NCBI RefSeq assembly: GCF_002214605.1
Contig: NZ_CP015193.1
Coordinates: 1,034,978-1,098,977 of the forward strand
DNA: 64,000 bases
Source: Thermococcus chitonophagus
GTDB taxonomy: Archaea > Methanobacteriota_B > Thermococci > Thermococcales > Thermococcaceae
Direction of reading: 5' to 3'
In this document: piece by piece, positions 1-64,000 of the stretch
Numbering within the stretch: the stretch's first letter is position 1
How the letters are laid out: every line of letters starts with the position of its first letter
Program-made: the position numbers and the translations under genes
The notes under the pieces: model-generated
What the model saw: the letters and a program-made list of their open reading frames with translations, nothing else
What the model was told of the DNA's origin: nothing
The model's database searches: none

Positions 1-255
1 CTCAATTGCATATCTCCCCTCAACGACCATTACAACTACGGGAGCCTTTGTGATATACTCTATAAGGGCATTAAAGAAGGGCTTACCTTTGTGCTCTTCG
101 TAGTGCTTCTCTGCCAACTCCCGGTCTATCCAAATCATCTTCATGCCAACGATTTTTAGTCCTCTTTTTTCAAACCTGCTTATTATTTCTCCAATTAATC
201 CTCTGACAACAGCATCAGGCTTTATTATTACTAGGGTCCTCTCCACTTCTTCCAT
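1..255 (-). CDS. ndk: Nucleoside diphosphate kinase, N-terminal part (runs off the window)
   Basis: The 85 codons present encode the start of a nucleoside diphosphate kinase, which moves the gamma phosphate of ATP onto other nucleoside diphosphates in the cytoplasm. The N-terminus shows the family pattern [20 protein letters not shown], followed by the helix that carries [12 protein letters not shown]. The catalytic histidine lies beyond the window edge. Translation starts at the ATG at 255, inside the last codons of the upstream membrane protein gene (41-base overlap), so it is probably translationally coupled as the third gene of the helicase operon. The family is certain; the gene is cut only by the window. 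Confidence 0.93.
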
Positions 256-511
256 CAGCGACACCACTAATACCTTCCTGGGAGGATTTAATTAACTTAT
301 CTATCTCGAAAAAGAAGAACGCCAAGCCACTCGCAACCCCTACTAATATGAATGGTAGTTTTGAGGGAAGTGGCAATCCCCTGTGCCACTTATAAAGTAG
401 GTAATTCTGGTAGAGAAAGGCATAGATGAACCACATCAAGATTAAGCTTTCAATTGCCGTTATTAAAACATCCTTCCACCTTTTCTTTAATATATCAACT
501 TCCAATCTCAC
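215..511 (-). CDS. Small membrane protein of unknown function
   Basis: A 98-residue protein that I do not recognise. Two hydrophobic segments (about residues 14-34 and 50-68) suggest two membrane helices, with a basic N-terminus and a polar, Gly/Ser/Asp-rich C-terminal tail. Translation probably starts at the GTG at 511, which has a GGAGGT ribosome site a few bases upstream and overlaps the end of the helicase gene by 17 bases. Its 3' end overlaps ndk. The overlaps on both sides show that it belongs to one transcript, but neither neighbour suggests its role. Confidence 0.7.
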
Positions 512-2417
512 CAGACCTCCAGAACTTCCTAAGTCTGATTCTCATAAGAGGCAGAGTCACCGGCTTCATAGTCTCAACCATCCAGTCGGGAAGATCCTTT
601 TTAACGTTACTCCACAGAACCCTATAGTCAAGGATAACTATGCTTCCCTTTTCCTCAGCAGAGCGATGAACTCTTCCAGCAGCTTGAGCGAGCTTCCTGT
701 GGGCGGGTAGAACGTAGCCATAGTACCTTCCCTTCCCAGGGAACTTCTTTTCAAAGTACCTTATCTGGGCTTGAACCCTCGGAGTTGGCCGGGCATAAGG
801 GATGCCCACCAGAACTACACCATTCATTTCATCTCCTGAGTAGTCCTGACCCTCGCTGTTCCTTCCGCCCATAACACCAAAGAGAACTGCCCCGTTTTTC
901 TTTGCATGTGCCTTGAACTCTGTAACCATAGCATCATTTTCACTTGAGCTTGCATCCTTCTTTTCTATGAACACCTTCTTTCCAACTTCCTCCTCGATCT
1001 TTATGTGAACATTGGTGCTTATTATCCCCTCCAGCACTTCGTATGAAGCTGTAAAAACGCCCACGTTTTTGGGAATTATCTTTACGGCCTCAAAAATGTA
1101 CTCGGCGATCTTCCTGTACAGGCTAGGGCTCCTCTCTTCTCCCCTCGTGGAAACATCCCTCGCAACTAAAACTATTGCATTCTCCCTTTTTACCATCCTG
1201 GGGAACTTCTTTAGCTCGGCTTTTACACCTATGATATCCCTAAATGCCTCCAAGGGGCTGAGCGTTCCTGACATGAAGATTGCCGAGTGAACCTCGTTAA
1301 CAAAGTCTAGGGCCACTGAAGGATCAAGGGCTACGAGCTCTAGAGCGAGTCCCCTTTCCTTGCTGAATAAATGGATGTAATCCTCCCTCTCTCCAACGGA
1401 GAGCCAGTTCCATAGAAATTCCCCCACTCTTCCAACGTAGCTCCTTGGTGGGAGGTTCCTCTCTATTTTGTCCTCTCTTATCGCATCCCCAATTTCAACC
1501 ATGTAGTTTATGATCTCAGCCAAATCCCTAGGAGAGTAAGAGAGTATGAGGATTGGATGTTCAAAGACTTCCTGGGGCCTTATAGGAATCTCGGAGGATT
1601 CATAATTCTCTAATCTCTTCTTGTACAGTATCTCCAGCCCCTTTAGGAATATCGAAAGGAAGTTTTCAACGTCATCCTCCCCGTATTCATGGGCCTCTTT
1701 AATTGCTCTCTCAATCGTCCTCACGCTTAGCCTGTCGCTTAACGTTGAGATTGCTTGATCTGGAACGTTATGGGCCTCATCAAATATCACTATCAGATCA
1801 GAATAATCAATACCAAGACTGTCCATAAAGGCCTGCCTGATCCATGGGTTCAGCATATAGAGATAGCTTGCAACTATTACGTTGGCCTTCTCCCCAACCT
1901 TCCTAGTTACCTCATAAGGACATAGCTCCAGCAGTTCTGAGTATTCAAGAACTTCCCAGGGAAAAGATGGTCTCTCAAGGAAGAATTCAACTATCTCCTT
2001 AACCCTATCTTTCTTCTCCTTTAGATTTTCGTAGAACTTGCACTTTCCAAGCTTTCTAAGGCTCTTACATACGACCATACTCGTGTAAGCGTCCGGAGCG
2101 AACGTCTGAATGTACTTGTGTAGGCATAGATCCTTTCTACTCCTGAACTCAATCCCGCTAACTTTTCCAACCTTTCTTATTGCCTTAAGCTCCTCTATTA
2201 CCCTGTCCATCTGCTTGTGAGTTCTTGCCAGATAAATCACCTTGTACCCCAGGGAGATTGCATAGGGCAATACTCCAGCAAGAACACTTATCGTTTTCCC
2301 GAATCCCGTGGGAGCCTCCACTATTAGATTTTTCCCACTTTTAACGGCTTCCCTGACTAGGGTTATGAACTCTTCCTGATGCGGTCGAAGGCTCTGGTAT
2401 GGGAAGTGCTCTAGCAT
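495..2417 (-). CDS. xpd: XPD/Rad3-type DNA helicase with iron-sulfur cluster
   Basis: A 640-residue superfamily 2 helicase of the XPD (Rad3/FancJ) family, a 5'-3' DNA helicase linked to nucleotide excision repair. Visible motifs are Walker A EAPTGFGKT (residues 34-42), the DEAH box (213-216) and motif VI QAAGRVHRS near the C-terminus. Four cysteines between the first two motifs (98, 117, 126, 166) are the expected ligands of the [4Fe-4S] cluster that defines the family. Length is normal for the archaeal group. The ATG at 2417 gives an N-terminus with the usual Q-motif-like RPHQ. First gene of an operon with the small membrane protein and ndk. Confidence 0.93.
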   Translation of the reverse strand: MLEHFPYQSLRPHQEEFITLVREAVKSGKNLIVEAPTGFGKTISVLAGVLPYAISLGYKVIYLARTHKQMDRVIEELKAIRKVGKVSGIEFRSRKDLCLHKYIQTFAPDAYTSMVVCKSLRKLGKCKFYENLKEKKDRVKEIVEFFLERPSFPWEVLEYSELLELCPYEVTRKVGEKANVIVASYLYMLNPWIRQAFMDSLGIDYSDLIVIFDEAHNVPDQAISTLSDRLSVRTIERAIKEAHEYGEDDVENFLSIFLKGLEILYKKRLENYESSEIPIRPQEVFEHPILILSYSPRDLAEIINYMVEIGDAIREDKIERNLPPRSYVGRVGEFLWNWLSVGEREDYIHLFSKERGLALELVALDPSVALDFVNEVHSAIFMSGTLSPLEAFRDIIGVKAELKKFPRMVKRENAIVLVARDVSTRGEERSPSLYRKIAEYIFEAVKIIPKNVGVFTASYEVLEGIISTNVHIKIEEEVGKKVFIEKKDASSSENDAMVTEFKAHAKKNGAVLFGVMGGRNSEGQDYSGDEMNGVVLVGIPYARPTPRVQAQIRYFEKKFPGKGRYYGYVLPAHRKLAQAAGRVHRSAEEKGSIVILDYRVLWSNVKKDLPDWMVETMKPVTLPLMRIRLRKFWRSGEIGS

Positions 2418-2464
2418 CGCTATCGCCTTTCTCTAAGCGGAACTCTTCAAAAATCTACCGAGAC

Positions 2465-2470
2465 TATATA
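2465..2470 (-). promoter_or_regulatory. TATA box of the xpd operon
   Basis: The minus strand reads CTATATAG here. A start about 25 bases downstream falls near 2440, some 25 bases before the xpd ATG. Inferred from position and sequence only. Confidence 0.4.
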
Positions 2471-2542
2471 GACTACATATGCCAATGTATAAACAAGAGC
2501 ACAGATGCGGACATATGGTCGCAAATGAACATAAACGAAAGG

Positions 2543-2551
2543 TTTTTATAT
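2543..2551 (+). promoter_or_regulatory. BRE/TATA promoter upstream of leader ORF 1
   Basis: CGAAAGG (BRE-like) followed by TTTTTATAT is a good Pyrococcus promoter. The predicted transcription start, about 25 bases on, lies at or next to the ATG at 2576, so the leader ORF would be translated from a leaderless or nearly leaderless message. Confidence 0.6.
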
Positions 2552-2575
2552 GTGAATAGTCTGTTTATTCTCTCG

Positions 2576-2680
2576 ATGATGCAGATGGTGAGAACGATGA
2601 GAAGGATAAATTTAATCACGATAAAATATGTTGAAATCATTAGGTTACTTGTCATAATTCTCATCCTTCTTATCCTATGA
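2576..2680 (+). CDS. Tiny Ile/Leu/Val-rich ORF, candidate leader peptide 1
   Basis: 34 codons, from an ATG at the predicted transcript start to TGA. Nineteen residues are Ile, Leu or Val, and the last eleven (LLVIILILLIL) are all branched-chain, directly followed by the stop codon. A later ATG at 2597 with GGTGAG five bases upstream would give 27 residues. Downstream lie a perfect stem-loop (2701-2725) and the ribosome site of the 129-residue protein gene. The layout promoter, short ORF rich in the pathway's amino acids, stem-loop, gene resembles bacterial attenuators such as the ilv and leu leaders. The rival reading is a tail-anchored membrane microprotein, as the run is about one helix long. 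I infer a regulatory role but cannot prove translation. Confidence 0.5.
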   Translation: MMQMVRTMRRINLITIKYVEIIRLLVIILILLIL

Positions 2681-2700
2681 AGTGACGAATTACCATCCCG

Positions 2701-2725
2701 CGAACCCCTCACCTTTTGGGGTTCG
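2701..2725 (+). promoter_or_regulatory. Perfect 8-bp stem-loop between leader ORF 1 and the next gene
   Basis: CGAACCCC (2701-2708) pairs exactly with GGGGTTCG (2718-2725) around a 9-base loop. It sits 20 bases after the leader ORF stop and 24 bases before the GGAGGTG ribosome site at 2750. No strong T-run follows, so it could act on translation or transcript stability rather than as a bacterial-type terminator. Confidence 0.5.
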
Positions 2726-2762
2726 GTTTGTCTCCATGACAAAAAGCTTGGAGGTGGTCCGT

Positions 2763-3152
2763 ATGGAGTTTGAGACCATGAAGAAGGTGGTGGTTGAGGC
2801 TATGGAGAACGGCGCCCAGTGGGTGGCCGTGACAGTAAAGACTAGAGATGCACCAACTAAGGTAATGGAGGAGTTTGAGGAGTTCCTAAAAAAGCAGGGG
2901 TGGAATGTGAACTTTAGAGCAAACTGGTGGAGCCCAGCAAGGTATGGGGTAGCAGTGTTGGAGGCTCAAAAAGGCGGAAAGAGCAAAGTGCTGATGGTCA
3001 AGTGGGCAGTTTCAAGCAAGGAAGACAAAGTACTGAGAGTTGAAGGCAAGATGGAGAAAGATGCAAGAAAAGAGTTCTACACAATAGTCGATATGGTCAG
3101 TGATGACTTCCTGTATGACACAATCTTGAGAAACATGATGGATAGGTACTAA
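2763..3152 (+). CDS. Hypothetical protein upstream of the ilv-leu operon
   Basis: A 129-residue soluble protein that I do not recognise. It looks like a mixed alpha/beta domain: an N-terminal helix rich in Glu and Lys, a VAVTVK strand, a WNVNFRANWWSP segment with clustered tryptophans, a KVLMVKWAV strand and a long helical tail. No membrane segment is seen. The frame is open from a GTG at 2682, but the ATG at 2763 has the strong ribosome site GGAGGTG seven bases upstream, so I start it there. It lies between the two branched-chain-rich mini-ORFs and points the same way as the ilv-leu operon, which makes a link to that operon possible but unproven. Confidence 0.7.
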   Translation: MEFETMKKVVVEAMENGAQWVAVTVKTRDAPTKVMEEFEEFLKKQGWNVNFRANWWSPARYGVAVLEAQKGGKSKVLMVKWAVSSKEDKVLRVEGKMEKDARKEFYTIVDMVSDDFLYDTILRNMMDRY

Positions 3153-3272
3153 TGGATTTGTCAATTTGATGTAAACCTTGGCCTCTTCCTCTACCAAATT
3201 TCGTTTTGTATATAATTTCCGGATTTTGGAATTATATCTAATATGTCAAGTATACAACAAGAATTGCGAAAA

Positions 3273-3281
3273 TTTATTATA
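3273..3281 (+). promoter_or_regulatory. BRE/TATA promoter of leader ORF 2 and the ilv-leu operon
   Basis: GCGAAAA (BRE) followed by TTTATTATA. The predicted start near 3300 is about 10 bases before the ATG of leader ORF 2, which has a G-rich ribosome site (GGGTGGGGG). No better promoter is seen between this point and ilvB, so this is probably the operon promoter. An imperfect inverted repeat (ATAATTTCC at 3212-3220 against GGAATTAT at 3228-3235) lies upstream and could be a regulator site. Confidence 0.55.
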
Positions 3282-3309
3282 CAAGGTGTGCAGGGTGGGG
3301 GTTTAGGGA

Positions 3310-3468
3310 ATGACTATGAGGGCCGGTGAAATAAGTTGGGTATTCAATCCATTAAGAACATGGCTTGGTGAGAGGGGTAGCAGTTATGATGATTATGTTG
3401 GCAATGGCACAATAATCGTCCTTCTTCTTCTGATTCTCATTATTATTGGACTCATTATCCTCCTCTGA
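3310..3468 (+). CDS. Tiny ORF with Ile/Leu/Val run, candidate leader peptide 2 of the ilv-leu operon
   Basis: 52 codons from ATG 3310 to TGA 3468. The first 34 residues are mixed and polar; of the last 18, 17 are Ile, Leu or Val (IIVLLLLILIIIGLIILL), ending exactly at the stop. It starts about 10 bases after the predicted transcript start and has a purine-rich ribosome site. ilvB follows 77 bases downstream with no promoter of its own, separated by a pyrimidine tract that could be a termination site. Encoding a run of the very amino acids made by the downstream operon is the hallmark of leader-peptide attenuation (E. coli ilvL, leuL, ivbL). A single-helix tail-anchored membrane protein is the alternative. 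Confidence 0.55.
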   Translation: MTMRAGEISWVFNPLRTWLGERGSSYDDYVGNGTIIVLLLLILIIIGLIILL

Positions 3469-3484
3469 AGTAATCAAAGGTACA

Positions 3485-3516
3485 TTCCTCTCCTTTCCTT
3501 TCCCTGTGTCTTTTTC
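3485..3516 (+). terminator. Pyrimidine tract between leader ORF 2 and ilvB, possible conditional terminator
   Basis: Thirty of 32 bases are C or T, ending in a run of five T and one C. Archaeal RNA polymerase terminates at U-rich tracts without needing a hairpin, so this stretch between the leader ORF stop and the ilvB ribosome site could be where transcription ends or continues. This is inference only. Confidence 0.3.
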
Positions 3517-3545
3517 GTGAACTAAACTCTATGGGGGTGGTCTCT

Positions 3546-5240
3546 ATGAAAATGTCCGGCGCGAAGGCTCTGGTAAAGGCCCTGGAAAAGCAGGGCGTGA
3601 AGCATACGTTTGGTATAATAGGTGGAAGCATAATGCCAGTATTTGACGAGCTATTGGACAGTGAAATAAGGCATATAACCACAAGGCATGAGCAGGGGGC
3701 AGCCCATGCAGCAGATGGATATGCAAGGGTCTCAGGAAGGCCAGGAGTTGCAATAACGACCTCGGGTCCAGGAGCAACTAACCTAGTTACGGGAATAGCT
3801 ACCGCCTATATGGACTCCTCACCTATTGTGGCAATAACTGGTCAAGTGCCGACTTACATGGTTGGGAAGATGGCTTTTCAGGAGACCGACATAATCAACA
3901 TAACGAAGCCGATAACGAAGTGGAACTATCAGATACAGAAACCTGAGGAAGTTCCCAAGGCAGTAAAGATGGCATTTACTATAGCGACCCTTGGAAGACC
4001 TGGGCCGACTCTTCTAGACTTCCCGAAAGACGCTCAAACTGGAGAAGGGGAAATGAACTTTGATGTAGACATCTCTCAGCTAGTTACGCCATGGAGACCA
4101 CCAAAGCTTGATGCCTGTCCAGAAGAAGTGAAGAAAGCCGTTGACATGATACTTTCCGCGGAGAAGCCGGTATTCATTGTTGGAGGAGGAGTTGTTTGGT
4201 CAGGGGCAACCGACGAGGTTCTAGCGATAGCCGAGTACTTAATGATACCAATAATGGCAACCTTCATGGGCAAGGGTGCCGTTCCGGAGAATCACCCATT
4301 GTACGTGGGTAACTTGGGAATGCACGGAAAGATAGCAGCAAACAAACTACTCCCTGAGACGGATCTAATAATAGCAGTAGGAATGAGATGGAGCGACAGA
4401 ACTGTTAGTGAATTCGAGAACTTTGCTCCAAATGCAAAGATAATCCACATAGACATAGATCCAAAGGAAGTTGGTAAGAACGTCAAGGCGCACCTTGGAA
4501 TAATAGGCGATGCGAAGAGAGTTCTAAGAGCTATCTACAATGAGATCGTGAGGAGGGCCAAGAAGAGGGAAGATTGGCCGTGGTTTAGAAAGGTTCAGGA
4601 GTTCAAGGAAAAGTACAGGGAAGAATTAGTTCCAATAGATGGGAACTATCTAAGGCCCCCCGAGATCCTTAAGGAATTGAGAAAGCTATTGCCTGAAGAT
4701 GCAATAGTGGCAACGGAAGTTGGTCAAAACCAGATGTGGGTAGCCTTGTTCTTCCCGATACTGAAGCCAAGAACTTTCATAACCTCAGGTGGACTTGGAA
4801 CGATGGGCTTTGGATTCCCGGCAGCGATTGGGGCTAAAGTTGCCAAGCCAGACAAAGTCGTTGTTGATATTGCCGGTGACGGAAGCTTCATGATGTCCGA
4901 AAGGGAGTTGGCTACGGCGGTTAACGAGAACATCCCGGTTATAGTGATAATCCTCAACAACTCCTCCCTGGGAATGGTGGCTCAATGGCAGAGAATGTTC
5001 TACAACAGGCGCTACGTTGCAACGTACTTCAAGAAGAACCCCGATTTTGCCAAACTAGCTGAGGTTTATGGTGCTCAGGGCTTTAGGGCCGAAACTATGG
5101 ATGAGCTGATCAAGGCCGTTAAGGAGGGAATGAAGGCTGACGTTCCTACCGTCATAGATGTCCCAATCCACCCGGAGGATGATGTTCTGCCAATGGTTCC
5201 TCCGGGGGAGCACATCTCGAAGGTCGTAACGAGGTATTGA
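3546..5240 (+). CDS. ilvB: Acetolactate synthase, catalytic subunit
   Basis: A 564-residue thiamine diphosphate enzyme that joins two pyruvates to 2-acetolactate (valine, leucine), or pyruvate and 2-oxobutyrate to 2-aceto-2-hydroxybutyrate (isoleucine). The cofactor-activating glutamate is in [15 protein letters not shown] (Glu49). The C-terminal ThDP/metal motif starts at GDGSFM and ends at NNSSLGM. The middle NAD-like domain is present. I use the ATG at 3546, which has GGGGGTGG upstream, rather than the in-frame ATG at 3531. No regulatory ilvN subunit (ACT domain) gene follows, which is unusual for a biosynthetic operon. ThDP-dependent relatives such as glyoxylate carboligase are unlikely given the ilvC neighbour. 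Confidence 0.93.
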
Positions 5241-5250
5241 GGTGGTTGAA

Positions 5251-6240
5251 ATGGTGAAGGTATACTACGACAATGAGGTTAGTATGGACATACTGAAGGA
5301 CAAGACCGTGGCCGTTATAGGGTACGGAAGCCAAGGAGAAGCTCAGGCAAAGAACATGAGGGATTCCGGAGTTCACGTAATACTCGGTCTTAGACCTGAA
5401 GGAAATTCATGGAAGAGGGCAAAGCAGGACGGCTTTGAAGTTTACACAATCGAAGAGGCCGTTCAAAAGGCCGATATAGTTCACATTCTAATTCCGGATT
5501 TAGTCCAGCCAAAGGTATACAAGGAGAAAATTGAGCCACACCTAAGGGAGGGGCAGGCATTAGGCTTCTCCCACGGTTTTAACATTCATTACAAACAGAT
5601 AGTCCCTCCTGAATATGTTGACGTCATCATGGTTGCTCCCAAGAGCCCAGGAAGGAGGGTTAGAGAGACCTACTTAGAAGGCTTTGGTGTTCCTGCCTTA
5701 ATTGCTGTCCATCAGGACTACACAGGCCATGCAAAGGAGTTAGCACTCGCAATGGCCAAGGCGATAGGAGCAACGAGGGCTGGAGTAATAGAGACAACTT
5801 TCAAGGATGAAACCGAGAGCGACCTCATTGGAGAGCAGTTAGTCCTCGTTGGAGGTCTAATTGAACTCATAAAGAAGGGATTTGAAGTTCTCGTAGAGCT
5901 TGGCTATCCACCAGAACTCGCTTACTTCGAGGCCTGCAATGAAGCAAAGCTAATAATGGATCTAATCTATGAGAGAGGATTCACTGGAATGCTGAAGGCT
6001 GTATCAGATACGGCAAAGTACGGTGGTCTTACGGTTGGGCCAAAGGTAATTGACGACCATGTCAAGGAAAACATGAGGAAGTACGCCGAGAGAGTTAGAA
6101 GCGGGGAGTTCGCCAAAGAGTGGATATCAAAGGCCGACAGAGCAAAGGAAGTTCTTGAGGAGCTAATGAAACCCATCGAAGAGCATGAGATAGAGAAAGT
6201 TGGAAGGTTCATTAGGAAGATGAGTGGATTGGAGAAGTAA
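5251..6240 (+). CDS. ilvC: Ketol-acid reductoisomerase (class I)
   Basis: A 329-residue enzyme that rearranges and reduces acetolactate or acetohydroxybutyrate with NAD(P)H and Mg2+. The dinucleotide-binding loop GYGSQG is at 24-29, followed by the DVV-type segment with PDLVQPKVY, the [19 protein letters not shown] segment, and the C-terminal knotted domain with acidic metal ligands ([12 protein letters not shown]). Length fits the short class I form. An in-frame GTG at 5242 exists, but the GAGGTGG ribosome site at 5239 places the start at ATG 5251. Only 10 bases separate it from ilvB, so the two are cotranscribed. Confidence 0.94.
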
Positions 6241-6276
6241 TCTCCCCCTCTTCCTAATTCTTTGGAGGGTTAAATC

Positions 6277-7773
6277 GTGAGAAGGATAAAAATATTTGAC
6301 ACTACGCTGAGAGATGGCGAGCAGACTCCTGGTGTTAGTTTAACCGTTGAAGAGAAAGTTGAGATAGCCAAGCAGCTCGCGAGACTTAACGTGGATATCA
6401 TCGAGGCGGGCTTTCCAATCTCATCTCCCGGTGAGTTTGAGGCCGTAAGTAGGATAGCCAGGGAGGTTGAAGGGCCTACCATAGCGGCCCTAGCGAGGGC
6501 CGTTAAAAAAGACATAGACAGGGCGGGAGAAGCCCTTAAGGACGCTGAGAAGAAAAGAATCCACACTTTCATAGCGACTTCACAAATCCACATGAAGTAC
6601 AAGCTTAGAAAGAGCCCCGAGGAAGTTAGAAAGCTTGCCGTGGAGGCAGTAGAATACGCCACCAAATACACTGATGATATAGAGTTCTCTGCCGAAGACG
6701 CAACAAGAAGCGACTGGGACTTTCTAGTTGAGATTTATGAGGCTGTTATAGATGCTGGAGCAACGACAATAAACATTCCAGACACCGTTGGCTATACAAC
6801 GCCGGAGGAGTTCTACGAGCTGATAAGATATCTGAAGAAGAATATAACGAACCTCAATGGAGTAACGATAAGCGTTCACTGTCATGATGACCTTGGCCTA
6901 GCGGTTGCTAACTCCCTCTCAGCAATAAGAGCCGGTGCTAACCAAGTTGAAGTTACTGTGAACGGAATAGGGGAGAGAGCTGGAAACGCCGCCTTAGAGG
7001 AAGTTGTCGTTGCTTTAGATACTAGGAAGGACTTCTATAAAGTTGAAACTGGCATAAATCTGAGTGAAATAGCGAGAACTAGTAGGTTAGTTGCACATCT
7101 AACGGGAATTGAAGTTCCACCGAACAAAGCCGTTGTTGGAGCGAATGCTTTTGCTCACGAATCGGGGATTCATCAAGATGGAGTTCTAAAGGAGAGAACC
7201 ACCTACGAGATCATAGATCCAAAGAAGCTTGGATTTTCTGGTAGCAAAATTGTCTTAGGGAAGCATTCGGGAAGACACGCTTTCAGGAAAAAGCTCGAAG
7301 AGCTCGGCTATAAGCTAAATGAGGAGGAATTTGAAAGGGCATTTGCTAAGTTCAAAGAAGTTGCAGATAGGAAGAAAGGCATTACTGATTTGGACATAGA
7401 GGCAATAATTCAGGAGGAACTTGGCAAAGGAAGGGAGAAGTACCACGTTGAAGTTCTTCACGTAACCTCGGGAAAAATCTCAACGGCAACGGTTAGGGTT
7501 TACTGGAACGGTACCGAGAAGATCGAAGCTTCATGGTCCAAGAACGGGCCAATTGATGCTCTCTTCTCAGCCATAAATAAGGCCCTAAACCTCGACTGCA
7601 GGCTCAAAGAGTACAGGGTAACCTCCGTCACTTCTGGAAGGGATGCTCTGGGGGAGGTTCTCGTTAGGATTGAGCACAACGGTGAGATTTACGTTGGAAG
7701 AGGGTTAAGCACTGACATTATTGAAGCCAGCGCTCAGGCTTATCTAAACGCCGTGAATAGAATAAGGAGGTGA
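6277..7773 (+). CDS. leuA: 2-Isopropylmalate synthase
   Basis: A 498-residue Claisen condensing enzyme that joins acetyl-CoA and 2-oxoisovalerate, the committed step to leucine. The HMGL-like TIM barrel begins with [13 protein letters not shown], has the metal-binding HCHDD segment near residue 203, and carries the [10 protein letters not shown] motif. The C-terminal LeuA_dimer domain (about 370-498), where leucine binds as feedback inhibitor in this family, is complete. Translation starts at a GTG with GGAGGG ten bases upstream, 36 bases after ilvC. A second paralogous gene of the same superfamily (10585-12189) sits four genes downstream; the length and domain layout here match true LeuA. 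Confidence 0.9.
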
Positions 7774-7777
7774 TAGA

Positions 7778-9049
7778 ATGGGGATGACCATTGCTGAAAA
7801 GATATTGGCTGAACACGCAGGTAAAGAGGAAGTTAAGCCCGGAGAAATAGTTATGGCAAAGCTTGACTTCGTGTTCGGAAATGATGTAACAACTCCCTTA
7901 GCAATCAAGAAGTTTAAGGAGCTCGGAGTTGACAGGGTCTTTGATCCGGAGAGGGTAGGAATAGTTCTTGATCACTTCACTCCAAACAAGGACATAAAAT
8001 CAGCGGAGCAGTGTAAGTTCTCAAGAGAATTCGCGAGAGAAATGGGCATAAAGTGGTTCTTTGAGGGAGGAAACGTTGGAGTTGAGCACTGTCTCCTTCC
8101 CGAGCTCGGACTAATACTCCCGGGAGACCTCGTGATAGGGGCTGATTCACACACATGCACCCACGGAGCCCTAGGAGCTTTTGCAACCGGAGTCGGAAGC
8201 ACGGATTTAGCAGTGGCGATGGCAACTGGGGAAGCTTGGTTCAGGGTTCCTGAGACTATAAAGTTCGTTTACGAGGGAGAGCTCCAGCCATGGGTTACCT
8301 CGAAGGATCTTATCCTTTACACCATAGGAGACATTGGCGTTAACGGGGCTTTATACAAGGTAATGGAGTTCAGCGGGGAAGTAATTGAGAAGCTTTCCGT
8401 GGAGCAGAGAATGACAATGACAAACATGGCAATTGAGGCGGGGGCAAAGACGGGAATAATTGAGCCAGATAAGAAAACCCTGGAGTACGTGAAGGAGAGG
8501 GCTCAGAGAGATTACAAGGTCTACAAGAGCGATGAGGATGCGAAGTACCACAAAGTAATAGAGTACGACGTGAGCAAGATAGAGCCTCAAGTGGCATTTC
8601 CACACCTTCCAGAGAATACCGTGCCAATAAGCAAGGCCGCCAAGATGAACATAAAGATCGACCAAGTGTTCATTGGTTCTTGTACAAATGGACGATATGA
8701 AGATTTGAAGATGGCCGCGGAGATTCTCGAGGGTCAGAAGGTTGCTCCCTGGGTTAGACTAATCGTAATTCCATGCTCACCCAGCGTATACTGGAGAGCC
8801 CTAAAGGACGGCCTGCTTGAGATATTCCTCGAGGCTGGAGCCGTTATAGGGCCTCCAACATGCGGTCCATGCTTAGGAGGACACATGGGAGTTCTCGCTT
8901 CTGGGGAGAGGGCGGTTTCAACAACCAACAGGAACTTTGTTGGAAGAATGGGTCATCCAAAGAGTGAGGTTTACCTCGCAAGCCCCTACGTTGCCGCTGC
9001 ATCTGCAGTTCTCGGAAGGATAGCTTCTCCTGAGGAGGTGGTAAAATGA
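7778..9049 (+). CDS. leuC: 3-Isopropylmalate dehydratase, large subunit
   Basis: A 423-residue aconitase-family subunit that holds the [4Fe-4S] cluster and, with LeuD, isomerises 2- to 3-isopropylmalate. Cluster cysteines are visible in IGSCTNGR and in the PTCGPCLGG motif. The [20 protein letters not shown] segment is also typical. The ribosome site AGGAGGTGA overlaps the leuA stop codon, four bases before the ATG. The archaeal LeuC/LeuD form often also acts on citramalate, which would let it serve the isoleucine branch started by the downstream cimA. Its end overlaps leuD by four bases (ATGA). Confidence 0.93.
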
Positions 9050-9540
9050 AGGTTAAAGGAAGGGCTTGGAAGTATGGGGATCACATAGATACCGACGTCA
9101 TAATCCCCGCGAGATACCTCAACACCTCTGATCCAAAGGAGTTGGCTCAACACGTGCTCGAGGATCTAGACCCAGAGTTCAGGTTCAAGATGAAGCCTGG
9201 GGACATAATAGTGGCCGGCGAGAACTTCGGGTGTGGCAGTTCAAGAGAGCACGCCCCATTGGCGATAAAAGCAGCCGGGGTTTCCTGCGTAATAGCCAAG
9301 AGCTTTGCGAGGATATTCTACAGGAACGCAATAAACATTGGACTTCCAATTCTCGAGGCTCCTGAGGCAGTTGAGAGGATAGAGACGGGAGATGAGCTCG
9401 AGGTAGATTTCTCCACGGGAGAGATTAGGAACCTGACTAAAGGGGAAGTATACCACGCGAATCCTTTCCCTGACTTCATAATGGAGATCATCAAGGCCGG
9501 AGGCCTAATAGAATGGACTAAGAGGAGGTTAGCCAAATGA
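9046..9540 (+). CDS. leuD: 3-Isopropylmalate dehydratase, small subunit
   Basis: A 164-residue swivel-domain partner of LeuC that supplies substrate-recognition residues. The family motifs are [13 protein letters not shown] at the N-terminus, and [14 protein letters not shown] in the middle, where the substrate-binding loop lies. Length is usual for archaeal LeuD. It overlaps leuC by ATGA at its start and leuB by ATGA at its end, which points to translational coupling through the three genes. Related archaeal small subunits serve homoaconitase or citramalate isomerase; the leucine context favours LeuD, possibly with both activities. Confidence 0.92.
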
Positions 9541-10604
9541 TCAAGATAGCGGTAATTCCTGGGGACGGAATAGGTAAGGAAGTAGTTGCGGAGGGACTAA
9601 AGGTTCTCAGAAAGTTAGAACAGCTCAGCAACGTGAAGTTCGACTTTCAAGAATATCCCTTTGGCGCTGAGCACTACCTCAAAACTGGGGAAACCCTGCC
9701 GGACTGGGCAATTGAAGAATTCAGGAAGTTCGATGCCATATACTTTGGGGCAATAGGTGACCCCAGGGTAAAGCCTGGAGTTCTCGAGCATGGAATACTG
9801 CTCAAGCTGAGGTTCTCCCTTGACCTCTACGTTAACCTGAGGCCAGTCAAGCTGTACCACCCGAAGCTCACACCGCTGAAGGAGAAGGAGAAAATTGACA
9901 TGGTCTTCGTCAGAGAGAACACCGAGGGGCTGTACGCTGGTGCGGGAGGATTCCTCAGGAAGGGAACTCCCCAGGAAGTAGCAATTCAGGAGATGATAAA
10001 CACCCGCTACGGTGTGGAGAGGACAGTAAGATTTGCATTTGAGTACGCCAAGAAAACGGGAAGGAAGAAGGTAACCCTCGTGGACAAGGCCAATGTTCTA
10101 ACCTATGCCCACGATCTCTGGCAGAGGGTCTTTGCCGAGGTCTCAGAGGAGTACCCGGAGATTGAAACTGACCACTATTACGTCGATGCAATGGCAATGA
10201 AAATGGTTCGCTCTCCCGAGATCTTCGAAGTAGTTGTTACACCCAACATGTTCGGTGATATTCTAACGGACCTGGGGGCGGAGATAGTCGGTGGGCTAGG
10301 TTTAGCTGCATCAGGGAACATACACCCTAGGAAGGTCTCTATGTTCGAGCCTGTTCACGGTTCTGCCCCAGATATAGCTGGAAAGGGTATAGCAAATCCC
10401 TTAGCGGCGATATTAACGGCTTCGCTCATGCTTGAGCATTTAGGGTTGGACAAAGAGTCTAAGACGGTGGAAAAGGCTGTTGCAAAGGTGATAGAAGAGA
10501 ATAAGGTAACTCCAGATTTGGGAGGTAGTTTGAAGACTCATGAAGTTGGAGATGCCGTTGTTAAAGTCCTAGAGGTGTTGTGGGATGAAGGAGAGGCGGG
10601 TTGA
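9537..10604 (+). CDS. leuB: 3-Isopropylmalate dehydrogenase
   Basis: A 355-residue member of the isocitrate/isopropylmalate dehydrogenase family; it oxidises and decarboxylates 3-isopropylmalate to 2-oxoisocaproate. The N-terminal GDGIGKEV loop, [10 protein letters not shown], the substrate-binding tyrosine and lysine region (near 135 and 185) and the metal-binding [17 protein letters not shown] segment are all present, followed by the [12 protein letters not shown] motif. Together with LeuCD it probably also converts methylmalate to 2-oxobutyrate for isoleucine. Starts inside the leuD stop (ATGA); its last 20 bases overlap the cimA start. Confidence 0.92.
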
Positions 10605-12189
10605 GCTGTACGATACCACCCTTAGGGACGGCGCCCAGATGGAGGGGATAAGCTTCTCACTTGAAGATAAGCTGAAGATAACTGAAAAACTTGATGAATT
10701 CGGCATACATTATATAGAGGGAGGATGGCCAGGTTCAAATCCTAAGGATATAGAGTACTTCAAGGCTGTTAAAGACCTAAGCTTGGAAAACGCTCAGATT
10801 GCAGCGTTCGGAAGCACGAGAAGGCCGAGGCTGAGGCCCGAAGAAGATCCAAACCTTAATGCCCTCGTTGATTCCGAGGCTCCAATAGCGACGATATTCG
10901 GTAAGAGCTGGGATCTCCACGTTACGGATGCATTAAAGACGACCCTTGAGAACAATCTCCAGATGATAGCGGATTCAATAGAGTACCTCAGAGAACACGG
11001 CATGAAAGTATTTTACGATGCCGAGCACTTCTTCGATGGATACAGGGCAAATTCAGATTACGCAATGGAGACCATAAAGACGGCTGAGGAGGCGGGAGCT
11101 GAGAGGATAGTCTTAGCTGATACCAATGGAGGGTCACTACCTTCCTTCATTAAGCAGGTAGTCGAGAGGGTTAGGGAAGAGATAAAGGTCCCCTTGGGCA
11201 TCCATGCTCACAACGATTCCGAGCTGGCAGTTGCCAACTCTCTCATGGCCTTTGAAGCTGGAGTTGTTCAGATACAGGGGACGATAAACGGTTACGGAGA
11301 GAGGTGTGGCAACGCTAACTTGATTTCAATAATCCCCGCCTTAGAGCTCAAGTACGGGGTTGAAGTTGTTGGAAAGGAAAAGTTGAGGAAGCTTAAAGAA
11401 TTAGCGCACTTCGTTGCCGAACTCGCCAATATGGAGATACCCAGGAACCAGCCCTACGTTGGAGACAGCGCTTTCGCCCACAAGGGTGGAGTTCACGTGT
11501 CAGCTGTCCTAAAGAATCCAAGGACATACGAGCACATAGATCCAGAGCTCGTTGGAAACAGGAGAAAGGTCGTAGTTTCAGAGCTCTCAGGAAAGAGCAA
11601 CCTCATATACAAGGCCAAAGAACTGGGTATAGACTTGGATGAGAAGGATCCCCACCTTCAGGAGATAGTGAACAAGATTAAGGAGCTTGAATTCCTGGGC
11701 TATCACTTTGAGGCTGCTGAGGCCTCGCTTGAACTGTTAATCGAGAAGATAAAAGGAAGGTACAAGCCCTTCTTTGAGCTTGAAAGGGCAAGAGTTATAA
11801 GCGAAATACTCCCCGGCCAACCCCCAATATCGGAAGCTACAGTAGTTGTTAAGGTTGACAGCAAGAGAGTCCACACAGCTGCAGAAGGTAATGGCCCAGT
11901 CAATGCCCTAGATCTGGCACTGAGGAAGGCCTTAACTGAATTCTACCCAGAGCTCAAGGAGATAAAGCTCGTTGACTACAAGGTCAGGGTTCTTGGGAGC
12001 GAAAAGGGAACTGCTGCCAAGGTCAGGGTTCTTATCCAGACGAGCGATGGAAAGAAGAGCTGGGGCACCGTTGGAGCATCGACGAACATAATAGAGGCAA
12101 GCTTAAACGCCATAATCGACAGTATGGAGTACTGGCTGATGAAGGAGTGTGGTAAAAATGAGAAGCGATGTGGTAAAGAGGGGAATTGA
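10585..12189 (+). CDS. cimA: (R)-Citramalate synthase-type LeuA paralogue
   Basis: A 534-residue HMGL/LeuA superfamily enzyme. The barrel starts with [17 protein letters not shown] and includes [14 protein letters not shown] and [12 protein letters not shown]. The WPGSNP segment near residue 50 and the long C-terminal region with a LeuA_dimer domain (about 400-534) match the citramalate synthase group rather than classical LeuA. Citramalate synthase condenses pyruvate and acetyl-CoA, the first step of the threonine-independent isoleucine pathway. Its place between leuB and ilvD, in an operon with no threonine deaminase, fits this role. The start overlaps leuB by 20 bases. Homocitrate synthase activity is a less likely alternative. 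Confidence 0.83.
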
Positions 12190-13813
12190 AAGGGCTCCCC
12201 ACCGTTCCCTTTTTAAAGCTATGGGGCTAACGGATGAGGAGCTTGACAGACCACTCATAGGAATAGCTAACTCATTCAACGAGCTGATCCCTGGTCATAT
12301 ACACCTCAGGAAGATTGCCGAGGCGGTAAAGGCAGGAATCAGGATGGCCGGAGGGACTCCGCTTGAGTTCAATACAATAGGGATCTGCGATGGAATAGCA
12401 ATGAACCACTCCGGAATGAAATATTCGCTCCCCTCAAGGGAGCTTATAGCTGACAGCGTTGAATTAGTCGCTCAGGCTTATCACTTCGATGGAATAGTGA
12501 TGATTGCTTCGTGTGACAAGATAATCCCGGGAATGCTAATGGCTATGGCTAGGCTCGACGTTCCAGCTATTTTCGTTTCAGGCGGCCCCATGCTGCCAGG
12601 CAGGTTTAGGGGAGAGTACGTTGATGTAAAGACCGTTTTTGAAGCAGTGGGTGCCGTAAAGGCTGGAAAGATGAGTCTTGAGGAGCTTAAGCTTCTTGAA
12701 TCCGTAGCCTGTCCTGGTTGCGGCTCTTGTGCTGGAATGTTTACCGCAAACACCATGAATGCACTAACGGAAGCCTTGGGAGTTTCAATGCCGTGGAACG
12801 GAACTGCTCCGGCAGTTTACGCTCACAGGATAAGGATAGCCAAGAAAACGGGAATGCAGATAGTTAAGCTCGTTGAAGAGGACGTCAAGCCAAGCGACAT
12901 AATGACTAAGGAAGCATTTGAAGATGCCATAGCCGTTGATATGGCTCTAGGTGGCTCGACAAATACTGTCCTCCACCTTATGGCAATAGCACATGAGGCA
13001 GGAGTTGACCTAACTTTAGATGACTTCGACAGGATAAGTGAGATAACGCCAACCCTCGCAAAGCTGAGCCCCGCAGGAAAACACTTCGTCGTTGACCTCT
13101 ACGAGGCGGGAGGAATTCTTGGAGTAATGAAGAGGCTTGCTAAGAAGGGGATTATTCACGAGGACAGGATGACAGTTGCCTTGAAGACTGTAAAGGAATT
13201 GCTTGAGAGAGCATTCGTGGCCAGGGATGACGTGATAAGACCACTCGATAATCCTTACTCCCCTAGAGGGGGCATAATGATACTTAGAGGAACACTTGCC
13301 CCAGATGGGGCTGTAATCAAGGTATCAGCCGTTAACGGAGTTACCGTATTTGAAGGAACCGCCAAAGTTTATGACAGCGAAGAGGAAGCCACGAAAGCAA
13401 TCCTGAGCGGAGAAGTTGAGAAGGGCGATGTTGTTGTGATAAGGTACGAAGGCCCAAGGGGCGGCCCAGGAATGAGGGAGATGCTAACTCCCACTTCCGC
13501 TATAGCAGGGATGGGGTTAGATAAAGATGTTGCCTTAATTACAGATGGAAGGTTCTCCGGAGCAACGAGAGGAATTTCAATCGGCCACGTTTCGCCGGAA
13601 GCTGCAGAAGGAGGACCAATAGCCCTAGTCGAGAATGGGGATAGGATAAGGATAGACCTAAAGGCAAAGAGAGTTGACTTACTAGTTGACGAAGGTGAAC
13701 TTGAGGAAAGGAGAAAGAGATGGAAGCCAAAGGTTAAACCCCTCAAAGGGTATCTGAAGAGGTACTCGGAGTTAGTTACATCCTCAAATACTGGGGCAGT
13801 TTATAAATTCTAA
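12158..13813 (+). CDS. ilvD: Dihydroxy-acid dehydratase
   Basis: A 551-residue iron-sulfur dehydratase that makes the 2-oxoacid precursors of valine/leucine and isoleucine, the last shared step before transamination. The cluster cysteines are seen in CDKIIPGM and [17 protein letters not shown]. The C-terminal half has the [19 protein letters not shown] active-site region with its catalytic serine. The frame opens at a GTG (12149), but AAGGAG at 12142 places the start at ATG 12158, inside the end of cimA (32-base overlap). Last gene of the operon; a promoter for the next unit follows at once. Confidence 0.93.
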
Positions 13814-13822
13814 ACGCAATTC

Positions 13823-13830
13823 TTATATAT
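13823..13830 (+). promoter_or_regulatory. TATA box after ilvD
   Basis: CGCAATTC followed by TTATATATTTTT, with a predicted start near 13853 and the ATG of the next gene at 13861. It separates the following membrane-protein unit from the ilv-leu operon. Confidence 0.5.
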
Positions 13831-13860
13831 TTTTACTACTTCCAATTTTTAGTGATCAAA

Positions 13861-14652
13861 ATGAGGAAGATAATTCTGGCATTTATCCTAGGCGTGATAG
13901 TTGGAAGTGGAGTGTTCTTAGTACCAAAGACCCTTACTAGGACTCCAAAAACCATAGGTCAGATGTTCGTGGGGAGACAGGATGTGTACTATGCGGGTTA
14001 TCCTGGGGACGTTATAGAGCTTCACGTTTACTGGATCAAAAAGAGGGGCAACATGTCTGCTGTTTACAGCATAAGGGATTTACCTAAGTGCCTGAACCTG
14101 TTGGCAATAGTGCCTTCCCACGAGGCAGTGAGTGGAGAAGTTGAGAAGGAGAAGTTCATCATATTGCTACAACTTAAAGGGGAGGGCAAGTGCACAGCCG
14201 ATGCAAAGTTCGTACTTAGGTCGGGCAATGTTGAAGTAAGCATGCCCATAAGAATTGTGGCCTATGGCGTAAAGAAGGGTAGCAAACTAAGAGTATATAC
14301 CTCCAAGGTGGCAGAAATTGGAAGTGAGGGGGATCTAAATGGGAGTATACTAGAGTATGAGATCTACAACCCAACGAACTCAAGTGTGTACATTAGGGAT
14401 GTAAAGATAGAGCTACCTGGGATAAGGATCGTGAACTTTTCTCCAATCCAGATTCCTCCGAAAACTTCAAGGATCTTAACATTTATCCTAAAAGACGATA
14501 GGCCAATAAAAACCGACATCGTACTTATAAGGCCCCTTCTCCTGTACAGCATCGGTAATGAAACACTCGAAATGCCCCTTGAAGAGTACAGATTTGAGAT
14601 TATCCCGGACTATACAGATATCCTGGGCAACACCCAAGTTGTAGTCAAATAA
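13861..14652 (+). CDS. Membrane-anchored extracellular protein of unknown function
   Basis: A 263-residue protein with an N-terminal hydrophobic segment (about residues 3-22, IILAFILGVIVGSGVF) acting as signal anchor, then a mostly beta-strand ectodomain. Segments such as EYEIYNPTNSSVYIRDVKIELPG and IQIPPKTSRILTFILKDD resemble immunoglobulin-like or CARDB-type folds, so surface display is likely, but I recognise no named family. The start at 13861 has GTGATC nine bases upstream and lies just after the predicted transcription start. The next gene, a DUF2079 membrane protein, follows after 22 bases and is probably cotranscribed. Confidence 0.65.
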   Translation: MRKIILAFILGVIVGSGVFLVPKTLTRTPKTIGQMFVGRQDVYYAGYPGDVIELHVYWIKKRGNMSAVYSIRDLPKCLNLLAIVPSHEAVSGEVEKEKFIILLQLKGEGKCTADAKFVLRSGNVEVSMPIRIVAYGVKKGSKLRVYTSKVAEIGSEGDLNGSILEYEIYNPTNSSVYIRDVKIELPGIRIVNFSPIQIPPKTSRILTFILKDDRPIKTDIVLIRPLLLYSIGNETLEMPLEEYRFEIIPDYTDILGNTQVVVK

Positions 14653-14674
14653 TGCCGAAAGGAGCGCTGAAATA

Positions 14675-15967
14675 ATGAAAAAGGGTGTAATCATAGCGAC
14701 TCTTCATTTTATAATCCTTACAACGCTCTCTCTAATCAAGTATGAAAACCTGCAGTATTGTAGCCTAGACCTGGGAATATTCACACAGTCACTCTCTTCA
14801 ATCCTCCACGGCATGTTCCTTTACAATACCGTGGAGTTTCAGATGTACGGGGCCTCAACGCATTTTGCCGTTCACTTCCAGCCGATACTCCTTCTAATCT
14901 TCCCCCTTTTTGCTGTTTTTAAAAGCCCAATAACGCTACTGATTCTTCAAAGTTTTGCACTTGCCATCTCGGTTCTAATAGCGTACCTCATAGCTATGGA
15001 GGTTAATGAAGAGATAGCCCTTCCAGTGACCATACTCTACGCCTGCAACTCCTCGTTAATTGGCATAGGGCTGTTCGAGTTCCACCCAGTTTCGCTTGCC
15101 GTTCCATTATTGCTCCTCTCCTTTTTAGCACTGCTTAAGAGAGAAAGCAAATTGTTCTACGTTACTAGCGCTCTTACCCTGAGCGTTAAAGAGGATGCAT
15201 TTCTCGGGATTCTAGGAATTCTCGCATGGGATACGCTGAAGAATGGGGTATCAAGGAGGAAAATAATTGAAGTGCTCTGCGTGCTTTTCTACGGCATACT
15301 GGTCATTAAGGTCGTGATCCCCCTCTTCGGAGGGAGATACATATACGAGTCCCTCTATAAAAGCATCAATATCGACCAGAGAAAACTCCTGTACTTTATC
15401 ACTGTCAACGCAACTTTTAGTTTCCTTCCCTTCCTGGATTATGAGTCAGTCATTCTGTTATTCTTACCTTGGCTTGAATCCCTGCTATCCTCAAGACCAA
15501 CGCAGACGATGATAGGCTTTCACTATTCCTATATGATAGTTCCGTTATCGTTTATAGCCTCAGTTTATGGAGCGAAAAAGCTTAATAAAAGAGCCCTGGG
15601 AGGGCTAGTAGTGGCTGGAATCTTAGTATCCTTAGCTACCCTGCCCATAACTTTCTCCCCAAACAAGGAGGATTTGAGCGTAGTCCACTATGCAAGACTC
15701 CACCAATACCCCAGGAAGAACGCATTCTGGGAGTTGATAAAGCTCGTTAATGGCTCCGTATATACTCAACCGAGGTTTTATGCCCCACTGTCAACTAAGA
15801 TCGACGTATACGTTTACCCGAGGGGAGCAAAGGTAGAGTACATACTACTTGATATGACAACGTATAGGGGGAGGATCTGGCTTAAAAGGTTCGGGAGGAT
15901 AAATAAAGTAAGGGTAAAGGTAATTAAATGCATCAACGGTGTATGCCTCTTTAGGGTGCAAAAATGA
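14675..15967 (+). CDS. DUF2079-family polytopic membrane protein
   Basis: A 430-residue protein with about ten hydrophobic segments across most of its length. The N-terminal part has the DUF2079 pattern DLGIFTQSL, followed by THFAVHFQPILLLIFPLF. This family is uncharacterised; its fold resembles GT-C-type glycosyltransferases, with an acidic residue in the first outer loop (here DLGIF), so transfer of a lipid-linked sugar is a possible but unproven role. Start at the ATG 14675 after a GAAAGGAG-type ribosome site. The stop overlaps the next gene by four bases, linking it to the acetyltransferase. Confidence 0.7.
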   Translation: MKKGVIIATLHFIILTTLSLIKYENLQYCSLDLGIFTQSLSSILHGMFLYNTVEFQMYGASTHFAVHFQPILLLIFPLFAVFKSPITLLILQSFALAISVLIAYLIAMEVNEEIALPVTILYACNSSLIGIGLFEFHPVSLAVPLLLLSFLALLKRESKLFYVTSALTLSVKEDAFLGILGILAWDTLKNGVSRRKIIEVLCVLFYGILVIKVVIPLFGGRYIYESLYKSINIDQRKLLYFITVNATFSFLPFLDYESVILLFLPWLESLLSSRPTQTMIGFHYSYMIVPLSFIASVYGAKKLNKRALGGLVVAGILVSLATLPITFSPNKEDLSVVHYARLHQYPRKNAFWELIKLVNGSVYTQPRFYAPLSTKIDVYVYPRGAKVEYILLDMTTYRGRIWLKRFGRINKVRVKVIKCINGVCLFRVQK

Positions 15968-16806
15968 TAAGGGAAGCCACGTTCGACGACGTTGCGGGAA
16001 TAGTGAAGTGTCACCTTTCTGACGTTGACATTCTCAGATATCACAGATTGAGCGTCTTTGAGAGGTACAAATATGGAGGCCCCTGGATGAGTGTTGAGAC
16101 CTGTTCAATCCATCTGAACTACTTATTCCTTCATAATCAGCCCGTTCTAGTTGCGGAACTTGAAGGCAAGATAGTTGGAGAAATAGAGCTACTGATTGAA
16201 GAGGAGATGCTTCTGGACAGGCTCAGGAGGATATGCAACGCAGATGTTCTCATGGTTCATAGGGAATTTAGAGGGAGGGGAATCGGGAGAGCATTAATGC
16301 AGAAAGCAGAGGAGATTGCCAGGGCAAGAGAATGCGATGTTATTGTGGTAACTCCTGAAGACAGATCCTATAGCTTCTATGAGAGGCTTGGATATAAAAA
16401 GTTGCTCGAGAACCATGTTGTAAAGATAAACACCGAAAAGTTTGATCCAGAAGATGCGAAGCTCCATGGCTTTTCGTGGGAAGAAGTGAAAGGGCTTGAG
16501 CTCGTTGCTGGAAGATTTCAAACTTCATATCATCATTGGTTTTCAAGCTTTGTAGATCTAATTGCGGGGATCGATAACATCTTGGAGTCGGGGAAGTTGG
16601 GGAAGTCGTACTACGTTATAAGGAAGCTACCCAGTGGATTAGGAGGAGTTTACATCTGGGGACGGGAAAAAGATATCCCGGAAATCCTCGGAAGAGCTAG
16701 AAAATATTTCAAGGAAGTTATAACAACATTACCCCAGGATTTAGCTGAAGAGTTCGAGGCTGAAATCCTTAGAAGGAACGTTATCTTGGGAAAGTGGATA
16801 TCGTAA
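15964..16806 (+). CDS. GNAT-family N-acetyltransferase
   Basis: A 280-residue protein whose N-terminal 150 residues form a GNAT domain: MIREATFDDVAGI start, VAELEGKIVGEIEL strands, and the acetyl-CoA pyrophosphate loop REFRGRGIGRALM, followed by YSFYERLGYKKL, a typical motif B. The C-terminal 130 residues are not clearly GNAT and may be a second, degenerate acetyltransferase-like or substrate domain. The acceptor is unknown. It starts inside the stop of the upstream membrane protein gene (ATGATAA). The tRNA promoter follows directly after the stop codon. Confidence 0.75.
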   Translation: MIREATFDDVAGIVKCHLSDVDILRYHRLSVFERYKYGGPWMSVETCSIHLNYLFLHNQPVLVAELEGKIVGEIELLIEEEMLLDRLRRICNADVLMVHREFRGRGIGRALMQKAEEIARARECDVIVVTPEDRSYSFYERLGYKKLLENHVVKINTEKFDPEDAKLHGFSWEEVKGLELVAGRFQTSYHHWFSSFVDLIAGIDNILESGKLGKSYYVIRKLPSGLGGVYIWGREKDIPEILGRARKYFKEVITTLPQDLAEEFEAEILRRNVILGKWIS

Positions 16807-16808
16807 AG

Positions 16809-16817
16809 TTTATAAAT
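16809..16817 (+). promoter_or_regulatory. TATA box of the tRNA-Ala/tRNA-Val pair
   Basis: TTTATAAAT centred about 33 bases before the tRNA-Ala 5' end, the usual spacing for archaeal tRNA genes with a few bases of 5' leader. Confidence 0.6.
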
Positions 16818-16846
16818 CAAGACCAAGGAAGTGAATGACGGACGGT

Positions 16847-16924
<78 letters not shown>

Positions 16925-16936
16925 TAAATTTTGGGC

Positions 16937-17014
16937 GGGCCCGTGGTCTAGACTGGTTATGACGCCACCCTGACAAGGTGGAGGTCCGGGGTTCAAATCC
17001 CCGCGGGCCCACCA
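16937..17014 (+). tRNA. tRNA-Val (anticodon GAC)
   Basis: Acceptor GGGCCCG pairs with CGGGCCC; anticodon stem CCACC/GGTGG holds loop CTGACAA with anticodon GAC; T stem CGGGG/CCCCG; discriminator A with encoded CCA. It lies 12 bases after tRNA-Ala and is probably processed from the same transcript. A broken reading frame on the opposite strand abuts its 3' end. Confidence 0.95.
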
Positions 17015-17155
17015 TTTCTGAAATTACATTCTCCACTATCCTCACCTTCTCAAGATACTCTTTTAAGAGCCTATAAACAAGAGCCGAGAGATTATAGCCC
17101 TCCTTTCTAGCTTCCTCCACCCAAACCCTATCCAATGTAAGTTAATCGTCGACAT
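17015..17155 (-). pseudogene. Frameshifted, truncated ribbon-helix-helix protein remnant
   Basis: On the minus strand an ATG at 17155 begins MSTINL, then a one-base deficit shifts the frame to LDRVWVEEARKEGYNLSALV and YRLLKEYLEK. Joined, the two pieces look like an N-terminal ribbon-helix-helix domain of the kind found in archaeal antitoxins and small regulators. The frame then runs without a stop into the tRNA-Val 3' end, so the original C-terminus is gone. Truncation exactly at a tRNA 3' end suggests past integration or deletion at this tRNA. The gene immediately upstream on this strand is the ClC channel. Confidence 0.4.
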
Positions 17156-17160
17156 GCCCA

Positions 17161-18774
17161 TTATGACAAATCATCTATGAACGTCTCTTCGAGGGCCATG
17201 TAATATCCCCTATATACATCGCTCTTAGTTACAACTCCCACTAATTTTCCAGTTTCATCAACAACTGGCAGAATTCTCTGTTTCATTAACAGCTCAAGGG
17301 CATCTCTGGCAGTCTTATCTTTTCCAATTGTATAGCCCTTTATGGGTTTCTTTGCTCCCTTTAAGACTTCTTGAATGCATATAATTCCAACAACGTTCTC
17401 ATCATTATCCAAAACTGGAAAACAGTCATGACCAGTTTGTGTAGCTTTTGAAATGACTTCCTCTTGGCTGAATCCAACCCTTAAATAAACAACATCTTTA
17501 GACATTATCTCTTCGACTTTAACCATCTCAAGTATCATTGGTTTGCCGGTTCTTATTTTCAGGCCTCTCTTCTCGAGCTTGAGGGTGTATACTGATGATC
17601 CCTTAAATATAAACCTCGCAATCAAGAAGCTGAGAGTTGAGGCTATCATTACCGCAGGTAGAAGAGAGTACCCTCCAGTGAGCTCCACTATCATAAGGAT
17701 TTGAGCTATAGGGGCTTGGGTTAATGCACTAAAGAACGCAGCCATTCCAATGAGTGAGTAGGTTTTAGGATCCAGCCCAAATAACAGGGCAAATGCTCCC
17801 CCGAGCATTGCGCCTATATAAAGACTAGGGGCAAAAATACCACCGCTAAAGCCCGATGCAATTGTAAAAACCGTTGCAATAGCCTTTGCAATGGCTAAGG
17901 TTATCATGATTTTCAGTCCTAATTTACCGAGTAGAGCTAGTTGAAGGCCCTCATAACCAACTCCAAAAATCCCATAATTCCTAAACTGTGATCCAATGAC
18001 CCCAACAATTAATGCTCCGAGAATTAATCTCGGGAAAAGGGGGATTTTCTCTAGTGCATCTCCAGTCTTATATAGGGATTTCGCAAAAAGAGGAGCTAGA
18101 ACACCCATGACTAACCCCATGAGAACGTAATAGGTACTTTCCGATATAGAATGAGAGAGACCTGTAGGTATTTCAACTCCAAAAGCTTTCCCGAGGAATG
18201 TCAATGTTATTGCATTCCCTATTATTGATGATATGAATATCGGCACTAAATTCAGAGAAAATGCGCCCATATAAATTACCTCAAGAGCAAACATAGCTCC
18301 AGCAAGGGGCGTGTTAAAAGTCCCAGAGATGCCGGCAGCCAGTCCGCATGTGGTTATTAATCTTCTCATCTGGGACGAAAGGGAAAGCCTCCTACCTATC
18401 CAAGATGCTATTGATGCCCCTATAAATCCAATTGGTCCTTCTCTACCTGCACTTCCCCCTGAGCCTATTGTTATTGATGTTGCAATGATTTTTAGGATTG
18501 CGAACTTCCCACTTATGTCCCCTTTTCTGAAGATCACGCTTTCTATAACCTCAGGAACCCCTGTTCCTCTTACTTTTGGATTGTTCTTAACTATTGGGTA
18601 TATAAAGAGAGCTCCTATTATTGGCATCAGAAATAACTTAAACTTGGCGGATAAAACACCAAAGAAAAGCCTCGTTGTTATGTTAACTAAAAATCTAAAA
18701 AGTAGGGCTCCAAGCCCCCCTCCAATACCTGCAATTATGGATGCAAATATTACCTTTGCCCATTTCCTTATCAT
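17161..18774 (-). CDS. ClC-family chloride channel or antiporter with CBS domain pair
   Basis: A 537-residue membrane protein. The ClC selectivity-filter segments are present: GTGVPEV (equivalent of GSGIP), GREGP with the gating glutamate, and GFSGGIFAPSLYIGAMLGG (equivalent of GxFxP). About ten to twelve hydrophobic helices fill residues 10-400. The C-terminal 120 residues form two CBS motifs (EEIMSKDVVYLR, and the segment ending VGVVTKSDVYRGYY), which bind adenine nucleotides in relatives. The frame is open from a TTG at 18789; I use the ATG at 18774. Whether it is a channel or an H+/Cl- antiporter cannot be read with certainty. Confidence 0.88.
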   Translation of the reverse strand: MIRKWAKVIFASIIAGIGGGLGALLFRFLVNITTRLFFGVLSAKFKLFLMPIIGALFIYPIVKNNPKVRGTGVPEVIESVIFRKGDISGKFAILKIIATSITIGSGGSAGREGPIGFIGASIASWIGRRLSLSSQMRRLITTCGLAAGISGTFNTPLAGAMFALEVIYMGAFSLNLVPIFISSIIGNAITLTFLGKAFGVEIPTGLSHSISESTYYVLMGLVMGVLAPLFAKSLYKTGDALEKIPLFPRLILGALIVGVIGSQFRNYGIFGVGYEGLQLALLGKLGLKIMITLAIAKAIATVFTIASGFSGGIFAPSLYIGAMLGGAFALLFGLDPKTYSLIGMAAFFSALTQAPIAQILMIVELTGGYSLLPAVMIASTLSFLIARFIFKGSSVYTLKLEKRGLKIRTGKPMILEMVKVEEIMSKDVVYLRVGFSQEEVISKATQTGHDCFPVLDNDENVVGIICIQEVLKGAKKPIKGYTIGKDKTARDALELLMKQRILPVVDETGKLVGVVTKSDVYRGYYMALEETFIDDLS

Positions 18775-18804
18775 CGGACTATTCCCCAATAACGGATGAT
18801 ATGA

Positions 18805-21314
<2,510 letters not shown>

Positions 21315-21318
<4 letters not shown>

Positions 21319-22088
21319 TTTCTCACCTCTTTCCTTCTTTTTTGAATGTTTATTGCTTCTTCTATCGTGATATTTCCTAAAGCGACTTCTCTCGCTAATT
21401 CGGATGATATCGTTATTTTGCCCCCGCTTAATCTTCTGCTTTGGGCTTTAATATTTTCTATTTCTCCTTTAGTTACTTTATCCCCCTTAATTAACTCTCT
21501 TATCGTTATCTCCCTTCCGTCTCTAAGACCTATATTAATAGAAGCAACTATATCCTGTATCGCCCAAGCCTCCACTCCGCCAACTCGAGGAGTCGTCCCT
21601 TTCTCATTGACTAGGATTATTGGATAATCTTCTCCGAGTATCTTTGCAAGGGTCTTAAGCATTAGTATTCTGTGCCTCTTAGCACCATGACCAATCTTAA
21701 TTTTGGCTTTAGGATATTTTTCAAGCAGTTGTATTATTATATCAACATCTCGGGGGCTTTTTAGATGGTAGACCTCGAGGACTCTGTTATCTGCAACAAC
21801 ACTTACCCCAGGTCTCTCCCCAGGATCGATTGCTATGTAAATATGTTCAAATCTCCTTTTCCCTTCTAGCCTCAAAAGCAATTCATCTATAAATGTCTCG
21901 TCTCTCACTATTATCTTAGTGGGGAAATTTATCTTATTAGAATCTCGTTCTGACGTCAAAACTATCTCTACATCAAAAGGAATCTCATCGGTGATCTTCA
22001 AACTATAGAACGGAATTTTATGCTCTTTTAACACTTTCGTGGCTATATAATACACCCTTGCGTCTGTTGTTATTACTGCTACTCGCAT
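21315..22088 (-). CDS. RNase H/RuvC-fold protein of unknown function, upstream of cdc48
   Basis: A 257-residue protein not assigned to a named family by me. Its centre reads like a RuvC/YqgF-type RNase H fold: strand and acidic residue [16 protein letters not shown], a later acidic strand with [10 protein letters not shown] (compare the DER-TT motif of YqgF), and a final helix [12 protein letters not shown] with an Asp. An N-terminal alpha/beta domain (1-75) and a C-terminal helical region with [16 protein letters not shown] flank it. I start at ATG 22088; the frame is open further upstream but that part is hydrophobic and implausible. The ATGA overlap with cdc48 links the two genes. Nuclease or resolvase activity is inference. 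Confidence 0.6.
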
Positions 22089-22120
22089 CGTTAATAAAGT
22101 AGAGGAGAAGAATAAAAAGC

Positions 22121-23116
22121 TCACTCCTCAGGCTTGGGGAGAATGGCCTCAACACCAAGGACTTTCCACATGGCCTTTATCTGGTTCCTTAGCTCTTCAA
22201 TAGCCTCAGGCCTCTTGAAGAGATGCTTGAATCTTCCCTGGAGCTTGAGGTACTCTTCAATGGGCTTCTTGAACTCAATCCTTACTACTCTTCCGCCCTC
22301 CTTGTGTACCTTCGCACCTCCTCCTGGTGGTTGGATCTTGATGTTCCAGATGTCACCATACTCGATCTCGAATAATGGCCACATTCCTGTTTCAATTGCT
22401 AGCCTCGCTATCTCAACGCCTTTCTCAAGTGGTGTTCTCCATCCTGTCGGGCAGGTACAGTGAACTTGGATAAATGCGGGACCATCGACCTTAGCGGCCT
22501 TCTTTACCTTCTTTATGAAGTCGAATGGGTTTCCAATGCTTGCTGTTGCAACATAGGGTATCTGATGAGCAGCTGCAATGAGAGCGACCCACTTCTTCGG
22601 CTTGTCTTCACCAATTGAGTACTTTCCTGGTGGTGAAGTCGTTGTCCATGCTCCGTAGGGGGTTGAACTTGACCTCTGAATTCCAGTATTCATGTAGGCC
22701 TCATTATCATACATCAGATAGACTACATTGTGCCATCTCTCAAGCATTCCCGAGAGGGCCTGCATACCTATATCTGCTGTACCACCGTCACCACCAATTG
22801 CAAGGATCTTGCCCTTAATTCCCTTCTTCTTCCATGCAGCCTCAATTCCGCTTGCAACAGCTGCAGCGTTCTCGAATGCAACATGAACCCATGGAGCCTT
22901 CCAAGCGGTGTATGGGAATACAGCCGAGACTACCTCCATACATCCAGTTGCCTGGGCAATTGCAAAAGCATTTGGATCTCCATACTTCTCTTCCATAGCC
23001 TCGCTGAAAGCCTTAGTGGCGAGCCTCAAAGCTGTAGCACAACCACATCCAGCACAGGCAGCGTGGCCCGGTGCCCAGTACTCGCGAGTGGTAACAGGAG
23101 GCTTTCTAACTGCCAT
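22121..23116 (-). CDS. porB: Pyruvate:ferredoxin oxidoreductase, beta subunit
   Basis: A 331-residue ThDP-binding subunit of pyruvate ferredoxin oxidoreductase, which makes acetyl-CoA and CO2 and reduces ferredoxin. [13 protein letters not shown] holds iron-sulfur cysteines, [20 protein letters not shown] is the ThDP/Mg2+ motif with [10 protein letters not shown] downstream, and CTCPTGW supplies a further cysteine. The ribosome site GAGGTGG places the start at ATG 23116. Last gene of the cluster. It shares an almost identical 74-base block with vorB (see findings). The order of subunit genes matches the POR/VOR cluster known from P. furiosus. Confidence 0.93.
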
Positions 23117-23126
23117 TTCAACCACC

Positions 23127-24314
23127 TCACAAGAGCTCTTTCCTTAAACCAATCCAACTTATTGGCCTCTCAACCTTACCCTCCTCAAGGGCCTTCTTCG
23201 CTATCGCCAATGCCTCGTCAAGTTGCTGGAATGTTACGTCTCTACCACCGAGACCGGCTATGAAGTCAAGTAGCAATGGCTTCTCGCTTTCATTGATTAG
23301 GGCAGCTGAGGCATCCGTAAACACGGCACCGTAGAGACCAATTGTTATGTTCTTCTCGATGAATGCGAGAACCTTGGTCTTCTTAGCGAGCTCCCTTATC
23401 TCCTCAACTGGGAATGGCCTGTAGACAGTCATCTTTGCTGCTCCAACCTTGTATCCCTCTTCCCTCTTCTTGTCGACCCACTCCTTGAGGGTTCCGGCTA
23501 GTGAGCCCATAGTTACGAAGATTATATCTGCATCCTCCGTTCTGTACTCCTCGATCTTCTGGTACTTCCTTCCGAACTTCTTCTCGAACTCTTCAAAGAC
23601 TTCATCAATGACCTTCTTGGCTCTCTCCATAGCCTCCCACACTAAGTACCTAGTTTCCATATAGTGGGCTGGGAATGCTAGGGCACCCTGGGTTATGGGC
23701 CTCTGCGGGTCGAGGTAGGCGTGCTTTGGTTCGTACTCACCGAGGAACTCATCAACGACTTCCTGATCTGGTATTTCCACGGGCTCAACCGTGTGAGTTA
23801 GGATGAATGCATCGAAACCGACCATCGCTGGTAGGAGAACCCTCTCATCCTCTGCAACCTTGTATGCTGCGATTATCAAGTCAAGGGCCTCTTGGTTGTT
23901 CTCAGCGTAGAACTGAATCCAACCAGTGTCTCTCTGGCTGATCGTGTCCTGCCAGTCGTTCCAGATGTTGATTGGAGCTGAAAGTGCTCTGTTACCAATG
24001 GCCATTACAATTGGTAGCCTCATTCCAGCCGCTATGAAGAGTATCTCGTGCATCAGGGCAAGACCCTGGGATGCAGTTGCCGTGAACGTTCTAACTCCAG
24101 CTGCTGCAGCTCCAACCAACGCTGAAATAGCTGAGTGCTCGCTCTCCACCTTTATGAACTCAGCGTCAAGTTCACCATTTGCAACGAATTCGCTGATCTT
24201 CTCGGGAACAAGGGTTGAAGGTGTAATTGGGAACGCTGCAATTACCTTGGGTTTAGCCAGCTTTGCAGCCCAAGCTGCCGCTTCATTTGCCTTCATAACG
24301 GTTCTAATTGGCAT
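23127..24314 (-). CDS. porA: Pyruvate:ferredoxin oxidoreductase, alpha subunit
   Basis: A 395-residue subunit with the pyrimidine-binding and transketolase-C-like domains of 2-oxoacid:ferredoxin oxidoreductases. Family segments seen are [15 protein letters not shown] near the N-terminus, [21 protein letters not shown] (Glu near 60 activates ThDP), [13 protein letters not shown], and [18 protein letters not shown]. The start at ATG 24314 follows GGTGGTGAAG; the open frame upstream is ignored. It sits between porD and porB with gaps of 10-15 bases, so the three POR-specific genes form one unit, with the gamma subunit encoded upstream of the VOR genes. Confidence 0.93.
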
Positions 24315-24328
24315 CTTCACCACCCCAT

Positions 24329-24646
24329 TCACTTAACTTCCCTAACCATCTCAATTGCCTTGGTTGGGCACTCATTTGCACAAATTCCACAACCCTTACA
24401 ATAATCATAGTCGAAAACTGGATAGCCCTCTTCGTCTAAGTAAATTGCTGGCTCTGGACAATAGATGTAGCACAGGAAGCACCTAACGCACTTATCCTTG
24501 TTGAACTCGGGCTTAAAGACTCTCCAAGAACCTGTCTTGTTAATTACGCTGCTTCCTGGTAGGTAGACTATTGCCCCTGGAGTCATTTTCTCCGTTAACT
24601 CCTTTTGAGCTCTTTCTATATCCGCCTTAAACGGGCTCTCAGCCAT
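24329..24646 (-). CDS. porD: Pyruvate:ferredoxin oxidoreductase, delta subunit (2[4Fe-4S] ferredoxin type)
   Basis: A 105-residue subunit with two ferredoxin-type cluster motifs, CVRCFLCYIYCPEP and CKGCGICANECP, that pass electrons from ThDP to external ferredoxin. The N-terminal 45 residues are the non-ferredoxin extension typical of PorD. The frame is open further upstream, but GGGGTGGT precedes the ATG pair at 24650/24646 and only the second is in frame. A TATA-like sequence just upstream suggests that porDAB can also be transcribed separately from vorDAB. Confidence 0.92.
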   Translation of the reverse strand: MAESPFKADIERAQKELTEKMTPGAIVYLPGSSVINKTGSWRVFKPEFNKDKCVRCFLCYIYCPEPAIYLDEEGYPVFDYDYCKGCGICANECPTKAIEMVREVK

Positions 24647-24675
24647 ACATACCACCCCAAGTGAATTATCCGCCT

Positions 24676-24688
24676 TATTTAAATAAAT
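24676..24688 (-). promoter_or_regulatory. Probable internal promoter for porD-porA-porB
   Basis: The minus strand reads TTAATTTATTTAAATAAG in the 52-base gap between vorB and porD. Predicted start near 24657, about 10 bases before the porD ATG. This would allow separate control of POR and VOR. Confidence 0.45.
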
Positions 24689-24698
24689 TAAGGAAAGT

Positions 24699-25634
24699 TC
24701 AACCAAACACTTCAGCAAGCTTCTTAAGCCTCTCCCACTCCTCAAGCACCCACTTCTGAAGTGTTTCAATGTCATCCTTAGTCATGTACTTGAATCTTCC
24801 CTGTAGCTTGAGGAACTCCTCAATTGGCCTTGGCTCTTTCTTTGGATTTGGCATGTTGATTTTGTACTTGCCGTTCTCGTATTCAAAGAGCGGGAAGTAT
24901 GCAGTCTGCACAGCAAGTCTAGCGATTTCTATGGTCTTGTCTGTTGGGCTCCTCCATCCTGTTGGACAGGGAGCAAAGAGCTGGATGAAGCTTGGTCCTG
25001 GTGTTTTTTGAGCCTTCTTGAGCTTTCTTATGAAGTCCTCAGGATAGGCTATGCTCGCAGTAGCAGCATAAGGAATTCTGTGGGCAATTACGATGTCAAT
25101 AACTTTCTTCTTGTGCCTCTTCTCAAGAAAGTGTCTCTTTCCTCCTGGTGTGTTTGTTGTCCATGCTCCGTAGGGGGTTGAACTTGACCTCTGAATTCCA
25201 GTATTCATGTAAGCCTCATTATCATACATTATGTAAACTGCGTCATGGCCTCTTTCAAGGAATCCACTCAATGCTTGAAGGCCTATATCTGCGGTTCCTC
25301 CGTCACCTGCCCAGCCAACCACCATTATACCGTCTTCTCCCTTAACTTTGTATCCCATAGCCTTCAATGCAGCTTCAATACCGCTAATCACGGCACCTGT
25401 AGTTTCGAAGGCCGTGTGGAAGAGGTTGGCGTCTAGAGCTGAATAAGGCCAGGGACCAGCTATGATTGTTGAACAGCATGCAGGAATTGCAACTATTGTC
25501 TTTCTTCCATATGCCTTAAGCACGTACCTAAGGCCGAGGGATGCACCACAGCCTTGGCAGGCAGTGTGACCAGCATAAAAGTGTTCATCAAACGGAAGGG
25601 TGAGCCTCTTCTTAATGTTCTCAGGAACTTCCAT
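24699..25634 (-). CDS. vorB: 2-Oxoisovalerate:ferredoxin oxidoreductase, beta subunit
   Basis: A 311-residue ThDP-binding subunit of VOR, which oxidises the 2-oxoacids of valine, leucine and isoleucine to acyl-CoA during peptide growth. CQGCGASLGL and CCST supply cluster cysteines; the ThDP motif is [19 protein letters not shown] with [10 protein letters not shown]. Three possible starts lie together; the second ATG (25634) has the best spacing from GAGGTGA. It is close to PorB in sequence. The VOR genes being in the same window as the operon that makes branched-chain amino acids is notable, though the two face opposite ways and are far apart. Confidence 0.92.
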   Translation of the reverse strand: MEVPENIKKRLTLPFDEHFYAGHTACQGCGASLGLRYVLKAYGRKTIVAIPACCSTIIAGPWPYSALDANLFHTAFETTGAVISGIEAALKAMGYKVKGEDGIMVVGWAGDGGTADIGLQALSGFLERGHDAVYIMYDNEAYMNTGIQRSSSTPYGAWTTNTPGGKRHFLEKRHKKKVIDIVIAHRIPYAATASIAYPEDFIRKLKKAQKTPGPSFIQLFAPCPTGWRSPTDKTIEIARLAVQTAYFPLFEYENGKYKINMPNPKKEPRPIEEFLKLQGRFKYMTKDDIETLQKWVLEEWERLKKLAEVFG

Positions 25635-25639
25635 CATTC

Positions 25640-26824
25640 TCACCTCTTAAGGTGATACCACTCAACTTCTCTATCCAACTTACCGCTCGCAATAATCTTC
25701 TTCATGTCCTCGGCAATAGCCTTGACGTCTTTAACCGTGAAGTCCCTCCCTCCGAGTCCTACGATGTAGTTCTTCATTATTGGCCTGGCGTCGGTATTGT
25801 ACAGGGATCCCTTAGCCTCGTTGAATAAAATTCCCTCCTGCCCAAATGAGAAGTTTCTGTCTAAAACGGCTATACCCTTAACACTCTCCGCAATTTCCAT
25901 AAGCTCCTCCTTCGGGAACGGCCTGAACCAGCGAACCTTTGCATAGCCAACCTTGTAGCCTTCTTTTCTTAGGAGATCTACTGCCTCTTTAACGGTTCCC
26001 ATTAGGGAGCCCATTCCCATGAACACGAAGTCTGCATCATCAATGTAAGCCTTCTCTATCATCTCACTGTAATCCCTTCCAAACCTCTCACCAAACTCTC
26101 TGCCAACTTCCTTGATAACCCTCTTTGCCTCCTCCATGGCCTTCGCAATCTTGTACCTGAACTCGTAGTAGTCATTTGGGGTTGCAAGCCCACCGACTGC
26201 GAAAGGCTCGTCAAAGTTAGCCAAGCTGTAGAGGGGCTTTCTAGGTGGGAGGAACTCATCCACAAGTTCCTGGGGAATCATCTCAACTATATCATAGGTG
26301 TGACTTAAAATGAACGCGCTCTCTATGATCATAGCTGGTAGGTTTACTGTTTCTGCAATCTTGTAGGCCATCAAAACCCCATCGTAAACCTCTTGGTTGT
26401 TCTCAGCATAGAACTGCATCCAGCCCGTATCTCTTTGGGCAAGCGAGTCAGTCTGATCATCCCAGACGCTCCATGGGGGTGCCATTGCTCTATTCACGTC
26501 AACCATTACTATTGGCAATCTCGCTCCAGAGGCCCAATGGAGCATCTCATGCATTAAGGCAAGACCTTGAGCTGAAGTTGCGGTAAAGACTCTAGCTCCA
26601 GTCGCAGAAGCTCCTATACATGCGGCCATTGCGGAGTGTTCACTCTCTACGGGGATGTACTGAATGTCAGCAAGACCATTAGCAATGAACTCAGCAATCT
26701 TCTCAATGATGCTGGTCTGGGGGGTTATAGGATAAGCAGCGACAACCTGAACTCTCGCGTGAAGAGCTGCATACGCAGCGGCATAATTACCGCTTACAAC
26801 CTTCCTAATTGGCCTGTACTCCAT
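25640..26824 (-). CDS. vorA: 2-Oxoisovalerate:ferredoxin oxidoreductase, alpha subunit
   Basis: A 394-residue paralogue of PorA with the same landmarks: [58 protein letters not shown] and [15 protein letters not shown]. It binds the pyrimidine side of ThDP together with VorB. GTGAGGTG precedes ATG 26824; an in-frame GTG nine bases earlier is less likely. It lies 10 bases after vorD and directly before vorB. Substrate preference between pyruvate and branched-chain acids is assigned from the known gene order porG-vorDAB-porDAB, not from a residue I can see. Confidence 0.92.
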   Translation of the reverse strand: MEYRPIRKVVSGNYAAAYAALHARVQVVAAYPITPQTSIIEKIAEFIANGLADIQYIPVESEHSAMAACIGASATGARVFTATSAQGLALMHEMLHWASGARLPIVMVDVNRAMAPPWSVWDDQTDSLAQRDTGWMQFYAENNQEVYDGVLMAYKIAETVNLPAMIIESAFILSHTYDIVEMIPQELVDEFLPPRKPLYSLANFDEPFAVGGLATPNDYYEFRYKIAKAMEEAKRVIKEVGREFGERFGRDYSEMIEKAYIDDADFVFMGMGSLMGTVKEAVDLLRKEGYKVGYAKVRWFRPFPKEELMEIAESVKGIAVLDRNFSFGQEGILFNEAKGSLYNTDARPIMKNYIVGLGGRDFTVKDVKAIAEDMKKIIASGKLDREVEWYHLKR

Positions 26825-26834
26825 AACGAACACC

Positions 26835-27152
26835 TCACTTTTCCTCTCTCACCATTGTAATTGCCTTAGTTGGGCACTCATTAGCGCAAATCCCACAGCC
26901 CTTACAATAATCATAGTCTATTGCAACCATGCCATCTGGCTTAATGTAAATTGCCGGCTCAGGACAGAACTTCCAGCAAATATAGCATTTAACACATTTC
27001 GACTCGTCAATGACAGGCATGAAAGTTCTCCAATCTCCGGTGAAGTTAACTAGTGTGGTTCCCAAACTAACTGGGGCTTCGGGGTACTCATCCACGGACT
27101 TAGGAGAAATTGGCTTCGCCTCATCCTTAGTTTTTCCAAATAGGGTATTCAC
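26835..27152 (-). CDS. vorD: 2-Oxoisovalerate:ferredoxin oxidoreductase, delta subunit
   Basis: A 105-residue 2[4Fe-4S] subunit with CVKCYICWKFCPEP and CKGCGICANECP, the same length as PorD. GGGGTGG five bases upstream places the start at GTG 27152. The open frame further upstream is an artefact of the porG coding sequence on a shifted frame. The C-terminal third is nearly identical to PorD at both protein and DNA level, as expected for recent paralogues that dock to the same ferredoxin. Confidence 0.92.
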   Translation of the reverse strand: MNTLFGKTKDEAKPISPKSVDEYPEAPVSLGTTLVNFTGDWRTFMPVIDESKCVKCYICWKFCPEPAIYIKPDGMVAIDYDYCKGCGICANECPTKAITMVREEK

Positions 27153-27201
27153 GTCGACCACCCCATTCACGGGAAGAGGGTTAAACCAAAAAGTAAGGAA
27201 G

Positions 27202-27759
27202 TTAAAGCTCAAAGACCTGGGTCTTTTCAAAAGCTTCCTGAGCAGCTCTAGCGTTCTTTTCGCCAAGCTCACCAGAGAACGTGTCCTTAATGGCTTCCTT
27301 GATACTGTCAATCTTAACAAGCCCAGTAGCCTTTGCGACTGCACCGAGAATTGCGGTGTTCGTAATTGGAAGACCAAGAACCTCGAGGGCTATTGTAGTA
27401 GCATCGACTAGGGCCAGCTTCTTTGGCTTCTTCTTGAGCTTCTCTAGAACTTCTTCCTTGCTCTTCTCGGTGTTTATTATCACGATTCCATCATCCTTGA
27501 GACCTGCTGTGACGTCAACAGTTTCGAGAAGGCTTGGGTCTAAAACTACTACTATGTCAGGCTCATAGATCTGGGTCTTGATCCTAATGGGTTTGTCATC
27601 TATCCTGGTAAATGCAGTAACTGGGGCACCTCTTCTTTCAACACCAAAGAATGGGAAAGCTTGAACGTACTTGCCTTCTAGAAATGCTGCCTCAGCGAGA
27701 ATGTTTGCGGCAGTAACGGCACCTTGTCCACCTCTACCGTGAAAACGAATCTCTATCAT
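27202..27759 (-). CDS. porG: Gamma subunit shared by pyruvate and 2-oxoisovalerate oxidoreductases
   Basis: A 185-residue POR gamma domain protein. The N-terminal [20 protein letters not shown] motif binds coenzyme A in this family, followed by [14 protein letters not shown] and the [15 protein letters not shown] strand. There is one gamma gene for two sets of alpha, beta and delta genes, matching the known P. furiosus arrangement in which POR and VOR share it. A GGAGG ribosome site lies before ATG 27759; an in-frame TTG two codons earlier is less likely. First gene of the cluster, with its promoter at about 27821-27830. Confidence 0.93.
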
Positions 27760-27820
27760 CTTCAAGCCTCCTTAAAATTTTTTCAAATTGATCCGGGTCA
27801 TTTTTGGTTTGATGGAGTCC

Positions 27821-27830
27821 TATTTATTTA
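27821..27830 (-). promoter_or_regulatory. TATA box of the POR/VOR cluster
   Basis: The minus strand reads TAAATAAATA here; the predicted start near 27800 leaves a leader of about 40 bases before the porG ATG. Confidence 0.45.
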
Positions 27831-27927
27831 GTTTTCGGTGTAGAGTGAAAACCCTCACGTCAATTGTCAAACTTTTGGTTGGAAAATGTTTATTCCATGT
27901 TATTCGATAATCAACGAATGATGTTTT

Positions 27928-27944
27928 GGCTTTCACCGAAAGCC
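27928..27944. promoter_or_regulatory. Perfect palindrome next to the HMG-CoA synthase TATA box, candidate operator
   Basis: GGCTTTC, three bases, GAAAGCC. It ends at the first base of the TATA region and so covers the BRE, where a bound regulator would block or recruit TFB. A weaker inverted repeat (ATTCG and CGAAT) lies some 10 bases further upstream. Confidence 0.5.
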
Positions 27945-27954
27945 TTTTATATAA
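27945..27954 (+). promoter_or_regulatory. TATA box of the HMG-CoA synthase operon
   Basis: TTTTATATAA, with a predicted start near 27976 and a leader of about 35 bases that ends in the AGGTGATGTGA ribosome site. Confidence 0.6.
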
Positions 27955-28011
27955 TTCACATCCTCCAAATACGAAAGCCCGTTCTAATGAAAATTCACTA
28001 AGGTGATGTGA

Positions 28012-29061
28012 ATGAAACTGCTAAAGCCAGCGAAGGACATAGGTATTGTTGGTTATGGTGCCTACGTACCAATGTACAGAATCAGGAATGAAGAGATAGG
28101 TAGGGTTTGGGGAGTTTCAAGCTTCCCAATCGAGGAAAAGGCCGTTCCTGGTCTTGATGAGGATGCCGTGACCATAGGAATTGAAGCTGCAAGAAACGCC
28201 CTTAAGAGGGCTAAAATCGACCCCAGGAAGATAAGGGCGATATGGTTTGGAAGCGAGAGCAAGCCTTACGCGGTCAAGCCCTCGTCAACGATAATAGCTG
28301 AAGCCATTGGAGCAACTCCTGATTTAGAGGCTGCAGATTTTGAATTCGCATGTAAGGCAGGAACCGAAGCATTGCAGGCGGCAATAGGTTTCGTGGCCTC
28401 AGGAATGGCTGAATACGCAATGGCAATAGGGGCAGATACCGCGCAGGGAAGACCTGCTGATCACCTCGAATTCACCGCTGGAGCAGGAGGTGCTGCATTC
28501 ATAATCGGGGAAAAGAGCAGTGAAACCCTAGCATATTTTGAGGGAAGCTACTCCTACGTCACCGACACCCCAGACTTCTGGAGGAGGCAACATGAGCACT
28601 ACCCCAGGCACGGGAACAGGTTTACCGGAGAACCAGCATACTTCCACCACGTAATAACTGCGGCAAAGACGTTGATGGATGAACTCGGTTTAAAGCCAAG
28701 CGACTTCGACTATGCAGTGTTCCATCAGCCAAACGTTAAATTCCCGCTTACCGCTGCAAAGATCCTGGGGATACCAAAGGAAAAGGTCCTCCCTGGGCTT
28801 TTAACCGGAAGGATTGGAAACACGTACAGCGGAGCAACGATGGTTGGGATTTCTGCAGTTCTCGACATCGCAAAGCCTGGGGACAGGATACTGTGGGTTT
28901 CATTCGGTTCAGGAGCCGGAAGCGATGCGTTCAGCATAGTCGTTCAGGATGCAATTGAGGAGAAGAGAGATCTCGCTCCGAAGGTTGAGGACTACATAAA
29001 GAGGAGGAGGGTCATCGACTATGCGCTGTACGCCAAGGCGAGAAGGAAATACATACTGTGA
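28012..29061 (+). CDS. Hydroxymethylglutaryl-CoA synthase
   Basis: A 349-residue thiolase-fold enzyme that condenses acetyl-CoA with acetoacetyl-CoA to HMG-CoA, the second step of the mevalonate pathway to archaeal isoprenoid lipids. The nucleophile is Cys114 in [12 protein letters not shown], Glu82 lies in GSESK, and the histidine of [10 protein letters not shown] completes the active site; [10 protein letters not shown] follows. Length is typical of the archaeal type. Translation starts at ATG 28012 behind AGGTGATG. It heads an operon with thiolase and DUF35 protein; the archaeal proteins are known to form one complex that channels acetoacetyl-CoA. Confidence 0.93.
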
Positions 29062-29071
29062 GGTGGTTTAA

Positions 29072-30238
29072 ATGAGGAAAGCAATTATCGTTGGAGTTGG
29101 GATGACCCCCGTTGGGGAGCACTGGAAGCTCTCACTTAGAGACCTCGCGGTCGAAGCCATTCTCAACGCTATGGACGATGCCGGTGTAGACAAGGTCGAT
29201 TCCCTCTATGTAGGTAACATGGCTTCTGGGCCTTTCGTTGAGCAGGAAAACCTTGGAGCTTTAATAGCTGATTGGGCTGGCCTCGGAAATATACCTGCAG
29301 TAAAGATCGAAGCTGCTTGCGCCTCTGGAGGAGCCGCCGTTCAAGAGGGAGCGAAGGCCGTGCTAAGCGGTCTTGAGGATGTTGTTCTTGTCGTCGGTGT
29401 TGAGAAGATGACCGATGCATGGCCAAGCGATGCCACAAGATACTTAGCCTATGCAAGCGATGCTGAATGGGAGTTGTTCCATGGGGCGAGCTTTGTAGCC
29501 CTTAACGCGCTGATAATGAGGCACTACATGAACACCTATGGATACACTGAGGAAGACCTAGCATTATTCGCAGTCAATGCTCACGCCAACGCCGCAAAGA
29601 ACCCATATGCTATGTTCAAGAGGGCGATCACCGTTGATACCGTTATGAAGAGCCCCTATATTGCAGATCCGTTGAAGCTGTTCGATGCTTCCCCGGTATG
29701 TGACGGAGCTGCCGCCGTGATAATAACTACTCCGGAGAAGGCTAAAGAATTGGGAATTCCGAAGGAGAAGTGGGTTGAGATCGCGGGAATGGGAAGGGCC
29801 GTTGACACGATAAACCTCGCAAACAGGGAAGATCTACTCACGCTTAAAGCCGCAAAGATAGCCGCTGAGAGAGCCTACAAGATGGCCGGGGTTACGGTTG
29901 ATGACATAGACTTCTTCGAGGTTCATGATGCCTTTACTGTCATGGCCGCTCTAAGCTTGGAGGCATTAGGTGCGGCAAAGAAGGGAGAGGGAGCAAAGCT
30001 TGCTAAGGAGGGGCAGATAGCGATTGATGGAGACTACCCAATCCAGACGATGGGTGGGCTTAAGGCGAGAGGCCACCCAGTCGGTGCAACTGGAGTTTAC
30101 CAGACCGTGGAGGCAGTCCTTCAGTTGAGAGGAGAGGCACCGGAAGGAATTCAGGTTCCTGATGCCGAAGTTGGGGTTACGCAGAATATTGGTGGAACGG
30201 GCTCAAACATAACCGTTACAGTTCTGAGGAGGGTTTGA
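29072..30238 (+). CDS. Acetyl-CoA C-acetyltransferase (thiolase)
   Basis: A 388-residue thiolase that makes acetoacetyl-CoA for the preceding HMG-CoA synthase. Cys83 in EAACASGGAAVQ is the acyl-enzyme nucleophile; the ARGHPVGATG segment has the catalytic histidine; the C-terminal motif is NIGGTGSNITV, with Gly in the place of the usual second cysteine, as in other archaeal and SCP2-type thiolases. It starts 10 bases after the synthase and ends one base before the DUF35 gene. Because of the missing second cysteine the protein needs its complex partner for efficient turnover; that is inference. Confidence 0.92.
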   Translation: MRKAIIVGVGMTPVGEHWKLSLRDLAVEAILNAMDDAGVDKVDSLYVGNMASGPFVEQENLGALIADWAGLGNIPAVKIEAACASGGAAVQEGAKAVLSGLEDVVLVVGVEKMTDAWPSDATRYLAYASDAEWELFHGASFVALNALIMRHYMNTYGYTEEDLALFAVNAHANAAKNPYAMFKRAITVDTVMKSPYIADPLKLFDASPVCDGAAAVIITTPEKAKELGIPKEKWVEIAGMGRAVDTINLANREDLLTLKAAKIAAERAYKMAGVTVDDIDFFEVHDAFTVMAALSLEALGAAKKGEGAKLAKEGQIAIDGDYPIQTMGGLKARGHPVGATGVYQTVEAVLQLRGEAPEGIQVPDAEVGVTQNIGGTGSNITVTVLRRV

Positions 30239-30239
30239 A

Positions 30240-30644
30240 ATGGGGAAGCCCATGCAGGTTTCCCGTTACTGGAGGCACTTTAAGGAGAAGTACAGGCTAA
30301 TTGGAGGAAAGTGCGAGAACGGCCATGTGTTCTTCCCGAAGAGACCCGTCTGTCCAGTTTGTGGTAGCAGGAACGTTGAGGACTTTCAGTTCAGTGGCAG
30401 AGGTAAAGTCATATCATGGACATTAGTTAGGAATCCGCCGAGCGGTTTTGAATACTACAAGCCATATCCAATAGCACTAATACAGCTTGAGGAGGGGCCA
30501 GTTATATTGGCCCAGCTAACTGACGTTGATCCGGATGAAATTAAGGAAGGCATGGAAGTAGAGATGGTAACCAGAAAGATCAGGGAATTCGATGAGGACG
30601 GAATAATACTGTACGGCTACAAGTTTAGGCCCATGCTGAAGTGA
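30240..30644 (+). CDS. DUF35 zinc-ribbon/OB-fold scaffold protein
   Basis: A 134-residue protein with an N-terminal helix, a zinc ribbon (cysteines in GGKCENGH and PVCPVCGS) and a C-terminal OB fold (VISWTLVRN onward). In archaea the protein encoded next to thiolase and HMG-CoA synthase bridges the two enzymes and shares a CoA-binding site. The gene begins one base after the thiolase stop, with GGAGGG as ribosome site inside the thiolase end, so the three proteins are made together. Confidence 0.9.
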   Translation: MGKPMQVSRYWRHFKEKYRLIGGKCENGHVFFPKRPVCPVCGSRNVEDFQFSGRGKVISWTLVRNPPSGFEYYKPYPIALIQLEEGPVILAQLTDVDPDEIKEGMEVEMVTRKIREFDEDGIILYGYKFRPMLK

Positions 30645-30664
30645 ACCGCGTTTCTAACTTCAGC

Positions 30665-30672
30665 TTTAAATA
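30665..30672 (+). promoter_or_regulatory. TATA box giving a leaderless start for the maturation protease
   Basis: TTTAAATA, 30 bases before ATG 30695, so transcript and coding region would begin at about the same base. No ribosome site is seen before that ATG, which fits. Confidence 0.5.
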
Positions 30673-30694
30673 CCCTATTCCTTCTTTCAATTTG

Positions 30695-31135
30695 ATGAGA
30701 ACGCTAATAGTTGCACTTGGAAATGAGGTCATGGGTGACGATGGAGTAGGGATAAAGATAGGCAGGGTACTAAGGGGAAAGGGCTACAGGGTAGAAGAGC
30801 TGGGAACCGACATTTTCTCACTTCAGAGGGTTTACCAGGGAGAAGAAAAGATCATAATTATCGATGCAGTTCTCTCAGAAAATCCCGGAGAGGTCATCCA
30901 TCTCAGAGGGGAGGAGGTGTTCTCAAGATTGAAGGCGGAAATCAGGAGCGCCCACTTTATGGGTGCCATAGAAGGGCTTAAGCTTTTAATGGCCCTTGAT
31001 GAAAGGCTGAGGAAGGCTGAGATACACTTCGTTGGGATAACGATTAAGGAGATAAAGCTTGGCCTTGAACTCAGTGAAAGCGTAAAGAGGGCTATTCCAA
31101 GGGCGGTAAAACTCGTGGAGGAGATAGCGGGATGA
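30695..31135 (+). CDS. Hydrogenase maturation endopeptidase (HycI/HyaD family)
   Basis: A 146-residue protease of family M52 (A31), which trims the C-terminus of a NiFe hydrogenase large subunit after nickel insertion. The metal-binding motif GNEVMGDDGVG is at the N-terminus, an Asp in IIIIDAVLS follows, and the histidine of RSAHFMGA completes the set. The frame is open from 30641, but the TATA box at 30665 makes ATG 30695 the leaderless start. No hydrogenase genes are in the window, so the target enzyme is encoded elsewhere. It overlaps the next gene by four bases. Confidence 0.85.
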   Translation: MRTLIVALGNEVMGDDGVGIKIGRVLRGKGYRVEELGTDIFSLQRVYQGEEKIIIIDAVLSENPGEVIHLRGEEVFSRLKAEIRSAHFMGAIEGLKLLMALDERLRKAEIHFVGITIKEIKLGLELSESVKRAIPRAVKLVEEIAG

Positions 31136-31377
31136 ACTTCCTGATTCCACTAATCCTGGGGATCATCCTGGGATACCTGCTGAGAAACAAGATAAAGGTA
31201 AACACCGAAGTTTTAATGTCTGCATCCGTTGTAGCATTAGTGTTCCTTATGGGGATAAAAGCTGGAGAAGTCGAAGTTAGCGCGACAAAGGCCGTTCTTT
31301 ACTCTCTTACCTTAATGCTATTTGCTGTTGTCGGGAGCATTGGTGTAGCAAAGGTTTTGTGGAGGGAAATAAAGTGA
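31132..31377 (+). CDS. LysO-family transporter, N-terminal half encoded separately
   Basis: An 81-residue membrane protein with three hydrophobic segments, matching the first part of LysO (YbjE, DUF340), a lysine exporter in E. coli that is one protein of about 300 residues. The second part is the next gene. The stop codon overlaps the GTG of the next gene (GTGA), so both halves would be made in step and assemble in the membrane. The substrate here is not shown by the sequence. The start overlaps the maturation protease gene by four bases. Confidence 0.75.
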   Translation: MNFLIPLILGIILGYLLRNKIKVNTEVLMSASVVALVFLMGIKAGEVEVSATKAVLYSLTLMLFAVVGSIGVAKVLWREIK

Positions 31378-31967
31378 GATTTACAGTGGCCGTTATAGCT
31401 TCCCTAATAGCAGGATACACACTGGGAAAAATTGGGGTGAAGGCGGGGGAACTGTACGAGCTCGCCCTCTACCTCCTAATTTTCATCATAGGCCTTGACA
31501 TCGGGCTGCACGGTAGATGGGCCGAGATGAAGAAAAGCCTGAGCGTGAAGAGCCTGCTTCTCCCCCTAGCCACTTTAATTGGTTCTCTAATTGGGGGTGT
31601 CATTGGAGGAATCATTTTAAATATCCCTCTAAAATGGGCTATTCCAGTTGTTGCTGGAGTTGGGTGGTACTCCCTTACTGGTCCCATCTTGGCCCAGTAC
31701 TCAGCCTTCTATGGCATCATAGGATTTCTCGCCAATTTCCTCAGGGAAGTATTTACCGTGATCTTGTATCCATTCTTCGCTAATACGTTTGGCAAGGAGC
31801 CTTCAATCTCTATTGGCGGAGCAACAACGATGGATTCAACTCTTCCCATAATCGTTAAGTTCGGTGGGAAGGAGATAACTATGATTGCTTTCATCCATGG
31901 TTTTATACTGTCTCTCTTAGTCCCCGTTATTGTCCCGTTCCTCGCCTCAATTGCGGCTGGTGGATAA
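31374..31967 (+). CDS. LysO-family transporter, C-terminal half
   Basis: A 197-residue membrane protein of about six helices. The family signature is clear: GVGWYSLTGPILAQYS, then GFLANFLREVFTVILYPF and the GGATTMDSTLPIIVKFGG segment. I start at GTG 31374, seven bases after GGAGGG and overlapping the stop of the first half; a GTG at 31359 is the alternative. A fused LysO has the same order of segments, so this is a split gene rather than a truncated one. Confidence 0.82.
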   Translation: MRFTVAVIASLIAGYTLGKIGVKAGELYELALYLLIFIIGLDIGLHGRWAEMKKSLSVKSLLLPLATLIGSLIGGVIGGIILNIPLKWAIPVVAGVGWYSLTGPILAQYSAFYGIIGFLANFLREVFTVILYPFFANTFGKEPSISIGGATTMDSTLPIIVKFGGKEITMIAFIHGFILSLLVPVIVPFLASIAAGG

Positions 31968-31968
31968 A

Positions 31969-32910
31969 ATGAGGAAAGTAGCAGTAATTGTATTGTTGAT
32001 CCTCTTTATTTCCCCAGGATGCCTCAACAGGAAAGCTGAGGTCACAGAGACCACTAATGGGCCCCAGGAATGTCTAACATCAAATCTAACCCTCGCTTTA
32101 GCCTGTTACATCTCTCAAGATTGGAGTCTTTTAACAAATCTTTCAGTAAAATTCAAGAACGAAAGCCTTGAATGGACAATTTGGAACATTCTCAAATGGG
32201 AGGAGGAAAATTTTAGATACGATGATTTCAAGAATTCGAGCATCATACTAAGGCCCTCGGAATTTTTAAAGATTAGAAAAGGAGTCTGTACTGACTACAC
32301 CGTCCTTACGGCAGGAATTCTTCTGGCACTAAATGTGACTCCGGTTTACGTTTTGATAATCCATTTTTCAGAGACACCAACGCTACACTCTGCTGTTGCA
32401 GTAGAGGTCGGTAACTACACTTTCATACTCGATCAAAAGCTTCCCCCGCGCGATTTGGGGAGCTACTTAGAAGGCTTTGCCTATAATGGTAAGACTATAA
32501 CGTTTGCAGAAGTTTACTTGCTTAACACCCCAGGGAACGTATCTTATGTGGGCATCTGGGGAGTTGACAAGTTTAGAGAGAACGATTATACCCCCACCTA
32601 CTACGATGCCTTCAAGCTGAGTAGGGAAATAGCAAAAATATTCAGAAGGAAAACAGGTCTCTTCCCCAGAGAGGAGTTAAGAGTTACGATACCCCAAGGA
32701 TTCCTAGAAAGAAAGGTGTGGGTGTTCAGGTTTAAAATGCTCAAGATATCTTACAATCCCCTATTCCTCCAGCAGTACGCCACAATGCTCGCCGAGACTA
32801 TTATGGAGGATAGTGAAGTGAGTAAAGACCTCCAAACCTACAAGGCGTTCTGGACGTACGCGTACTGGGAGGGGGATGACCTCGTAGTTAAGCTTTTCTT
32901 GGCTAAGTGA
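31969..32910 (+). CDS. Lipoprotein with transglutaminase-like cysteine protease fold
   Basis: A 313-residue exported protein. The N-terminus has a signal peptide ending FISPGC, resembling a lipobox, so a lipid-anchored surface location is likely. The middle has a transglutaminase-like triad: Cys in RKGVCTDYT, His in TLHSAVAVEV and Asp in TFILDQKLPP. The C-terminal third is unassigned. Transglutaminase-like domains in archaea are mostly proteases or peptidoglycan-type amidases; the substrate here is unknown. ATG 31969 follows the previous stop at once, so it is in the same operon. Confidence 0.68.
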   Translation: MRKVAVIVLLILFISPGCLNRKAEVTETTNGPQECLTSNLTLALACYISQDWSLLTNLSVKFKNESLEWTIWNILKWEEENFRYDDFKNSSIILRPSEFLKIRKGVCTDYTVLTAGILLALNVTPVYVLIIHFSETPTLHSAVAVEVGNYTFILDQKLPPRDLGSYLEGFAYNGKTITFAEVYLLNTPGNVSYVGIWGVDKFRENDYTPTYYDAFKLSREIAKIFRRKTGLFPREELRVTIPQGFLERKVWVFRFKMLKISYNPLFLQQYATMLAETIMEDSEVSKDLQTYKAFWTYAYWEGDDLVVKLFLAK

Positions 32911-32930
32911 ACCATTTATTCGGTGATGAT

Positions 32931-33446
32931 ATGAAAGTTACGACGAAGGTCGGGGATAAGGGAACCACGAGGCTTTTTGGAGGAGATGAAGTTTGGAAAG
33001 ACTCTCCAATAACTGAAGCCAACGGGAGTATAGATGAGCTAACGAGCTTCTTGGGGGAAGCGAGGCATTATGTCAACGAACAAGTTAGGGAGATACTGGA
33101 TAAAGTTCAGGCCCATCTATACAGGATAATGGGGGAGCTAGGTAGCAAAGGTCAATTTAAAGGCGTTGGAAGGGAGGAGATCGAGTGGCTTGAAAGCCTT
33201 ATAAGGGATTATGAAGGAAGAATAGAACTGAGAAGCTTTGTTCTTCCGGGAGGAACGCTGGCGAGTGCCAAGCTTGATGTGTGTAGAACCATAGCGAGAA
33301 GGGCAGAGAGAAGGGTTGCGACCGTTCTCAGGGAATATGGAATTGGGAGATGGGCCTTGATTTACTTGAACAGGTTAAGCGACCTCCTGTTCCTTCTGGC
33401 TAGGGATATTGAGAGGAAAGAAGGAAAGCTGAGGGAGGCAAAATGA
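32931..33446 (+). CDS. ATP:cob(I)alamin adenosyltransferase (PduO type)
   Basis: A 171-residue enzyme that transfers the adenosyl group of ATP to cob(I)alamin to give coenzyme B12. The N-terminal ATP-binding segment [14 protein letters not shown] and the C-terminal [12 protein letters not shown] motif are both diagnostic, followed by [23 protein letters not shown] precedes ATG 32931 directly; the frame is open earlier but without a ribosome site. Pyrococcus has a B12-dependent ribonucleotide reductase, a likely user of the cofactor. Its stop overlaps the start of the racemase gene by four bases. Confidence 0.92.
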
Positions 33447-34123
33447 AAGTTATAGGAATACTGGGCGGAATGGGCCCCCTTGCAACGGTTGAGCTCTTCA
33501 GGAGGATAGTTGAAAAAACCCCTGCAAAGAGGGATCAGGACCATCCCAGGATAATAATCTATAATAATCCCCAAATACCTGACAGGACTGCTTTTATCCT
33601 GGGGAAAGGAGAAGATCCAAGACCGCAACTTATTTGGACTGCAAAAAGGCTCGAGGAGTGTGGAGCAGATTTTATAATAATGCCGTGCAATACCGCACAC
33701 GCATTCATCGAGGACATACAAAGAGAGATAGGGATACCAATTATTAGCATGGTGGAGGAGACCGCAAGGAGGCTTAGTGAGATTAGATGCAGAAAAGCTG
33801 GACTTATTGCAACAACGGGAACGATAGTGAGTAGGGTTTACCACAAAGCCCTAGAGAGGTATGGAATTGAAGTTATTCTACCCGAAAACCAAGAGGAAGT
33901 TATGAGAGGAATATACGAAGGCGTCAAGGCCGGAAATTTAAAGCTTGGGAGGGAGATACTGCTTAACGTAGCTAAGGAGCTGGAGAGAAAAGGCGCAGAC
34001 TGCATAATAGCGGGATGCACAGAGGTTAGTGTTGTTTTGAGGCAGGACGACCTAAAAGCCAAGTTAATTGATCCTATGGACGTTATCGCAGAAGTAGCCG
34101 TTAAATTAGCACTCCATGATTAA
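33443..34123 (+). CDS. Aspartate/glutamate racemase family protein
   Basis: A 226-residue cofactor-independent racemase of the aspartate racemase group. The two catalytic cysteines are seen in [10 protein letters not shown] and IAGCTEVS, in pseudo-symmetric halves, with the N-terminal [15 protein letters not shown] loop. Pyrococcus aspartate racemase structures have the same layout. Start at ATG 33443 overlaps the adenosyltransferase stop. The convergent tRNA-Trp gene ends 10 bases after the stop. Substrate preference (Asp or Glu) is not read directly. Confidence 0.88.
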
Positions 34124-34132
34124 GGAAGTAAA

Positions 34133-34281
34133 TGGTGGGGGCGCGGGGATTTGAACCCCGGTCCGCGGGTTTCTCCGGCCCTCGGGGCTCCAAAGGTTCA
34201 TCACGCCCCGAGGTCAGCAAACCCGCCTGTCCTCATGGCCTCTGGAGCCCGCGATGATGGACCAGGCTACACCACGCCCCC
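34133..34281 (-). tRNA. tRNA-Trp (CCA) with a 71-base intron
   Basis: Minus strand: acceptor GGGGGCG starts at 34281, exon 1 ends at position 37 (34242), exon 2 runs 34170-34133 with encoded CCA. Anticodon CCA lies at 34245-34243. The exon-intron junctions form a textbook bulge-helix-bulge: CTCC pairs with GGAG, flanked by three-base bulges AGA and AAA, which fixes the splice points between positions 37 and 38. Mature length is 78 with CCA. Confidence 0.95.
34171..34241 (-). ncRNA. tRNA-Trp intron acting as box C/D methylation guide
   Basis: The intron contains ATGAGGA (box C), CTGA (D'), GTGATGA (C') and CCGA (D) in order. The segment before D' (GCGGGTTT) is complementary to AAACCCGC of exon 2 and by the five-base rule points to C39. 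The segment before D (TGGAGCC) is complementary to GGCTCCA around the anticodon and points to C34. This is the dual-guide arrangement known for euryarchaeal tRNA-Trp introns. Confidence 0.85.
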
Positions 34282-34307
34282 ACTCGATTAAGCTTTAGCA
34301 CCCGATG

Positions 34308-34319
34308 AGCTTATAAGCT
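34308..34319. promoter_or_regulatory. Palindromic TATA region shared by tRNA-Trp and the MFS gene
   Basis: AGCTTATAAGCT is its own reverse complement. Its centre lies 32 bases from the tRNA-Trp 5' end on the minus strand; on the plus strand it predicts a start near 34340, 25 bases before the MFS ATG. One element could serve both directions. Confidence 0.5.
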
Positions 34320-34364
34320 TTACCCCTATATGGTTCTCGGTTAAACGTTTAGAAGGTGGTTATA

Positions 34365-35597
34365 ATGAAGCCCAGGAAAGCAGCGACACTCCAGGGAATA
34401 AACGAAAAAGCAAGAAAAGTTCGAAAGAAAAGCATAACAAGGAGAAACATACTTTTCTTCGCCATAGCAATGTTCTTTGCCAATTTGTCTTGGGGAATAG
34501 CGTTCCCCTACCTCACAGTGTACATGAAGATGATCGGAGGTACGGTGTTCCTTGTTGGAATGCTCAGCGTTGTCTTCAATGTAACATCAACAGTTTTCCA
34601 GTATCCCTTCGGCTACCTCTCAGACAGGGTAGGAAAGAGGAAGCCCTTTATAGCCTTAGGAATACTCTCATCCGCAACAACTTATGCTATAATAGCTTTT
34701 ATAACGACTCCACTCCTCTTACTTGGATTTAGAGCCATGCAGGGGGCTCTAAGTGCTTCCATGGCTCCGGCTCACTCAGCATTGATCTCGGAACTCTCAA
34801 CAAAGGTAGGCTCTGCTTTTGGTTTCTTCAGCTTTGTCGAAAACATGGGGTACATGGCCGGCAACTTCTTGGGGAGTTATATAGTGAAGAGCATGGACGT
34901 TAGGAGCGCCTTCTTTATAGCTTCCGCATTTTCCCTGCTCTCAATACTGTTTCTTATACCAATAAAGGAGAGGGAGAGGCCGAGAAGGAGAACTGGTAAA
35001 TTAATAATAGTGCAGGAGGGAAGAGAATCTGAAAGGGCTGAGCTGACGAAATTAGCGTTCAAAAGGCTGATGAGAGGAAAGCTTGGACTGTTCTATCTCT
35101 CAGTATTTTTAGCGATGATAGCTTCTGGCGAGGTATACTCAACGGTCTCCGTGTACTTTCAGGAGAAGTTTGGGGAGGAGTTCGTTGGCCTATTCTTTGG
35201 GATTGACTCCCTAGCTGCAGCTTTAAGCTCCCTCGCAATTGGGAGATTAATAGACAAGTACGGAGAAGGGTTGTTTTACAAGATCTCAATAGTTGGTTAT
35301 ATTTTCACGTTCCTGGGGTATGCTTGGGCGAATTCTGTTGAATTAATGACCCTTGTATGCGTAATTTCTGGAATAAAGTGGGCGATGATAATAAGCTCCT
35401 CCTCGACTTACGTGGCCAAAAGAGTTCCCTCAACTGAGAGGGGCCAGGGAATGGGTCTGCTCAACACCATGATGAGCCTTGGCTGGGTAGTTGGGCCCTT
35501 ACTGGGTGGATACCTGGCAGATATAAGCTTCGAGCTAATGTTGTACTCAACGGCAGTTCCGCTAATCTTAGCTTTGATACTAGTCTTAAAGGCTTAG
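34365..35597 (+). CDS. Major facilitator superfamily transporter
   Basis: A 410-residue membrane protein with about twelve helices in two halves. The MFS signature between helices 2 and 3 is GYLSDRVGKRKPF, and a related motif GRLIDKYGEGLFYK lies at the same place in the second half. The first 28 residues are basic and cytoplasmic. ATG 34365 has AAGGTGGT four bases upstream. The substrate cannot be told from the sequence; drug or sugar efflux are common for this group. Its end overlaps the convergent gins15 gene by 12 bases. Confidence 0.85.
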   Translation: MKPRKAATLQGINEKARKVRKKSITRRNILFFAIAMFFANLSWGIAFPYLTVYMKMIGGTVFLVGMLSVVFNVTSTVFQYPFGYLSDRVGKRKPFIALGILSSATTYAIIAFITTPLLLLGFRAMQGALSASMAPAHSALISELSTKVGSAFGFFSFVENMGYMAGNFLGSYIVKSMDVRSAFFIASAFSLLSILFLIPIKERERPRRRTGKLIIVQEGRESERAELTKLAFKRLMRGKLGLFYLSVFLAMIASGEVYSTVSVYFQEKFGEEFVGLFFGIDSLAAALSSLAIGRLIDKYGEGLFYKISIVGYIFTFLGYAWANSVELMTLVCVISGIKWAMIISSSSTYVAKRVPSTERGQGMGLLNTMMSLGWVVGPLLGGYLADISFELMLYSTAVPLILALILVLKA

Positions 35598-36149
35598 AGT
35601 TATCCTCTCAGCAACTTCTCTTTTTACTAGAACGTTTCCAAGGGACCTAGGAAGGCTAACTAGATCTCCTGCTTTAAAAGGCCCGTACTCCTTAAGCTCC
35701 TCGTCTATGATCCTGGGTATGTCGACCTTTATCAGGTAGAGATCAACAAAAGTCGGTCTTACCTGCTTTTCTTCAATGACTTCCTCAGTTTCCTTTATCT
35801 CAACTTCTCCCTCAAGGGGAAGAGGTTCCCCGTTTATAAAAGCAGATATTATCGCAAATATCTTTTTCTCATCGCCAACCAGGTTCCTGGGAACCCCCTC
35901 AAATGCCATATCAACTATCTTATGTAGCCTTATCTTTAGTATCTCCCTAACTATCTGCTGGAGCAGATAAAGCTGTGCTAAGTAAAGCCTCTTTTCTATG
36001 TCCTCCCCTCTCTCCTCGTGTCTCTCAGCGTTTATCTCAAGGGCCTTCCTAAAGCTCGCCAAATCCCTATAAAACTCCTCATCTATCTCGGTAAGCTCAT
36101 CGGAGGAAAGTTCTCTTTCGAGGAGCTTTCTGAGAACTTCGATATCCAT
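35586..36149 (-). CDS. GINS complex subunit Gins15
   Basis: A 187-residue replication protein. Archaeal GINS (Gins15 and Gins23 in Thermococcales) joins the MCM helicase and primase/polymerase at the fork. The protein has the helical A-domain at the N-terminus (IEVLRKLLERELSSDELTEI, YLAQLYLLQQIVREILKIR) and a small beta-rich B-domain at the C-terminus (VDIPRIIDEELKEYGPF and onward), the domain order of Sld5/Psf1-type subunits. AGGTG upstream of ATG 36149. It lies 32 bases after PCNA on the same strand, the gene order known in Pyrococcus. Confidence 0.85.
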   Translation of the reverse strand: MDIEVLRKLLERELSSDELTEIDEEFYRDLASFRKALEINAERHEERGEDIEKRLYLAQLYLLQQIVREILKIRLHKIVDMAFEGVPRNLVGDEKKIFAIISAFINGEPLPLEGEVEIKETEEVIEEKQVRPTFVDLYLIKVDIPRIIDEELKEYGPFKAGDLVSLPRSLGNVLVKREVAERITLSL

Positions 36150-36181
36150 AAGCAACACCTAGAAATGAAAGAGAGAAGAGA

Positions 36182-36931
36182 TCACTCCTCAACCCTTGGT
36201 GCCAGCAGGAATATCAGCCTACCCTCATCCCTAATGTAATACTCCATCTGCATTGGCATCTCGTTGCCGAACTTTATTGTTACTTCATCGGCCTTTCCGA
36301 TTCCCTTGACCATGTCTGCTAGGTAACTAACACCATAGGCGCTCTTGGTTTCCTCTTGAACTTCTAAGTCAAGCAACCCCTCATCTTCGAGCGTAAGCTT
36401 TATCTCAACTTCTTGGGTTTCCCCCTCTGCTCTCATTATGAACTCATTCTCCTTAGCTATGAACTTGAGGCTGTCGCTTACAAGGGATGCATCCTTGACG
36501 GCTTCCTTGAGGACTTCTCCCAAAACTACGACCTTTGCCGTGAATGGGAGATCTGGTAAGTCGACCTCTATCTCCTCAACATCGATGAGCGGGAGCCTAA
36601 AGGTCCTAGTTGCGGTTCCCTGTAGGCTTATCTCGAGGAAGTTCTCCTCTCCCTTCTTAAGAATTAGGGTGTCCTTGGCTTTTCCTCTCTTGAGAACCTT
36701 CTTAAGGTGATCCATGTTTACACCAATTGTCTCTTCTCCATCGACCTCATACTTGCTGAAAATGCTTGCGGGGAGGTTAAGGTCAATTAGAACTACCCTA
36801 CTTGGATCCATTGCCCTCATGCTTATTCCTTCTTCCGTAACCTTAAACGCAGCTTCATCTATGAGCCTGCTTGCCGTCTCTATGAGCTGGGCGAACTCTT
36901 TAGCCCCCTCAAAGACTATTTCAAATGGCAT
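36182..36931 (-). CDS. pcn: DNA polymerase sliding clamp (PCNA)
   Basis: A 249-residue clamp that forms a ring around DNA and tethers polymerase, ligase and nucleases. The sequence starts MPFEIVFEGAKEFAQLIETA, has the interdomain connecting loop around residues 118-134 with IDVEEIEVDLPDLPF, and ends LIFLLAPRVEE, the clamp C-terminus. Two ATG codons stand together; the second has the better spacing from GGAGGTG. It differs from the P. furiosus protein at several positions I remember (for example ETASRL against DTASKL). It overlaps the small upstream gene by 11 bases. Confidence 0.97.
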   Translation of the reverse strand: MPFEIVFEGAKEFAQLIETASRLIDEAAFKVTEEGISMRAMDPSRVVLIDLNLPASIFSKYEVDGEETIGVNMDHLKKVLKRGKAKDTLILKKGEENFLEISLQGTATRTFRLPLIDVEEIEVDLPDLPFTAKVVVLGEVLKEAVKDASLVSDSLKFIAKENEFIMRAEGETQEVEIKLTLEDEGLLDLEVQEETKSAYGVSYLADMVKGIGKADEVTIKFGNEMPMQMEYYIRDEGRLIFLLAPRVEE

Positions 36932-37100
36932 CATCCTGCACCTCCTTCAGAATATTAAGCATGAGTCTAACCCTTTCTTTACCTCTCCATAGATAAGTCT
37001 TTCCGTTGTCCATATCAGGTATCCTTTTATATGCCTCCTCCAAATCTTTTAAGGCCCTCTCAGCCAACCTCCTAAGGACTTCTACTCGTAGCTCCTCCAT
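36921..37100 (-). CDS. Small helical protein between TFS and PCNA
   Basis: A 59-residue protein that I do not recognise. It is highly charged and predicted to be two helices: MEELRVEVLRRLAERALKDL and a C-terminal RVRLMLNILKEVQDD. It overlaps the end of the tfs gene by 19 bases and the start of pcn by 11, which implies cotranscription and coupled translation of the three. ATG 37100 is chosen over upstream in-frame codons inside tfs. Its position suggests a transcription or replication link, without direct evidence. Confidence 0.6.
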   Translation of the reverse strand: MEELRVEVLRRLAERALKDLEEAYKRIPDMDNGKTYLWRGKERVRLMLNILKEVQDDAI

Positions 37101-37414
37101 ACGTAGCCACACCTTTTGCACTTATAGAAGATCGTGCTTGGCTCATCGCCTGCCCTAGTCTGTAGCTCCCACCACCAAGCTTCATGATAGCCACACTTGG
37201 GGCACGTGACCTTGGCGGTTGGAAGGGTGGAGAAGTCCTGCTCAACGACAATAACTCCCTCATCAGGCTTGTGCTTTACCTCCTCAGTTCTTCTGTAAGC
37301 TTTGGCATCCTCAGGATTTATTGGTTCTTCATAACCACACTTCCTACAAACGAAAACTCCTCTTTTCTTATCAGGAATCATGATACTCCCGCACTTGGGG
37401 CAGAACTTCACCAT
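37082..37414 (-). CDS. tfs: Transcription elongation factor TFS
   Basis: A 110-residue protein with two zinc ribbons. The N-terminal one (FCPKCGSIM and FVCRKCGYEE) resembles RPB9; the C-terminal one (VTCPKCGYHEAWWW and YKCKRCGYVWRSYE) is the TFIIS type, with the acidic hairpin RAGDEPST that reaches the polymerase active site and stimulates RNA cleavage in backtracked complexes. GGGGTGAG precedes ATG 37414. Length is usual for archaeal TFS. First gene of the tfs-small protein-pcn-gins15 unit. Confidence 0.93.
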   Translation of the reverse strand: MVKFCPKCGSIMIPDKKRGVFVCRKCGYEEPINPEDAKAYRRTEEVKHKPDEGVIVVEQDFSTLPTAKVTCPKCGYHEAWWWELQTRAGDEPSTIFYKCKRCGYVWRSYE

Positions 37415-37499
37415 TTTCTCACCCCCATATTAGCCGAGGGCAAGGTTAGGCCGTTCAAGATAAAAAGTTTGTTATCCCAAGGTGAGGTGGTGGTAGATC

Positions 37500-38150
37500 A
37501 TGAGAATCGAGGAAGTGATTAGGAAAGTCAAGGAAGTACTTGACGAAAAAGATTCACTGAGGGAAGAAGCCCTCCAAATCACTAGGGAGATAGTGAGACT
37601 GAGCGGAGATTCAATAAAGGCCATGCACAGAGGAGAACTCAAGACGGCCGAAGAAAGGCTTAGGAGGGCAGGAGAGCTCGTTTCTCTGCTGAGAGAGAAG
37701 TTAGGCAACCATCCTGACCTCTACTACACAGGTCATGTGCAAACAGCAAATCAAGAGTTCACTGAGGCAACACTGCTGTACCACTACTTGACGGATAAGA
37801 ATTTCCCTGGTTACGAAGATCTGGGCGTGCCACCCCAGGATTACATCCTGGGAGTCGGAGACTTTATCGGTGAGCTGAGGAGGTACTTCCTGATAAGTCT
37901 AATGGAAGGAGATATAGAGAGGGCTGAAGAAACGTATAGGTTTATGGAGGAAGTATATGAGGAGTTAATGACACTTGAGTATCCAAAGGGGCTTGTTAAC
38001 GTCAGGCAGAAGCAGGATCAAGCGAGGTATATACTTGAGAGAACGCTTGAAGACCTGACTAGGGCAAAGCTAAACATGAAGCTGGAGAGGAAGCTGGAGG
38101 AGGCCATTAATGTTGGAGAGAGTGGCAAAAGCTCAAGAGAAGCTGAGTAG
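37500..38150 (+). CDS. Archaeal translin-family protein
   Basis: A 216-residue all-helical protein matching the translin superfamily: long N-terminal helix with [19 protein letters not shown], then the conserved segment [20 protein letters not shown] and [17 protein letters not shown]. Eukaryotic translin and TRAX form an octamer that binds and cleaves RNA; archaeal versions are nucleases or single-strand binders with unproven targets. ATG 37500 follows a GGTGGTGG-rich site. The 3' end overlaps the endonuclease V gene by 41 bases. Confidence 0.82.
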
Positions 38151-38661
38151 TAAGGTTAGGGAAGTTCCCCTTGAAAAAATTGAAAGAATTGGGGCAGTTG
38201 ATGCTTCGTACAGGGAAAACCTAGCTAGGGTTGGTTTTGTTGTGTGCACTTATCCCGAGTGTGATGTTATAAAGATGAAAACTCTTGAGGTCGAAGTCAC
38301 ATTCCCATACATCCCCACATTTTTCTTTCTCCGGGAAACAAGGCCAATTCTAATGGCATCCAAAGGAGAGAATTTTGACGTGCTACTTGTAGAGGGACAT
38401 GGGAAAGCTCACCCCCGCAGATATGGGCTTGCTTCCCACATAGGGGTTGTCCTCCAGAAGCCAACGATAGGGGTCGCAAAGAAACTCTTAAAGGGAGCGC
38501 CCCCAGGAAGTTATGCGAAGGTCGGAAAGGTATACGTAAGCGTTGGGAATTTAGTAACCCTTGAAGATGCAATTGCAGTTGTTAGCCAAGTTCTTGACGA
38601 AACAGGCTATCCAAAACCCTTAAAATTAGCAGATAGATTGTCAAAGGGGAAGATAAAATGA
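38110..38661 (+). CDS. nfi: Endonuclease V
   Basis: A 183-residue enzyme that nicks DNA near deaminated adenine (hypoxanthine). The family segments are AVDASY (Asp31, first metal ligand), [15 protein letters not shown] (Glu76) and [19 protein letters not shown]. In the last motif most bacterial enzymes have DGHG; here the metal-binding Asp is replaced by Glu95. I believe Pyrococcus enzymes share this and are active, but the substitution is worth noting. GGAGGAGG lies before ATG 38110 inside the translin gene. The end overlaps ribK by four bases. Confidence 0.87.
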
Positions 38662-39296
38662 AACTTAAGACTTTATTCCTCCTGATAAACCTCGCAAAGA
38701 GGGGTGCAATAGGAAGAGAAATCATGGTCACATTGAGAGAGCTTGCTAAAGAACTTAACGTTTCTCCTCAGACAGTTCTCAGATGGCTTGATGAGCTCGA
38801 GGAGCTAGGATACGTCTCAAGAAAATACTCCAAGAGGGGAACATCAGTTCAGATAAAGGATGAAGGAATGAAGTTGCTAGAAACCTTGTATGAGGAACTG
38901 TCTTCGGCACTTTACAGGGGCATAATTATCGGTGAAGTAGTTTCAGGAATTGGAGAGGGAGCATATTATGTTCAGCAGTACGCTCCATTAATAAGGGAGT
39001 ATCTGGGCTTCGATCCATACCCAGGGACACTAAATGTGAAGGTAATCTTCCCAAAGACAATATTTGATGCACTTTGCAACGCTCGACCGATCATAATCCC
39101 AGGCTTCGTAAAGGATGGGAGAACTTTTGGAGATGTCAGAGCTTACCGTGTAAGGATAGATGGAATTGAGGGGGCAATAGTCATTCCTTCGAGAACCATT
39201 CATCCTCCAAAGATAGCGGAGATTATAGCTCCAGTTAATCTAAGGAAAACACTAAATCTAAAAGACGGGGACAGGATAAGAATTGAGGCATTATAG
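38658..39296 (+). CDS. ribK: CTP-dependent riboflavin kinase with N-terminal HTH
   Basis: A 212-residue protein of two parts. Residues 1-80 are a winged-helix domain ([37 protein letters not shown]). Residues 88-212 are the DUF120 kinase domain: [30 protein letters not shown] and the C-terminal [18 protein letters not shown] segment. Archaeal RibK makes FMN from riboflavin using CTP. The HTH part may let it act as its own regulator, which is inference. ATG 38658 overlaps the endonuclease V stop. The stop codon touches a GC-rich RNA gene on the other strand. Confidence 0.88.
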
Positions 39297-39449
39297 GCCC
39301 GGTTTATCCACCCGCCATCATTGTTCGCCGTTATCGGCTCCCTCAGGCGGCCCCGGAGACCGGGCCCTGTCCGCCCGGCGACGTCGCCTCGTTCACGGCG
39401 CGCCGTTATCGGCACGCTCCCTCGGTCGGGCCTCCGGGCGGGGTCGGAC
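39296..39449 (-). ncRNA. GC-rich structured RNA, candidate H/ACA guide RNA
   Basis: This stretch is far richer in G and C than its surroundings, the usual sign of a structured RNA in an AT-rich hyperthermophile. On the minus strand it folds into two hairpins. Hairpin A: CCGCCCGG (39441-39434) with CCGGGCGG (39378-39371), followed at once by ACA (39370-39368). Hairpin B: GGCCCGG (39366-39360) with CCGGGCC (39302-39296), with inner stem CCGCC/GGCGG carrying CTGA opposite TGATGG, a kink-turn of the kind bound by L7Ae. A TATA box 26 bases upstream supports this strand. It probably belongs with the high-GC RNAs already known from Pyrococcus; I cannot say which. No protein frame is credible here. 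Confidence 0.65.
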
Positions 39450-39470
39450 ATTCTAATTTAACCAAAAAGG

Positions 39471-39480
39471 ATTTTTAAAC
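39471..39480. promoter_or_regulatory. TATA region between the GC-rich RNA and pheS
   Basis: ATTTTTAAAC with AAAAAGG on one side and, on the other strand, CGAAGG. Read on the plus strand it predicts a start near 39502 for pheS; on the minus strand, near 39450 for the GC-rich RNA. One element could drive both. Confidence 0.5.
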
Positions 39481-39509
39481 CTTCGACCCTCACTTCTCGG
39501 GGTGTGAGC

Positions 39510-41012
39510 ATGACCCTTGGCTACAACGAAAAGCTTGTTTTGCTCAAGCTAGGAGAGCTGAAAAGGACAGATGTCGAGAAGTTGGTAAAGGCAACTGGAC
39601 TTGAACAGGTCGCCGTTATGAGAGCAATACTAACGCTCCAATCCCAGGGACTTGTAAAGCTTAAAGAGAGAAGGGAAAAGGTCGTCAAGCTTACAGACAT
39701 TGGAAAGAAGTATGCTGAAATAGGATTACCAGAAGTTAGAGCCCTTAAGCTACTGAAGGAGAGGAAGAAAATAAGGCTTGATGACCTGAGAGAAGTTCTA
39801 ACCGAGGACGAAATAAAGCCCATAATTGGAGTGCTAAGGAGAGAGGGATGGGTTAAAGTTGAGAAGACTTCTGAAGGGTTAGTTCTCGAAATCACTGAGA
39901 AGGGGGAGAAAGCTGGAAAAAGGGCCATCGATGAAATCCTCGAAAGGCTCGCTGAAAAAGGCCACCTCTCGCTCGAGGAAGTTGAGAAAGTTATTCCCGT
40001 TAAAGAGCTCAAGAGAAGAAAAATTGCCCAGGAAGATGAAATAGTTGAGAGAACAGTTGAGATAACTGAGAAAGGTCTAGAGCTCGTGAAGGGAGGAATA
40101 GAGCTCAAGAAAGAGGTAACAGTTCTAACCCCAGAACTCATAACTACGGGCAAGTGGAGGGAGGTCGAGTTCAAGCCCTTTAACATAAAAGCCCCAGTTA
40201 AAAAGATCTACCCTGGGAAGAAGCAACCCTACAGGGTTTTTCTTGATAAGATTAGGAGAAGGTTAATCGAGATGGGCTTCATCGAGATGACGGTTGATAG
40301 TTTAATCGAGACGCAGTTCTGGAACTTCGATGCCCTCTTCCAGCCTCAGAATCACCCCGCGAGGGAGTGGACGGATACATATCAGCTTAAGCACCCCGAA
40401 AAGGGACAGCTTCCAGAAAAGGAGCTCGTTGAAAAAGTCAAGACTGCTCACGAGAAGGGATTAGCGGGATCGAGAGGGTGGGGCTACGTTTGGAGCCCAG
40501 AAAGGGCAATGTTGCTAATGCCGAGGGCCCATGCCACAGCCTTAAGCGCGAGGCAACTTGCCAAGGGCGTCCAAATTCCTGGGAAGTACTTCACGATACA
40601 GAGGGTCTTTAGGCCGGACGTTCTCGACAGGACGCACTTAATAGAGTTCAACCAGATTGATGGTTTCGTAGTTGGTGAAGACCTAACCTTCAGGCACCTC
40701 CTCGGAATACTCAAGAGATTTGCAATAGAGATAGCTGGAGCCAAGAAAGTCAAGTTCTTCCCAGACTATTACCCATTCACTGAACCAAGCGTTCAGCTAA
40801 GCGCCTACCATCCAGAGCTCGGCTGGGTAGAGTTTGGAGGGGCGGGAGTGTTCAGGGAGGAGATGACAGAGGCTTTGGGAATAAAGGAGCCCGTAATAGC
40901 TTGGGGAATTGGAATCGATAGATTGGCGATGTTTAAGCTTGGAATCGACGATATAAGATACCTGTTTAGTTATGACTTGAGATGGCTCAGGGAAGCTAAG
41001 CTGATCTGGTGA
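39510..41012 (+). CDS. pheS: Phenylalanyl-tRNA synthetase, alpha subunit
   Basis: A 500-residue class II synthetase subunit of the archaeal/eukaryotic type. The N-terminal 200 residues contain winged-helix DNA-binding-fold domains ([17 protein letters not shown] and [20 protein letters not shown]) used for tRNA binding. The catalytic domain has motif 2 ([21 protein letters not shown]) and motif 3 ([14 protein letters not shown]). GGGGTGTGAGC precedes ATG 39510; an in-frame GTG two codons earlier is less likely. It forms an alpha2-beta2 enzyme with PheT, encoded nine bases downstream. Confidence 0.95.
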
Positions 41013-41021
41013 GGTGATAGT

Positions 41022-42692
41022 ATGCCAAAGTTTGACGTTTCAAAATCAGACTTGGAAAGACTCATAGGGAAGGAGTTCAACGTTGAGGAATGGGAGGACT
41101 TAGTTCTATACGCAAAGTGTGAGCTTGATGATGTATGGGAGGAGAACGGCAAGATTTACTTCAAGCTTGACTCAAAGGACACAAACAGGCCCGACCTGTG
41201 GAGTGCGGAAGGCGTTGCAAGGCAGATAAGATTCGCCCTGGGGATGCAGAAGGGACTTCCCAACTATGAAGTTGAGAAAAGCGACGTTGTAGTTTACGTG
41301 GATGAAAAGCTCAAAGATGTAAGACCATACGGTGTTTACGCTATAGTTGAAGGCCTAGAGTTTGATGAGGATTCATTGAGTCAGCTAATCCAGCTCCAGG
41401 AAAAAGTGGCCTTAACCCTTGGAAGGAGGAGAAGGGAAGTAGCTATAGGAGTTTTTGACTTTGACAAAGTAAAGCCTCCAATTTATTACAGAGCCGCAGA
41501 GAAAAGCGAGAAGTTCGTTCCTTTAGGATTCACTGAAGAGCTGACCCTTGAAGAGATCTTGGAGAAGCACGAGAAGGGTAGGGAGTACGGACACTTAATC
41601 AGGGATAAGCCGTACTACCCATTGCTTGTAGATTCCGAGGGCAACGTTCTCTCAATGCCCCCCATAATAAACTCGGAGTACACCGGAAGGGTAACTGAAG
41701 AGACCAAGAACGTTTTCATAGACGTTACTGGATGGGACCTGAAGAAGATAATGCTAGCTCTAAACGTCATGGTCACGGCACTAGCGGAGAGGGGAGGAAA
41801 GATCAAGAGCGTCAAAGTAGTATATAAGGACTTCGAGATAGAAACTCCAGACTTAACCCCAAGAGAGTTCGAGGTTAATCTCGACTATATAAGGAAGCTC
41901 TCAGGTCTTAGCCTGAAAGACGAGGAGATAAAGGAGCTCCTTGAGAGGATGATGTATTCTGTAGAGATAGAGAGCGGAAAGGCCAAGCTCAAGTATCCAG
42001 CATTTAGAGATGACATAATGCACGCTAGGGACGTTCTTGAGGACGTCCTTATAGCCTATGGGTACAACAATATAGAGCCAGAAGAACCAAGGTTGGCAGT
42101 GCAAGGAAGGGGAGATCCCTTCAAGGACTTTGAAGATGCAATAAGAGATCTAATGGTCGGTTTCGGTCTGCAAGAAGTCATGACGTTCAACTTGACCAAC
42201 AAGGAAGTGCAATTTGCAAAGATGAACATTCCAGAGGAAGATATAGTTGAGATAGCGAACCCAATAAGTCAGAAATGGAGTGCGTTGAGGAAGTGGTTGT
42301 TGCCTAGCTTAATGGAGTTTCTGAGCAATAACACCCATGAAGAATATCCACAGAAGATATTTGAAGTAGGCCTTGCAACGCTAATCGACAAATCTAGGGA
42401 AACTAAAACCATCAGCGAGCCAAAGCTAGCTGTAGCCCTCGCGGGGACAGGCTATACCTTTACGAATGCAAAAGAAATACTTGATTCACTTATGAGGCAC
42501 TTGGGGATTGAATACGAGATAGAGGAAACAGAGCACGGAAGCTTTATCCCAGGAAGAGTCGGCAAAATCTTGATCAACGGAAAGGAAATAGGAATTATAG
42601 GAGAGATTCATCCACAAGTTCTTGAGAACTGGAATATTGAAGTGCCTGTAGTTGCCTTCGAGCTGTTTCTGAGACCCCTGTATCGCTCTTGA
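41022..42692 (+). CDS. pheT: Phenylalanyl-tRNA synthetase, beta subunit
   Basis: A 556-residue subunit of archaeal PheRS, shorter than bacterial PheT because it lacks the N-terminal EMAP-like and C-terminal anticodon-binding extensions. B1, B3/B4 and B5 domains precede a catalytic-like module. The B3/B4 region (about residues 90-250), with PPIINSEYTGRVTEETKNVF, carries the tyrosine-editing site in this family. GAGGTGATAGT precedes ATG 41022, nine bases after pheS. Its last 98 bases are overlapped by a small antisense gene. Confidence 0.95.
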   Translation: MPKFDVSKSDLERLIGKEFNVEEWEDLVLYAKCELDDVWEENGKIYFKLDSKDTNRPDLWSAEGVARQIRFALGMQKGLPNYEVEKSDVVVYVDEKLKDVRPYGVYAIVEGLEFDEDSLSQLIQLQEKVALTLGRRRREVAIGVFDFDKVKPPIYYRAAEKSEKFVPLGFTEELTLEEILEKHEKGREYGHLIRDKPYYPLLVDSEGNVLSMPPIINSEYTGRVTEETKNVFIDVTGWDLKKIMLALNVMVTALAERGGKIKSVKVVYKDFEIETPDLTPREFEVNLDYIRKLSGLSLKDEEIKELLERMMYSVEIESGKAKLKYPAFRDDIMHARDVLEDVLIAYGYNNIEPEEPRLAVQGRGDPFKDFEDAIRDLMVGFGLQEVMTFNLTNKEVQFAKMNIPEEDIVEIANPISQKWSALRKWLLPSLMEFLSNNTHEEYPQKIFEVGLATLIDKSRETKTISEPKLAVALAGTGYTFTNAKEILDSLMRHLGIEYEIEETEHGSFIPGRVGKILINGKEIGIIGEIHPQVLENWNIEVPVVAFELFLRPLYRS

Positions 42693-42759
42693 CGTATTTT
42701 TCCATTATTGTGCTCATTATTTCAAAGTTCTCTAGGTTTATTATCAACTCTATGTCCAT
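42595..42759 (-). CDS. Small antisense gene overlapping the end of pheT
   Basis: A 54-residue ORF I cannot assign. ATG 42759 has a strong ribosome site (GGGAGGTAGCC) and a TATA box (GTTTATAGG) at the right distance, both in the short region outside pheT, so it is probably a real gene although 98 bases lie antisense to pheT. The product begins MDIELIINLENFEIMSTIME, is predicted helical after a short strand, and has a Ser/Gln-rich tail. It may be a small regulator or antitoxin-like protein. The antisense overlap could also affect the pheS-pheT message. Confidence 0.45.
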   Translation of the reverse strand: MDIELIINLENFEIMSTIMEKYVKSDTGVSETARRQLQALQYSSSQELVDESLL

Positions 42760-42792
42760 GGCTACCTCCCATATATGTTGCAGAAGTAATAC

Positions 42793-42801
42793 CCTATAAA
42801 C
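42793..42801 (-). promoter_or_regulatory. TATA box of the small antisense gene
   Basis: Minus strand GTTTATAGG with AAAT upstream. The predicted start near 42771 is just upstream of the GGGAGGT ribosome site. Confidence 0.45.
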
Positions 42802-42854
42802 ATTTGGCAAACAATGTTGAAAAAAGGTCAAAAAACATTACGTATGTAAAGGGA

Positions 42855-43901
42855 TTATTTTAGCATGAAAACAACTTTTCCAGTTTTGCCAGCCCTCATT
42901 AACTCGAAGGCTTCTTCAAACTTATCGAACCCCTTGTACTTGTGAGTGATAATCGGGTCTAGGTTGAGCTTTCCGCTCTGAAGGAGCCTTGAAACGGTGT
43001 ACCAAGTCTCCCATAAGTGCCTGCCAGTTATTCCATAAACGGTGAGGGCCTTGAATATTATCAGGTTGTTGAAGTCTATGCTGACTTTACCAGGGAACAG
43101 GCCCAAGAGAGAGACCCTGCCGGCAGGGGTCACCGCTTGAAGACCCTGCTCCAAAGCTTTGGGGGCACCACTAAATTCAAGGAACACGTCGACACCATTT
43201 CCATCCGTTATGTCCATAACCTCCTTGACAACATCTTCCTCAAATGGGTTAATGACGTAATCTGCTCCCACTTTCTTAGCCAAGTTCCTCCTGAACTCAC
43301 TTGGCTCAGAAACTATAATCGGGTAAGCTCCAGAGGCCTTGGCGACGGCAATTCCCAGCAACCCAAGGGGACCCGCTCCAGTTATGAGAACGCTCTTTCC
43401 AGCTATTGGGCCCGCTAAGACAGTGTCGACAGCGTTTCCTAGTGGTTCCTGAAGGGTTGCGTATTCGGGAGGTATGCTCTTTGGATTCTTCCAGACGTTT
43501 TGGGCAGGGATTATTGCATATTCTGCAAAGACTCCATCCGTGTCAACACCAAATATCTTCGTGTTCTGGCAAACGTGATACTGACCCCTCTTGCAGGCAT
43601 AGCACTTTCCACAAACTATGTGGGTTTCTGCTGATACATAGTCACCGACTTCAATGCCCTCCACACCGGGGCCTACCTCCACTACCTCTCCAGCGACCTC
43701 ATGACCCATTATCTGAGGGGGCTTTATTCTGGACTGGGCCCATTCATTCCACTCATAGATGTGCAGGTCGGTACCACAAATACTCGTTGCTAAAACCTTA
43801 ATGAGAACTTCCCCTGGGCCAGGCTTTGGAACATCAACCTCTACGAGCTCAGCACCGTACTCTGGTTTTGTCTTCATGATAGCGACCATCTTCTCAGACA
43901 T
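42855..43901 (-). CDS. tdh: L-threonine 3-dehydrogenase
   Basis: A 348-residue zinc medium-chain dehydrogenase that oxidises threonine with NAD+ to 2-amino-3-oxobutyrate. Catalytic zinc ligands are Cys42 ([12 protein letters not shown]), His67 and Glu68 (GHEVAGEV); the structural zinc site is [15 protein letters not shown]; the NAD loop is [20 protein letters not shown] is specific to threonine dehydrogenases. Length equals the well-studied P. horikoshii enzyme. GGAGGG precedes ATG 43901, and AT-rich sequence upstream (43935-43955) has TATA-like elements. Confidence 0.94.
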
Positions 43902-43972
43902 GAGATTCCCTCCTAATCTAGTTGACATATCATCATATTAAATGAACATTTAAACGGTTTATGGAGATAAAA

Positions 43973-44896
43973 CTAAAATCCAATTCTAACTTGCAACCCA
44001 GCCCAGTATACTGCCCCGGCCATTAGGCCTATCAGAGTTCCGTACTTTGCTCCGGAGGAGAATTTCCCTTCTCGTATCACTCCAATTCCTAGGCCAGTTA
44101 TAAATCCTTGGATAATCGAGAATAGCCACAATATTGTTTTTAGCTCAGCAACTGGAATTTGAACATTCATTCCTCCTGTTGTAGTTATCATCGTTGCAAT
44201 GTTAGATATTACGGCTACAATAAATGGGCCAACGAATCCACCAGAGGTTATAAAGAACATCATCTGCATTCCTGTAGAAGCTTTCCTTTCCTTTTTTATT
44301 CTTAGTATCTCTCTCACATCGTTTCCCACTGCAACGAGAACATCTGCCATTGGGGCACCTCTCTCTAAGGCCTCTATTATTATCATCATTGCTCTGTAGA
44401 TAACTGGGGATTTCTTATTCCTTAGGGCAAAAGCTCTAAGTGCATCTACTGTAGGTCTACCCCTCTTTATTTCCGCGACCGTTCTTTTGAACTCATCTGT
44501 GAGTGCACCAAACTTTGCCGTTGTTAGCTCTCCCAGAGCTTCAGAAAATGAAACACCAGCTCTTAAGGATCCTGCTAGATAAAACAGGGCATCAGGAAGA
44601 GCTTTCTCCATGTCCTCTATCCTTCTAGAGATCCTCAAATTTGGGTATATGTATGCAAAGCCTATAAATCCCCCAAAGAAACCCAGGAAGAAGTGAAGGC
44701 CTGAGCCTGAAATAATCAAAAGAACTGCCCCAATTACAAGACCCAACATCAATGAAATCCCCAAGTACTCAGAGGCTTTGAAATCTATGCCGGCTGAGTA
44801 AAGCAGTAGATCATATCTCTTTAGAGTCTTTTTAGGGATCACCCTCTCTATAAACCTTACAAGCAAGCTGGTTAGTGGACTTTCTTTCTTAGCCAT
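43973..44896 (-). CDS. TadC-like type IV pilus/secretion membrane protein
   Basis: A 307-residue protein with the T2SSF (GspF/TadC) domain. Hydrophobic helices lie near residues 45-90 and 205-305. The cytoplasmic part has the family pattern MEKALPDALFYLAGSLRAGV, then SFSEAL and later RGAPMADVLVAVGNDVREI. With the TadB-like protein encoded just upstream it should form the inner platform on which the KlbA ATPase works, as in archaeal pili and archaella. It starts four bases after the end of the preceding gene and is the last gene of the operon. Confidence 0.83.
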   Translation of the reverse strand: MAKKESPLTSLLVRFIERVIPKKTLKRYDLLLYSAGIDFKASEYLGISLMLGLVIGAVLLIISGSGLHFFLGFFGGFIGFAYIYPNLRISRRIEDMEKALPDALFYLAGSLRAGVSFSEALGELTTAKFGALTDEFKRTVAEIKRGRPTVDALRAFALRNKKSPVIYRAMMIIIEALERGAPMADVLVAVGNDVREILRIKKERKASTGMQMMFFITSGGFVGPFIVAVISNIATMITTTGGMNVQIPVAELKTILWLFSIIQGFITGLGIGVIREGKFSSGAKYGTLIGLMAGAVYWAGLQVRIGF

Positions 44897-44900
44897 AAGC

Positions 44901-45965
44901 TCACCTCGGCTCTGCTCTCTTGATCATAATCACAATTATTGTTGACAATGCTGGGAATGCAAAAAGCATTAAGACTGCCAAGCCAGAGATTGAAATTATT
45001 AATCTCCTTGACATTAGAGATCCAGCCAAAATTGCGACGATCAATAGCGTTGGCATAACTACTGACATGAACATATATACGAAGGATATACCATTTATCT
45101 TCTGAACGTAATCCATGAGCTTTATACGATACTCAAATGCGAATTCATCGGCCATCTTATATAAAATATCAGCCAGATTACCACCGAACTTTATTGCCCT
45201 TAATATCTGCTTGACGACTTTAGTTACGTTATCCGAAGCCATTCTCTCTTCGAATCTTGAGAGAGCATCCTCAAAGCTTGCTCCCTTGTGCATATCTTGT
45301 ATTATTAAGTTGAACTCCTCTGATATTACACCGTAATCCGACTTTGCAACAGAGACCATTGCTTCAGCTATACCCACACCCGCACTTAAGAGGGAGGCCA
45401 TGTGTCTCAAAACATAGGGAAGTGCCCTTTCTACGTCTTCAACCCTTCTCCTCCACACCATTTTTGGATATACTCTCATATAGAAGAATCCCAGGATAAA
45501 GCCGGCAACACCAAGCAAGATTGAGAGATCCCAAGGTAGCATTATAGCTACTGAAAATGCAAATCCTACTATGCCCGATATTATTCCAACTCCAAGCATT
45601 AGAGCTACATACTTTTCTTTTGACATTGATATGTTCGCTCTATATAAATCAAGCTCTAATCCCTTTATGGACTTACTAAGAGACTCAACAGGTCCTCTGA
45701 AGTATTTAAGAACTCCTTCTGCTATTCTTTCAGAAAGTGGTTTTTGTATAACCTTCTCCCTCCACTCAATAGCTTCTTCGATAATTCTCTCTTCCTCTGC
45801 CTCCCTCTCTTTTTCAATTTGCTCTCTCATCTGCTTAAGCAACTCAAGTCTATCTCTGATTGACATTTCTCTTTTGGGGAGACGCCTAATTGGAGCTTCG
45901 GTAACTTCAATGGTTTTTCCACCGAGCTTCTCAAGGAACTCAAGAAATGATGAAACTAAGCCCAA
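44901..45965 (-). CDS. TadB-like type IV pilus/secretion membrane protein
   Basis: A 354-residue T2SSF-domain protein, paired with the TadC-like one. The first 100 residues are charged and helical (with REQIEKEREAEEERIIEEA), probably a cytoplasmic coiled coil. The core has VEDVERALPYVLRHMASLLSAG, then GVGIAEAMV, followed by KFGGNLADILYKMADEF; helices lie near 122-165 and 290-350. The start is a TTG at 45965 preceded by GAGGTGGTGAA; no ATG fits the alignment better. It sits 11 bases after klbA. Confidence 0.82.
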   Translation of the reverse strand: MGLVSSFLEFLEKLGGKTIEVTEAPIRRLPKREMSIRDRLELLKQMREQIEKEREAEEERIIEEAIEWREKVIQKPLSERIAEGVLKYFRGPVESLSKSIKGLELDLYRANISMSKEKYVALMLGVGIISGIVGFAFSVAIMLPWDLSILLGVAGFILGFFYMRVYPKMVWRRRVEDVERALPYVLRHMASLLSAGVGIAEAMVSVAKSDYGVISEEFNLIIQDMHKGASFEDALSRFEERMASDNVTKVVKQILRAIKFGGNLADILYKMADEFAFEYRIKLMDYVQKINGISFVYMFMSVVMPTLLIVAILAGSLMSRRLIISISGLAVLMLFAFPALSTIIVIMIKRAEPR

Positions 45966-45976
45966 GATTCACCACC

Positions 45977-48900
45977 TCATATAAACTCCTTGATTCTTTT
46001 GCTCATTTCTATAGTAGTTGCCTCTCTTTCAATCTTCTTGAAGAACTCTTCCTCATCTATGTAGAACTCTCTGATTTGGGCGCCAACTTCATCGATTCTT
46101 CTGATACCTTTTTCAATCATCCAATCGAGCACCAGCTTTCTCTTTTCTATTTCGTACATTATCTCATCTGGATGCATCCCAGTATGATATGATAGAGTCT
46201 GCAGGAATCTGCTCGGTACTTCTGTTCTCACTAACTCATCCTTTGCCGGGTCATATTTATAAAGGAAGTTCAGCTGAACGCTCTCCCCTTCAATGCCAGA
46301 GACTTCTGCTATTTCAGTAATCCTCCTGATAGTACCCTTCTTCCTTGTATGATATCTCACCTGCATTATGATTATATCAAGAGCGGGTATCATTATCCTG
46401 GGAACGTTCATTGGAGGACTTTCAAGCCTGATTATAGTCTCCCTAGCAGAGTTTGAGTGTATCGTTCCCATGCAGTTTGATACAACGATTCCGTTGGCAA
46501 CGTAGTTGTGATCATCCTCCACGGTCAGATCATAGACGTACTCTATCCCTAGCTCCCTCGGATCTACTTCCTCGACACTCACAACTTCATCCCAGTACAC
46601 ATCCCCATCCGCTATGAGCTCAAGCCTTTTTGCCTGAACCCAGGAATCTTCATCGTCAATGTCTCTGGCAATCTGCTGAAGGGCCAGTGCAATTCCTCTA
46701 AGAGCTGATCTTCTAACTTCCTTTATTCTGCCCTTTTCTATATGCCTAATTAGGCTCTCCGATACTTTCTCACCAGCGTAATAGGAGGCAAGCTTCGAGA
46801 GCTCTGAAACTGTAAGATTAAGTTTCCTCCTGAGAGGCTCGATCATTATAGGCGAAATCGGCACGCGATCAGTTCTCTTTCCGCGGCGGGCCTTATGCTT
46901 CTTTATTATCTCCTCAAGCTCTGCTCTCTTCCTTGAGTGCCTGAGCGGGATGTAAGTGTAGAATCTAATTAGATTGTCAACACCCCTCACGGTGACCCTG
47001 AAGATTACGTTCTCTCCATCTTTCACACGGGAGACCGTACTTATTATTCCAAGCCTCTGGAGGGCATACCAGACCTTCCTCGCGAGGTTTTCACTCTTAG
47101 TCGTTAGGACAATCGCTGGGCCCTTTTCATCTACGTAAGCGTCGGCATCGAAAAGTCCTGCTATGAAGTGCCTCAGCAGGTCATCGTTCGAGTGGAGGAA
47201 CTCTACGAAGGGCTTTAAGACATGGGTTACAACGGTATATGTGGATTCACGCTTAACCTGGGGCTCACTCTCTGGAAGGAACTCCTGAATGGCAGAGGTA
47301 AACGCTTTCATGTAGGATTCGTCGTCAAATGTAGCTGAGATATAGTAACCATTTGAGGATATGTAGCCGTCTCCAAGGAGGACTCCGACTACGTAGGAAA
47401 GGCTCTCATCAACCTCGCAAACAATCTTTACAGGCTTTGAGTTTATTGAAAGGAGATACTGGACCATCTCTGGAGGTATACCATCATTTTGGATCTTCAC
47501 AAGGTTCTTTCCGTTGAGAACGAGATAATAGTCACTTATTCCCGCATAAATCTCAGGATTAATGATAGCTTTCCTCTGTGGAGGCTTTGGAGGTTTTCTC
47601 ATTACCGCAACCCTGTCTCCGGGTTTGAGCTTTTCCGCTTCCTTCCTAACCACGTCCCCGTCTGAGAATACGAAGAACGGGTGAGTCTTAGTGAGTATAA
47701 CCTCATTGCCCGTCCTCGTTATTACGCGAATTAACTTCTCTCCTTCCCTAACCTTCCTCCTCCAAATCCTCGAAACCACGTGCTTCCCAGCTTTGAGGTC
47801 TGGACCAATACTTACAACTTCGAACCTGTCCTTCTCGTCAAGGACTACATACTCTAAATCCTTGTGGGTTTTTATTCTGTCCGAGTACTTCTTGAAGAGC
47901 TCCTCGAGCAAGTCACCAATTAGGACAAAGCGACCGTTTGAAAGCTGAATAACTGAAAAGTCGTAGAGAGCACCATCATGTCCTGTATTCATTGCCGTGA
48001 ACATAGTTCTGGCCTCTGGACCACGGACTTCACCGACTATAATTCTGTCGGGACGCATTCTCAGGGTGTTCTTTACTAGATCATCCATTGTGATTTCTCC
48101 CTTACCCTCGACGTTTGGTGGTCTCGTTTCAAGCCTTACCCAGTGCTCTATCGGGAGCTGTAGCTCGGCAGTATCCTCTATGCTTATTACTCTCTCGCTC
48201 GGTGGGATAAACATTGCCAGTGAGTTGAGGGTTGTTGTCTTACCTGAACCCGTTCCACCCGCAACCAAGATGTTTGCTGGCTTAACTCCGAGGCCATCAA
48301 CCAGTAGCCAGAGGAAAGCTGCAACCTCGGAGTTCAGGGTTCCATACTTGATCAGGTCTATAATAGTTAGGGGGTCTTTCTTGAACTTTCTTATTGTTAG
48401 TGTTGGGCCATCTAGGCTTATCGGGGGTAAGGTGGCATTAACTCTACTACCATCAGGAAGCCTAGCATCGAGAAGCGGATTTTGCTGATCAATTCTCCTT
48501 CCAACTTCTCTCGCTATCCTCTCTATTATGTTTAGGATGTCCCTCTCATTTTCAAATACTATGTTCGTCTTACACATACCAAAACGCCTGTGCCATACAT
48601 ACACCGGCTTGTTGGTTCCAATTACCATAATCTCTTCAAGGTTGTCGTCTCTTACTAGGGGATCCAGCTTTCCGTATCCTATCATGTTCTGAACAACTAG
48701 CTCTGCAAGAAGTTCAACCCTACCTTCGGAAAGCGTTGGAGCCATTTCCTTTACCATTCTTCTGACTTCTCTCATGAACACTCTTCTTCTCTCTTCAAAA
48801 TTAGGTATAGACTCAGGGTCAATCTGGATTTCAACTATCGCTCTATCTCTAACCATTTTCAGGAGCTTTTCCTCTTCCTTACTTAGTTTGGGCAAGTTTA

Positions 48901-49348
48901 TCTCATATATTGGAACTGCTTCTCCCTTAACCCTCAATATCCTTATGTTTCCATAAACGTCTAGAACTTTAACTTCACCAACATACTTTGTCTGCTTAGC
49001 TCCTGCAGAGAGTATATCTTGGAGGCTGATTGTTGATTTTTCCTCAGGTTTTTTAACAGGGACTTCTGGCTTCTTTAGTATCTCTGCTAGTTTGGGAGCA
49101 CTCTCTTCTTTCAAAAAGGCAAGCGGAAGGGGCGGCTTCTCCTCTTCTTTCTCTTTTGGCTTAAGAGTCTCACTACTCTTACCTGCTAGGATATCACCGA
49201 GGGATAAGGGCCTCTCTGTTTTCTCGCTTTCTTCCTTTTTTAAAGACCCTTCTTGGGGTTTACTCCCCTTCTTTAAAATAGCCTCCAACGTTAAATTATC
49301 GCTACTTAGGATCTCATCTATCCACGACTTTTTCTTTTTCTCCTCCAA
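45977..49348 (-). CDS. klbA: KlbA-type secretion/pilus ATPase containing an intein
   Basis: A 1123-residue precursor. The host protein (residues 1-459 joined to 959-1123, 624 residues) is a GspE/TadA-type hexameric ATPase: a disordered Lys/Glu/Pro-rich N-terminus (1-120), an N-terminal domain, Walker A GGTGSGKT (364-371), an acidic ISIEDTAELQL box and a Walker B at RIIVGEVRGPEA. The intein interrupts the conserved MNTGHDG and CMGTIHSNSA segment, at the His box essential for ATPase function, so splicing is needed for activity. It powers assembly with the TadB and TadC proteins downstream. Confidence 0.93.
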   Translation of the reverse strand: MEEKKKKSWIDEILSSDNLTLEAILKKGSKPQEGSLKKEESEKTERPLSLGDILAGKSSETLKPKEKEEEKPPLPLAFLKEESAPKLAEILKKPEVPVKKPEEKSTISLQDILSAGAKQTKYVGEVKVLDVYGNIRILRVKGEAVPIYEINLPKLSKEEEKLLKMVRDRAIVEIQIDPESIPNFEERRRVFMREVRRMVKEMAPTLSEGRVELLAELVVQNMIGYGKLDPLVRDDNLEEIMVIGTNKPVYVWHRRFGMCKTNIVFENERDILNIIERIAREVGRRIDQQNPLLDARLPDGSRVNATLPPISLDGPTLTIRKFKKDPLTIIDLIKYGTLNSEVAAFLWLLVDGLGVKPANILVAGGTGSGKTTTLNSLAMFIPPSERVISIEDTAELQLPIEHWVRLETRPPNVEGKGEITMDDLVKNTLRMRPDRIIVGEVRGPEARTMFTAMNTGHDGALYDFSVIQLSNGRFVLIGDLLEELFKKYSDRIKTHKDLEYVVLDEKDRFEVVSIGPDLKAGKHVVSRIWRRKVREGEKLIRVITRTGNEVILTKTHPFFVFSDGDVVRKEAEKLKPGDRVAVMRKPPKPPQRKAIINPEIYAGISDYYLVLNGKNLVKIQNDGIPPEMVQYLLSINSKPVKIVCEVDESLSYVVGVLLGDGYISSNGYYISATFDDESYMKAFTSAIQEFLPESEPQVKRESTYTVVTHVLKPFVEFLHSNDDLLRHFIAGLFDADAYVDEKGPAIVLTTKSENLARKVWYALQRLGIISTVSRVKDGENVIFRVTVRGVDNLIRFYTYIPLRHSRKRAELEEIIKKHKARRGKRTDRVPISPIMIEPLRRKLNLTVSELSKLASYYAGEKVSESLIRHIEKGRIKEVRRSALRGIALALQQIARDIDDEDSWVQAKRLELIADGDVYWDEVVSVEEVDPRELGIEYVYDLTVEDDHNYVANGIVVSNCMGTIHSNSARETIIRLESPPMNVPRIMIPALDIIIMQVRYHTRKKGTIRRITEIAEVSGIEGESVQLNFLYKYDPAKDELVRTEVPSRFLQTLSYHTGMHPDEIMYEIEKRKLVLDWMIEKGIRRIDEVGAQIREFYIDEEEFFKKIEREATTIEMSKRIKEFI
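46475..47971 (-). mobile_element. KlbA intein with LAGLIDADG homing endonuclease
   Basis: Residues 460-958 of the precursor (499 residues). It begins with Ala, not Cys or Ser, in GHDG|ALYDFSV, and ends IVVSN before Cys959, so it is an alanine-1 (class 2 type) intein, as known for other KlbA inteins. Block B has TKTHPFFVF. The endonuclease domain has two LAGLIDADG-like helices, SYVVGVLLGDGYISS and HFIAGLFDADAYVD, and a DNA-binding extension follows. Block F reads VYDLTVEDDHNYVANG. The penultimate residue is Ser rather than His. Both LAGLIDADG helices look intact. Confidence 0.93.
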
Positions 49349-49360
49349 CTATCTCACCCC

Positions 49361-50311
49361 TTAGTTAACCCCCCATTTAAACTTGTAAGAAATCTCAATT
49401 GAAGATCCATCACCCAGCCACACTACCCATACAGGATAATCAATCTTTGTATTAACAGTTTTTGCGGTGTTGATTTTAACTTTTGAGGTTAATAGATCCT
49501 GAGAGATATCATAAATTACCAGCTCATTTTGGATATCTATGGAACTTGGCTGGTTAATCTCTCCGGTGCTCCAAAATGTTTCCTGAAGGTACTCAATATA
49601 ACCAGTATAATTCATTGTTGGAGCTGGTGAATATCCATATACCTTGGCTCCTGGAAACAGCAATGGAGGTGCAATAGCGAAAACAACGCGAGTTGGAATA
49701 TTTAAGGTTGTGTTATGGGTAACCTTGAATTTAACAATCCCCTGGTAGTTATACACAACAACATCGAATGCTTTGATATCAAAAAGGGCTTTAGGATCTA
49801 AATAGTGTGGAAAGTTTAACAGTTGGGGGTACATAACGTTACAGATTGGCCCAGTATATATTGTGGGGGGTATCTTTATCTTTAGAACATCTCCCTCAAT
49901 ATATCCATATCCTGTGCATTGAGGCTGATAGTAATTTTTAAGGTCTATGGGAAATGCGTCTGTTTCATTTATGAAAAACCTAACTCTCAAAACTTCATGC
50001 GGATATATCCAAAAACCTGGCACGTAGTTTAGGAGGGTTTGACCCGGGGTTCCTACTATAGAATCTCCTGAAGATGTATGATACAGGAATTCACTCTCGT
50101 TTTTTCTTAACACCTCAAACTGATACCTGGGGTTTACAATAATATATCTTGGAACATCGCCTGTATTAACGAGAGTGACATTCAGTTCGACTTCAACGAG
50201 ACCTGTCAGGTATATGTTATTTCTTTTAATTGGTTCAAACCCTCCCATAGATGGTTTAGTTACTATGCTCACAACTAATAATAAAAGGAGGAAAGCCTTG
50301 AGACTTCTCAT
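49361..50311 (-). CDS. Secreted protein of the pilus-like operon, unknown function
   Basis: A 316-residue protein with an N-terminal signal peptide (MRSLKAFLLLLLVVSIVTKP) and no other clear membrane segment. The mature part is beta-rich, with Asn-Xaa-Ser/Thr sequons that could be glycosylated on the surface (LNVTLVN, RKNESEF, HNTTLN, MNYTGYI). I do not recognise the family. It is 12 bases from klbA and downstream of the DUF515 gene, so it is probably a structural or assembly factor of the same machine. It lacks a class III (pilin) signal peptide. Confidence 0.65.
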   Translation of the reverse strand: MRSLKAFLLLLLVVSIVTKPSMGGFEPIKRNNIYLTGLVEVELNVTLVNTGDVPRYIIVNPRYQFEVLRKNESEFLYHTSSGDSIVGTPGQTLLNYVPGFWIYPHEVLRVRFFINETDAFPIDLKNYYQPQCTGYGYIEGDVLKIKIPPTIYTGPICNVMYPQLLNFPHYLDPKALFDIKAFDVVVYNYQGIVKFKVTHNTTLNIPTRVVFAIAPPLLFPGAKVYGYSPAPTMNYTGYIEYLQETFWSTGEINQPSSIDIQNELVIYDISQDLLTSKVKINTAKTVNTKIDYPVWVVWLGDGSSIEISYKFKWGVN

Positions 50312-50323
50312 TTTTTCATCACC

Positions 50324-51724
50324 TCAGGGCTTAGAGAGCTTTGCTATTACTAGTGAATTTTCTGACTTCAATACTTGAGATACGAATTCAGTAGGTATCT
50401 CGACAATTACCAAAACTCTAGTATTCTCATTCAGCGCCAATAAGTTTGAAGATTCCTCCAAGGTTAAAACTTTCCACCCATACTTTTCTAGCTTTTCCTT
50501 GATTTCCTCAGGATCCTTAATCTTTCCTGCCGCTATGGCTTTTAACACTTCTCCAAGGTTTACGGAATACGAGTAGCTCGCTGAAAGGGTCTCGCTACTA
50601 GTCTGCTGAACTGAACTCTGGCTCTGGGATGTTTGAGATACCTGGTAAGGTGTTTCTCCTGGAGAGTAGTTCGTGCTGGAGGACTGCTGAGTTGTCGTTG
50701 AGGAAGTTGATGACCATGAGGTAGTCTTCGACTGGGTTTCCGATACTTGAATTTGACCGGCATCGAATAGGACTAGCACTACATATCCCTCTGGAACTAA
50801 CCTCTTGCCGGTCTTCTTGTCATATATTTGTATTTTGTCTCCAGGCTCAAGAAATCCTCCATTGACATCTTTCCTACTTAGAACAAGAGCAACTTGGACG
50901 AGCTGAACTTCTTTCACCTGGTATTGCAAGAGATCCGAGAGGTTCTCCACCTTACTTATCACTTCTTTTGCTTCGGACTTTGTGTAGATGTTTGTTGTGT
51001 TACCTTTCATCAGGATGACTTTCGTTCCAGGCATGGAGTCTATCCTATAGAAGTAGACCTTCTTCCATAAGTCCAGTAGATAGGGGGTTGGGTCTATAGA
51101 GAGTACTTCCTCCTTAGTCTTCGCACTATCAACTTGAGCTAATAAACTGTTCATGGTATCTACGATCTCCTTCTTAAGCTCATCTGGAACCTGAACGCTA
51201 AGTAAGGGTTCAAATGCCATTTTTATATTCTCTTTTGTCTGATTCTTCAGCTGTGCTAGTTCTTTGGCTAGTTTTTCCTGTTCTGCTCTTTTCTTCGCTT
51301 CCTGGAGAGCTTTCCATCTCTCTTCACAAATCGCTTTCACATTTATTTTCTGGAGATCTTCTATGCTTTTGGCAGCCATTATTGCATTTATGAGCTGGAT
51401 TTTAGCCGTATCATTTGCTAACTCGCCCTTGAAACACGCATTAACCTCGGCGATTTTAGCTTTTTTAGCATTTTCTAGCTCCCTAGCAGCTTTGTTTTCC
51501 AAGTACATATAAATACTTATAACAGCTCCAATGATTATTATCGATAAAACAAGTGCCCCAACAATAATTCTCTTTTTCCTTTCTTTCTCTCTTAGCATTC
51601 CTATTCTTGAAACCCTTCTTCGAGGAGGTTTTGGCGGAGTGGGGGCAGGTTGTTCCTCGCTCTCACTTACGGCTCTACCCAATTCCCTAAGCCTTCTTAT
51701 CTTTGCCTCAATATCCTCGGCCAC
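50324..51724 (-). CDS. DUF515-family membrane-anchored protein
   Basis: A 466-residue protein with a cytoplasmic basic, Pro-rich N-terminus, one membrane helix (about residues 53-75, VGALVLSIIIIGAVISIYMY), a long coiled coil (80-165), a central domain, a Ser/Thr/Gln-rich linker (about 330-395) and a final small alpha/beta domain. This layout matches the archaeal DUF515 group, encoded with pilus-type ATPases but with no known function. A CAGGTGGTG site favours the GTG at 51724; GTG 51736 is the alternative. First gene of the operon. Confidence 0.7.
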   Translation of the reverse strand: MAEDIEAKIRRLRELGRAVSESEEQPAPTPPKPPRRRVSRIGMLREKERKKRIIVGALVLSIIIIGAVISIYMYLENKAARELENAKKAKIAEVNACFKGELANDTAKIQLINAIMAAKSIEDLQKINVKAICEERWKALQEAKKRAEQEKLAKELAQLKNQTKENIKMAFEPLLSVQVPDELKKEIVDTMNSLLAQVDSAKTKEEVLSIDPTPYLLDLWKKVYFYRIDSMPGTKVILMKGNTTNIYTKSEAKEVISKVENLSDLLQYQVKEVQLVQVALVLSRKDVNGGFLEPGDKIQIYDKKTGKRLVPEGYVVLVLFDAGQIQVSETQSKTTSWSSTSSTTTQQSSSTNYSPGETPYQVSQTSQSQSSVQQTSSETLSASYSYSVNLGEVLKAIAAGKIKDPEEIKEKLEKYGWKVLTLEESSNLLALNENTRVLVIVEIPTEFVSQVLKSENSLVIAKLSKP

Positions 51725-51794
51725 TGTTGACACCACCTGGGGTTATCATAATAGGTATTAATGACATCACTACATATTCATGACAGCTCAAATG

Positions 51795-51809
51795 CTTATT
51801 TATATTTCG
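51795..51809 (-). promoter_or_regulatory. Promoter of the pilus-like operon
   Basis: Minus strand CGAAATATAAATAAG: BRE directly followed by TATA, predicted start near 51777 and a leader of about 50 bases. Confidence 0.6.
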
Positions 51810-51830
51810 GCCCTATACTTTTTATTCCAA

Positions 51831-51840
51831 AGTTTTTAAA
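51831..51840 (+). promoter_or_regulatory. TATA box of the TIGR04076 gene
   Basis: CCAAAG followed by AGTTTTTAAAC. The predicted start coincides with ATG 51861, so the message is probably leaderless, although AAGGTGCGAG also resembles a ribosome site. Confidence 0.5.
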
Positions 51841-51860
51841 CATGTTCTAAGGTGCGAGTT

Positions 51861-52223
51861 ATGGAGAAGCTAATAGTAAAGGTCATAGAGATAAGAGGAA
51901 AGTGCCCTGTCTTCAAATTAGGGGATAAAATAGTAATAGAGGGCCCCAGGATAGTATTAGAGAAAACAGATGCCATCTGCACTCATGCATTTGCATCACT
52001 ACTTCCATATATAGTGGCATTAAGGAAGGGAGTAAAGCCGAGCGAACTAGGGTTGGGGAAGGATGATAAAGCTTACGTTCAGTGCTTGGATCCCGGGCCT
52101 CCCTACACGAATGGGGGGACGGTAATATTTGAGATAACGGTGATCAGAAATGAAACAGAAGAAAGCGTGGAGGGTAGTCAAAGAGGTAATAAACGAGGCA
52201 GATATAGTAGTGGAGGTAGTTGA
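51861..52223 (+). CDS. TIGR04076-family small protein
   Basis: A 120-residue protein. It has the family's spaced conserved positions: CPVFKLGDKIVIEGP, then DAICTHAFASLLPYI, and CLDPGPPYTNGGTVIFEI. Function is unknown; the conserved cysteines suggest metal or redox use. The last 24 residues are a Ser/Gly/Arg-rich tail encoded in the region that is also the start of the next gene in another frame (74-base overlap), so that tail may be an accidental extension. The GTG at 51852 in frame is less likely than the ATG. Confidence 0.75.
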   Translation: MEKLIVKVIEIRGKCPVFKLGDKIVIEGPRIVLEKTDAICTHAFASLLPYIVALRKGVKPSELGLGKDDKAYVQCLDPGPPYTNGGTVIFEITVIRNETEESVEGSQRGNKRGRYSSGGS

Positions 52224-53217
52224 TGCTAGGGATCCAATAGGAACAAGAAACAGAAAACTCGAGAGAATGGTTTTGGAAAGTGGAAAGAAACTACTCATAG
52301 TGATGAACAAAGCAGATCTCGTTCCAAAGGAGTGGGCCGAAGAATATAAAAGGAGAAGTGAGATCCCAGTAATATTCATCTCAGCGAGGGAAAGAAAGGG
52401 AACTGGTATTTTAAGGAAAGAGCTAAAGAAGATTGCAAGGGAGATAGATAAGGAGAAAGTTAAAGTTGCCCTGATAGGCTATCCAAACGTTGGTAAGAGT
52501 ACAATAATAAATGTGCTTAAAGGAAAACATGCCGTGGGAACTGCTCCTATCCCAGGGTATACAAAAGGCAAACAGCTAATCAGACTAACAAAGAGATTGT
52601 GGCTTCTAGACACGCCGGGGGTTGTTCCGATAGATGACTTTGATGAACTAGTTATAAAAGGAGGATTTCCAGCCGATAAAATTAGGGATCCAGTCTCTCC
52701 AGCGCTAAAGCTCATAAGGAGGATATTAGAGACGAGGAAGGAGGCATTAACGGATAAGTTCGGTATAAAAGACTTTGAGGGCGAGGAGGATATTCTGAAA
52801 AAAATTGGAGAGAAAAGAGGCCTATTCAGGGAAGGCGGGGAAGTTGATTTAGAGGAAACCGCTAGGTGGTTTTTGAGAGAGTGGCAGACTGGCAGATTTA
52901 CATTATTTTCCAAAGATCAAGAAAAGAAGCAGGAGATAAACTGGGATTTTGAGGAGATACTGGGTAAAGTAAAGGAAGAGGAAATATTTGATCCTAGGAG
53001 AATCCTCTGGAAGTTCGAAGATAAGTTATTGGAGAAGCTTGATAATAACAAGAGGGTTGGCATACTCGAGGTTGGAGAGTTTATCGTTGGAATAGCAACG
53101 GGATTTAAGAAATGTGATTCTGCGGTAAAATTCTTGGAGAACCTTACTGGTAAGAGCGTCGTAATGAGCGAGTGCTTCGGGAAGAAATGGAAGGGGATAA
53201 TAGCTATTTTAAGCTAA
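52150..53217 (+). CDS. Circularly permuted GTPase of the YlqF/YawG family
   Basis: A 355-residue GTPase in which the G motifs occur in permuted order: NKAD (G4, 53-56), SARE (G5, near 78), GYPNVGKS (G1, 110-117) and DTPG (G3, 154-157). Relatives (RbgA, Nog2, Lsg1) act in large ribosomal subunit assembly. The region after about residue 180 is an accessory helical domain with ETARWFLREWQTGRF that may contact rRNA. The ATG at 52150 lies inside the preceding gene. The methyltransferase gene follows after 24 bases. Confidence 0.88.
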   Translation: MKQKKAWRVVKEVINEADIVVEVVDARDPIGTRNRKLERMVLESGKKLLIVMNKADLVPKEWAEEYKRRSEIPVIFISARERKGTGILRKELKKIAREIDKEKVKVALIGYPNVGKSTIINVLKGKHAVGTAPIPGYTKGKQLIRLTKRLWLLDTPGVVPIDDFDELVIKGGFPADKIRDPVSPALKLIRRILETRKEALTDKFGIKDFEGEEDILKKIGEKRGLFREGGEVDLEETARWFLREWQTGRFTLFSKDQEKKQEINWDFEEILGKVKEEEIFDPRRILWKFEDKLLEKLDNNKRVGILEVGEFIVGIATGFKKCDSAVKFLENLTGKSVVMSECFGKKWKGIIAILS

Positions 53218-53232
53218 ACCCAAATAGAGTGA

Positions 53233-55324
<2,092 letters not shown>

Positions 55325-55489
55325 GCTCACCACCAAATATTGATAGTTTTTCAGAGATAATATAGGTTGCTATATGTAAAAGTCAAGCTTCACTGATTAC
55401 AAGAAAACGACCAAATGCATACCTGAGCACAATTATACAAAAAAGTGTAGGGGCAAGTTCACGTGAAAAATAATTTTATCGAAAAATTT

Positions 55490-56173
55490 TCAACAAAGTA
55501 TAGAGTCCTCAGCTATGACGTCCTCCCTGAGTACTCCTATTCCCTCAATCCACGCCTCTATTTTATCCCCATGTCTCAATGGCCCAACACCAGGAGGGGT
55601 GCCAGTTGCAATTATATCACCAGGCTCCAGAGTCATGACTGAGCTTATGTATTCTATTAGCTCCGGGATCTTGAATATCATCTGGCTTGTTCTTCCCAAT
55701 TGCCTTAGTTTTCCGTTAACTTTAAGGCCTATCTCGAGATCCGAGGGATCAAGCTCTTTCTTATCAACGATCCTGGGGCCTATGGGAGCGAAGGTATCAA
55801 AGCCTTTACAAAGTGTCCAAGGATGACCAAGTCTTCTGGCTTCGTCTTGGAGATCCCTCGCGGTAATGTCGAGGAGTATTGTGTACCCCAGGATATAGTC
55901 AAAAGCTTTCTCTGCAGGAACTTTCTTTGCTCTCTTTCCAATTATGACCGCAAGTTCAACTTCGTGATCAACTCTTTTGCTCATCCTGGGAAGAACTATC
56001 GTTGAATCTGGTCCTATTAGGGCGGAGGGTGGTTTTAAGAAGAATATAGGCCTCTCAGGAGGTTCATCGTTCATCTCTTTTGCATGCTCAGCATAGTTCT
56101 TTGCTAGGGCAACTATCTTCGTCGGTCTGACCTCATAGTATCCATCCTTGAAAGGTAACCTAACCCAGGACAT
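55490..56173 (-). CDS. Fumarylacetoacetate hydrolase family protein (acylpyruvase-like)
   Basis: A 227-residue FAH-fold enzyme. The metal ligands are in DHEVELAVIIGK (two Glu) and LLDITARDLQ (Asp), with the family segments FFLKPPSALIGP and the glycine-rich TGTPPGVGP. Members cleave carbon-carbon bonds in acylpyruvates, decarboxylate oxaloacetate or tautomerise it, so the substrate is open. ATG 56173 follows a TATA box (GATTTTAAATC, 56213-56203) by about 35 bases. It points away from a promoter region between it and the nitrilase gene. Confidence 0.85.
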   Translation of the reverse strand: MSWVRLPFKDGYYEVRPTKIVALAKNYAEHAKEMNDEPPERPIFFLKPPSALIGPDSTIVLPRMSKRVDHEVELAVIIGKRAKKVPAEKAFDYILGYTILLDITARDLQDEARRLGHPWTLCKGFDTFAPIGPRIVDKKELDPSDLEIGLKVNGKLRQLGRTSQMIFKIPELIEYISSVMTLEPGDIIATGTPPGVGPLRHGDKIEAWIEGIGVLREDVIAEDSILC

Positions 56174-56221
56174 TTTAAACCCCGTGAAATGCTGTTTAAG
56201 GAGATTTAAAATCTATTATTT

Positions 56222-57010
56222 TTACGTGAAATAATAGTCCGGCTTCCTGTCCTTAAATATATCGTTAAGCTCATTGAGTCTTTTGTTCCTCGCAATACTT
56301 GGATCTATGTCAACAACCCCAACTTCTTCTTCCGTCTCGGAGGCCATGACTAGTACCTCTGCCCTGGGGGATGCTATTAAGCTCTTGCCAATGAATTTAA
56401 GACCTCTCTCCTCACCGACTCTGTCCGCGGTTATTGTGTATACCCTATTCTCCAGAGCCCTAATAGGCATAGCCCTCGGGGCATATGGCATTACTAAGTT
56501 AGCGGGATGTGCTATAACATCCGCCCCCTTTAATGCAAGCGTTCGAGCAGATTCGGGGAAAAACCAGTCAAAACATATCATAACACCCACCCTCAAAAAG
56601 CCAAGGTCAAATACCTTAAACCCCAAATCTCCCGGCTCAAAAAAGTACTTTTCACGATAGAACAGGTGGATTTTTCTGTACTTTCCAAGGTATCCACTTG
56701 GGCCAACTACGACTGCAGAATTGTATAGGTTCTCTCCATCCTTTTCGGCCGTTCCAGCTACAATGTACAATTCCAAATCCCTAGCAATATCCATAAGGAA
56801 GCTGGTGGTTTCCCCATCGGGGATCGGTTGAGCAACTTCAAAAACATCTTCCCTAGTCTCAAAATTGTATCCCGTGTCAAACAATTCAGGTAACACGACT
56901 AGTAGAGTACCTAATTTCTTCGCCTTCTTTATTAGCTTCTCAGCCTTTGAATAGTTCTTATCAAGGGATAAAAGCTCTGGGTTCATTTGGACAAATCCAA
57001 CCTTAACCAT
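56222..57010 (-). CDS. Nitrilase/carbon-nitrogen hydrolase
   Basis: A 262-residue hydrolase with the triad Glu42 (VVLPELFDTGYNF), Lys113 (YRKIHLFY) and Cys146 (VMICFDWFFPE). Numbering and length equal the thermoactive P. abyssi nitrilase, which hydrolyses small aliphatic dinitriles in vitro; the natural substrate is not known and may be an amide. GGTGAGAAC leads directly into ATG 57010. The frame is open for another 18 codons upstream, without a ribosome site. Confidence 0.9.
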   Translation of the reverse strand: MVKVGFVQMNPELLSLDKNYSKAEKLIKKAKKLGTLLVVLPELFDTGYNFETREDVFEVAQPIPDGETTSFLMDIARDLELYIVAGTAEKDGENLYNSAVVVGPSGYLGKYRKIHLFYREKYFFEPGDLGFKVFDLGFLRVGVMICFDWFFPESARTLALKGADVIAHPANLVMPYAPRAMPIRALENRVYTITADRVGEERGLKFIGKSLIASPRAEVLVMASETEEEVGVVDIDPSIARNKRLNELNDIFKDRKPDYYFT

Positions 57011-57279
57011 GTTCTCACCGAAAGAGCTTACAACAAATGTTCTAATTAAGGTTTGTGGATCCATGTTTTCAAGAATACTTGGTTTTCCAAGAGAATAATG
57101 CTATTAGAACAACGTACTGGCCATGATATAAATGCTATATATCGCATTGCGTTATTAAAACGATCTAAACTATTATTCCACAAAAAGAGGCTATATAATT
57201 AGACGTAATATTCGCATTAATAAAACTTAAAAATCAAGCTTCTTGGGCTAAAAATGAGAGAATTTAGGAGGTGACGCTC

Positions 57280-57393
57280 ATGAAGAGGAGACCAAGGAAG
57301 TGGAAAAAGAAAGGCAGGATGAGGTGGAAGTGGATCAAGAAGAGGATTAGGAGACTGAAGAGACAGAGGAAGAAAGAGAGAGGGCTAATCTGA
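57280..57393 (+). CDS. rpl41e: Ribosomal protein eL41
   Basis: A 37-residue, extremely basic peptide (mostly Lys and Arg, with four Trp-containing or Arg-rich turns: [18 protein letters not shown] at the start). eL41 is a single helix in archaeal and eukaryotic ribosomes. The ribosome site TAGGAGGTGA is a near-perfect match to 16S rRNA, four bases before the ATG. A TATA-like CTTAAAAAT at 57226-57234 gives a start near 57256. It is too short for most gene callers. The phosphoesterase gene starts two bases after the stop. Confidence 0.85.
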
Positions 57394-57394
57394 C

Positions 57395-58030
57395 ATGGAG
57401 CTTTCCTTATATTCTTTTGAATTTGAGAGTTCTCAAGGCAAAACTCTTATTTTTGCAGATCCTCATATTGGATTTGAGCCATTTAGAGGAATAAATGTCA
57501 GGAGCAGGTTTGAAAGGAAACTTGCAGAATTCGTTATTTCCGAAAACCCCGATCTTGTTATTATCCTTGGGGATATCAAAGAAGACCTAGGTCTCAAGAG
57601 GTACACACAGAGAGTACTGATGGAGTTTTTCAGCATTCTGAAAGATTATGAAGTCATTATAACAAAGGGAAACCACGATGGCAGGATTGAGGAAGTAACA
57701 GAGAATTTTGATAATATTTCTGTTGTAGACTACTATATACTGGATGAAATACTTTTCATGCATGGCCACAAATCCTTGCCCGAGGTCGACTTTAAGAGAG
57801 CTTTTCTGGGCCATATCCATCCAACTGCAATTATCTCCCTAAGCGGAGTTAAGAGGAGGGCAAAGTGCTTCGTTAAAGCCAAAAACTTTGTAATTCTTCC
57901 TACAATAAACCCCTTCTTCGAAGGAATGGACATAAGGGAAGGTATCAGGCTTATACCATTCCTCAAGAACCTAAAAACGGTAGACTTGCTAATCCCACCA
58001 TCTATTCATATAGAGGGGTACCCTATATAG
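57395..58030 (+). CDS. Calcineurin-like metallophosphoesterase
   Basis: A 211-residue enzyme with all five metallophosphoesterase motifs: FADPHIGFE (DxH), ILGDIKED (GD), TKGNHDG, MHGHKSLP and LGHIHPT. It belongs to the archaeal ICC-like phosphoesterases; bacterial relatives sit near helicase genes and the substrate is unknown. It begins two bases after the eL41 stop and has only GGGC/GAGAG-type purines upstream, so it is translated as the second gene of that message. The C-terminal 45 residues have no motif and may form a dimer contact. Confidence 0.83.
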   Translation: MELSLYSFEFESSQGKTLIFADPHIGFEPFRGINVRSRFERKLAEFVISENPDLVIILGDIKEDLGLKRYTQRVLMEFFSILKDYEVIITKGNHDGRIEEVTENFDNISVVDYYILDEILFMHGHKSLPEVDFKRAFLGHIHPTAIISLSGVKRRAKCFVKAKNFVILPTINPFFEGMDIREGIRLIPFLKNLKTVDLLIPPSIHIEGYPI

Positions 58031-58065
58031 AGTATTTGTTGGACTATATTTTATTTCGACAAGGC

Positions 58066-58075
58066 ATTTATATTA
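58066..58075 (+). promoter_or_regulatory. TATA box of the phosphate transporter operon
   Basis: CGACAAGGC followed by ATTTATATTA; predicted start near 58096, nine bases before ATG 58105. It argues against the longer frame that opens at 58036. Confidence 0.55.
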
Positions 58076-58104
58076 TCCCACATACTCCACAACCGGTGGA
58101 TCCA

Positions 58105-59325
58105 ATGATTGCGGATCCTTGGGTATTTTTCACGATCATCTTGGGTTTAGCTATGGCATGGGCAATAGGTGCAAATGATGCTGCGAATTCTATGAGTACT
58201 GCTGTTGGTGCAGGTGCAATAACTCCAAAGCAGGCAGTTTTAATCGCAGGCGTGTTAGAGTTTACTGGAGCTTACTTCTTCGGCAAGAGCGTTACTGAGA
58301 CAATAAGAAAAGGAATAATTGATCCATCAAGGATCAATGATCCCAACGTCTTAATTTACGGATCGATTGCAGCCCTCCTTGGAGCGACAATATGGCTGAT
58401 AATCGCAACGAAGTATGGACTTCCTGTGTCAACAACACATTCAATCATAGGAGGGATAGTGGGTTATGGAATAGTATACGCAGGAACATCAATAGTCAAC
58501 TGGAGTAAGATGGCCAAGGTAGTCATGAGCTGGATACTTTCTCCAATAGTCGGAGCAATTTTCGCATTTCTCGTATTCAAAGCTCTCAGTAAAACAGTTC
58601 TTCAGAGCAAAAATCCAATAAAAAGTGCAAAAAGATGGTCCCCATTTTGGATAGGGCTTGCCTTTGTCGTTATAGGAACGATGTTTTACATAAAGGTCCT
58701 ACACGGAAAATCTCTCGTTATCGGATTTTTGAAATTTGGGATCCCTACTGGAGTTGTGACATTTGTTATAACATCCCTAATCCTAAGGGTTAGATTCCCA
58801 AATGTCGATCCTTATCTTGGAGCAGAGGCAATATTCAAGAGAGTCCAGGTAATGACTTCCGGCTATGTTGCACTAGCTCATGGAGCAAATGACGTCGCTA
58901 ATGCCATAGGCCCTGTTGCTGCCGTGTATACCATAGCAACAATGGGAATGGCAGGGGCAAAAGTCCCAGTTCCCAGGTGGATACTAGCCTTAGGTGGTCT
59001 TGGGATAGCAATAGGTGTAGCGACTTACGGCTACAGAGTGATGGAGACAGTTGGAAAGAAGATTACAGAGCTAACCAACACGAGAGGATTCACGATAGAT
59101 TTCTCTGCAGCTACAGTTGTTCTAATAGCGAGCTGGCTTGGCATGCCAATCTCAACGACACATACTGTAGTGGGTGCCGTCATTGGAGTTGGGCTTGCTA
59201 GGGGAATAAAAGCAATAAATAAGGACATCGTGAAGGATATAGTGATATCATGGTTCGTTACTGTCCCTACCGCTGGAATAATTTCGGCAGTAATTTTCAA
59301 GGTATTGATGCTGATTGTGGGGTGA
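58105..59325 (+). CDS. pitA: PiT-family phosphate transporter
   Basis: A 406-residue membrane protein with the duplicated PiT signature: GANDAANSMSTAVGAG in the first half and AHGANDVANAIGPVAAVY in the second, each in a re-entrant hairpin that binds phosphate and cation. About ten helices are seen. Two copies of STTH (VSTTHSIIGG and ISTTHTVVGA) are also typical. GGTGGATCC lies before ATG 58105. It is followed by a DUF47 gene after four bases, the standard partner of PiT transporters in archaea and bacteria. Confidence 0.92.
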   Translation: MIADPWVFFTIILGLAMAWAIGANDAANSMSTAVGAGAITPKQAVLIAGVLEFTGAYFFGKSVTETIRKGIIDPSRINDPNVLIYGSIAALLGATIWLIIATKYGLPVSTTHSIIGGIVGYGIVYAGTSIVNWSKMAKVVMSWILSPIVGAIFAFLVFKALSKTVLQSKNPIKSAKRWSPFWIGLAFVVIGTMFYIKVLHGKSLVIGFLKFGIPTGVVTFVITSLILRVRFPNVDPYLGAEAIFKRVQVMTSGYVALAHGANDVANAIGPVAAVYTIATMGMAGAKVPVPRWILALGGLGIAIGVATYGYRVMETVGKKITELTNTRGFTIDFSAATVVLIASWLGMPISTTHTVVGAVIGVGLARGIKAINKDIVKDIVISWFVTVPTAGIISAVIFKVLMLIVG

Positions 59326-59329
59326 TATA

Positions 59330-59998
59330 ATGCAGGTTTGGACTAAATTATTTGCAAAAAGCCCATTTAAGCCCCTAATAAAGCATGCGGAGGTTGTGGT
59401 GCAGACAGTAGAAACTTTAGAAAAGGCCCTAGACTTATGGGCCCAGGGAAACTATGAGGAGATGAAGAAATATGCAATTGAAGTAGACAGGCTTGAAGAC
59501 GTCGCCGATAGAATAAAGATGGAGCTCAGGAACAGCGTTACATCAAAACTGTTAATGCCCGTCCAGAGAACCGACATTCTAGAATACCTCCACATGCAAG
59601 ATAAAGTTGCTGATGCTGCAGAGGATACGGCTAAATGGTTACTAGTGAAAAAGGAGATAAATGTGCCCCAGGAGGTAAAAGACCTTATCCTAAAGATGGG
59701 GAGAGAGAGCATTAAAGCTGCAAAGCTTGTCTACGAAGCAATCAGACAAATGGACACAGTAGTTGAGAGCGGATTTTCCGATGCGGAAATAGAAAAAGAA
59801 TATGAGATAATAAAGCAGATAGAAGACGTCGAGAGTAAAATCGATGGTCTAGATACTAAGCTCATGGAGCTCGTGTTAAACAACAATTTAAGCTGGGCAG
59901 ATGGCCTTTATATCCTTAACATAGCAAGAACACTTAGCAACATTTCAGATAAGGCAAAAGATGCTGCAGAAAGAATAAGAATAATGATGAATAAGTGA
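59330..59998 (+). CDS. DUF47/PhoU-like protein, partner of the phosphate transporter
   Basis: A 222-residue all-helical protein of the TIGR00153/DUF47 group (PhoU fold, two three-helix bundles). Acidic metal-binding positions such as VDRLEDVADRIKMEL and DKVADAAEDTAKWLL repeat in both halves. Such proteins probably gate the PiT transporter encoded just upstream. GGGGTGATAT leads into ATG 59330, five bases after the pitA stop. It ends base-to-base with the convergent Lrp-type gene. Confidence 0.87.
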   Translation: MQVWTKLFAKSPFKPLIKHAEVVVQTVETLEKALDLWAQGNYEEMKKYAIEVDRLEDVADRIKMELRNSVTSKLLMPVQRTDILEYLHMQDKVADAAEDTAKWLLVKKEINVPQEVKDLILKMGRESIKAAKLVYEAIRQMDTVVESGFSDAEIEKEYEIIKQIEDVESKIDGLDTKLMELVLNNNLSWADGLYILNIARTLSNISDKAKDAAERIRIMMNK

Positions 59999-60226
59999 TC
60001 AGATGGCGATCATGGTAGAAGTCATCTGTATCTCTGGCATCTTTCTTATCTTTTCAGTTATGAACTGATCAAGATCTTTCAGTGTATCGGTTTCAACCTT
60101 GACAATTAGATCATATTCACCGTACACTACGTAAGCCTCCTTAACCTCAGGCATCGCTAGAAGTTTTTCCATAACTTCCCTTTCCTTACCAGCTGCCGTC
60201 ACCATCAAGATAAAAGCCGTCACCAT
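59999..60226 (-). CDS. Stand-alone Lrp/AsnC ligand-binding domain protein
   Basis: A 75-residue alpha/beta protein consisting only of the RAM (regulation of amino acid metabolism) domain of Lrp/AsnC regulators: VTAFILMVTAAGKEREVMEK, YVVYGEYDLIVKVETDT and the C-terminal helix. There is no DNA-binding HTH. Pyrococcus has several such proteins, which can bind amino acids and may form mixed oligomers with full-length regulators. TTGGTGATGG precedes ATG 60226, and a TATA-like TCTTTAAATA lies at 60270-60261. Confidence 0.85.
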   Translation of the reverse strand: MVTAFILMVTAAGKEREVMEKLLAMPEVKEAYVVYGEYDLIVKVETDTLKDLDQFITEKIRKMPEIQMTSTMIAI

Positions 60227-60332
60227 TTTCCATCACCAAATTGAATTATTTTCCGTCAGGTATTTAAAGATTGTCTTACCTTTACCGACACTCTAATAAG
60301 ATAATAACCCAAGGTTTTGGACGGTGGGTGTT

Positions 60333-61763
60333 ATGGTTTTGAGAATTTACAATACCCTAACACGACAAAAGGAGGAGTTTAAGCCTCTCAGAGACGGAGA
60401 AGTACGAATGTACGTTTGCGGCCCAACAGTTTACGATTATCCTCATTTAGGCCATGCAAGGACTTACATAGCTTTTGACGTGATAAGAAGGTACCTAGAG
60501 CACAAGGGATACACGGTTTTGATGGTCATGAACTTCACAGATATAGATGACAAGATAATCAGAAGAGCTAAAGAAACCGGAGAAGACCCAAGAGAACTTG
60601 CTGAGAAGTTCATAAAGATATTCCTAGAGGATATGCAGGCCCTAAAGGTCAAGCCAGCCGATATATATCCCAGGGTTACGGAACACATTAACGAGATAAT
60701 AAAGTTCATTGAAAAGCTCAGGGAGAAAGGTTATGCTTATGAGGGAAGCGATGGCGTTTATTTTGAAGTCCAGAAGTTCAAAGATTATGGAAAGCTAAGC
60801 GGTATTAAGGTGGAGGAGCTAAGGAAAGGAGCCAGAGTCGAGCCTGGCGAGGGTAAGAAAAATCCGGAAGATTTTGCCTTATGGAAAAAGGCTAAGCCAG
60901 GAGAGCCTAAATGGGAGAGTCCCTGGGGCGAGGGAAGACCCGGATGGCATATAGAATGCTCGGTAATGAGCAGTAAGTACTTGGGTGAGAGTTTTGACAT
61001 ACACGGAGGCGGAAACGACTTAATTTTCCCGCACCACGAAAACGAGATAGCTCAAAGTGAAGCCTGCTTCGGTCACGAGTGGGTTCGTTACTGGCTTCAT
61101 ACTGGCTTTGTCATGGTTAAAGGGGAGAAGATGAGCAAGAGCTTGGGCAACTTTGTCACGGTGAGGGAACTGTTGCAAAGGTACAGTCCAGAGGTCATAA
61201 GGTTCTTCGTTCTTCAGAAGCACTACCGCTCTCCCCTCGACTATACCGAAGAGGGGTTGCAACACGCGAAGAACAACTTAGAGAGGCTTTACAACACCCT
61301 TGAAAATATCAGAGTAGCTATGGAAAAAGCTGAGATAAGTTACACTTGGGGAGAAAAAGAGTTTGAGGCCTACGAAGCAGTTAGGGACGGAAGAAGGAAG
61401 TTCTACGAGGCCATGGATGACGATTTTAATACAGCAGAGGCGCTAAGAGCTGTATTTGAAGTAGCCAATGCAATAAACAAGTACCTAACCGAAACGGAAA
61501 GGCCTAAGGAATCAATATTAAGGAAAGCTTGGGAGTTCTTCAAGATCGTCAGTGAAATTTTCGGAATATTCGAGGACTACTTCAAGGAAGAAAAGAAAGG
61601 GGAAGAGGAAGAGCTCATCAGGTTACTAATAGAAGTTAGAGCCCAGCTCAGGAAGGAAAAGAGGTACGATCTAGCGGACAAGATAAGAGATGAGCTCAAG
61701 AGGCTTGGAATACAGCTTGAAGACAAGGGGGAAGAAACCATCTGGAAGAGGATAAAAGTCTAG
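60333..61763 (+). CDS. cysS: Cysteinyl-tRNA synthetase
   Basis: A 476-residue class I synthetase. The HIGH-type motif is HLGH (38-41), KMSKS appears in GEKMSKSLGNFVTV, and the zinc site uses Cys29 (YVCGPTVYD), a cysteine in HIECSVMS and histidines of FPHHENEIAQ. The C-terminal DALR-like helical domain ends the protein. Presence of CysRS shows that cysteinyl-tRNA is made directly, not through SepRS as in methanogens. GGTGGGTGTT precedes ATG 60333. The 3' end overlaps the convergent small gene by four bases. Confidence 0.95.
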   Translation: MVLRIYNTLTRQKEEFKPLRDGEVRMYVCGPTVYDYPHLGHARTYIAFDVIRRYLEHKGYTVLMVMNFTDIDDKIIRRAKETGEDPRELAEKFIKIFLEDMQALKVKPADIYPRVTEHINEIIKFIEKLREKGYAYEGSDGVYFEVQKFKDYGKLSGIKVEELRKGARVEPGEGKKNPEDFALWKKAKPGEPKWESPWGEGRPGWHIECSVMSSKYLGESFDIHGGGNDLIFPHHENEIAQSEACFGHEWVRYWLHTGFVMVKGEKMSKSLGNFVTVRELLQRYSPEVIRFFVLQKHYRSPLDYTEEGLQHAKNNLERLYNTLENIRVAMEKAEISYTWGEKEFEAYEAVRDGRRKFYEAMDDDFNTAEALRAVFEVANAINKYLTETERPKESILRKAWEFFKIVSEIFGIFEDYFKEEKKGEEEELIRLLIEVRAQLRKEKRYDLADKIRDELKRLGIQLEDKGEETIWKRIKV

Positions 61764-62044
61764 TCCTCGGGTCCGTGAATGCACTGAAAGTTCAGGGTTA
61801 TCAAGGTGTCAATTAAACCACTCTCTATGTTCTCCTTAATTTTTGGCATTATTCTTTCTAATTCTTCATCACTAAGTGGTCTCTTGTCCCTAAGCCACTT
61901 TACTTTTCCATCGTTTTTATCCAGAACAACAACTTCATCCCCTTCAAAGTACAGAGGGAGATAGTTCATTCTAAATCCGTAAAATTTCTCCGTGAATTCC
62001 ATCCTGGCTCTTAACAGCTCAAAGTACCGCCTAACTTCCTCCAT
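61760..62044 (-). CDS. Hypothetical protein, Thermococcales-type
   Basis: A 94-residue soluble protein that I do not recognise. It starts with an amphipathic helix (MEEVRRYFELLRARMEFTEK), continues with two strands (YLPLYFEGDEVVVLDKN) and ends with a helix and a single cysteine near the C-terminus (NFQCIHGPED). The minus-strand TATA box TTTTATAAAT at 62061-62070 puts the transcript start at about the ATG, so translation is probably leaderless. It is convergent with cysS and shares no operon. Confidence 0.6.
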   Translation of the reverse strand: MEEVRRYFELLRARMEFTEKFYGFRMNYLPLYFEGDEVVVLDKNDGKVKWLRDKRPLSDEELERIMPKIKENIESGLIDTLITLNFQCIHGPED

Positions 62045-62088
62045 AATACCACAATTTTACATTTATAAAAGGGTTTTTAAAGTTAGAG

Positions 62089-62853
62089 TTAGAGGACATT
62101 CAGGTACTTATGAACCTGAAAGCTCAAGCCAACGTTCTTCTTCCCAAGAATCTCTGCCGCAACCCTGTAGATATCCATCAACCTAGCTATAGAGATGTCG
62201 ATAGGCTCTTTAGGTTGTATGGCTAGAGGAGCAAGACCTTTCAGCAGTTCAGCGTACCAGCGGACGTTTTCTAGTTTTGTTTCATTTGTTACAACAAGCT
62301 TAGCGTAGACTTCGACCCCTGCCTTCTTAAGTATCCTTATGCTTTCAATTTCCCTAAGCACCAGATCCCTCCAGTTTTTTGCTGCCTTTGCGCTCTCATC
62401 TTTTATATCAACACTTGCGTAGTCTGTAATGTTGGCAACTTTTCGTATTGCCTCTGGAAGACCCCCATGGGTCTCTAAAAAGTTATCAAAGCCGAGTTCT
62501 TTCATCTTTGTCATTAGAGTTTTCAGAGCTTGTATCTGAAGGGTTGGCTCACCGCCTGTGTAGCTTATCGAGTGTATATCCCCAGTATCTAAGTGAAGAA
62601 TCACTTTTATGACATCTTCTAAATTCGCGGGGTTCTGTCTATATTCGAATTTCCCAGTGAAGGGTTCCACCTCGTATCTCCAATGGGAAACACCCGAAGC
62701 ATCTATATATTCCCTAGAATCACACCATTTACATCTTAAATCACAACCTGCGAATCTAACAAATATCTGCCTTCTGCCGAAAGTACTGCCTGGGAGACTT
62801 CCTCCCTCCCCCTGCCAACTGTTAAAGATCTCCGCTAGAACAAGCTTTACCAC
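62089..62853 (-). CDS. queE: 7-Carboxy-7-deazaguanine synthase
   Basis: A 254-residue radical SAM enzyme that forms the 7-deazaguanine ring for archaeosine in tRNA. The [4Fe-4S] cysteines are 37, 41 and 44 in AGCDLRCKWCDS, after the QueE-specific NSWQGEGGSLPG segment. SYTGGEPTLQ is the SAM-binding glycine-rich motif. The insertion between the third cysteine and the GGEP motif is typical of the archaeal type. ATG 62853 lies inside the end of the upstream QueD-like gene (seven-base overlap), giving a two-gene operon. Confidence 0.9.
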   Translation of the reverse strand: MVKLVLAEIFNSWQGEGGSLPGSTFGRRQIFVRFAGCDLRCKWCDSREYIDASGVSHWRYEVEPFTGKFEYRQNPANLEDVIKVILHLDTGDIHSISYTGGEPTLQIQALKTLMTKMKELGFDNFLETHGGLPEAIRKVANITDYASVDIKDESAKAAKNWRDLVLREIESIRILKKAGVEVYAKLVVTNETKLENVRWYAELLKGLAPLAIQPKEPIDISIARLMDIYRVAAEILGKKNVGLSFQVHKYLNVL

Positions 62854-63194
62854 TCTAGCTCCACCCCATAGTCACTTCCTTCCCAGAGAACTAGCCTCTT
62901 TAAAATAACTTTATCGGGCAATTTGCCCTTTATTTTATCCGCAAGCCATAAAGCTATGTTCTCAGTTGTTGGGTTATCAAATATCTTATTCAGATTTCTA
63001 TGGTCAATTTCTTTAGTTACACTCTCAATTGTCTTTCTGAGCTTTACAAAATCCATTATATATCCATGCTTTATTGGTCCTTCAACAATAACCTCCAAGA
63101 AAAATGTGTGTCCATGTAATTCTTCCCAATCGTTTTCGATTTTAACTGCGTGAGCAGCGTCAAAGCTTGTTCTAACAATCAACCTTGCCTTCAT
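62847..63194 (-). CDS. QueD/6-pyruvoyltetrahydropterin synthase-like protein without the usual cysteine
   Basis: A 115-residue T-fold protein. Zinc ligands His15 (FDAAHAV), His27 and His29 (ELHGHTF) are present, as are the IDHRNLN segment, NPTTENIALWLADKI and the substrate glutamate in LWEGSDYG. The catalytic cysteine, normally four residues before the HGH, is replaced by Trp23 (WEELHGH), with glutamates at 24 and 25. Pairing with queE argues for QueD (carboxytetrahydropterin synthase), but loss of the cysteine with a nearby Glu recalls the PTPS-III group that serves pterin synthesis. Confidence 0.82.
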   Translation of the reverse strand: MKARLIVRTSFDAAHAVKIENDWEELHGHTFFLEVIVEGPIKHGYIMDFVKLRKTIESVTKEIDHRNLNKIFDNPTTENIALWLADKIKGKLPDKVILKRLVLWEGSDYGVELEW

Positions 63195-63242
63195 GAAATC
63201 ACCAAGAAGAATTAGGTAGACTCCAAATAAAAGGATTAAGAA

Positions 63243-63788
63243 TCAGAGACCCTGGGAAAGTATCTTTGTTGTTACATCATTTCCTTCCTTATCGTAAATC
63301 CTGTAATAGCACTTGCATGGGAACTTCATTGCTGCCCTCCTTGCACCTTCAATAGCGAACTTAAGGTGCTGCCTGTTGACCCTAATGCTGAGTATCTTCT
63401 GATCCCTCTTGAGCCTTGCAGCTAGTCCTATGGGCTTCCCGAAGGGCCTTCTCATTCCGTTACCGTAACGATCTGCCTTCCTTCCGGTAGCCATCGGGTT
63501 CTCTCTAAGAACTTGGAATGGGTAAACCCTTATCTTGAAATGGTAGTTGCTCCTACCGACGTTCTTCTGGAGGTACCTGTTGACCTGCTGTCTCGCAGCC
63601 TCAAGTGCGTTCTGCCTTATCTGAACAGGCTCAGCGGTGTGGAGGGCAACTTCGAACTCAAAATCTCCAGCAGGGTTCCCCATGTCGAAGATGGTTATCT
63701 TTGGACCTGGAGCTCCTCTAATGTATTCCCTTCTTGTGTAAGCAGGCTTGTCAACGTACCTATCGATCTTAGCGGGCCTTAGAGCCAT
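63243..63788 (-). CDS. rpl10e: Ribosomal protein L10e (uL16)
   Basis: A 181-residue large-subunit protein that contacts tRNA near the peptidyl transferase centre. It matches the archaeal L10e/uL16 family over its length: [20 protein letters not shown] at the start, [18 protein letters not shown] in the loop, and [15 protein letters not shown] near the end. GGGGGGTGAG leads into ATG 63788. The promoter lies at 63838-63850, giving a leader of about 30 bases. Confidence 0.95.
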
Positions 63789-63837
63789 ATTCTCACCCCC
63801 CTGATTAGAGTGATTCCAATGTATGCGCCCAGGGAAA

Positions 63838-63850
63838 ACTTATAAAGCTT
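63838..63850 (-). promoter_or_regulatory. TATA box of rpl10e
   Basis: Minus strand AAGCTTTATAAGT, overlapping the last codons of the upstream gene; predicted start near 63818. Confidence 0.5.
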
Positions 63851-64000
63851 TCTTCTTTTTGGCTTCAAACTTCCCTATAATGTTCCCCCTGAGGTCATAA
63901 ACGTAAACGTTGTCGAACTTTACTAAGGCAAACTTCTCCATTATGTTACCCACTATCCTTGAGTAAGCCATCGCCGCACCGCCCAAAATGTTGTACTCTG
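63840..64000 (-). CDS. C-terminal end of an unrecognised protein
   Basis: The last 52 codons of a gene that enters from beyond the window. The visible part is helix (ILGGAAMAYSRIVGNIMEKF), strands (ALVKFDNVYVYDLRGNIIGK) and a lysine-rich tail ending at TAA 63840. I do not recognise it. The rpl10e TATA box overlaps its last codons. Confidence 0.7.
   Translation of the reverse strand, partial: EYNILGGAAMAYSRIVGNIMEKFALVKFDNVYVYDLRGNIIGKFEAKKKKAL

Follow-up and report, generated by a model that had tools for sequence, protein, structure and literature searches.

Why should an operon for branched-chain amino acid synthesis in a member of the Thermococcaceae be preceded by two short open reading frames, one behind the other, that both end in a run of Ile, Leu and Val codons? 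The window, a stretch of 64,000 nucleotides that starts at position 1034978 of the 1.96 Mb genome G000, carries what we take to be the operon ilvB-ilvC-leuA-leuC-leuD-leuB-2-IPMS-like-ilvD; its ORFs were read directly, and the gene names were assigned from their sequences. The first gene of this ilvBC-leuACDB-ilvD-like operon, ilvB (3546-5240), encodes the large subunit of acetolactate synthase. Two mini-ORF units stand in tandem here, unit 1 upstream of the gene for a 129-aa protein and unit 2 upstream of ilvB, and all their features lie on the forward strand. We favour, with some reserve, the reading that both mini-ORFs are cis-regulatory leader peptides, which would sense Ile, Leu and Val through the speed of the ribosome and thereby control premature termination. 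The sequence features that point in this direction are presented in the following.

Unit 1 begins with a TATA-like element, TTTTTATA (2542-2551), at the place where the original prediction had seen a promoter (2543). It is centred 29 nt upstream of the ATG at 2576, which opens mini-ORF 1 (2576-2680; 34 amino acids; translation MMQMVRTMRRINLITIKYVEIIRLLVIILILLIL). As had been claimed for this 34-codon frame, its last eleven codons (TTA CTT GTC ATA ATT CTC ATC CTT CTT ATC CTA) all specify Ile, Leu or Val; they encode the C-terminal run LLVIILILLIL and are followed by a TGA stop. An Ile/Leu/Val run is kept in 7 genomes. The leader spacer between this stop and the Shine-Dalgarno sequence (2681-2749; T 0.27) is a candidate termination region and contains the exact 8-bp stem-loop that had been described behind the ORF (2701-2725), in which CGAACCCC (2701-2708) pairs with GGGGTTCG (2718-2725) around a loop of 9 nt. 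This is one of only two such perfect 8-bp stems (at least 5 GC, loop of 3-12 nt) in the 64 kb. The ribosome site ahead of the 129-residue protein was found as well: the Shine-Dalgarno sequence GGAGGTGG, read from the sequence, lies at 2750-2757, and the gene extends from the ATG at 2763 to 3152 and encodes a protein from a Thermococcales family, in which it belongs to a subfamily linked to ilv.

Unit 2 consists of a TATA-like element (3272-3281), centred 30 nt upstream of the ATG at 3310, mini-ORF 2 (3310-3468; at most 52 amino acids), which ends in TIIVLLLLILIIIGLIILL and a TGA stop and has Ile, Leu or Val in 17 of its last 18 codons, and a pyrimidine- and T-rich leader spacer upstream of ilvB, CCTCTCCTTTCCTTTCCCTGTGTCTTTTTC (3469-3532; T 0.40, pyrimidine 0.66). 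The layout of unit 1 is thus repeated before ilvB with regard to promoter, ORF, run and Shine-Dalgarno sequence, but the predicted repetition fails for the hairpin, as unit 2 has no perfect stem-loop comparable to that of unit 1. That two such units in tandem are unlikely by chance is borne out by the window itself: stretches of 14 residues in its 45 genes contain at most 10 Ile, Leu or Val, and both mini-ORFs contain 13.

A search of 94 Thermococcaceae genomes revealed ilvB in seven, and in six of these the upstream DNA is readable (in G051 the contig begins inside ilvB). All six have a close homologue of the 129-aa protein directly upstream of ilvB, with 44-85% identity outside G000, and immediately ahead of its gene a mini-ORF with an Ile/Leu/Val run. 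In five of the six (G008, G004, G007 and G021 besides the window), another mini-ORF immediately precedes ilvB itself; it is absent from G068, where about 40 bp separate the 129-aa gene from ilvB. The reading as tandem branched-chain leader peptides is strongly supported by this conservation, as a mini-ORF is present in every Thermococcaceae genome in which the region upstream of ilvB can be read. Furthermore, genome G046, in which no ilvB was found, contains a mini-ORF together with a 129-aa homologue (locus L070, 5044-5656), which indicates that unit 1 exists apart from the operon. Conserved features of the mini-ORFs are the terminal run, its position at the stop codon, the promoter spacing and the T-rich spacer. 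In the 7 genomes, neither the peptide sequence nor the hairpin is conserved, and the N-terminal parts have hardly any sequence in common outside the closest pair. The expectation that close relatives with the operon would share both ORF and stem-loop therefore held for the ORF, present in six of six, and not for the stem-loop, which only the nearest relative, G008, has kept, with an unchanged stem, and which is absent from G004 and G007. The hairpin was rejected as a general part of the system; it is species-specific, lies outside the conserved core and, by prediction, would be barely stable or melted at 85-95 °C.

A scan of the Thermococcaceae genomes for nine NTN codons followed by TGA yielded a number of matches not clearly above that of a reversed-pattern control, and the inspected pure Ile/Leu/Val matches away from ilv genes lay antisense to genes, were Val runs of low complexity or had no start codon. 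In these genomes, the regions preceding trpC and hisG revealed no Trp- or His-rich leaders. At the trpC loci of six genomes (L182-L187), stop and start overlap, without a Trp-rich leader, and where trpC begins there is a strongly conserved sequence that resembles GGTGGGCTCAAATGGGTGATGGTTTTTGG.

The composition of the runs was analysed in the last 14 codons of 12 mini-ORFs from 7 genomes (168 codons). Ile (76), Leu (57) and Val (16) account for 149 of these codons, whereas their share in membrane segments is only 0.46. None of the 149 NTN codons encodes Phe or Met, compared to 20% in the window genes and 21% in membrane-like segments (P ~2e-15); this and the following P values are too small, because codons and related genomes were taken as independent and the sample comprises only a few related species, but the sizes of the effects are considerable. 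The absence of Phe and Met excludes both plain hydrophobicity and plain U-richness as a sufficient cause. Among synonymous codons, Ile is shifted towards pyrimidine endings (ATT 52/76 or 68% versus 27%, ATA 10/76 or 13% versus 52%; P 4.5e-12), as are Leu (P 9e-6) and, with less support, Val (P 0.06), which favours GTC over GTT. This bias would fit either a preference for isoacceptors with GNN anticodons or a requirement that the RNA be rich in pyrimidines and free of structure. In all 12 mini-ORFs the run ends 0-2 codons from the stop, and this stop is always TGA (background 58%; P 1.4e-3, with kinship ignored).

Similar leader ORFs also occur, independently, outside the Thermococcales. A scan of genome contigs for IlvB relatives yielded 80 loci, in which we looked within the 250 nt before ilvB for an ORF that starts with ATG, spans 12-60 codons and has five or more Ile, Leu or Val among its last eight residues. 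Such an ORF precedes ilvB at 12 of 12 loci from Nitrososphaeria (L106, L108-L113, L115, L116, L118, L120 and L130), where 0.77 were expected from shuffled sequences and none was found on the reverse strand. By the same criterion it is present at 3 of 20 loci from other archaea (DHVE2, L105; Archaeoglobi, L137 and L141), at none of six from Bathyarchaeia and at one of 37 from bacteria. Examples from outside the Thermococcales are MSTTITGKLGVLLLVDLVL and MNTKLIGAFDKDLLVVILL. The 84 NTN codons in the tails of the Nitrososphaeria leaders include one for Phe and none for Met (P 1e-10). The encoded peptides have 15-21 residues, mostly including charged ones (Asp or Glu), and to judge from these sequences are unlikely to be membrane segments. 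Many of the runs contain CTAGTTGA, and this motif might function as a nucleic acid element. Many Nitrososphaeria loci also have TTAAAATTATGG, some 30 nt ahead of the start of ilvB. In most other ilvB loci of the phylum to which G000 belongs, ilvB directly follows leuA- or ilvD-like genes and has no leader. At four Bathyarchaeia loci (L107, L165, L104 and L102) the place of the Ile/Leu/Val run upstream of ilvB is taken by another conserved element, (ATG/GTG)AGGGAT..CACCTC..AGCTGGG.TCGTTGGGTAC, for example MRDRHLNSWDRWVPF, which has no Rfam match at gathering score. Two archaeal bins (L135 and L140) carry ORFs ending in LVDLRILRP about 54 nt upstream of ilvB; these are unlike the other archaeal leaders, and contamination or transfer is possible.

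The position of the promoters suggests how the mini-ORFs might be read. With the first ATG taken as start, 10 of 12 units have a TATA element 26-37 nt in front of it; the number rises to 11 if, as seen by inspection, unit 1 of G007 uses a downstream in-frame ATG. The second unit of G021 has no promoter of its own. Together with the distance of 29 nt in unit 1, this spacing implies a near-leaderless transcript. The spacers that separate the stop from the Shine-Dalgarno sequence are richer in T (0.38 versus 0.26; P 5e-4) and in pyrimidines (0.62 versus 0.45; P 1e-4) than 30 further upstream regions taken from the window; with regard to T, unit 1 of G000 (0.27, the second lowest) and the second unit of G021 (0.14) are exceptions.

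From this arrangement we infer that a mini-ORF would be translated at once from its near-leaderless transcript. With ample branched-chain aminoacyl-tRNA, the ribosome would clear the run and leave at the adjacent UGA, so that the U/C-rich RNA of run and spacer would be exposed. The exposed leader could then bring about early termination at T-rich sequence, either intrinsically or through the U-binding factor FttA/aCPSF1 or both. Under starvation, the ribosome would halt on the run, cover the U/C-rich RNA and block FttA from RNAP-Spt5, and the polymerase would read through, in unit 1 to the gene for the 129-aa protein and in unit 2 to the ilvB operon. FttA is known to prefer U-rich RNA, and it has been hypothesised that FttA and the ribosome exclude each other at Spt5 (PMC11616081). 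By analogy with the block of Rho at tnaC, ribosome stalling probably averts premature termination in the U-rich leader, whether at a T-tract, by FttA or both. This termination model explains why the run sits at the stop codon, why its codons tend to end in a pyrimidine, why the spacer is T-rich and why the leaders share no hairpin. Several observations speak against it: the two spacers named as exceptions are barely T-rich or poor in T, the spacers of the Nitrososphaeria measure only about 25-65 nt and are not readily recognised as terminators, and the preference of Val for GTC rather than GTT fits poorly with pure maximisation of U.

The same amino acid sensing might instead have a translational output, with the stalled ribosome freeing or blocking the Shine-Dalgarno sequence or start of the next gene. 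The short Nitrososphaeria spacers and the location of the Thermococcales Shine-Dalgarno sequences within 50-90 nt behind the mini-ORF would suit such an arrangement. In predicted folds of all 12 leaders, however, there is hardly any pairing between run and spacer, and masking the run as a stalled ribosome would do does not consistently alter Shine-Dalgarno accessibility at 37 or 75 °C. Sequestration of the Shine-Dalgarno sequence by the run thus received no support from the folds, and we regard a translational output as unlikely, though it survives better than the other alternatives.

Rather improbable is a classical attenuator, in which stalling would toggle between antiterminator and terminator hairpins. 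Perfect hairpins do follow the stop in G000, G008, G068, G046, the second unit of G021 and the DHVE2 locus L105, and at L105 and L141 a hairpin with a T-tract lies directly behind the ORF. Yet a strong hairpin is absent from G004 and G007, the stems of the different leaders are not homologous, and most hairpins should have melted by 85-95 °C according to ViennaRNA, an extrapolation that is indicative only. Moreover, the folds of the 12 leaders revealed no alternative pairing with the run and no antiterminator/terminator pair, and no Rfam cis-regulatory family matched them near its gathering score.

We give still less weight to the idea that the mini-ORFs are functional small membrane proteins and not leaders. 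Their hydrophobic C-termini could enter a membrane, but the runs depart from ordinary hydrophobic composition (Phe, Met, Ala and Gly) in excluding Phe and Met, show a synonymous codon bias and, in G021, include a charged Asp; most Nitrososphaeria peptides are short and contain Asp or Glu, and a peptide whose sequence is not conserved nearly always precedes genes for branched-chain amino acid synthesis. Least probable is selection for U/C-rich RNA alone, as a terminator or protein site with the ORF as a by-product, since the T- and pyrimidine-rich run and spacer would then hold Phe (TTY) and many Ser and Pro codons, whereas Phe is absent and the start codon keeps its 26-37 nt from the TATA box in the promoter-bearing units.

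In bacteria, amino acid attenuation through translated leaders is textbook knowledge: in Escherichia coli, ilvL, ivbL and leuL are short ORFs rich in Ile, Leu or Val codons between the promoter and a branched-chain operon. The tnaC leader senses free Trp by nascent-chain arrest. Ile/Leu/Val-rich leader ORFs also precede ilvBNC in Corynebacterium and branched-chain operons in other Actinobacteria (PMC1262725). The archaeal units resemble the bacterial ilv/leu attenuators in that a short ORF, enriched beyond chance in codons for the end products, stands between promoter and operon. They differ in being near-leaderless and tandem, in placing the run at or next to the stop, in a spacer that is T-rich for the leaders as a group and not in every leader, and in having no conserved antiterminator/terminator pair; since this hairpin switch was tested for and not found, we do not class them as classical attenuators. 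The Actinobacterial LEU element upstream of leuA likewise has a leader ORF with leucine codons, but its conserved pseudoknot pairs the run with the Shine-Dalgarno sequence, a pairing not seen in the folds of the Thermococcaceae leaders. The closest likeness is to the Rho-controlled tnaC leader and the proposed cys leaders, with critical codons at the stop (within 0-2 codons in 12 of 12 mini-ORFs), a polypyrimidine region and no conserved hairpin. In the leaders proposed for mycobacterial cys genes, runs of codons lie close to the stop and polyY is present without a hairpin; for cys and tna alike, a stalled ribosome is proposed to shield the RNA from Rho (PMC1262725). In contrast to tnaC, FttA/aCPSF1 would take the corresponding role of Rho in Archaea, and codon starvation rather than free Trp is the proposed signal.

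Judging by sequence comparison, the leaders of Pyrococcus and its relatives probably allow the ribosome to detect a shortage of Ile, Leu and Val and to activate the pathway in response. A broader archaeal attenuation system, in which near-leaderless leader peptides of Thermococcales, Nitrososphaeria, Archaeoglobi and DHVE2 control FttA-dependent premature termination, is a tentative proposal to which we give somewhat less than even chances. A transcriptome study of 2014 described archaeal attenuators and riboswitches as being without direct in vivo support (PMC4247193), and in the open literature we found neither later support of this kind nor an archaeal amino acid leader peptide. If true, the system would be to Archaea what Rho-dependent control by leader peptides is to bacteria, and it would be the first attenuator for amino acids in this domain. 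The conserved leader in the tractable Pyrococcus would make it testable whether archaeal translation controls transcription elongation and whether FttA polices coupling like Rho, and the Nitrososphaeria leaders would carry such control to the abundant ammonia-oxidising archaea.

The 129-aa protein had no match in Pfam or NCBIfam and no credible sequence match in the PDB. Its AlphaFold model (pLDDT 85) has no confident fold match in the PDB (best E 0.01, TM 0.41). No IlvN scored over the cut-off in 8 genomes, so that the protein might conceivably stand in for IlvN, but an ACT-like fold was not among its matches either. The close subfamily of the 129-aa protein tracks ilvB, and nearly all other Thermococcaceae genomes contain only a paralogue with about 30% identity; that the protein is a partner of AHAS is a guess, and its suggested role as a regulator or sensor of the system is a conjecture as well. 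In the leucine branch of G007, the leuA-like ORF (5785-6126 on the reverse complement of L065) has only 113 amino acids and fuses the N- and C-terminal parts of an enzyme of about 490 amino acids, which may represent an in-frame internal deletion or an assembly error.

Follow-up and report, generated by a model that had tools for sequence, protein, structure and literature searches.

Putative leader peptides rich in isoleucine, leucine and valine upstream of ilvB in Thermococcales and other archaeal groups

Introduction

Leader-peptide attenuation is a textbook mechanism of bacterial gene control, and the enterobacterial leaders ilvL, ivbL and leuL are ribosome-mediated attenuators of branched-chain amino acid (BCAA) operons. 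The locus described here lies in a 64,000-nucleotide stretch of archaeal DNA, which was analysed as a whole (the window), and raises the question of whether an archaeal ilv-leu operon may be controlled in the same way. The original prediction, made from the letters of the window, pointed to a short ORF upstream of ilvB that ends in a run of codons for isoleucine, leucine or valine (ILV). It proposed that this ORF encodes a leader peptide rather than a tail-anchored microprotein, and it knew of no established case of attenuation in Archaea. Our search of the open-licence literature likewise found no report of archaeal leader-peptide attenuation; a report that escaped this search is possible. 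The leader of the Corynebacterium glutamicum ilvBNC operon is described as a bacterial BCAA attenuator (PMC11857589). For Archaea, ribosome profiling of Methanosarcina mazei revealed small ORFs in 5′ untranslated regions that were discussed as possible uORFs, with no mention of isoleucine or attenuation (PMC11456600).

Results

Two leader-like ORFs in series

The predicted ORF, its terminal ILV codons, its stop, the pyrimidine tract and ilvB were all found where the original prediction had placed them (Table 1). The ORF, here called leader 2, comprises 52 codons from the ATG at 3310 to the stop at 3466-3468, and codons 35-52 encode IIVLLLLILIIIGLIILL, in which 17 of the 18 residues are I, L or V. 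Of the 1,956 stops in the window with 18 or more open codons before them, that of leader 2 is the most ILV-rich. Leader 2 is also the only one of 1,083 short ORFs in the window to contain a 12-residue stretch made up entirely of ILV (12/12), the next best having 9.

The second most ILV-rich stop of the window (14/18) belongs to another leader-like ORF (leader 1), which the original prediction did not contain. Leader 1 stands directly before a gene for a conserved protein (gene X), and the window therefore holds two leader-like ORFs in series. The order is leader 1, gene X, leader 2, ilvB and the further ilv-leu genes; ilvB is the first of the ilvB-ilvC-leu/ilv genes, which run to position 13813. 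The start of ilvB is most likely the ATG at 3546, which follows a Shine-Dalgarno sequence, and the start assigned mechanically to this ORF (3531) is probably wrong. In the tract between leader 2 and ilvB, the two non-pyrimidines are G residues at 3506 and 3508. Gene X gave no match above cut-off in Pfam or NCBIfam.

Table 1 Features of the region upstream of ilvB (positions in the window).
Feature	Position	Strand	Description
TATA-like promoter element of leader 1	2541..2552	+	GGTTTTTATATG; found by inspection; TATA-like elements at a similar distance before leader 1 in relatives
Leader 1	2576..2680	+	MMQMVRTMRRINLITIKYVEIIRLLVIILILLIL*; 14 of last 18 residues I/L/V; directly 5′ of gene X
Hairpin-forming sequence	2701..2725	+	CGAACCCC-N9-GGGGTTCG, then GTTTGTC; in leader 1 spacer; putatively terminator-like
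Gene X	2763..3152	+	conserved protein of 129 aa; between leader 1 and leader 2
Palindrome-like element	3243..3260	+	consensus TTGTCAAATATTCAACAA; just 5′ of leader 2 BRE/TATA; conserved in four Pyrococcus genomes
TATA-like promoter element of leader 2	3270..3281	+	AAATTTATTATA; aligned in four Pyrococcus genomes
Leader 2	3310..3468	+	MTMRAGEISWVFNPLRTWLGERGSSYDDYVGNGTIIVLLLLILIIIGLIILL*; alternative start ATG 3316
ILV codon run of leader 2	3412..3465	+	17/18 ILV; proposed stall region
Pyrimidine/U-rich tract	3485..3516	+	between leader 2 and ilvB; 30/32 pyrimidines; putative termination region
Shine-Dalgarno of ilvB	3533..3542	+	GGGGGTGGTC; from the sequence
ilvB	3546..5240	+	acetolactate synthase large subunit; three TPP-enzyme domains

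Comparison within Thermococcales

Relatives of ilvB (E ≤ 1e-100) are present in only 7 of 94 Thermococcales genomes; one of these loci is cut by a contig end, and the other six were used. A search with the whole peptide across Thermococcales returned the query itself and weak matches and missed the counterparts; an unconstrained N-terminus and a low-complexity run make such a search misleading. Leader counterparts were located instead by inspecting the DNA 5′ of the ilvB relatives. The best-scoring short ORF was taken as the leader of each locus, and controls were scored identically.

Leader 1 has a counterpart before gene X in all six operons, and leader 2 has one before ilvB in five of them, which gives 11 Thermococcales leaders. 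In the remaining operon (G068), ilvB follows closely 3′ of gene X with no leader of its own, leader 1 being the only one. Gene X itself occupies the same place in the six operons. The original prediction had proposed a comparison of the ORF across Thermococcales, and this comparison supports the leader-peptide reading, as the ILV run and its position persist and the N-termini differ. The leaders vary in length (about 29-52 aa) and their N-termini are unrelated save between the closest relatives; what is kept is the ILV run abutting the stop. In leader 2 of the closest pair (G000 and G008), the last ten residues are identical and the DNA differences there are only synonymous, while the rest is hardly alignable.

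Almost all Thermococcales have a more distant gene X paralogue, with about 30% identity, and no ILV leader was seen before it in the examples inspected. One metagenome-assembled genome (MAG), G046, carries leader 1 (L415:1245-1373) and gene X, and ilvB was found neither adjoining gene X nor elsewhere in the assembly. Gene X may be under BCAA control in its own right. Conservation of the peptide in genomes without ilv-leu genes, together with conserved protein sequence outside the run, had been named in the original prediction as evidence against a leader. G046 presents the first of these two features as far as ilvB is concerned and lacks the second, since the N-terminus of its leader is not conserved.

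Leader-like ORFs in other archaeal groups

Among the first ilvB neighbours compared, ILV-tailed ORFs were also found by ilvB in Archaeoglobus, DHVE2 and other archaeal contigs. A class-wide search detected ilvB in 52 of 59 Archaeoglobi; in 46 of the 50 examined, ilvB is preceded by a short ORF whose final 12 residues include 6 or more ILV. Nearly all of these leaders have their stop 12-40 nt 5′ of ilvB. The exceptions are three loci in which another gene lies directly upstream, ilvB being inside an operon (L129, L124 and L159), and one with no clear leader (L174). In Thermoproteota that we infer to be ammonia-oxidiser-like, an ORF with at least 5 ILV in its last 8 residues was found at 25 of 28 loci; no leader was found at most other sampled Thermoproteota ilvB loci. 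Leaders precede ilvB in one subset of Thermoplasmatota and are missing from another clade. In three MAGs of Thermoplasmata/Euryarchaeota (L071, L080 and L081), the ORFs before ilvB end in LVDLRILRP or LLDLRIVHP, a different conserved leader-like C-terminus.

With a threshold of at least 7 ILV in the last 12 residues, such tails precede ilvB at 5 of 6 Thermococcales and 39 of 50 Archaeoglobi loci. The same scoring gave 0 of 15 and 1 of 29, respectively, before trpC, and 1 of 100 and 3 of 86 before other ORFs of at least 200 aa. Shared ancestry means that the leader counts overstate the number of independent events. For ilvB of Halobacteriota outside Archaeoglobi, including methanogen ilvB, no leader was found at any of 40 loci. 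No Trp-rich leader was found before trpC, so the amino-acid operons of these genomes do not share the leader device as a rule.

Codon and residue bias of the ILV runs

The runs are biased in both codons and residues. Isoleucine is encoded by ATT in 64% of cases in the Thermococcales leaders versus 27% in the genes of the window (Fisher's exact test: p = 2e-10). The difference holds against hydrophobic stretches of the window genes (35%, versus 61% in eight Pyrococcus leaders; p = 0.0015). Valine is encoded by GTC in 67% of cases in Thermococcales leaders versus 17%, and by GTA in 79% of cases in Archaeoglobi leaders versus 9% in their ilvB. The preferred codon is not the same in every group, and isoacceptor charging or RNA pairing may underlie this difference. 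The tails of the 11 Thermococcales leaders contain 12-17 ILV per 18 residues, and uncharged, membrane-like hydrophobic segments of window genes have a mean of 8.2 and a maximum of 12. Phe, Trp, Tyr and Met together account for 3 of 198 residues in these tails versus 48 of 324 in the membrane-like segments. Aligned Archaeoglobi and Thermococcales tails differ by 50 synonymous and 69 nonsynonymous single-base codon changes, counted over pairs that are not independent, and half of the nonsynonymous changes exchange I, L and V for one another. The expectation from all possible changes is 1,456 synonymous to 3,920 nonsynonymous.

These data bear on the possibility that the ORFs encode a small tail-anchored membrane microprotein that acts in trans, the gene X product and acetolactate synthase being possible partners. 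A hydrophobic C-terminal stretch of at least 18 residues in Thermococcales would suit such a protein, as would the leader of G046, which accompanies gene X without ilvB. However, nothing outside the ILV run is conserved in the six genomes, many counterparts in other archaea are just 13-20 residues long, and no Pfam or NCBIfam family matches the peptide. The excess of ILV and the scarcity of Phe, Trp, Tyr and Met are unlike membrane-type segments, synonymous codons are biased, and the ORF sits just 5′ of a gene. We therefore consider a microprotein unlikely.

A palindrome-like promoter element

A palindrome-like element, which was absent from the original prediction, precedes the leader 2 promoter (Table 1). 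It has three mismatches to the consensus in the window and 0-1 at ilvB in three relatives. A search with this pattern elsewhere found no further sites above control, the pattern being about as frequent as its reverse. The element is probably a regulator site specific to the ilv operon, and its conservation next to the promoter suggests control by a transcription factor in addition to the leader. In G000, two sites (TTGTCACATATTCAAA..) lie about 200 bp apart (C1:351865-351882 and 352067-352084), and similar pairs occur in G006, G009 and G010.

The same conservation in four Pyrococcus genomes could be taken to mean that a transcription factor at the promoter is the regulator and that the ORF is a relic or a chance ORF in the 5′ untranslated region. 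Such an account is improbable in our judgement, because ILV-specific short ORFs recur in this position across several archaeal groups when set against matched controls and because one operon has two ILV-tailed ORFs.

RNA structure and spacers

RNA pairing connected with the leader was clearest in the ammonia-oxidiser-like group. In 13 leaders of this group, all of 19 codons, alignment columns 5-12, at the start of the leader, pair with columns 66-73, which lie just past the stop. Of the cells in this helix, 87% are paired, and two-sided changes are seen at 6 of 8 pairs. None of 500 shuffles reached as high a value for paired cells or for covariation, and most slid controls scored far lower. 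The helix would be blocked by a ribosome occupying the leader. In a second subgroup, the last leader codons and the stop form the 5′ arm of a hairpin, which shows weaker covariation and precedes a T run. In Archaeoglobi, the 5′ part of each leader pairs more strongly with the tail of that leader than with tails from other species (p = 0.0045), and a compensatory pair was seen in one group of five sequences. Several Archaeoglobi spacers between leader and ilvB (L131, L132, L133, L152, L156, L083, L165 and L170) contain short GC hairpins followed by T runs that resemble bacterial intrinsic terminators.

The covarying helix would also be expected if a riboswitch or a T-box-like RNA sensed the amino acid or the tRNA directly, the ORF being incidental. 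Rfam, however, has no match in the window and gave a single sub-threshold match, to an unrelated family, among 19 related loci, and no other feature is as constant as the ILV codons. This explanation is very improbable.

In Thermococcales, long-range helices between the leader and the sequence after its stop were not above shuffles as a set (Fisher p = 0.44). Pyrococcus helices of this kind that were convincing by eye, such as that of leader 1 in G004, were rejected for this reason. Compared with other upstream regions, the Thermococcales leader spacers are richer in pyrimidines (p = 0.004) and in T (p = 0.02), and most are 50-80 nt long. Archaeal intrinsic termination relies on U stretches (PMC8116511), and FttA is reported to favour RNA that is rich in U some 30-36 nt upstream of its 3′ end (PMC11616081). 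The U/pyrimidine-rich spacers therefore suggest termination at U tracts or by FttA in Pyrococcus. That a U-rich tract takes the place of a terminator hairpin, as originally predicted, agrees with leader 2, where a scan for hairpin-T terminators found none. It does not extend to leader 1, which is followed by a GC hairpin in both G000 and G008, or to other archaea, which have hairpins or the covarying helix.

The leader may instead act on translation, with a stalled ribosome opening the ribosome-binding site of ilvB or gene X, or with leader and gene coupled translationally. The spacers of only 12-40 nt in Archaeoglobi and the pairing of the leader 5′ part with its tail there are in keeping with this reading. 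So is the Thermococcus-like G021, where the spacer is about 30 nt and the last leader codons are able to pair with the Shine-Dalgarno sequence. The mostly longer, pyrimidine- and T-rich spacers of Thermococcales argue against it, and the leader tail did not pair significantly with the region of the ilvB start, a candidate that we had considered (p = 0.064 in Archaeoglobi and 0.66 in Thermococcales). Action on translation is less likely but has to be taken seriously as an alternative, chiefly where spacers are very short.

Discussion

Comparison of these loci documents the position of the leaders, their ILV-specific composition, their biased codons, their free N-terminus and their recurrence across archaeal groups, as well as predicted RNA pairing tied to the leader in the ammonia-oxidiser-like group and, less strongly, in Archaeoglobi. 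The choice of the original prediction for a leader peptide over a microprotein has gained support from several sides. In six Thermococcales operons the position is kept and the N-termini are free, and the operon has a second leader. Similar leaders precede ilvB in at least three other archaeal groups, and the trpC and methanogen ilvB controls are negative. Codon and residue bias also speak in its favour. Leaders 1 and 2 are very probably cis-acting leader peptides that would tie the expression of gene X and of ilvB-ilvC-leu to charged Ile, Leu and Val tRNA.

We propose the following mechanism. When Ile, Leu and Val are plentiful, the ribosome would reach the leader stop and depart, leaving the spacer exposed. 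Either RNA polymerase would then end transcription in the U/pyrimidine-rich tract, unaided or together with FttA (aCPSF1), or a hairpin would form. When these amino acids are scarce, too little charged tRNA would be available and the ribosome would stall within the ILV codons that abut the stop. The stalled ribosome would cover the spacer or stay coupled to the polymerase; termination or an inhibitory helix would be prevented, and transcription and translation would continue into gene X or ilvB. With the very short spacers of Archaeoglobi and G021, the same stall may free the ilvB start site.

On a broader reading, these loci would represent a widespread, undescribed class of archaeal BCAA leader-peptide attenuators before ilvB, with members in Thermococci, Archaeoglobi, ammonia-oxidiser-like Thermoproteota and some Thermoplasmatota. 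In Thermococcales, two of them in tandem would switch U-tract- or FttA-dependent termination via transcription-translation coupling, without a classical terminator/antiterminator pair. We regard the chances of this broader reading, drawn from sequence data, as evenly balanced.

If the proposal is true, archaea use the position of the ribosome on nascent mRNA as a metabolic sensor. The operon would then lend itself naturally to tests of how transcription and translation are coupled in archaea and of whether the ribosome competes with FttA, as has been proposed. It would also raise the question of whether the device is ancient, was transferred with ilvB or evolved repeatedly. The leader-peptide proposal is directly testable in Pyrococcus furiosus or a related genetic host.

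Like the bacterial BCAA attenuators, the archaeal leaders are short 5′ ORFs that are rich in codons for the products and lie directly before the biosynthetic operon, and stalling is expected to activate it. They differ in their archaeal hosts, in the presence of two leaders per operon and in having the ILV run at the end of the ORF, against the stop. The Pyrococcus spacer, moreover, is U/pyrimidine-rich, and no classical terminator/antiterminator pair was detected there. In several archaeal lineages, again unlike the bacterial systems, the leader ATG follows the TATA box so closely that the transcript probably has little or no 5′ untranslated region.

Escherichia coli tnaC is a case of Rho-dependent leader control in which the signal is the free amino acid acting on the nascent chain. 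As in tnaC, a ribosome held at the end of the archaeal leader would shield downstream RNA from a termination factor. In contrast to tnaC, this factor would be FttA/aCPSF1, or termination would be intrinsic at a U tract, and the presumed signal is codon starvation. Termination by Thermococcus FttA requires U-rich RNA, as is present in the leader spacers, and mutual exclusion of FttA and a coupled ribosome is offered as a hypothesis by the authors of that study, the accessible part of which describes no regulated leader-peptide case (PMC11616081).

A parallel in approach is found in the histidine leaders of bacilli, where leader-peptide control was extended to a new group by comparative sequence analysis, as we propose here for Archaea. 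Before that finding, such systems had to its authors' knowledge been shown only in Proteobacteria and Actinobacteria, and the authors also consider that short frames of this kind may have arisen more than once (Naville and Gautheret 2010, PMC2965389). The bacilli leaders differ from the archaeal ones in that they belong to bacteria, respond to histidine and work with hairpin terminators.
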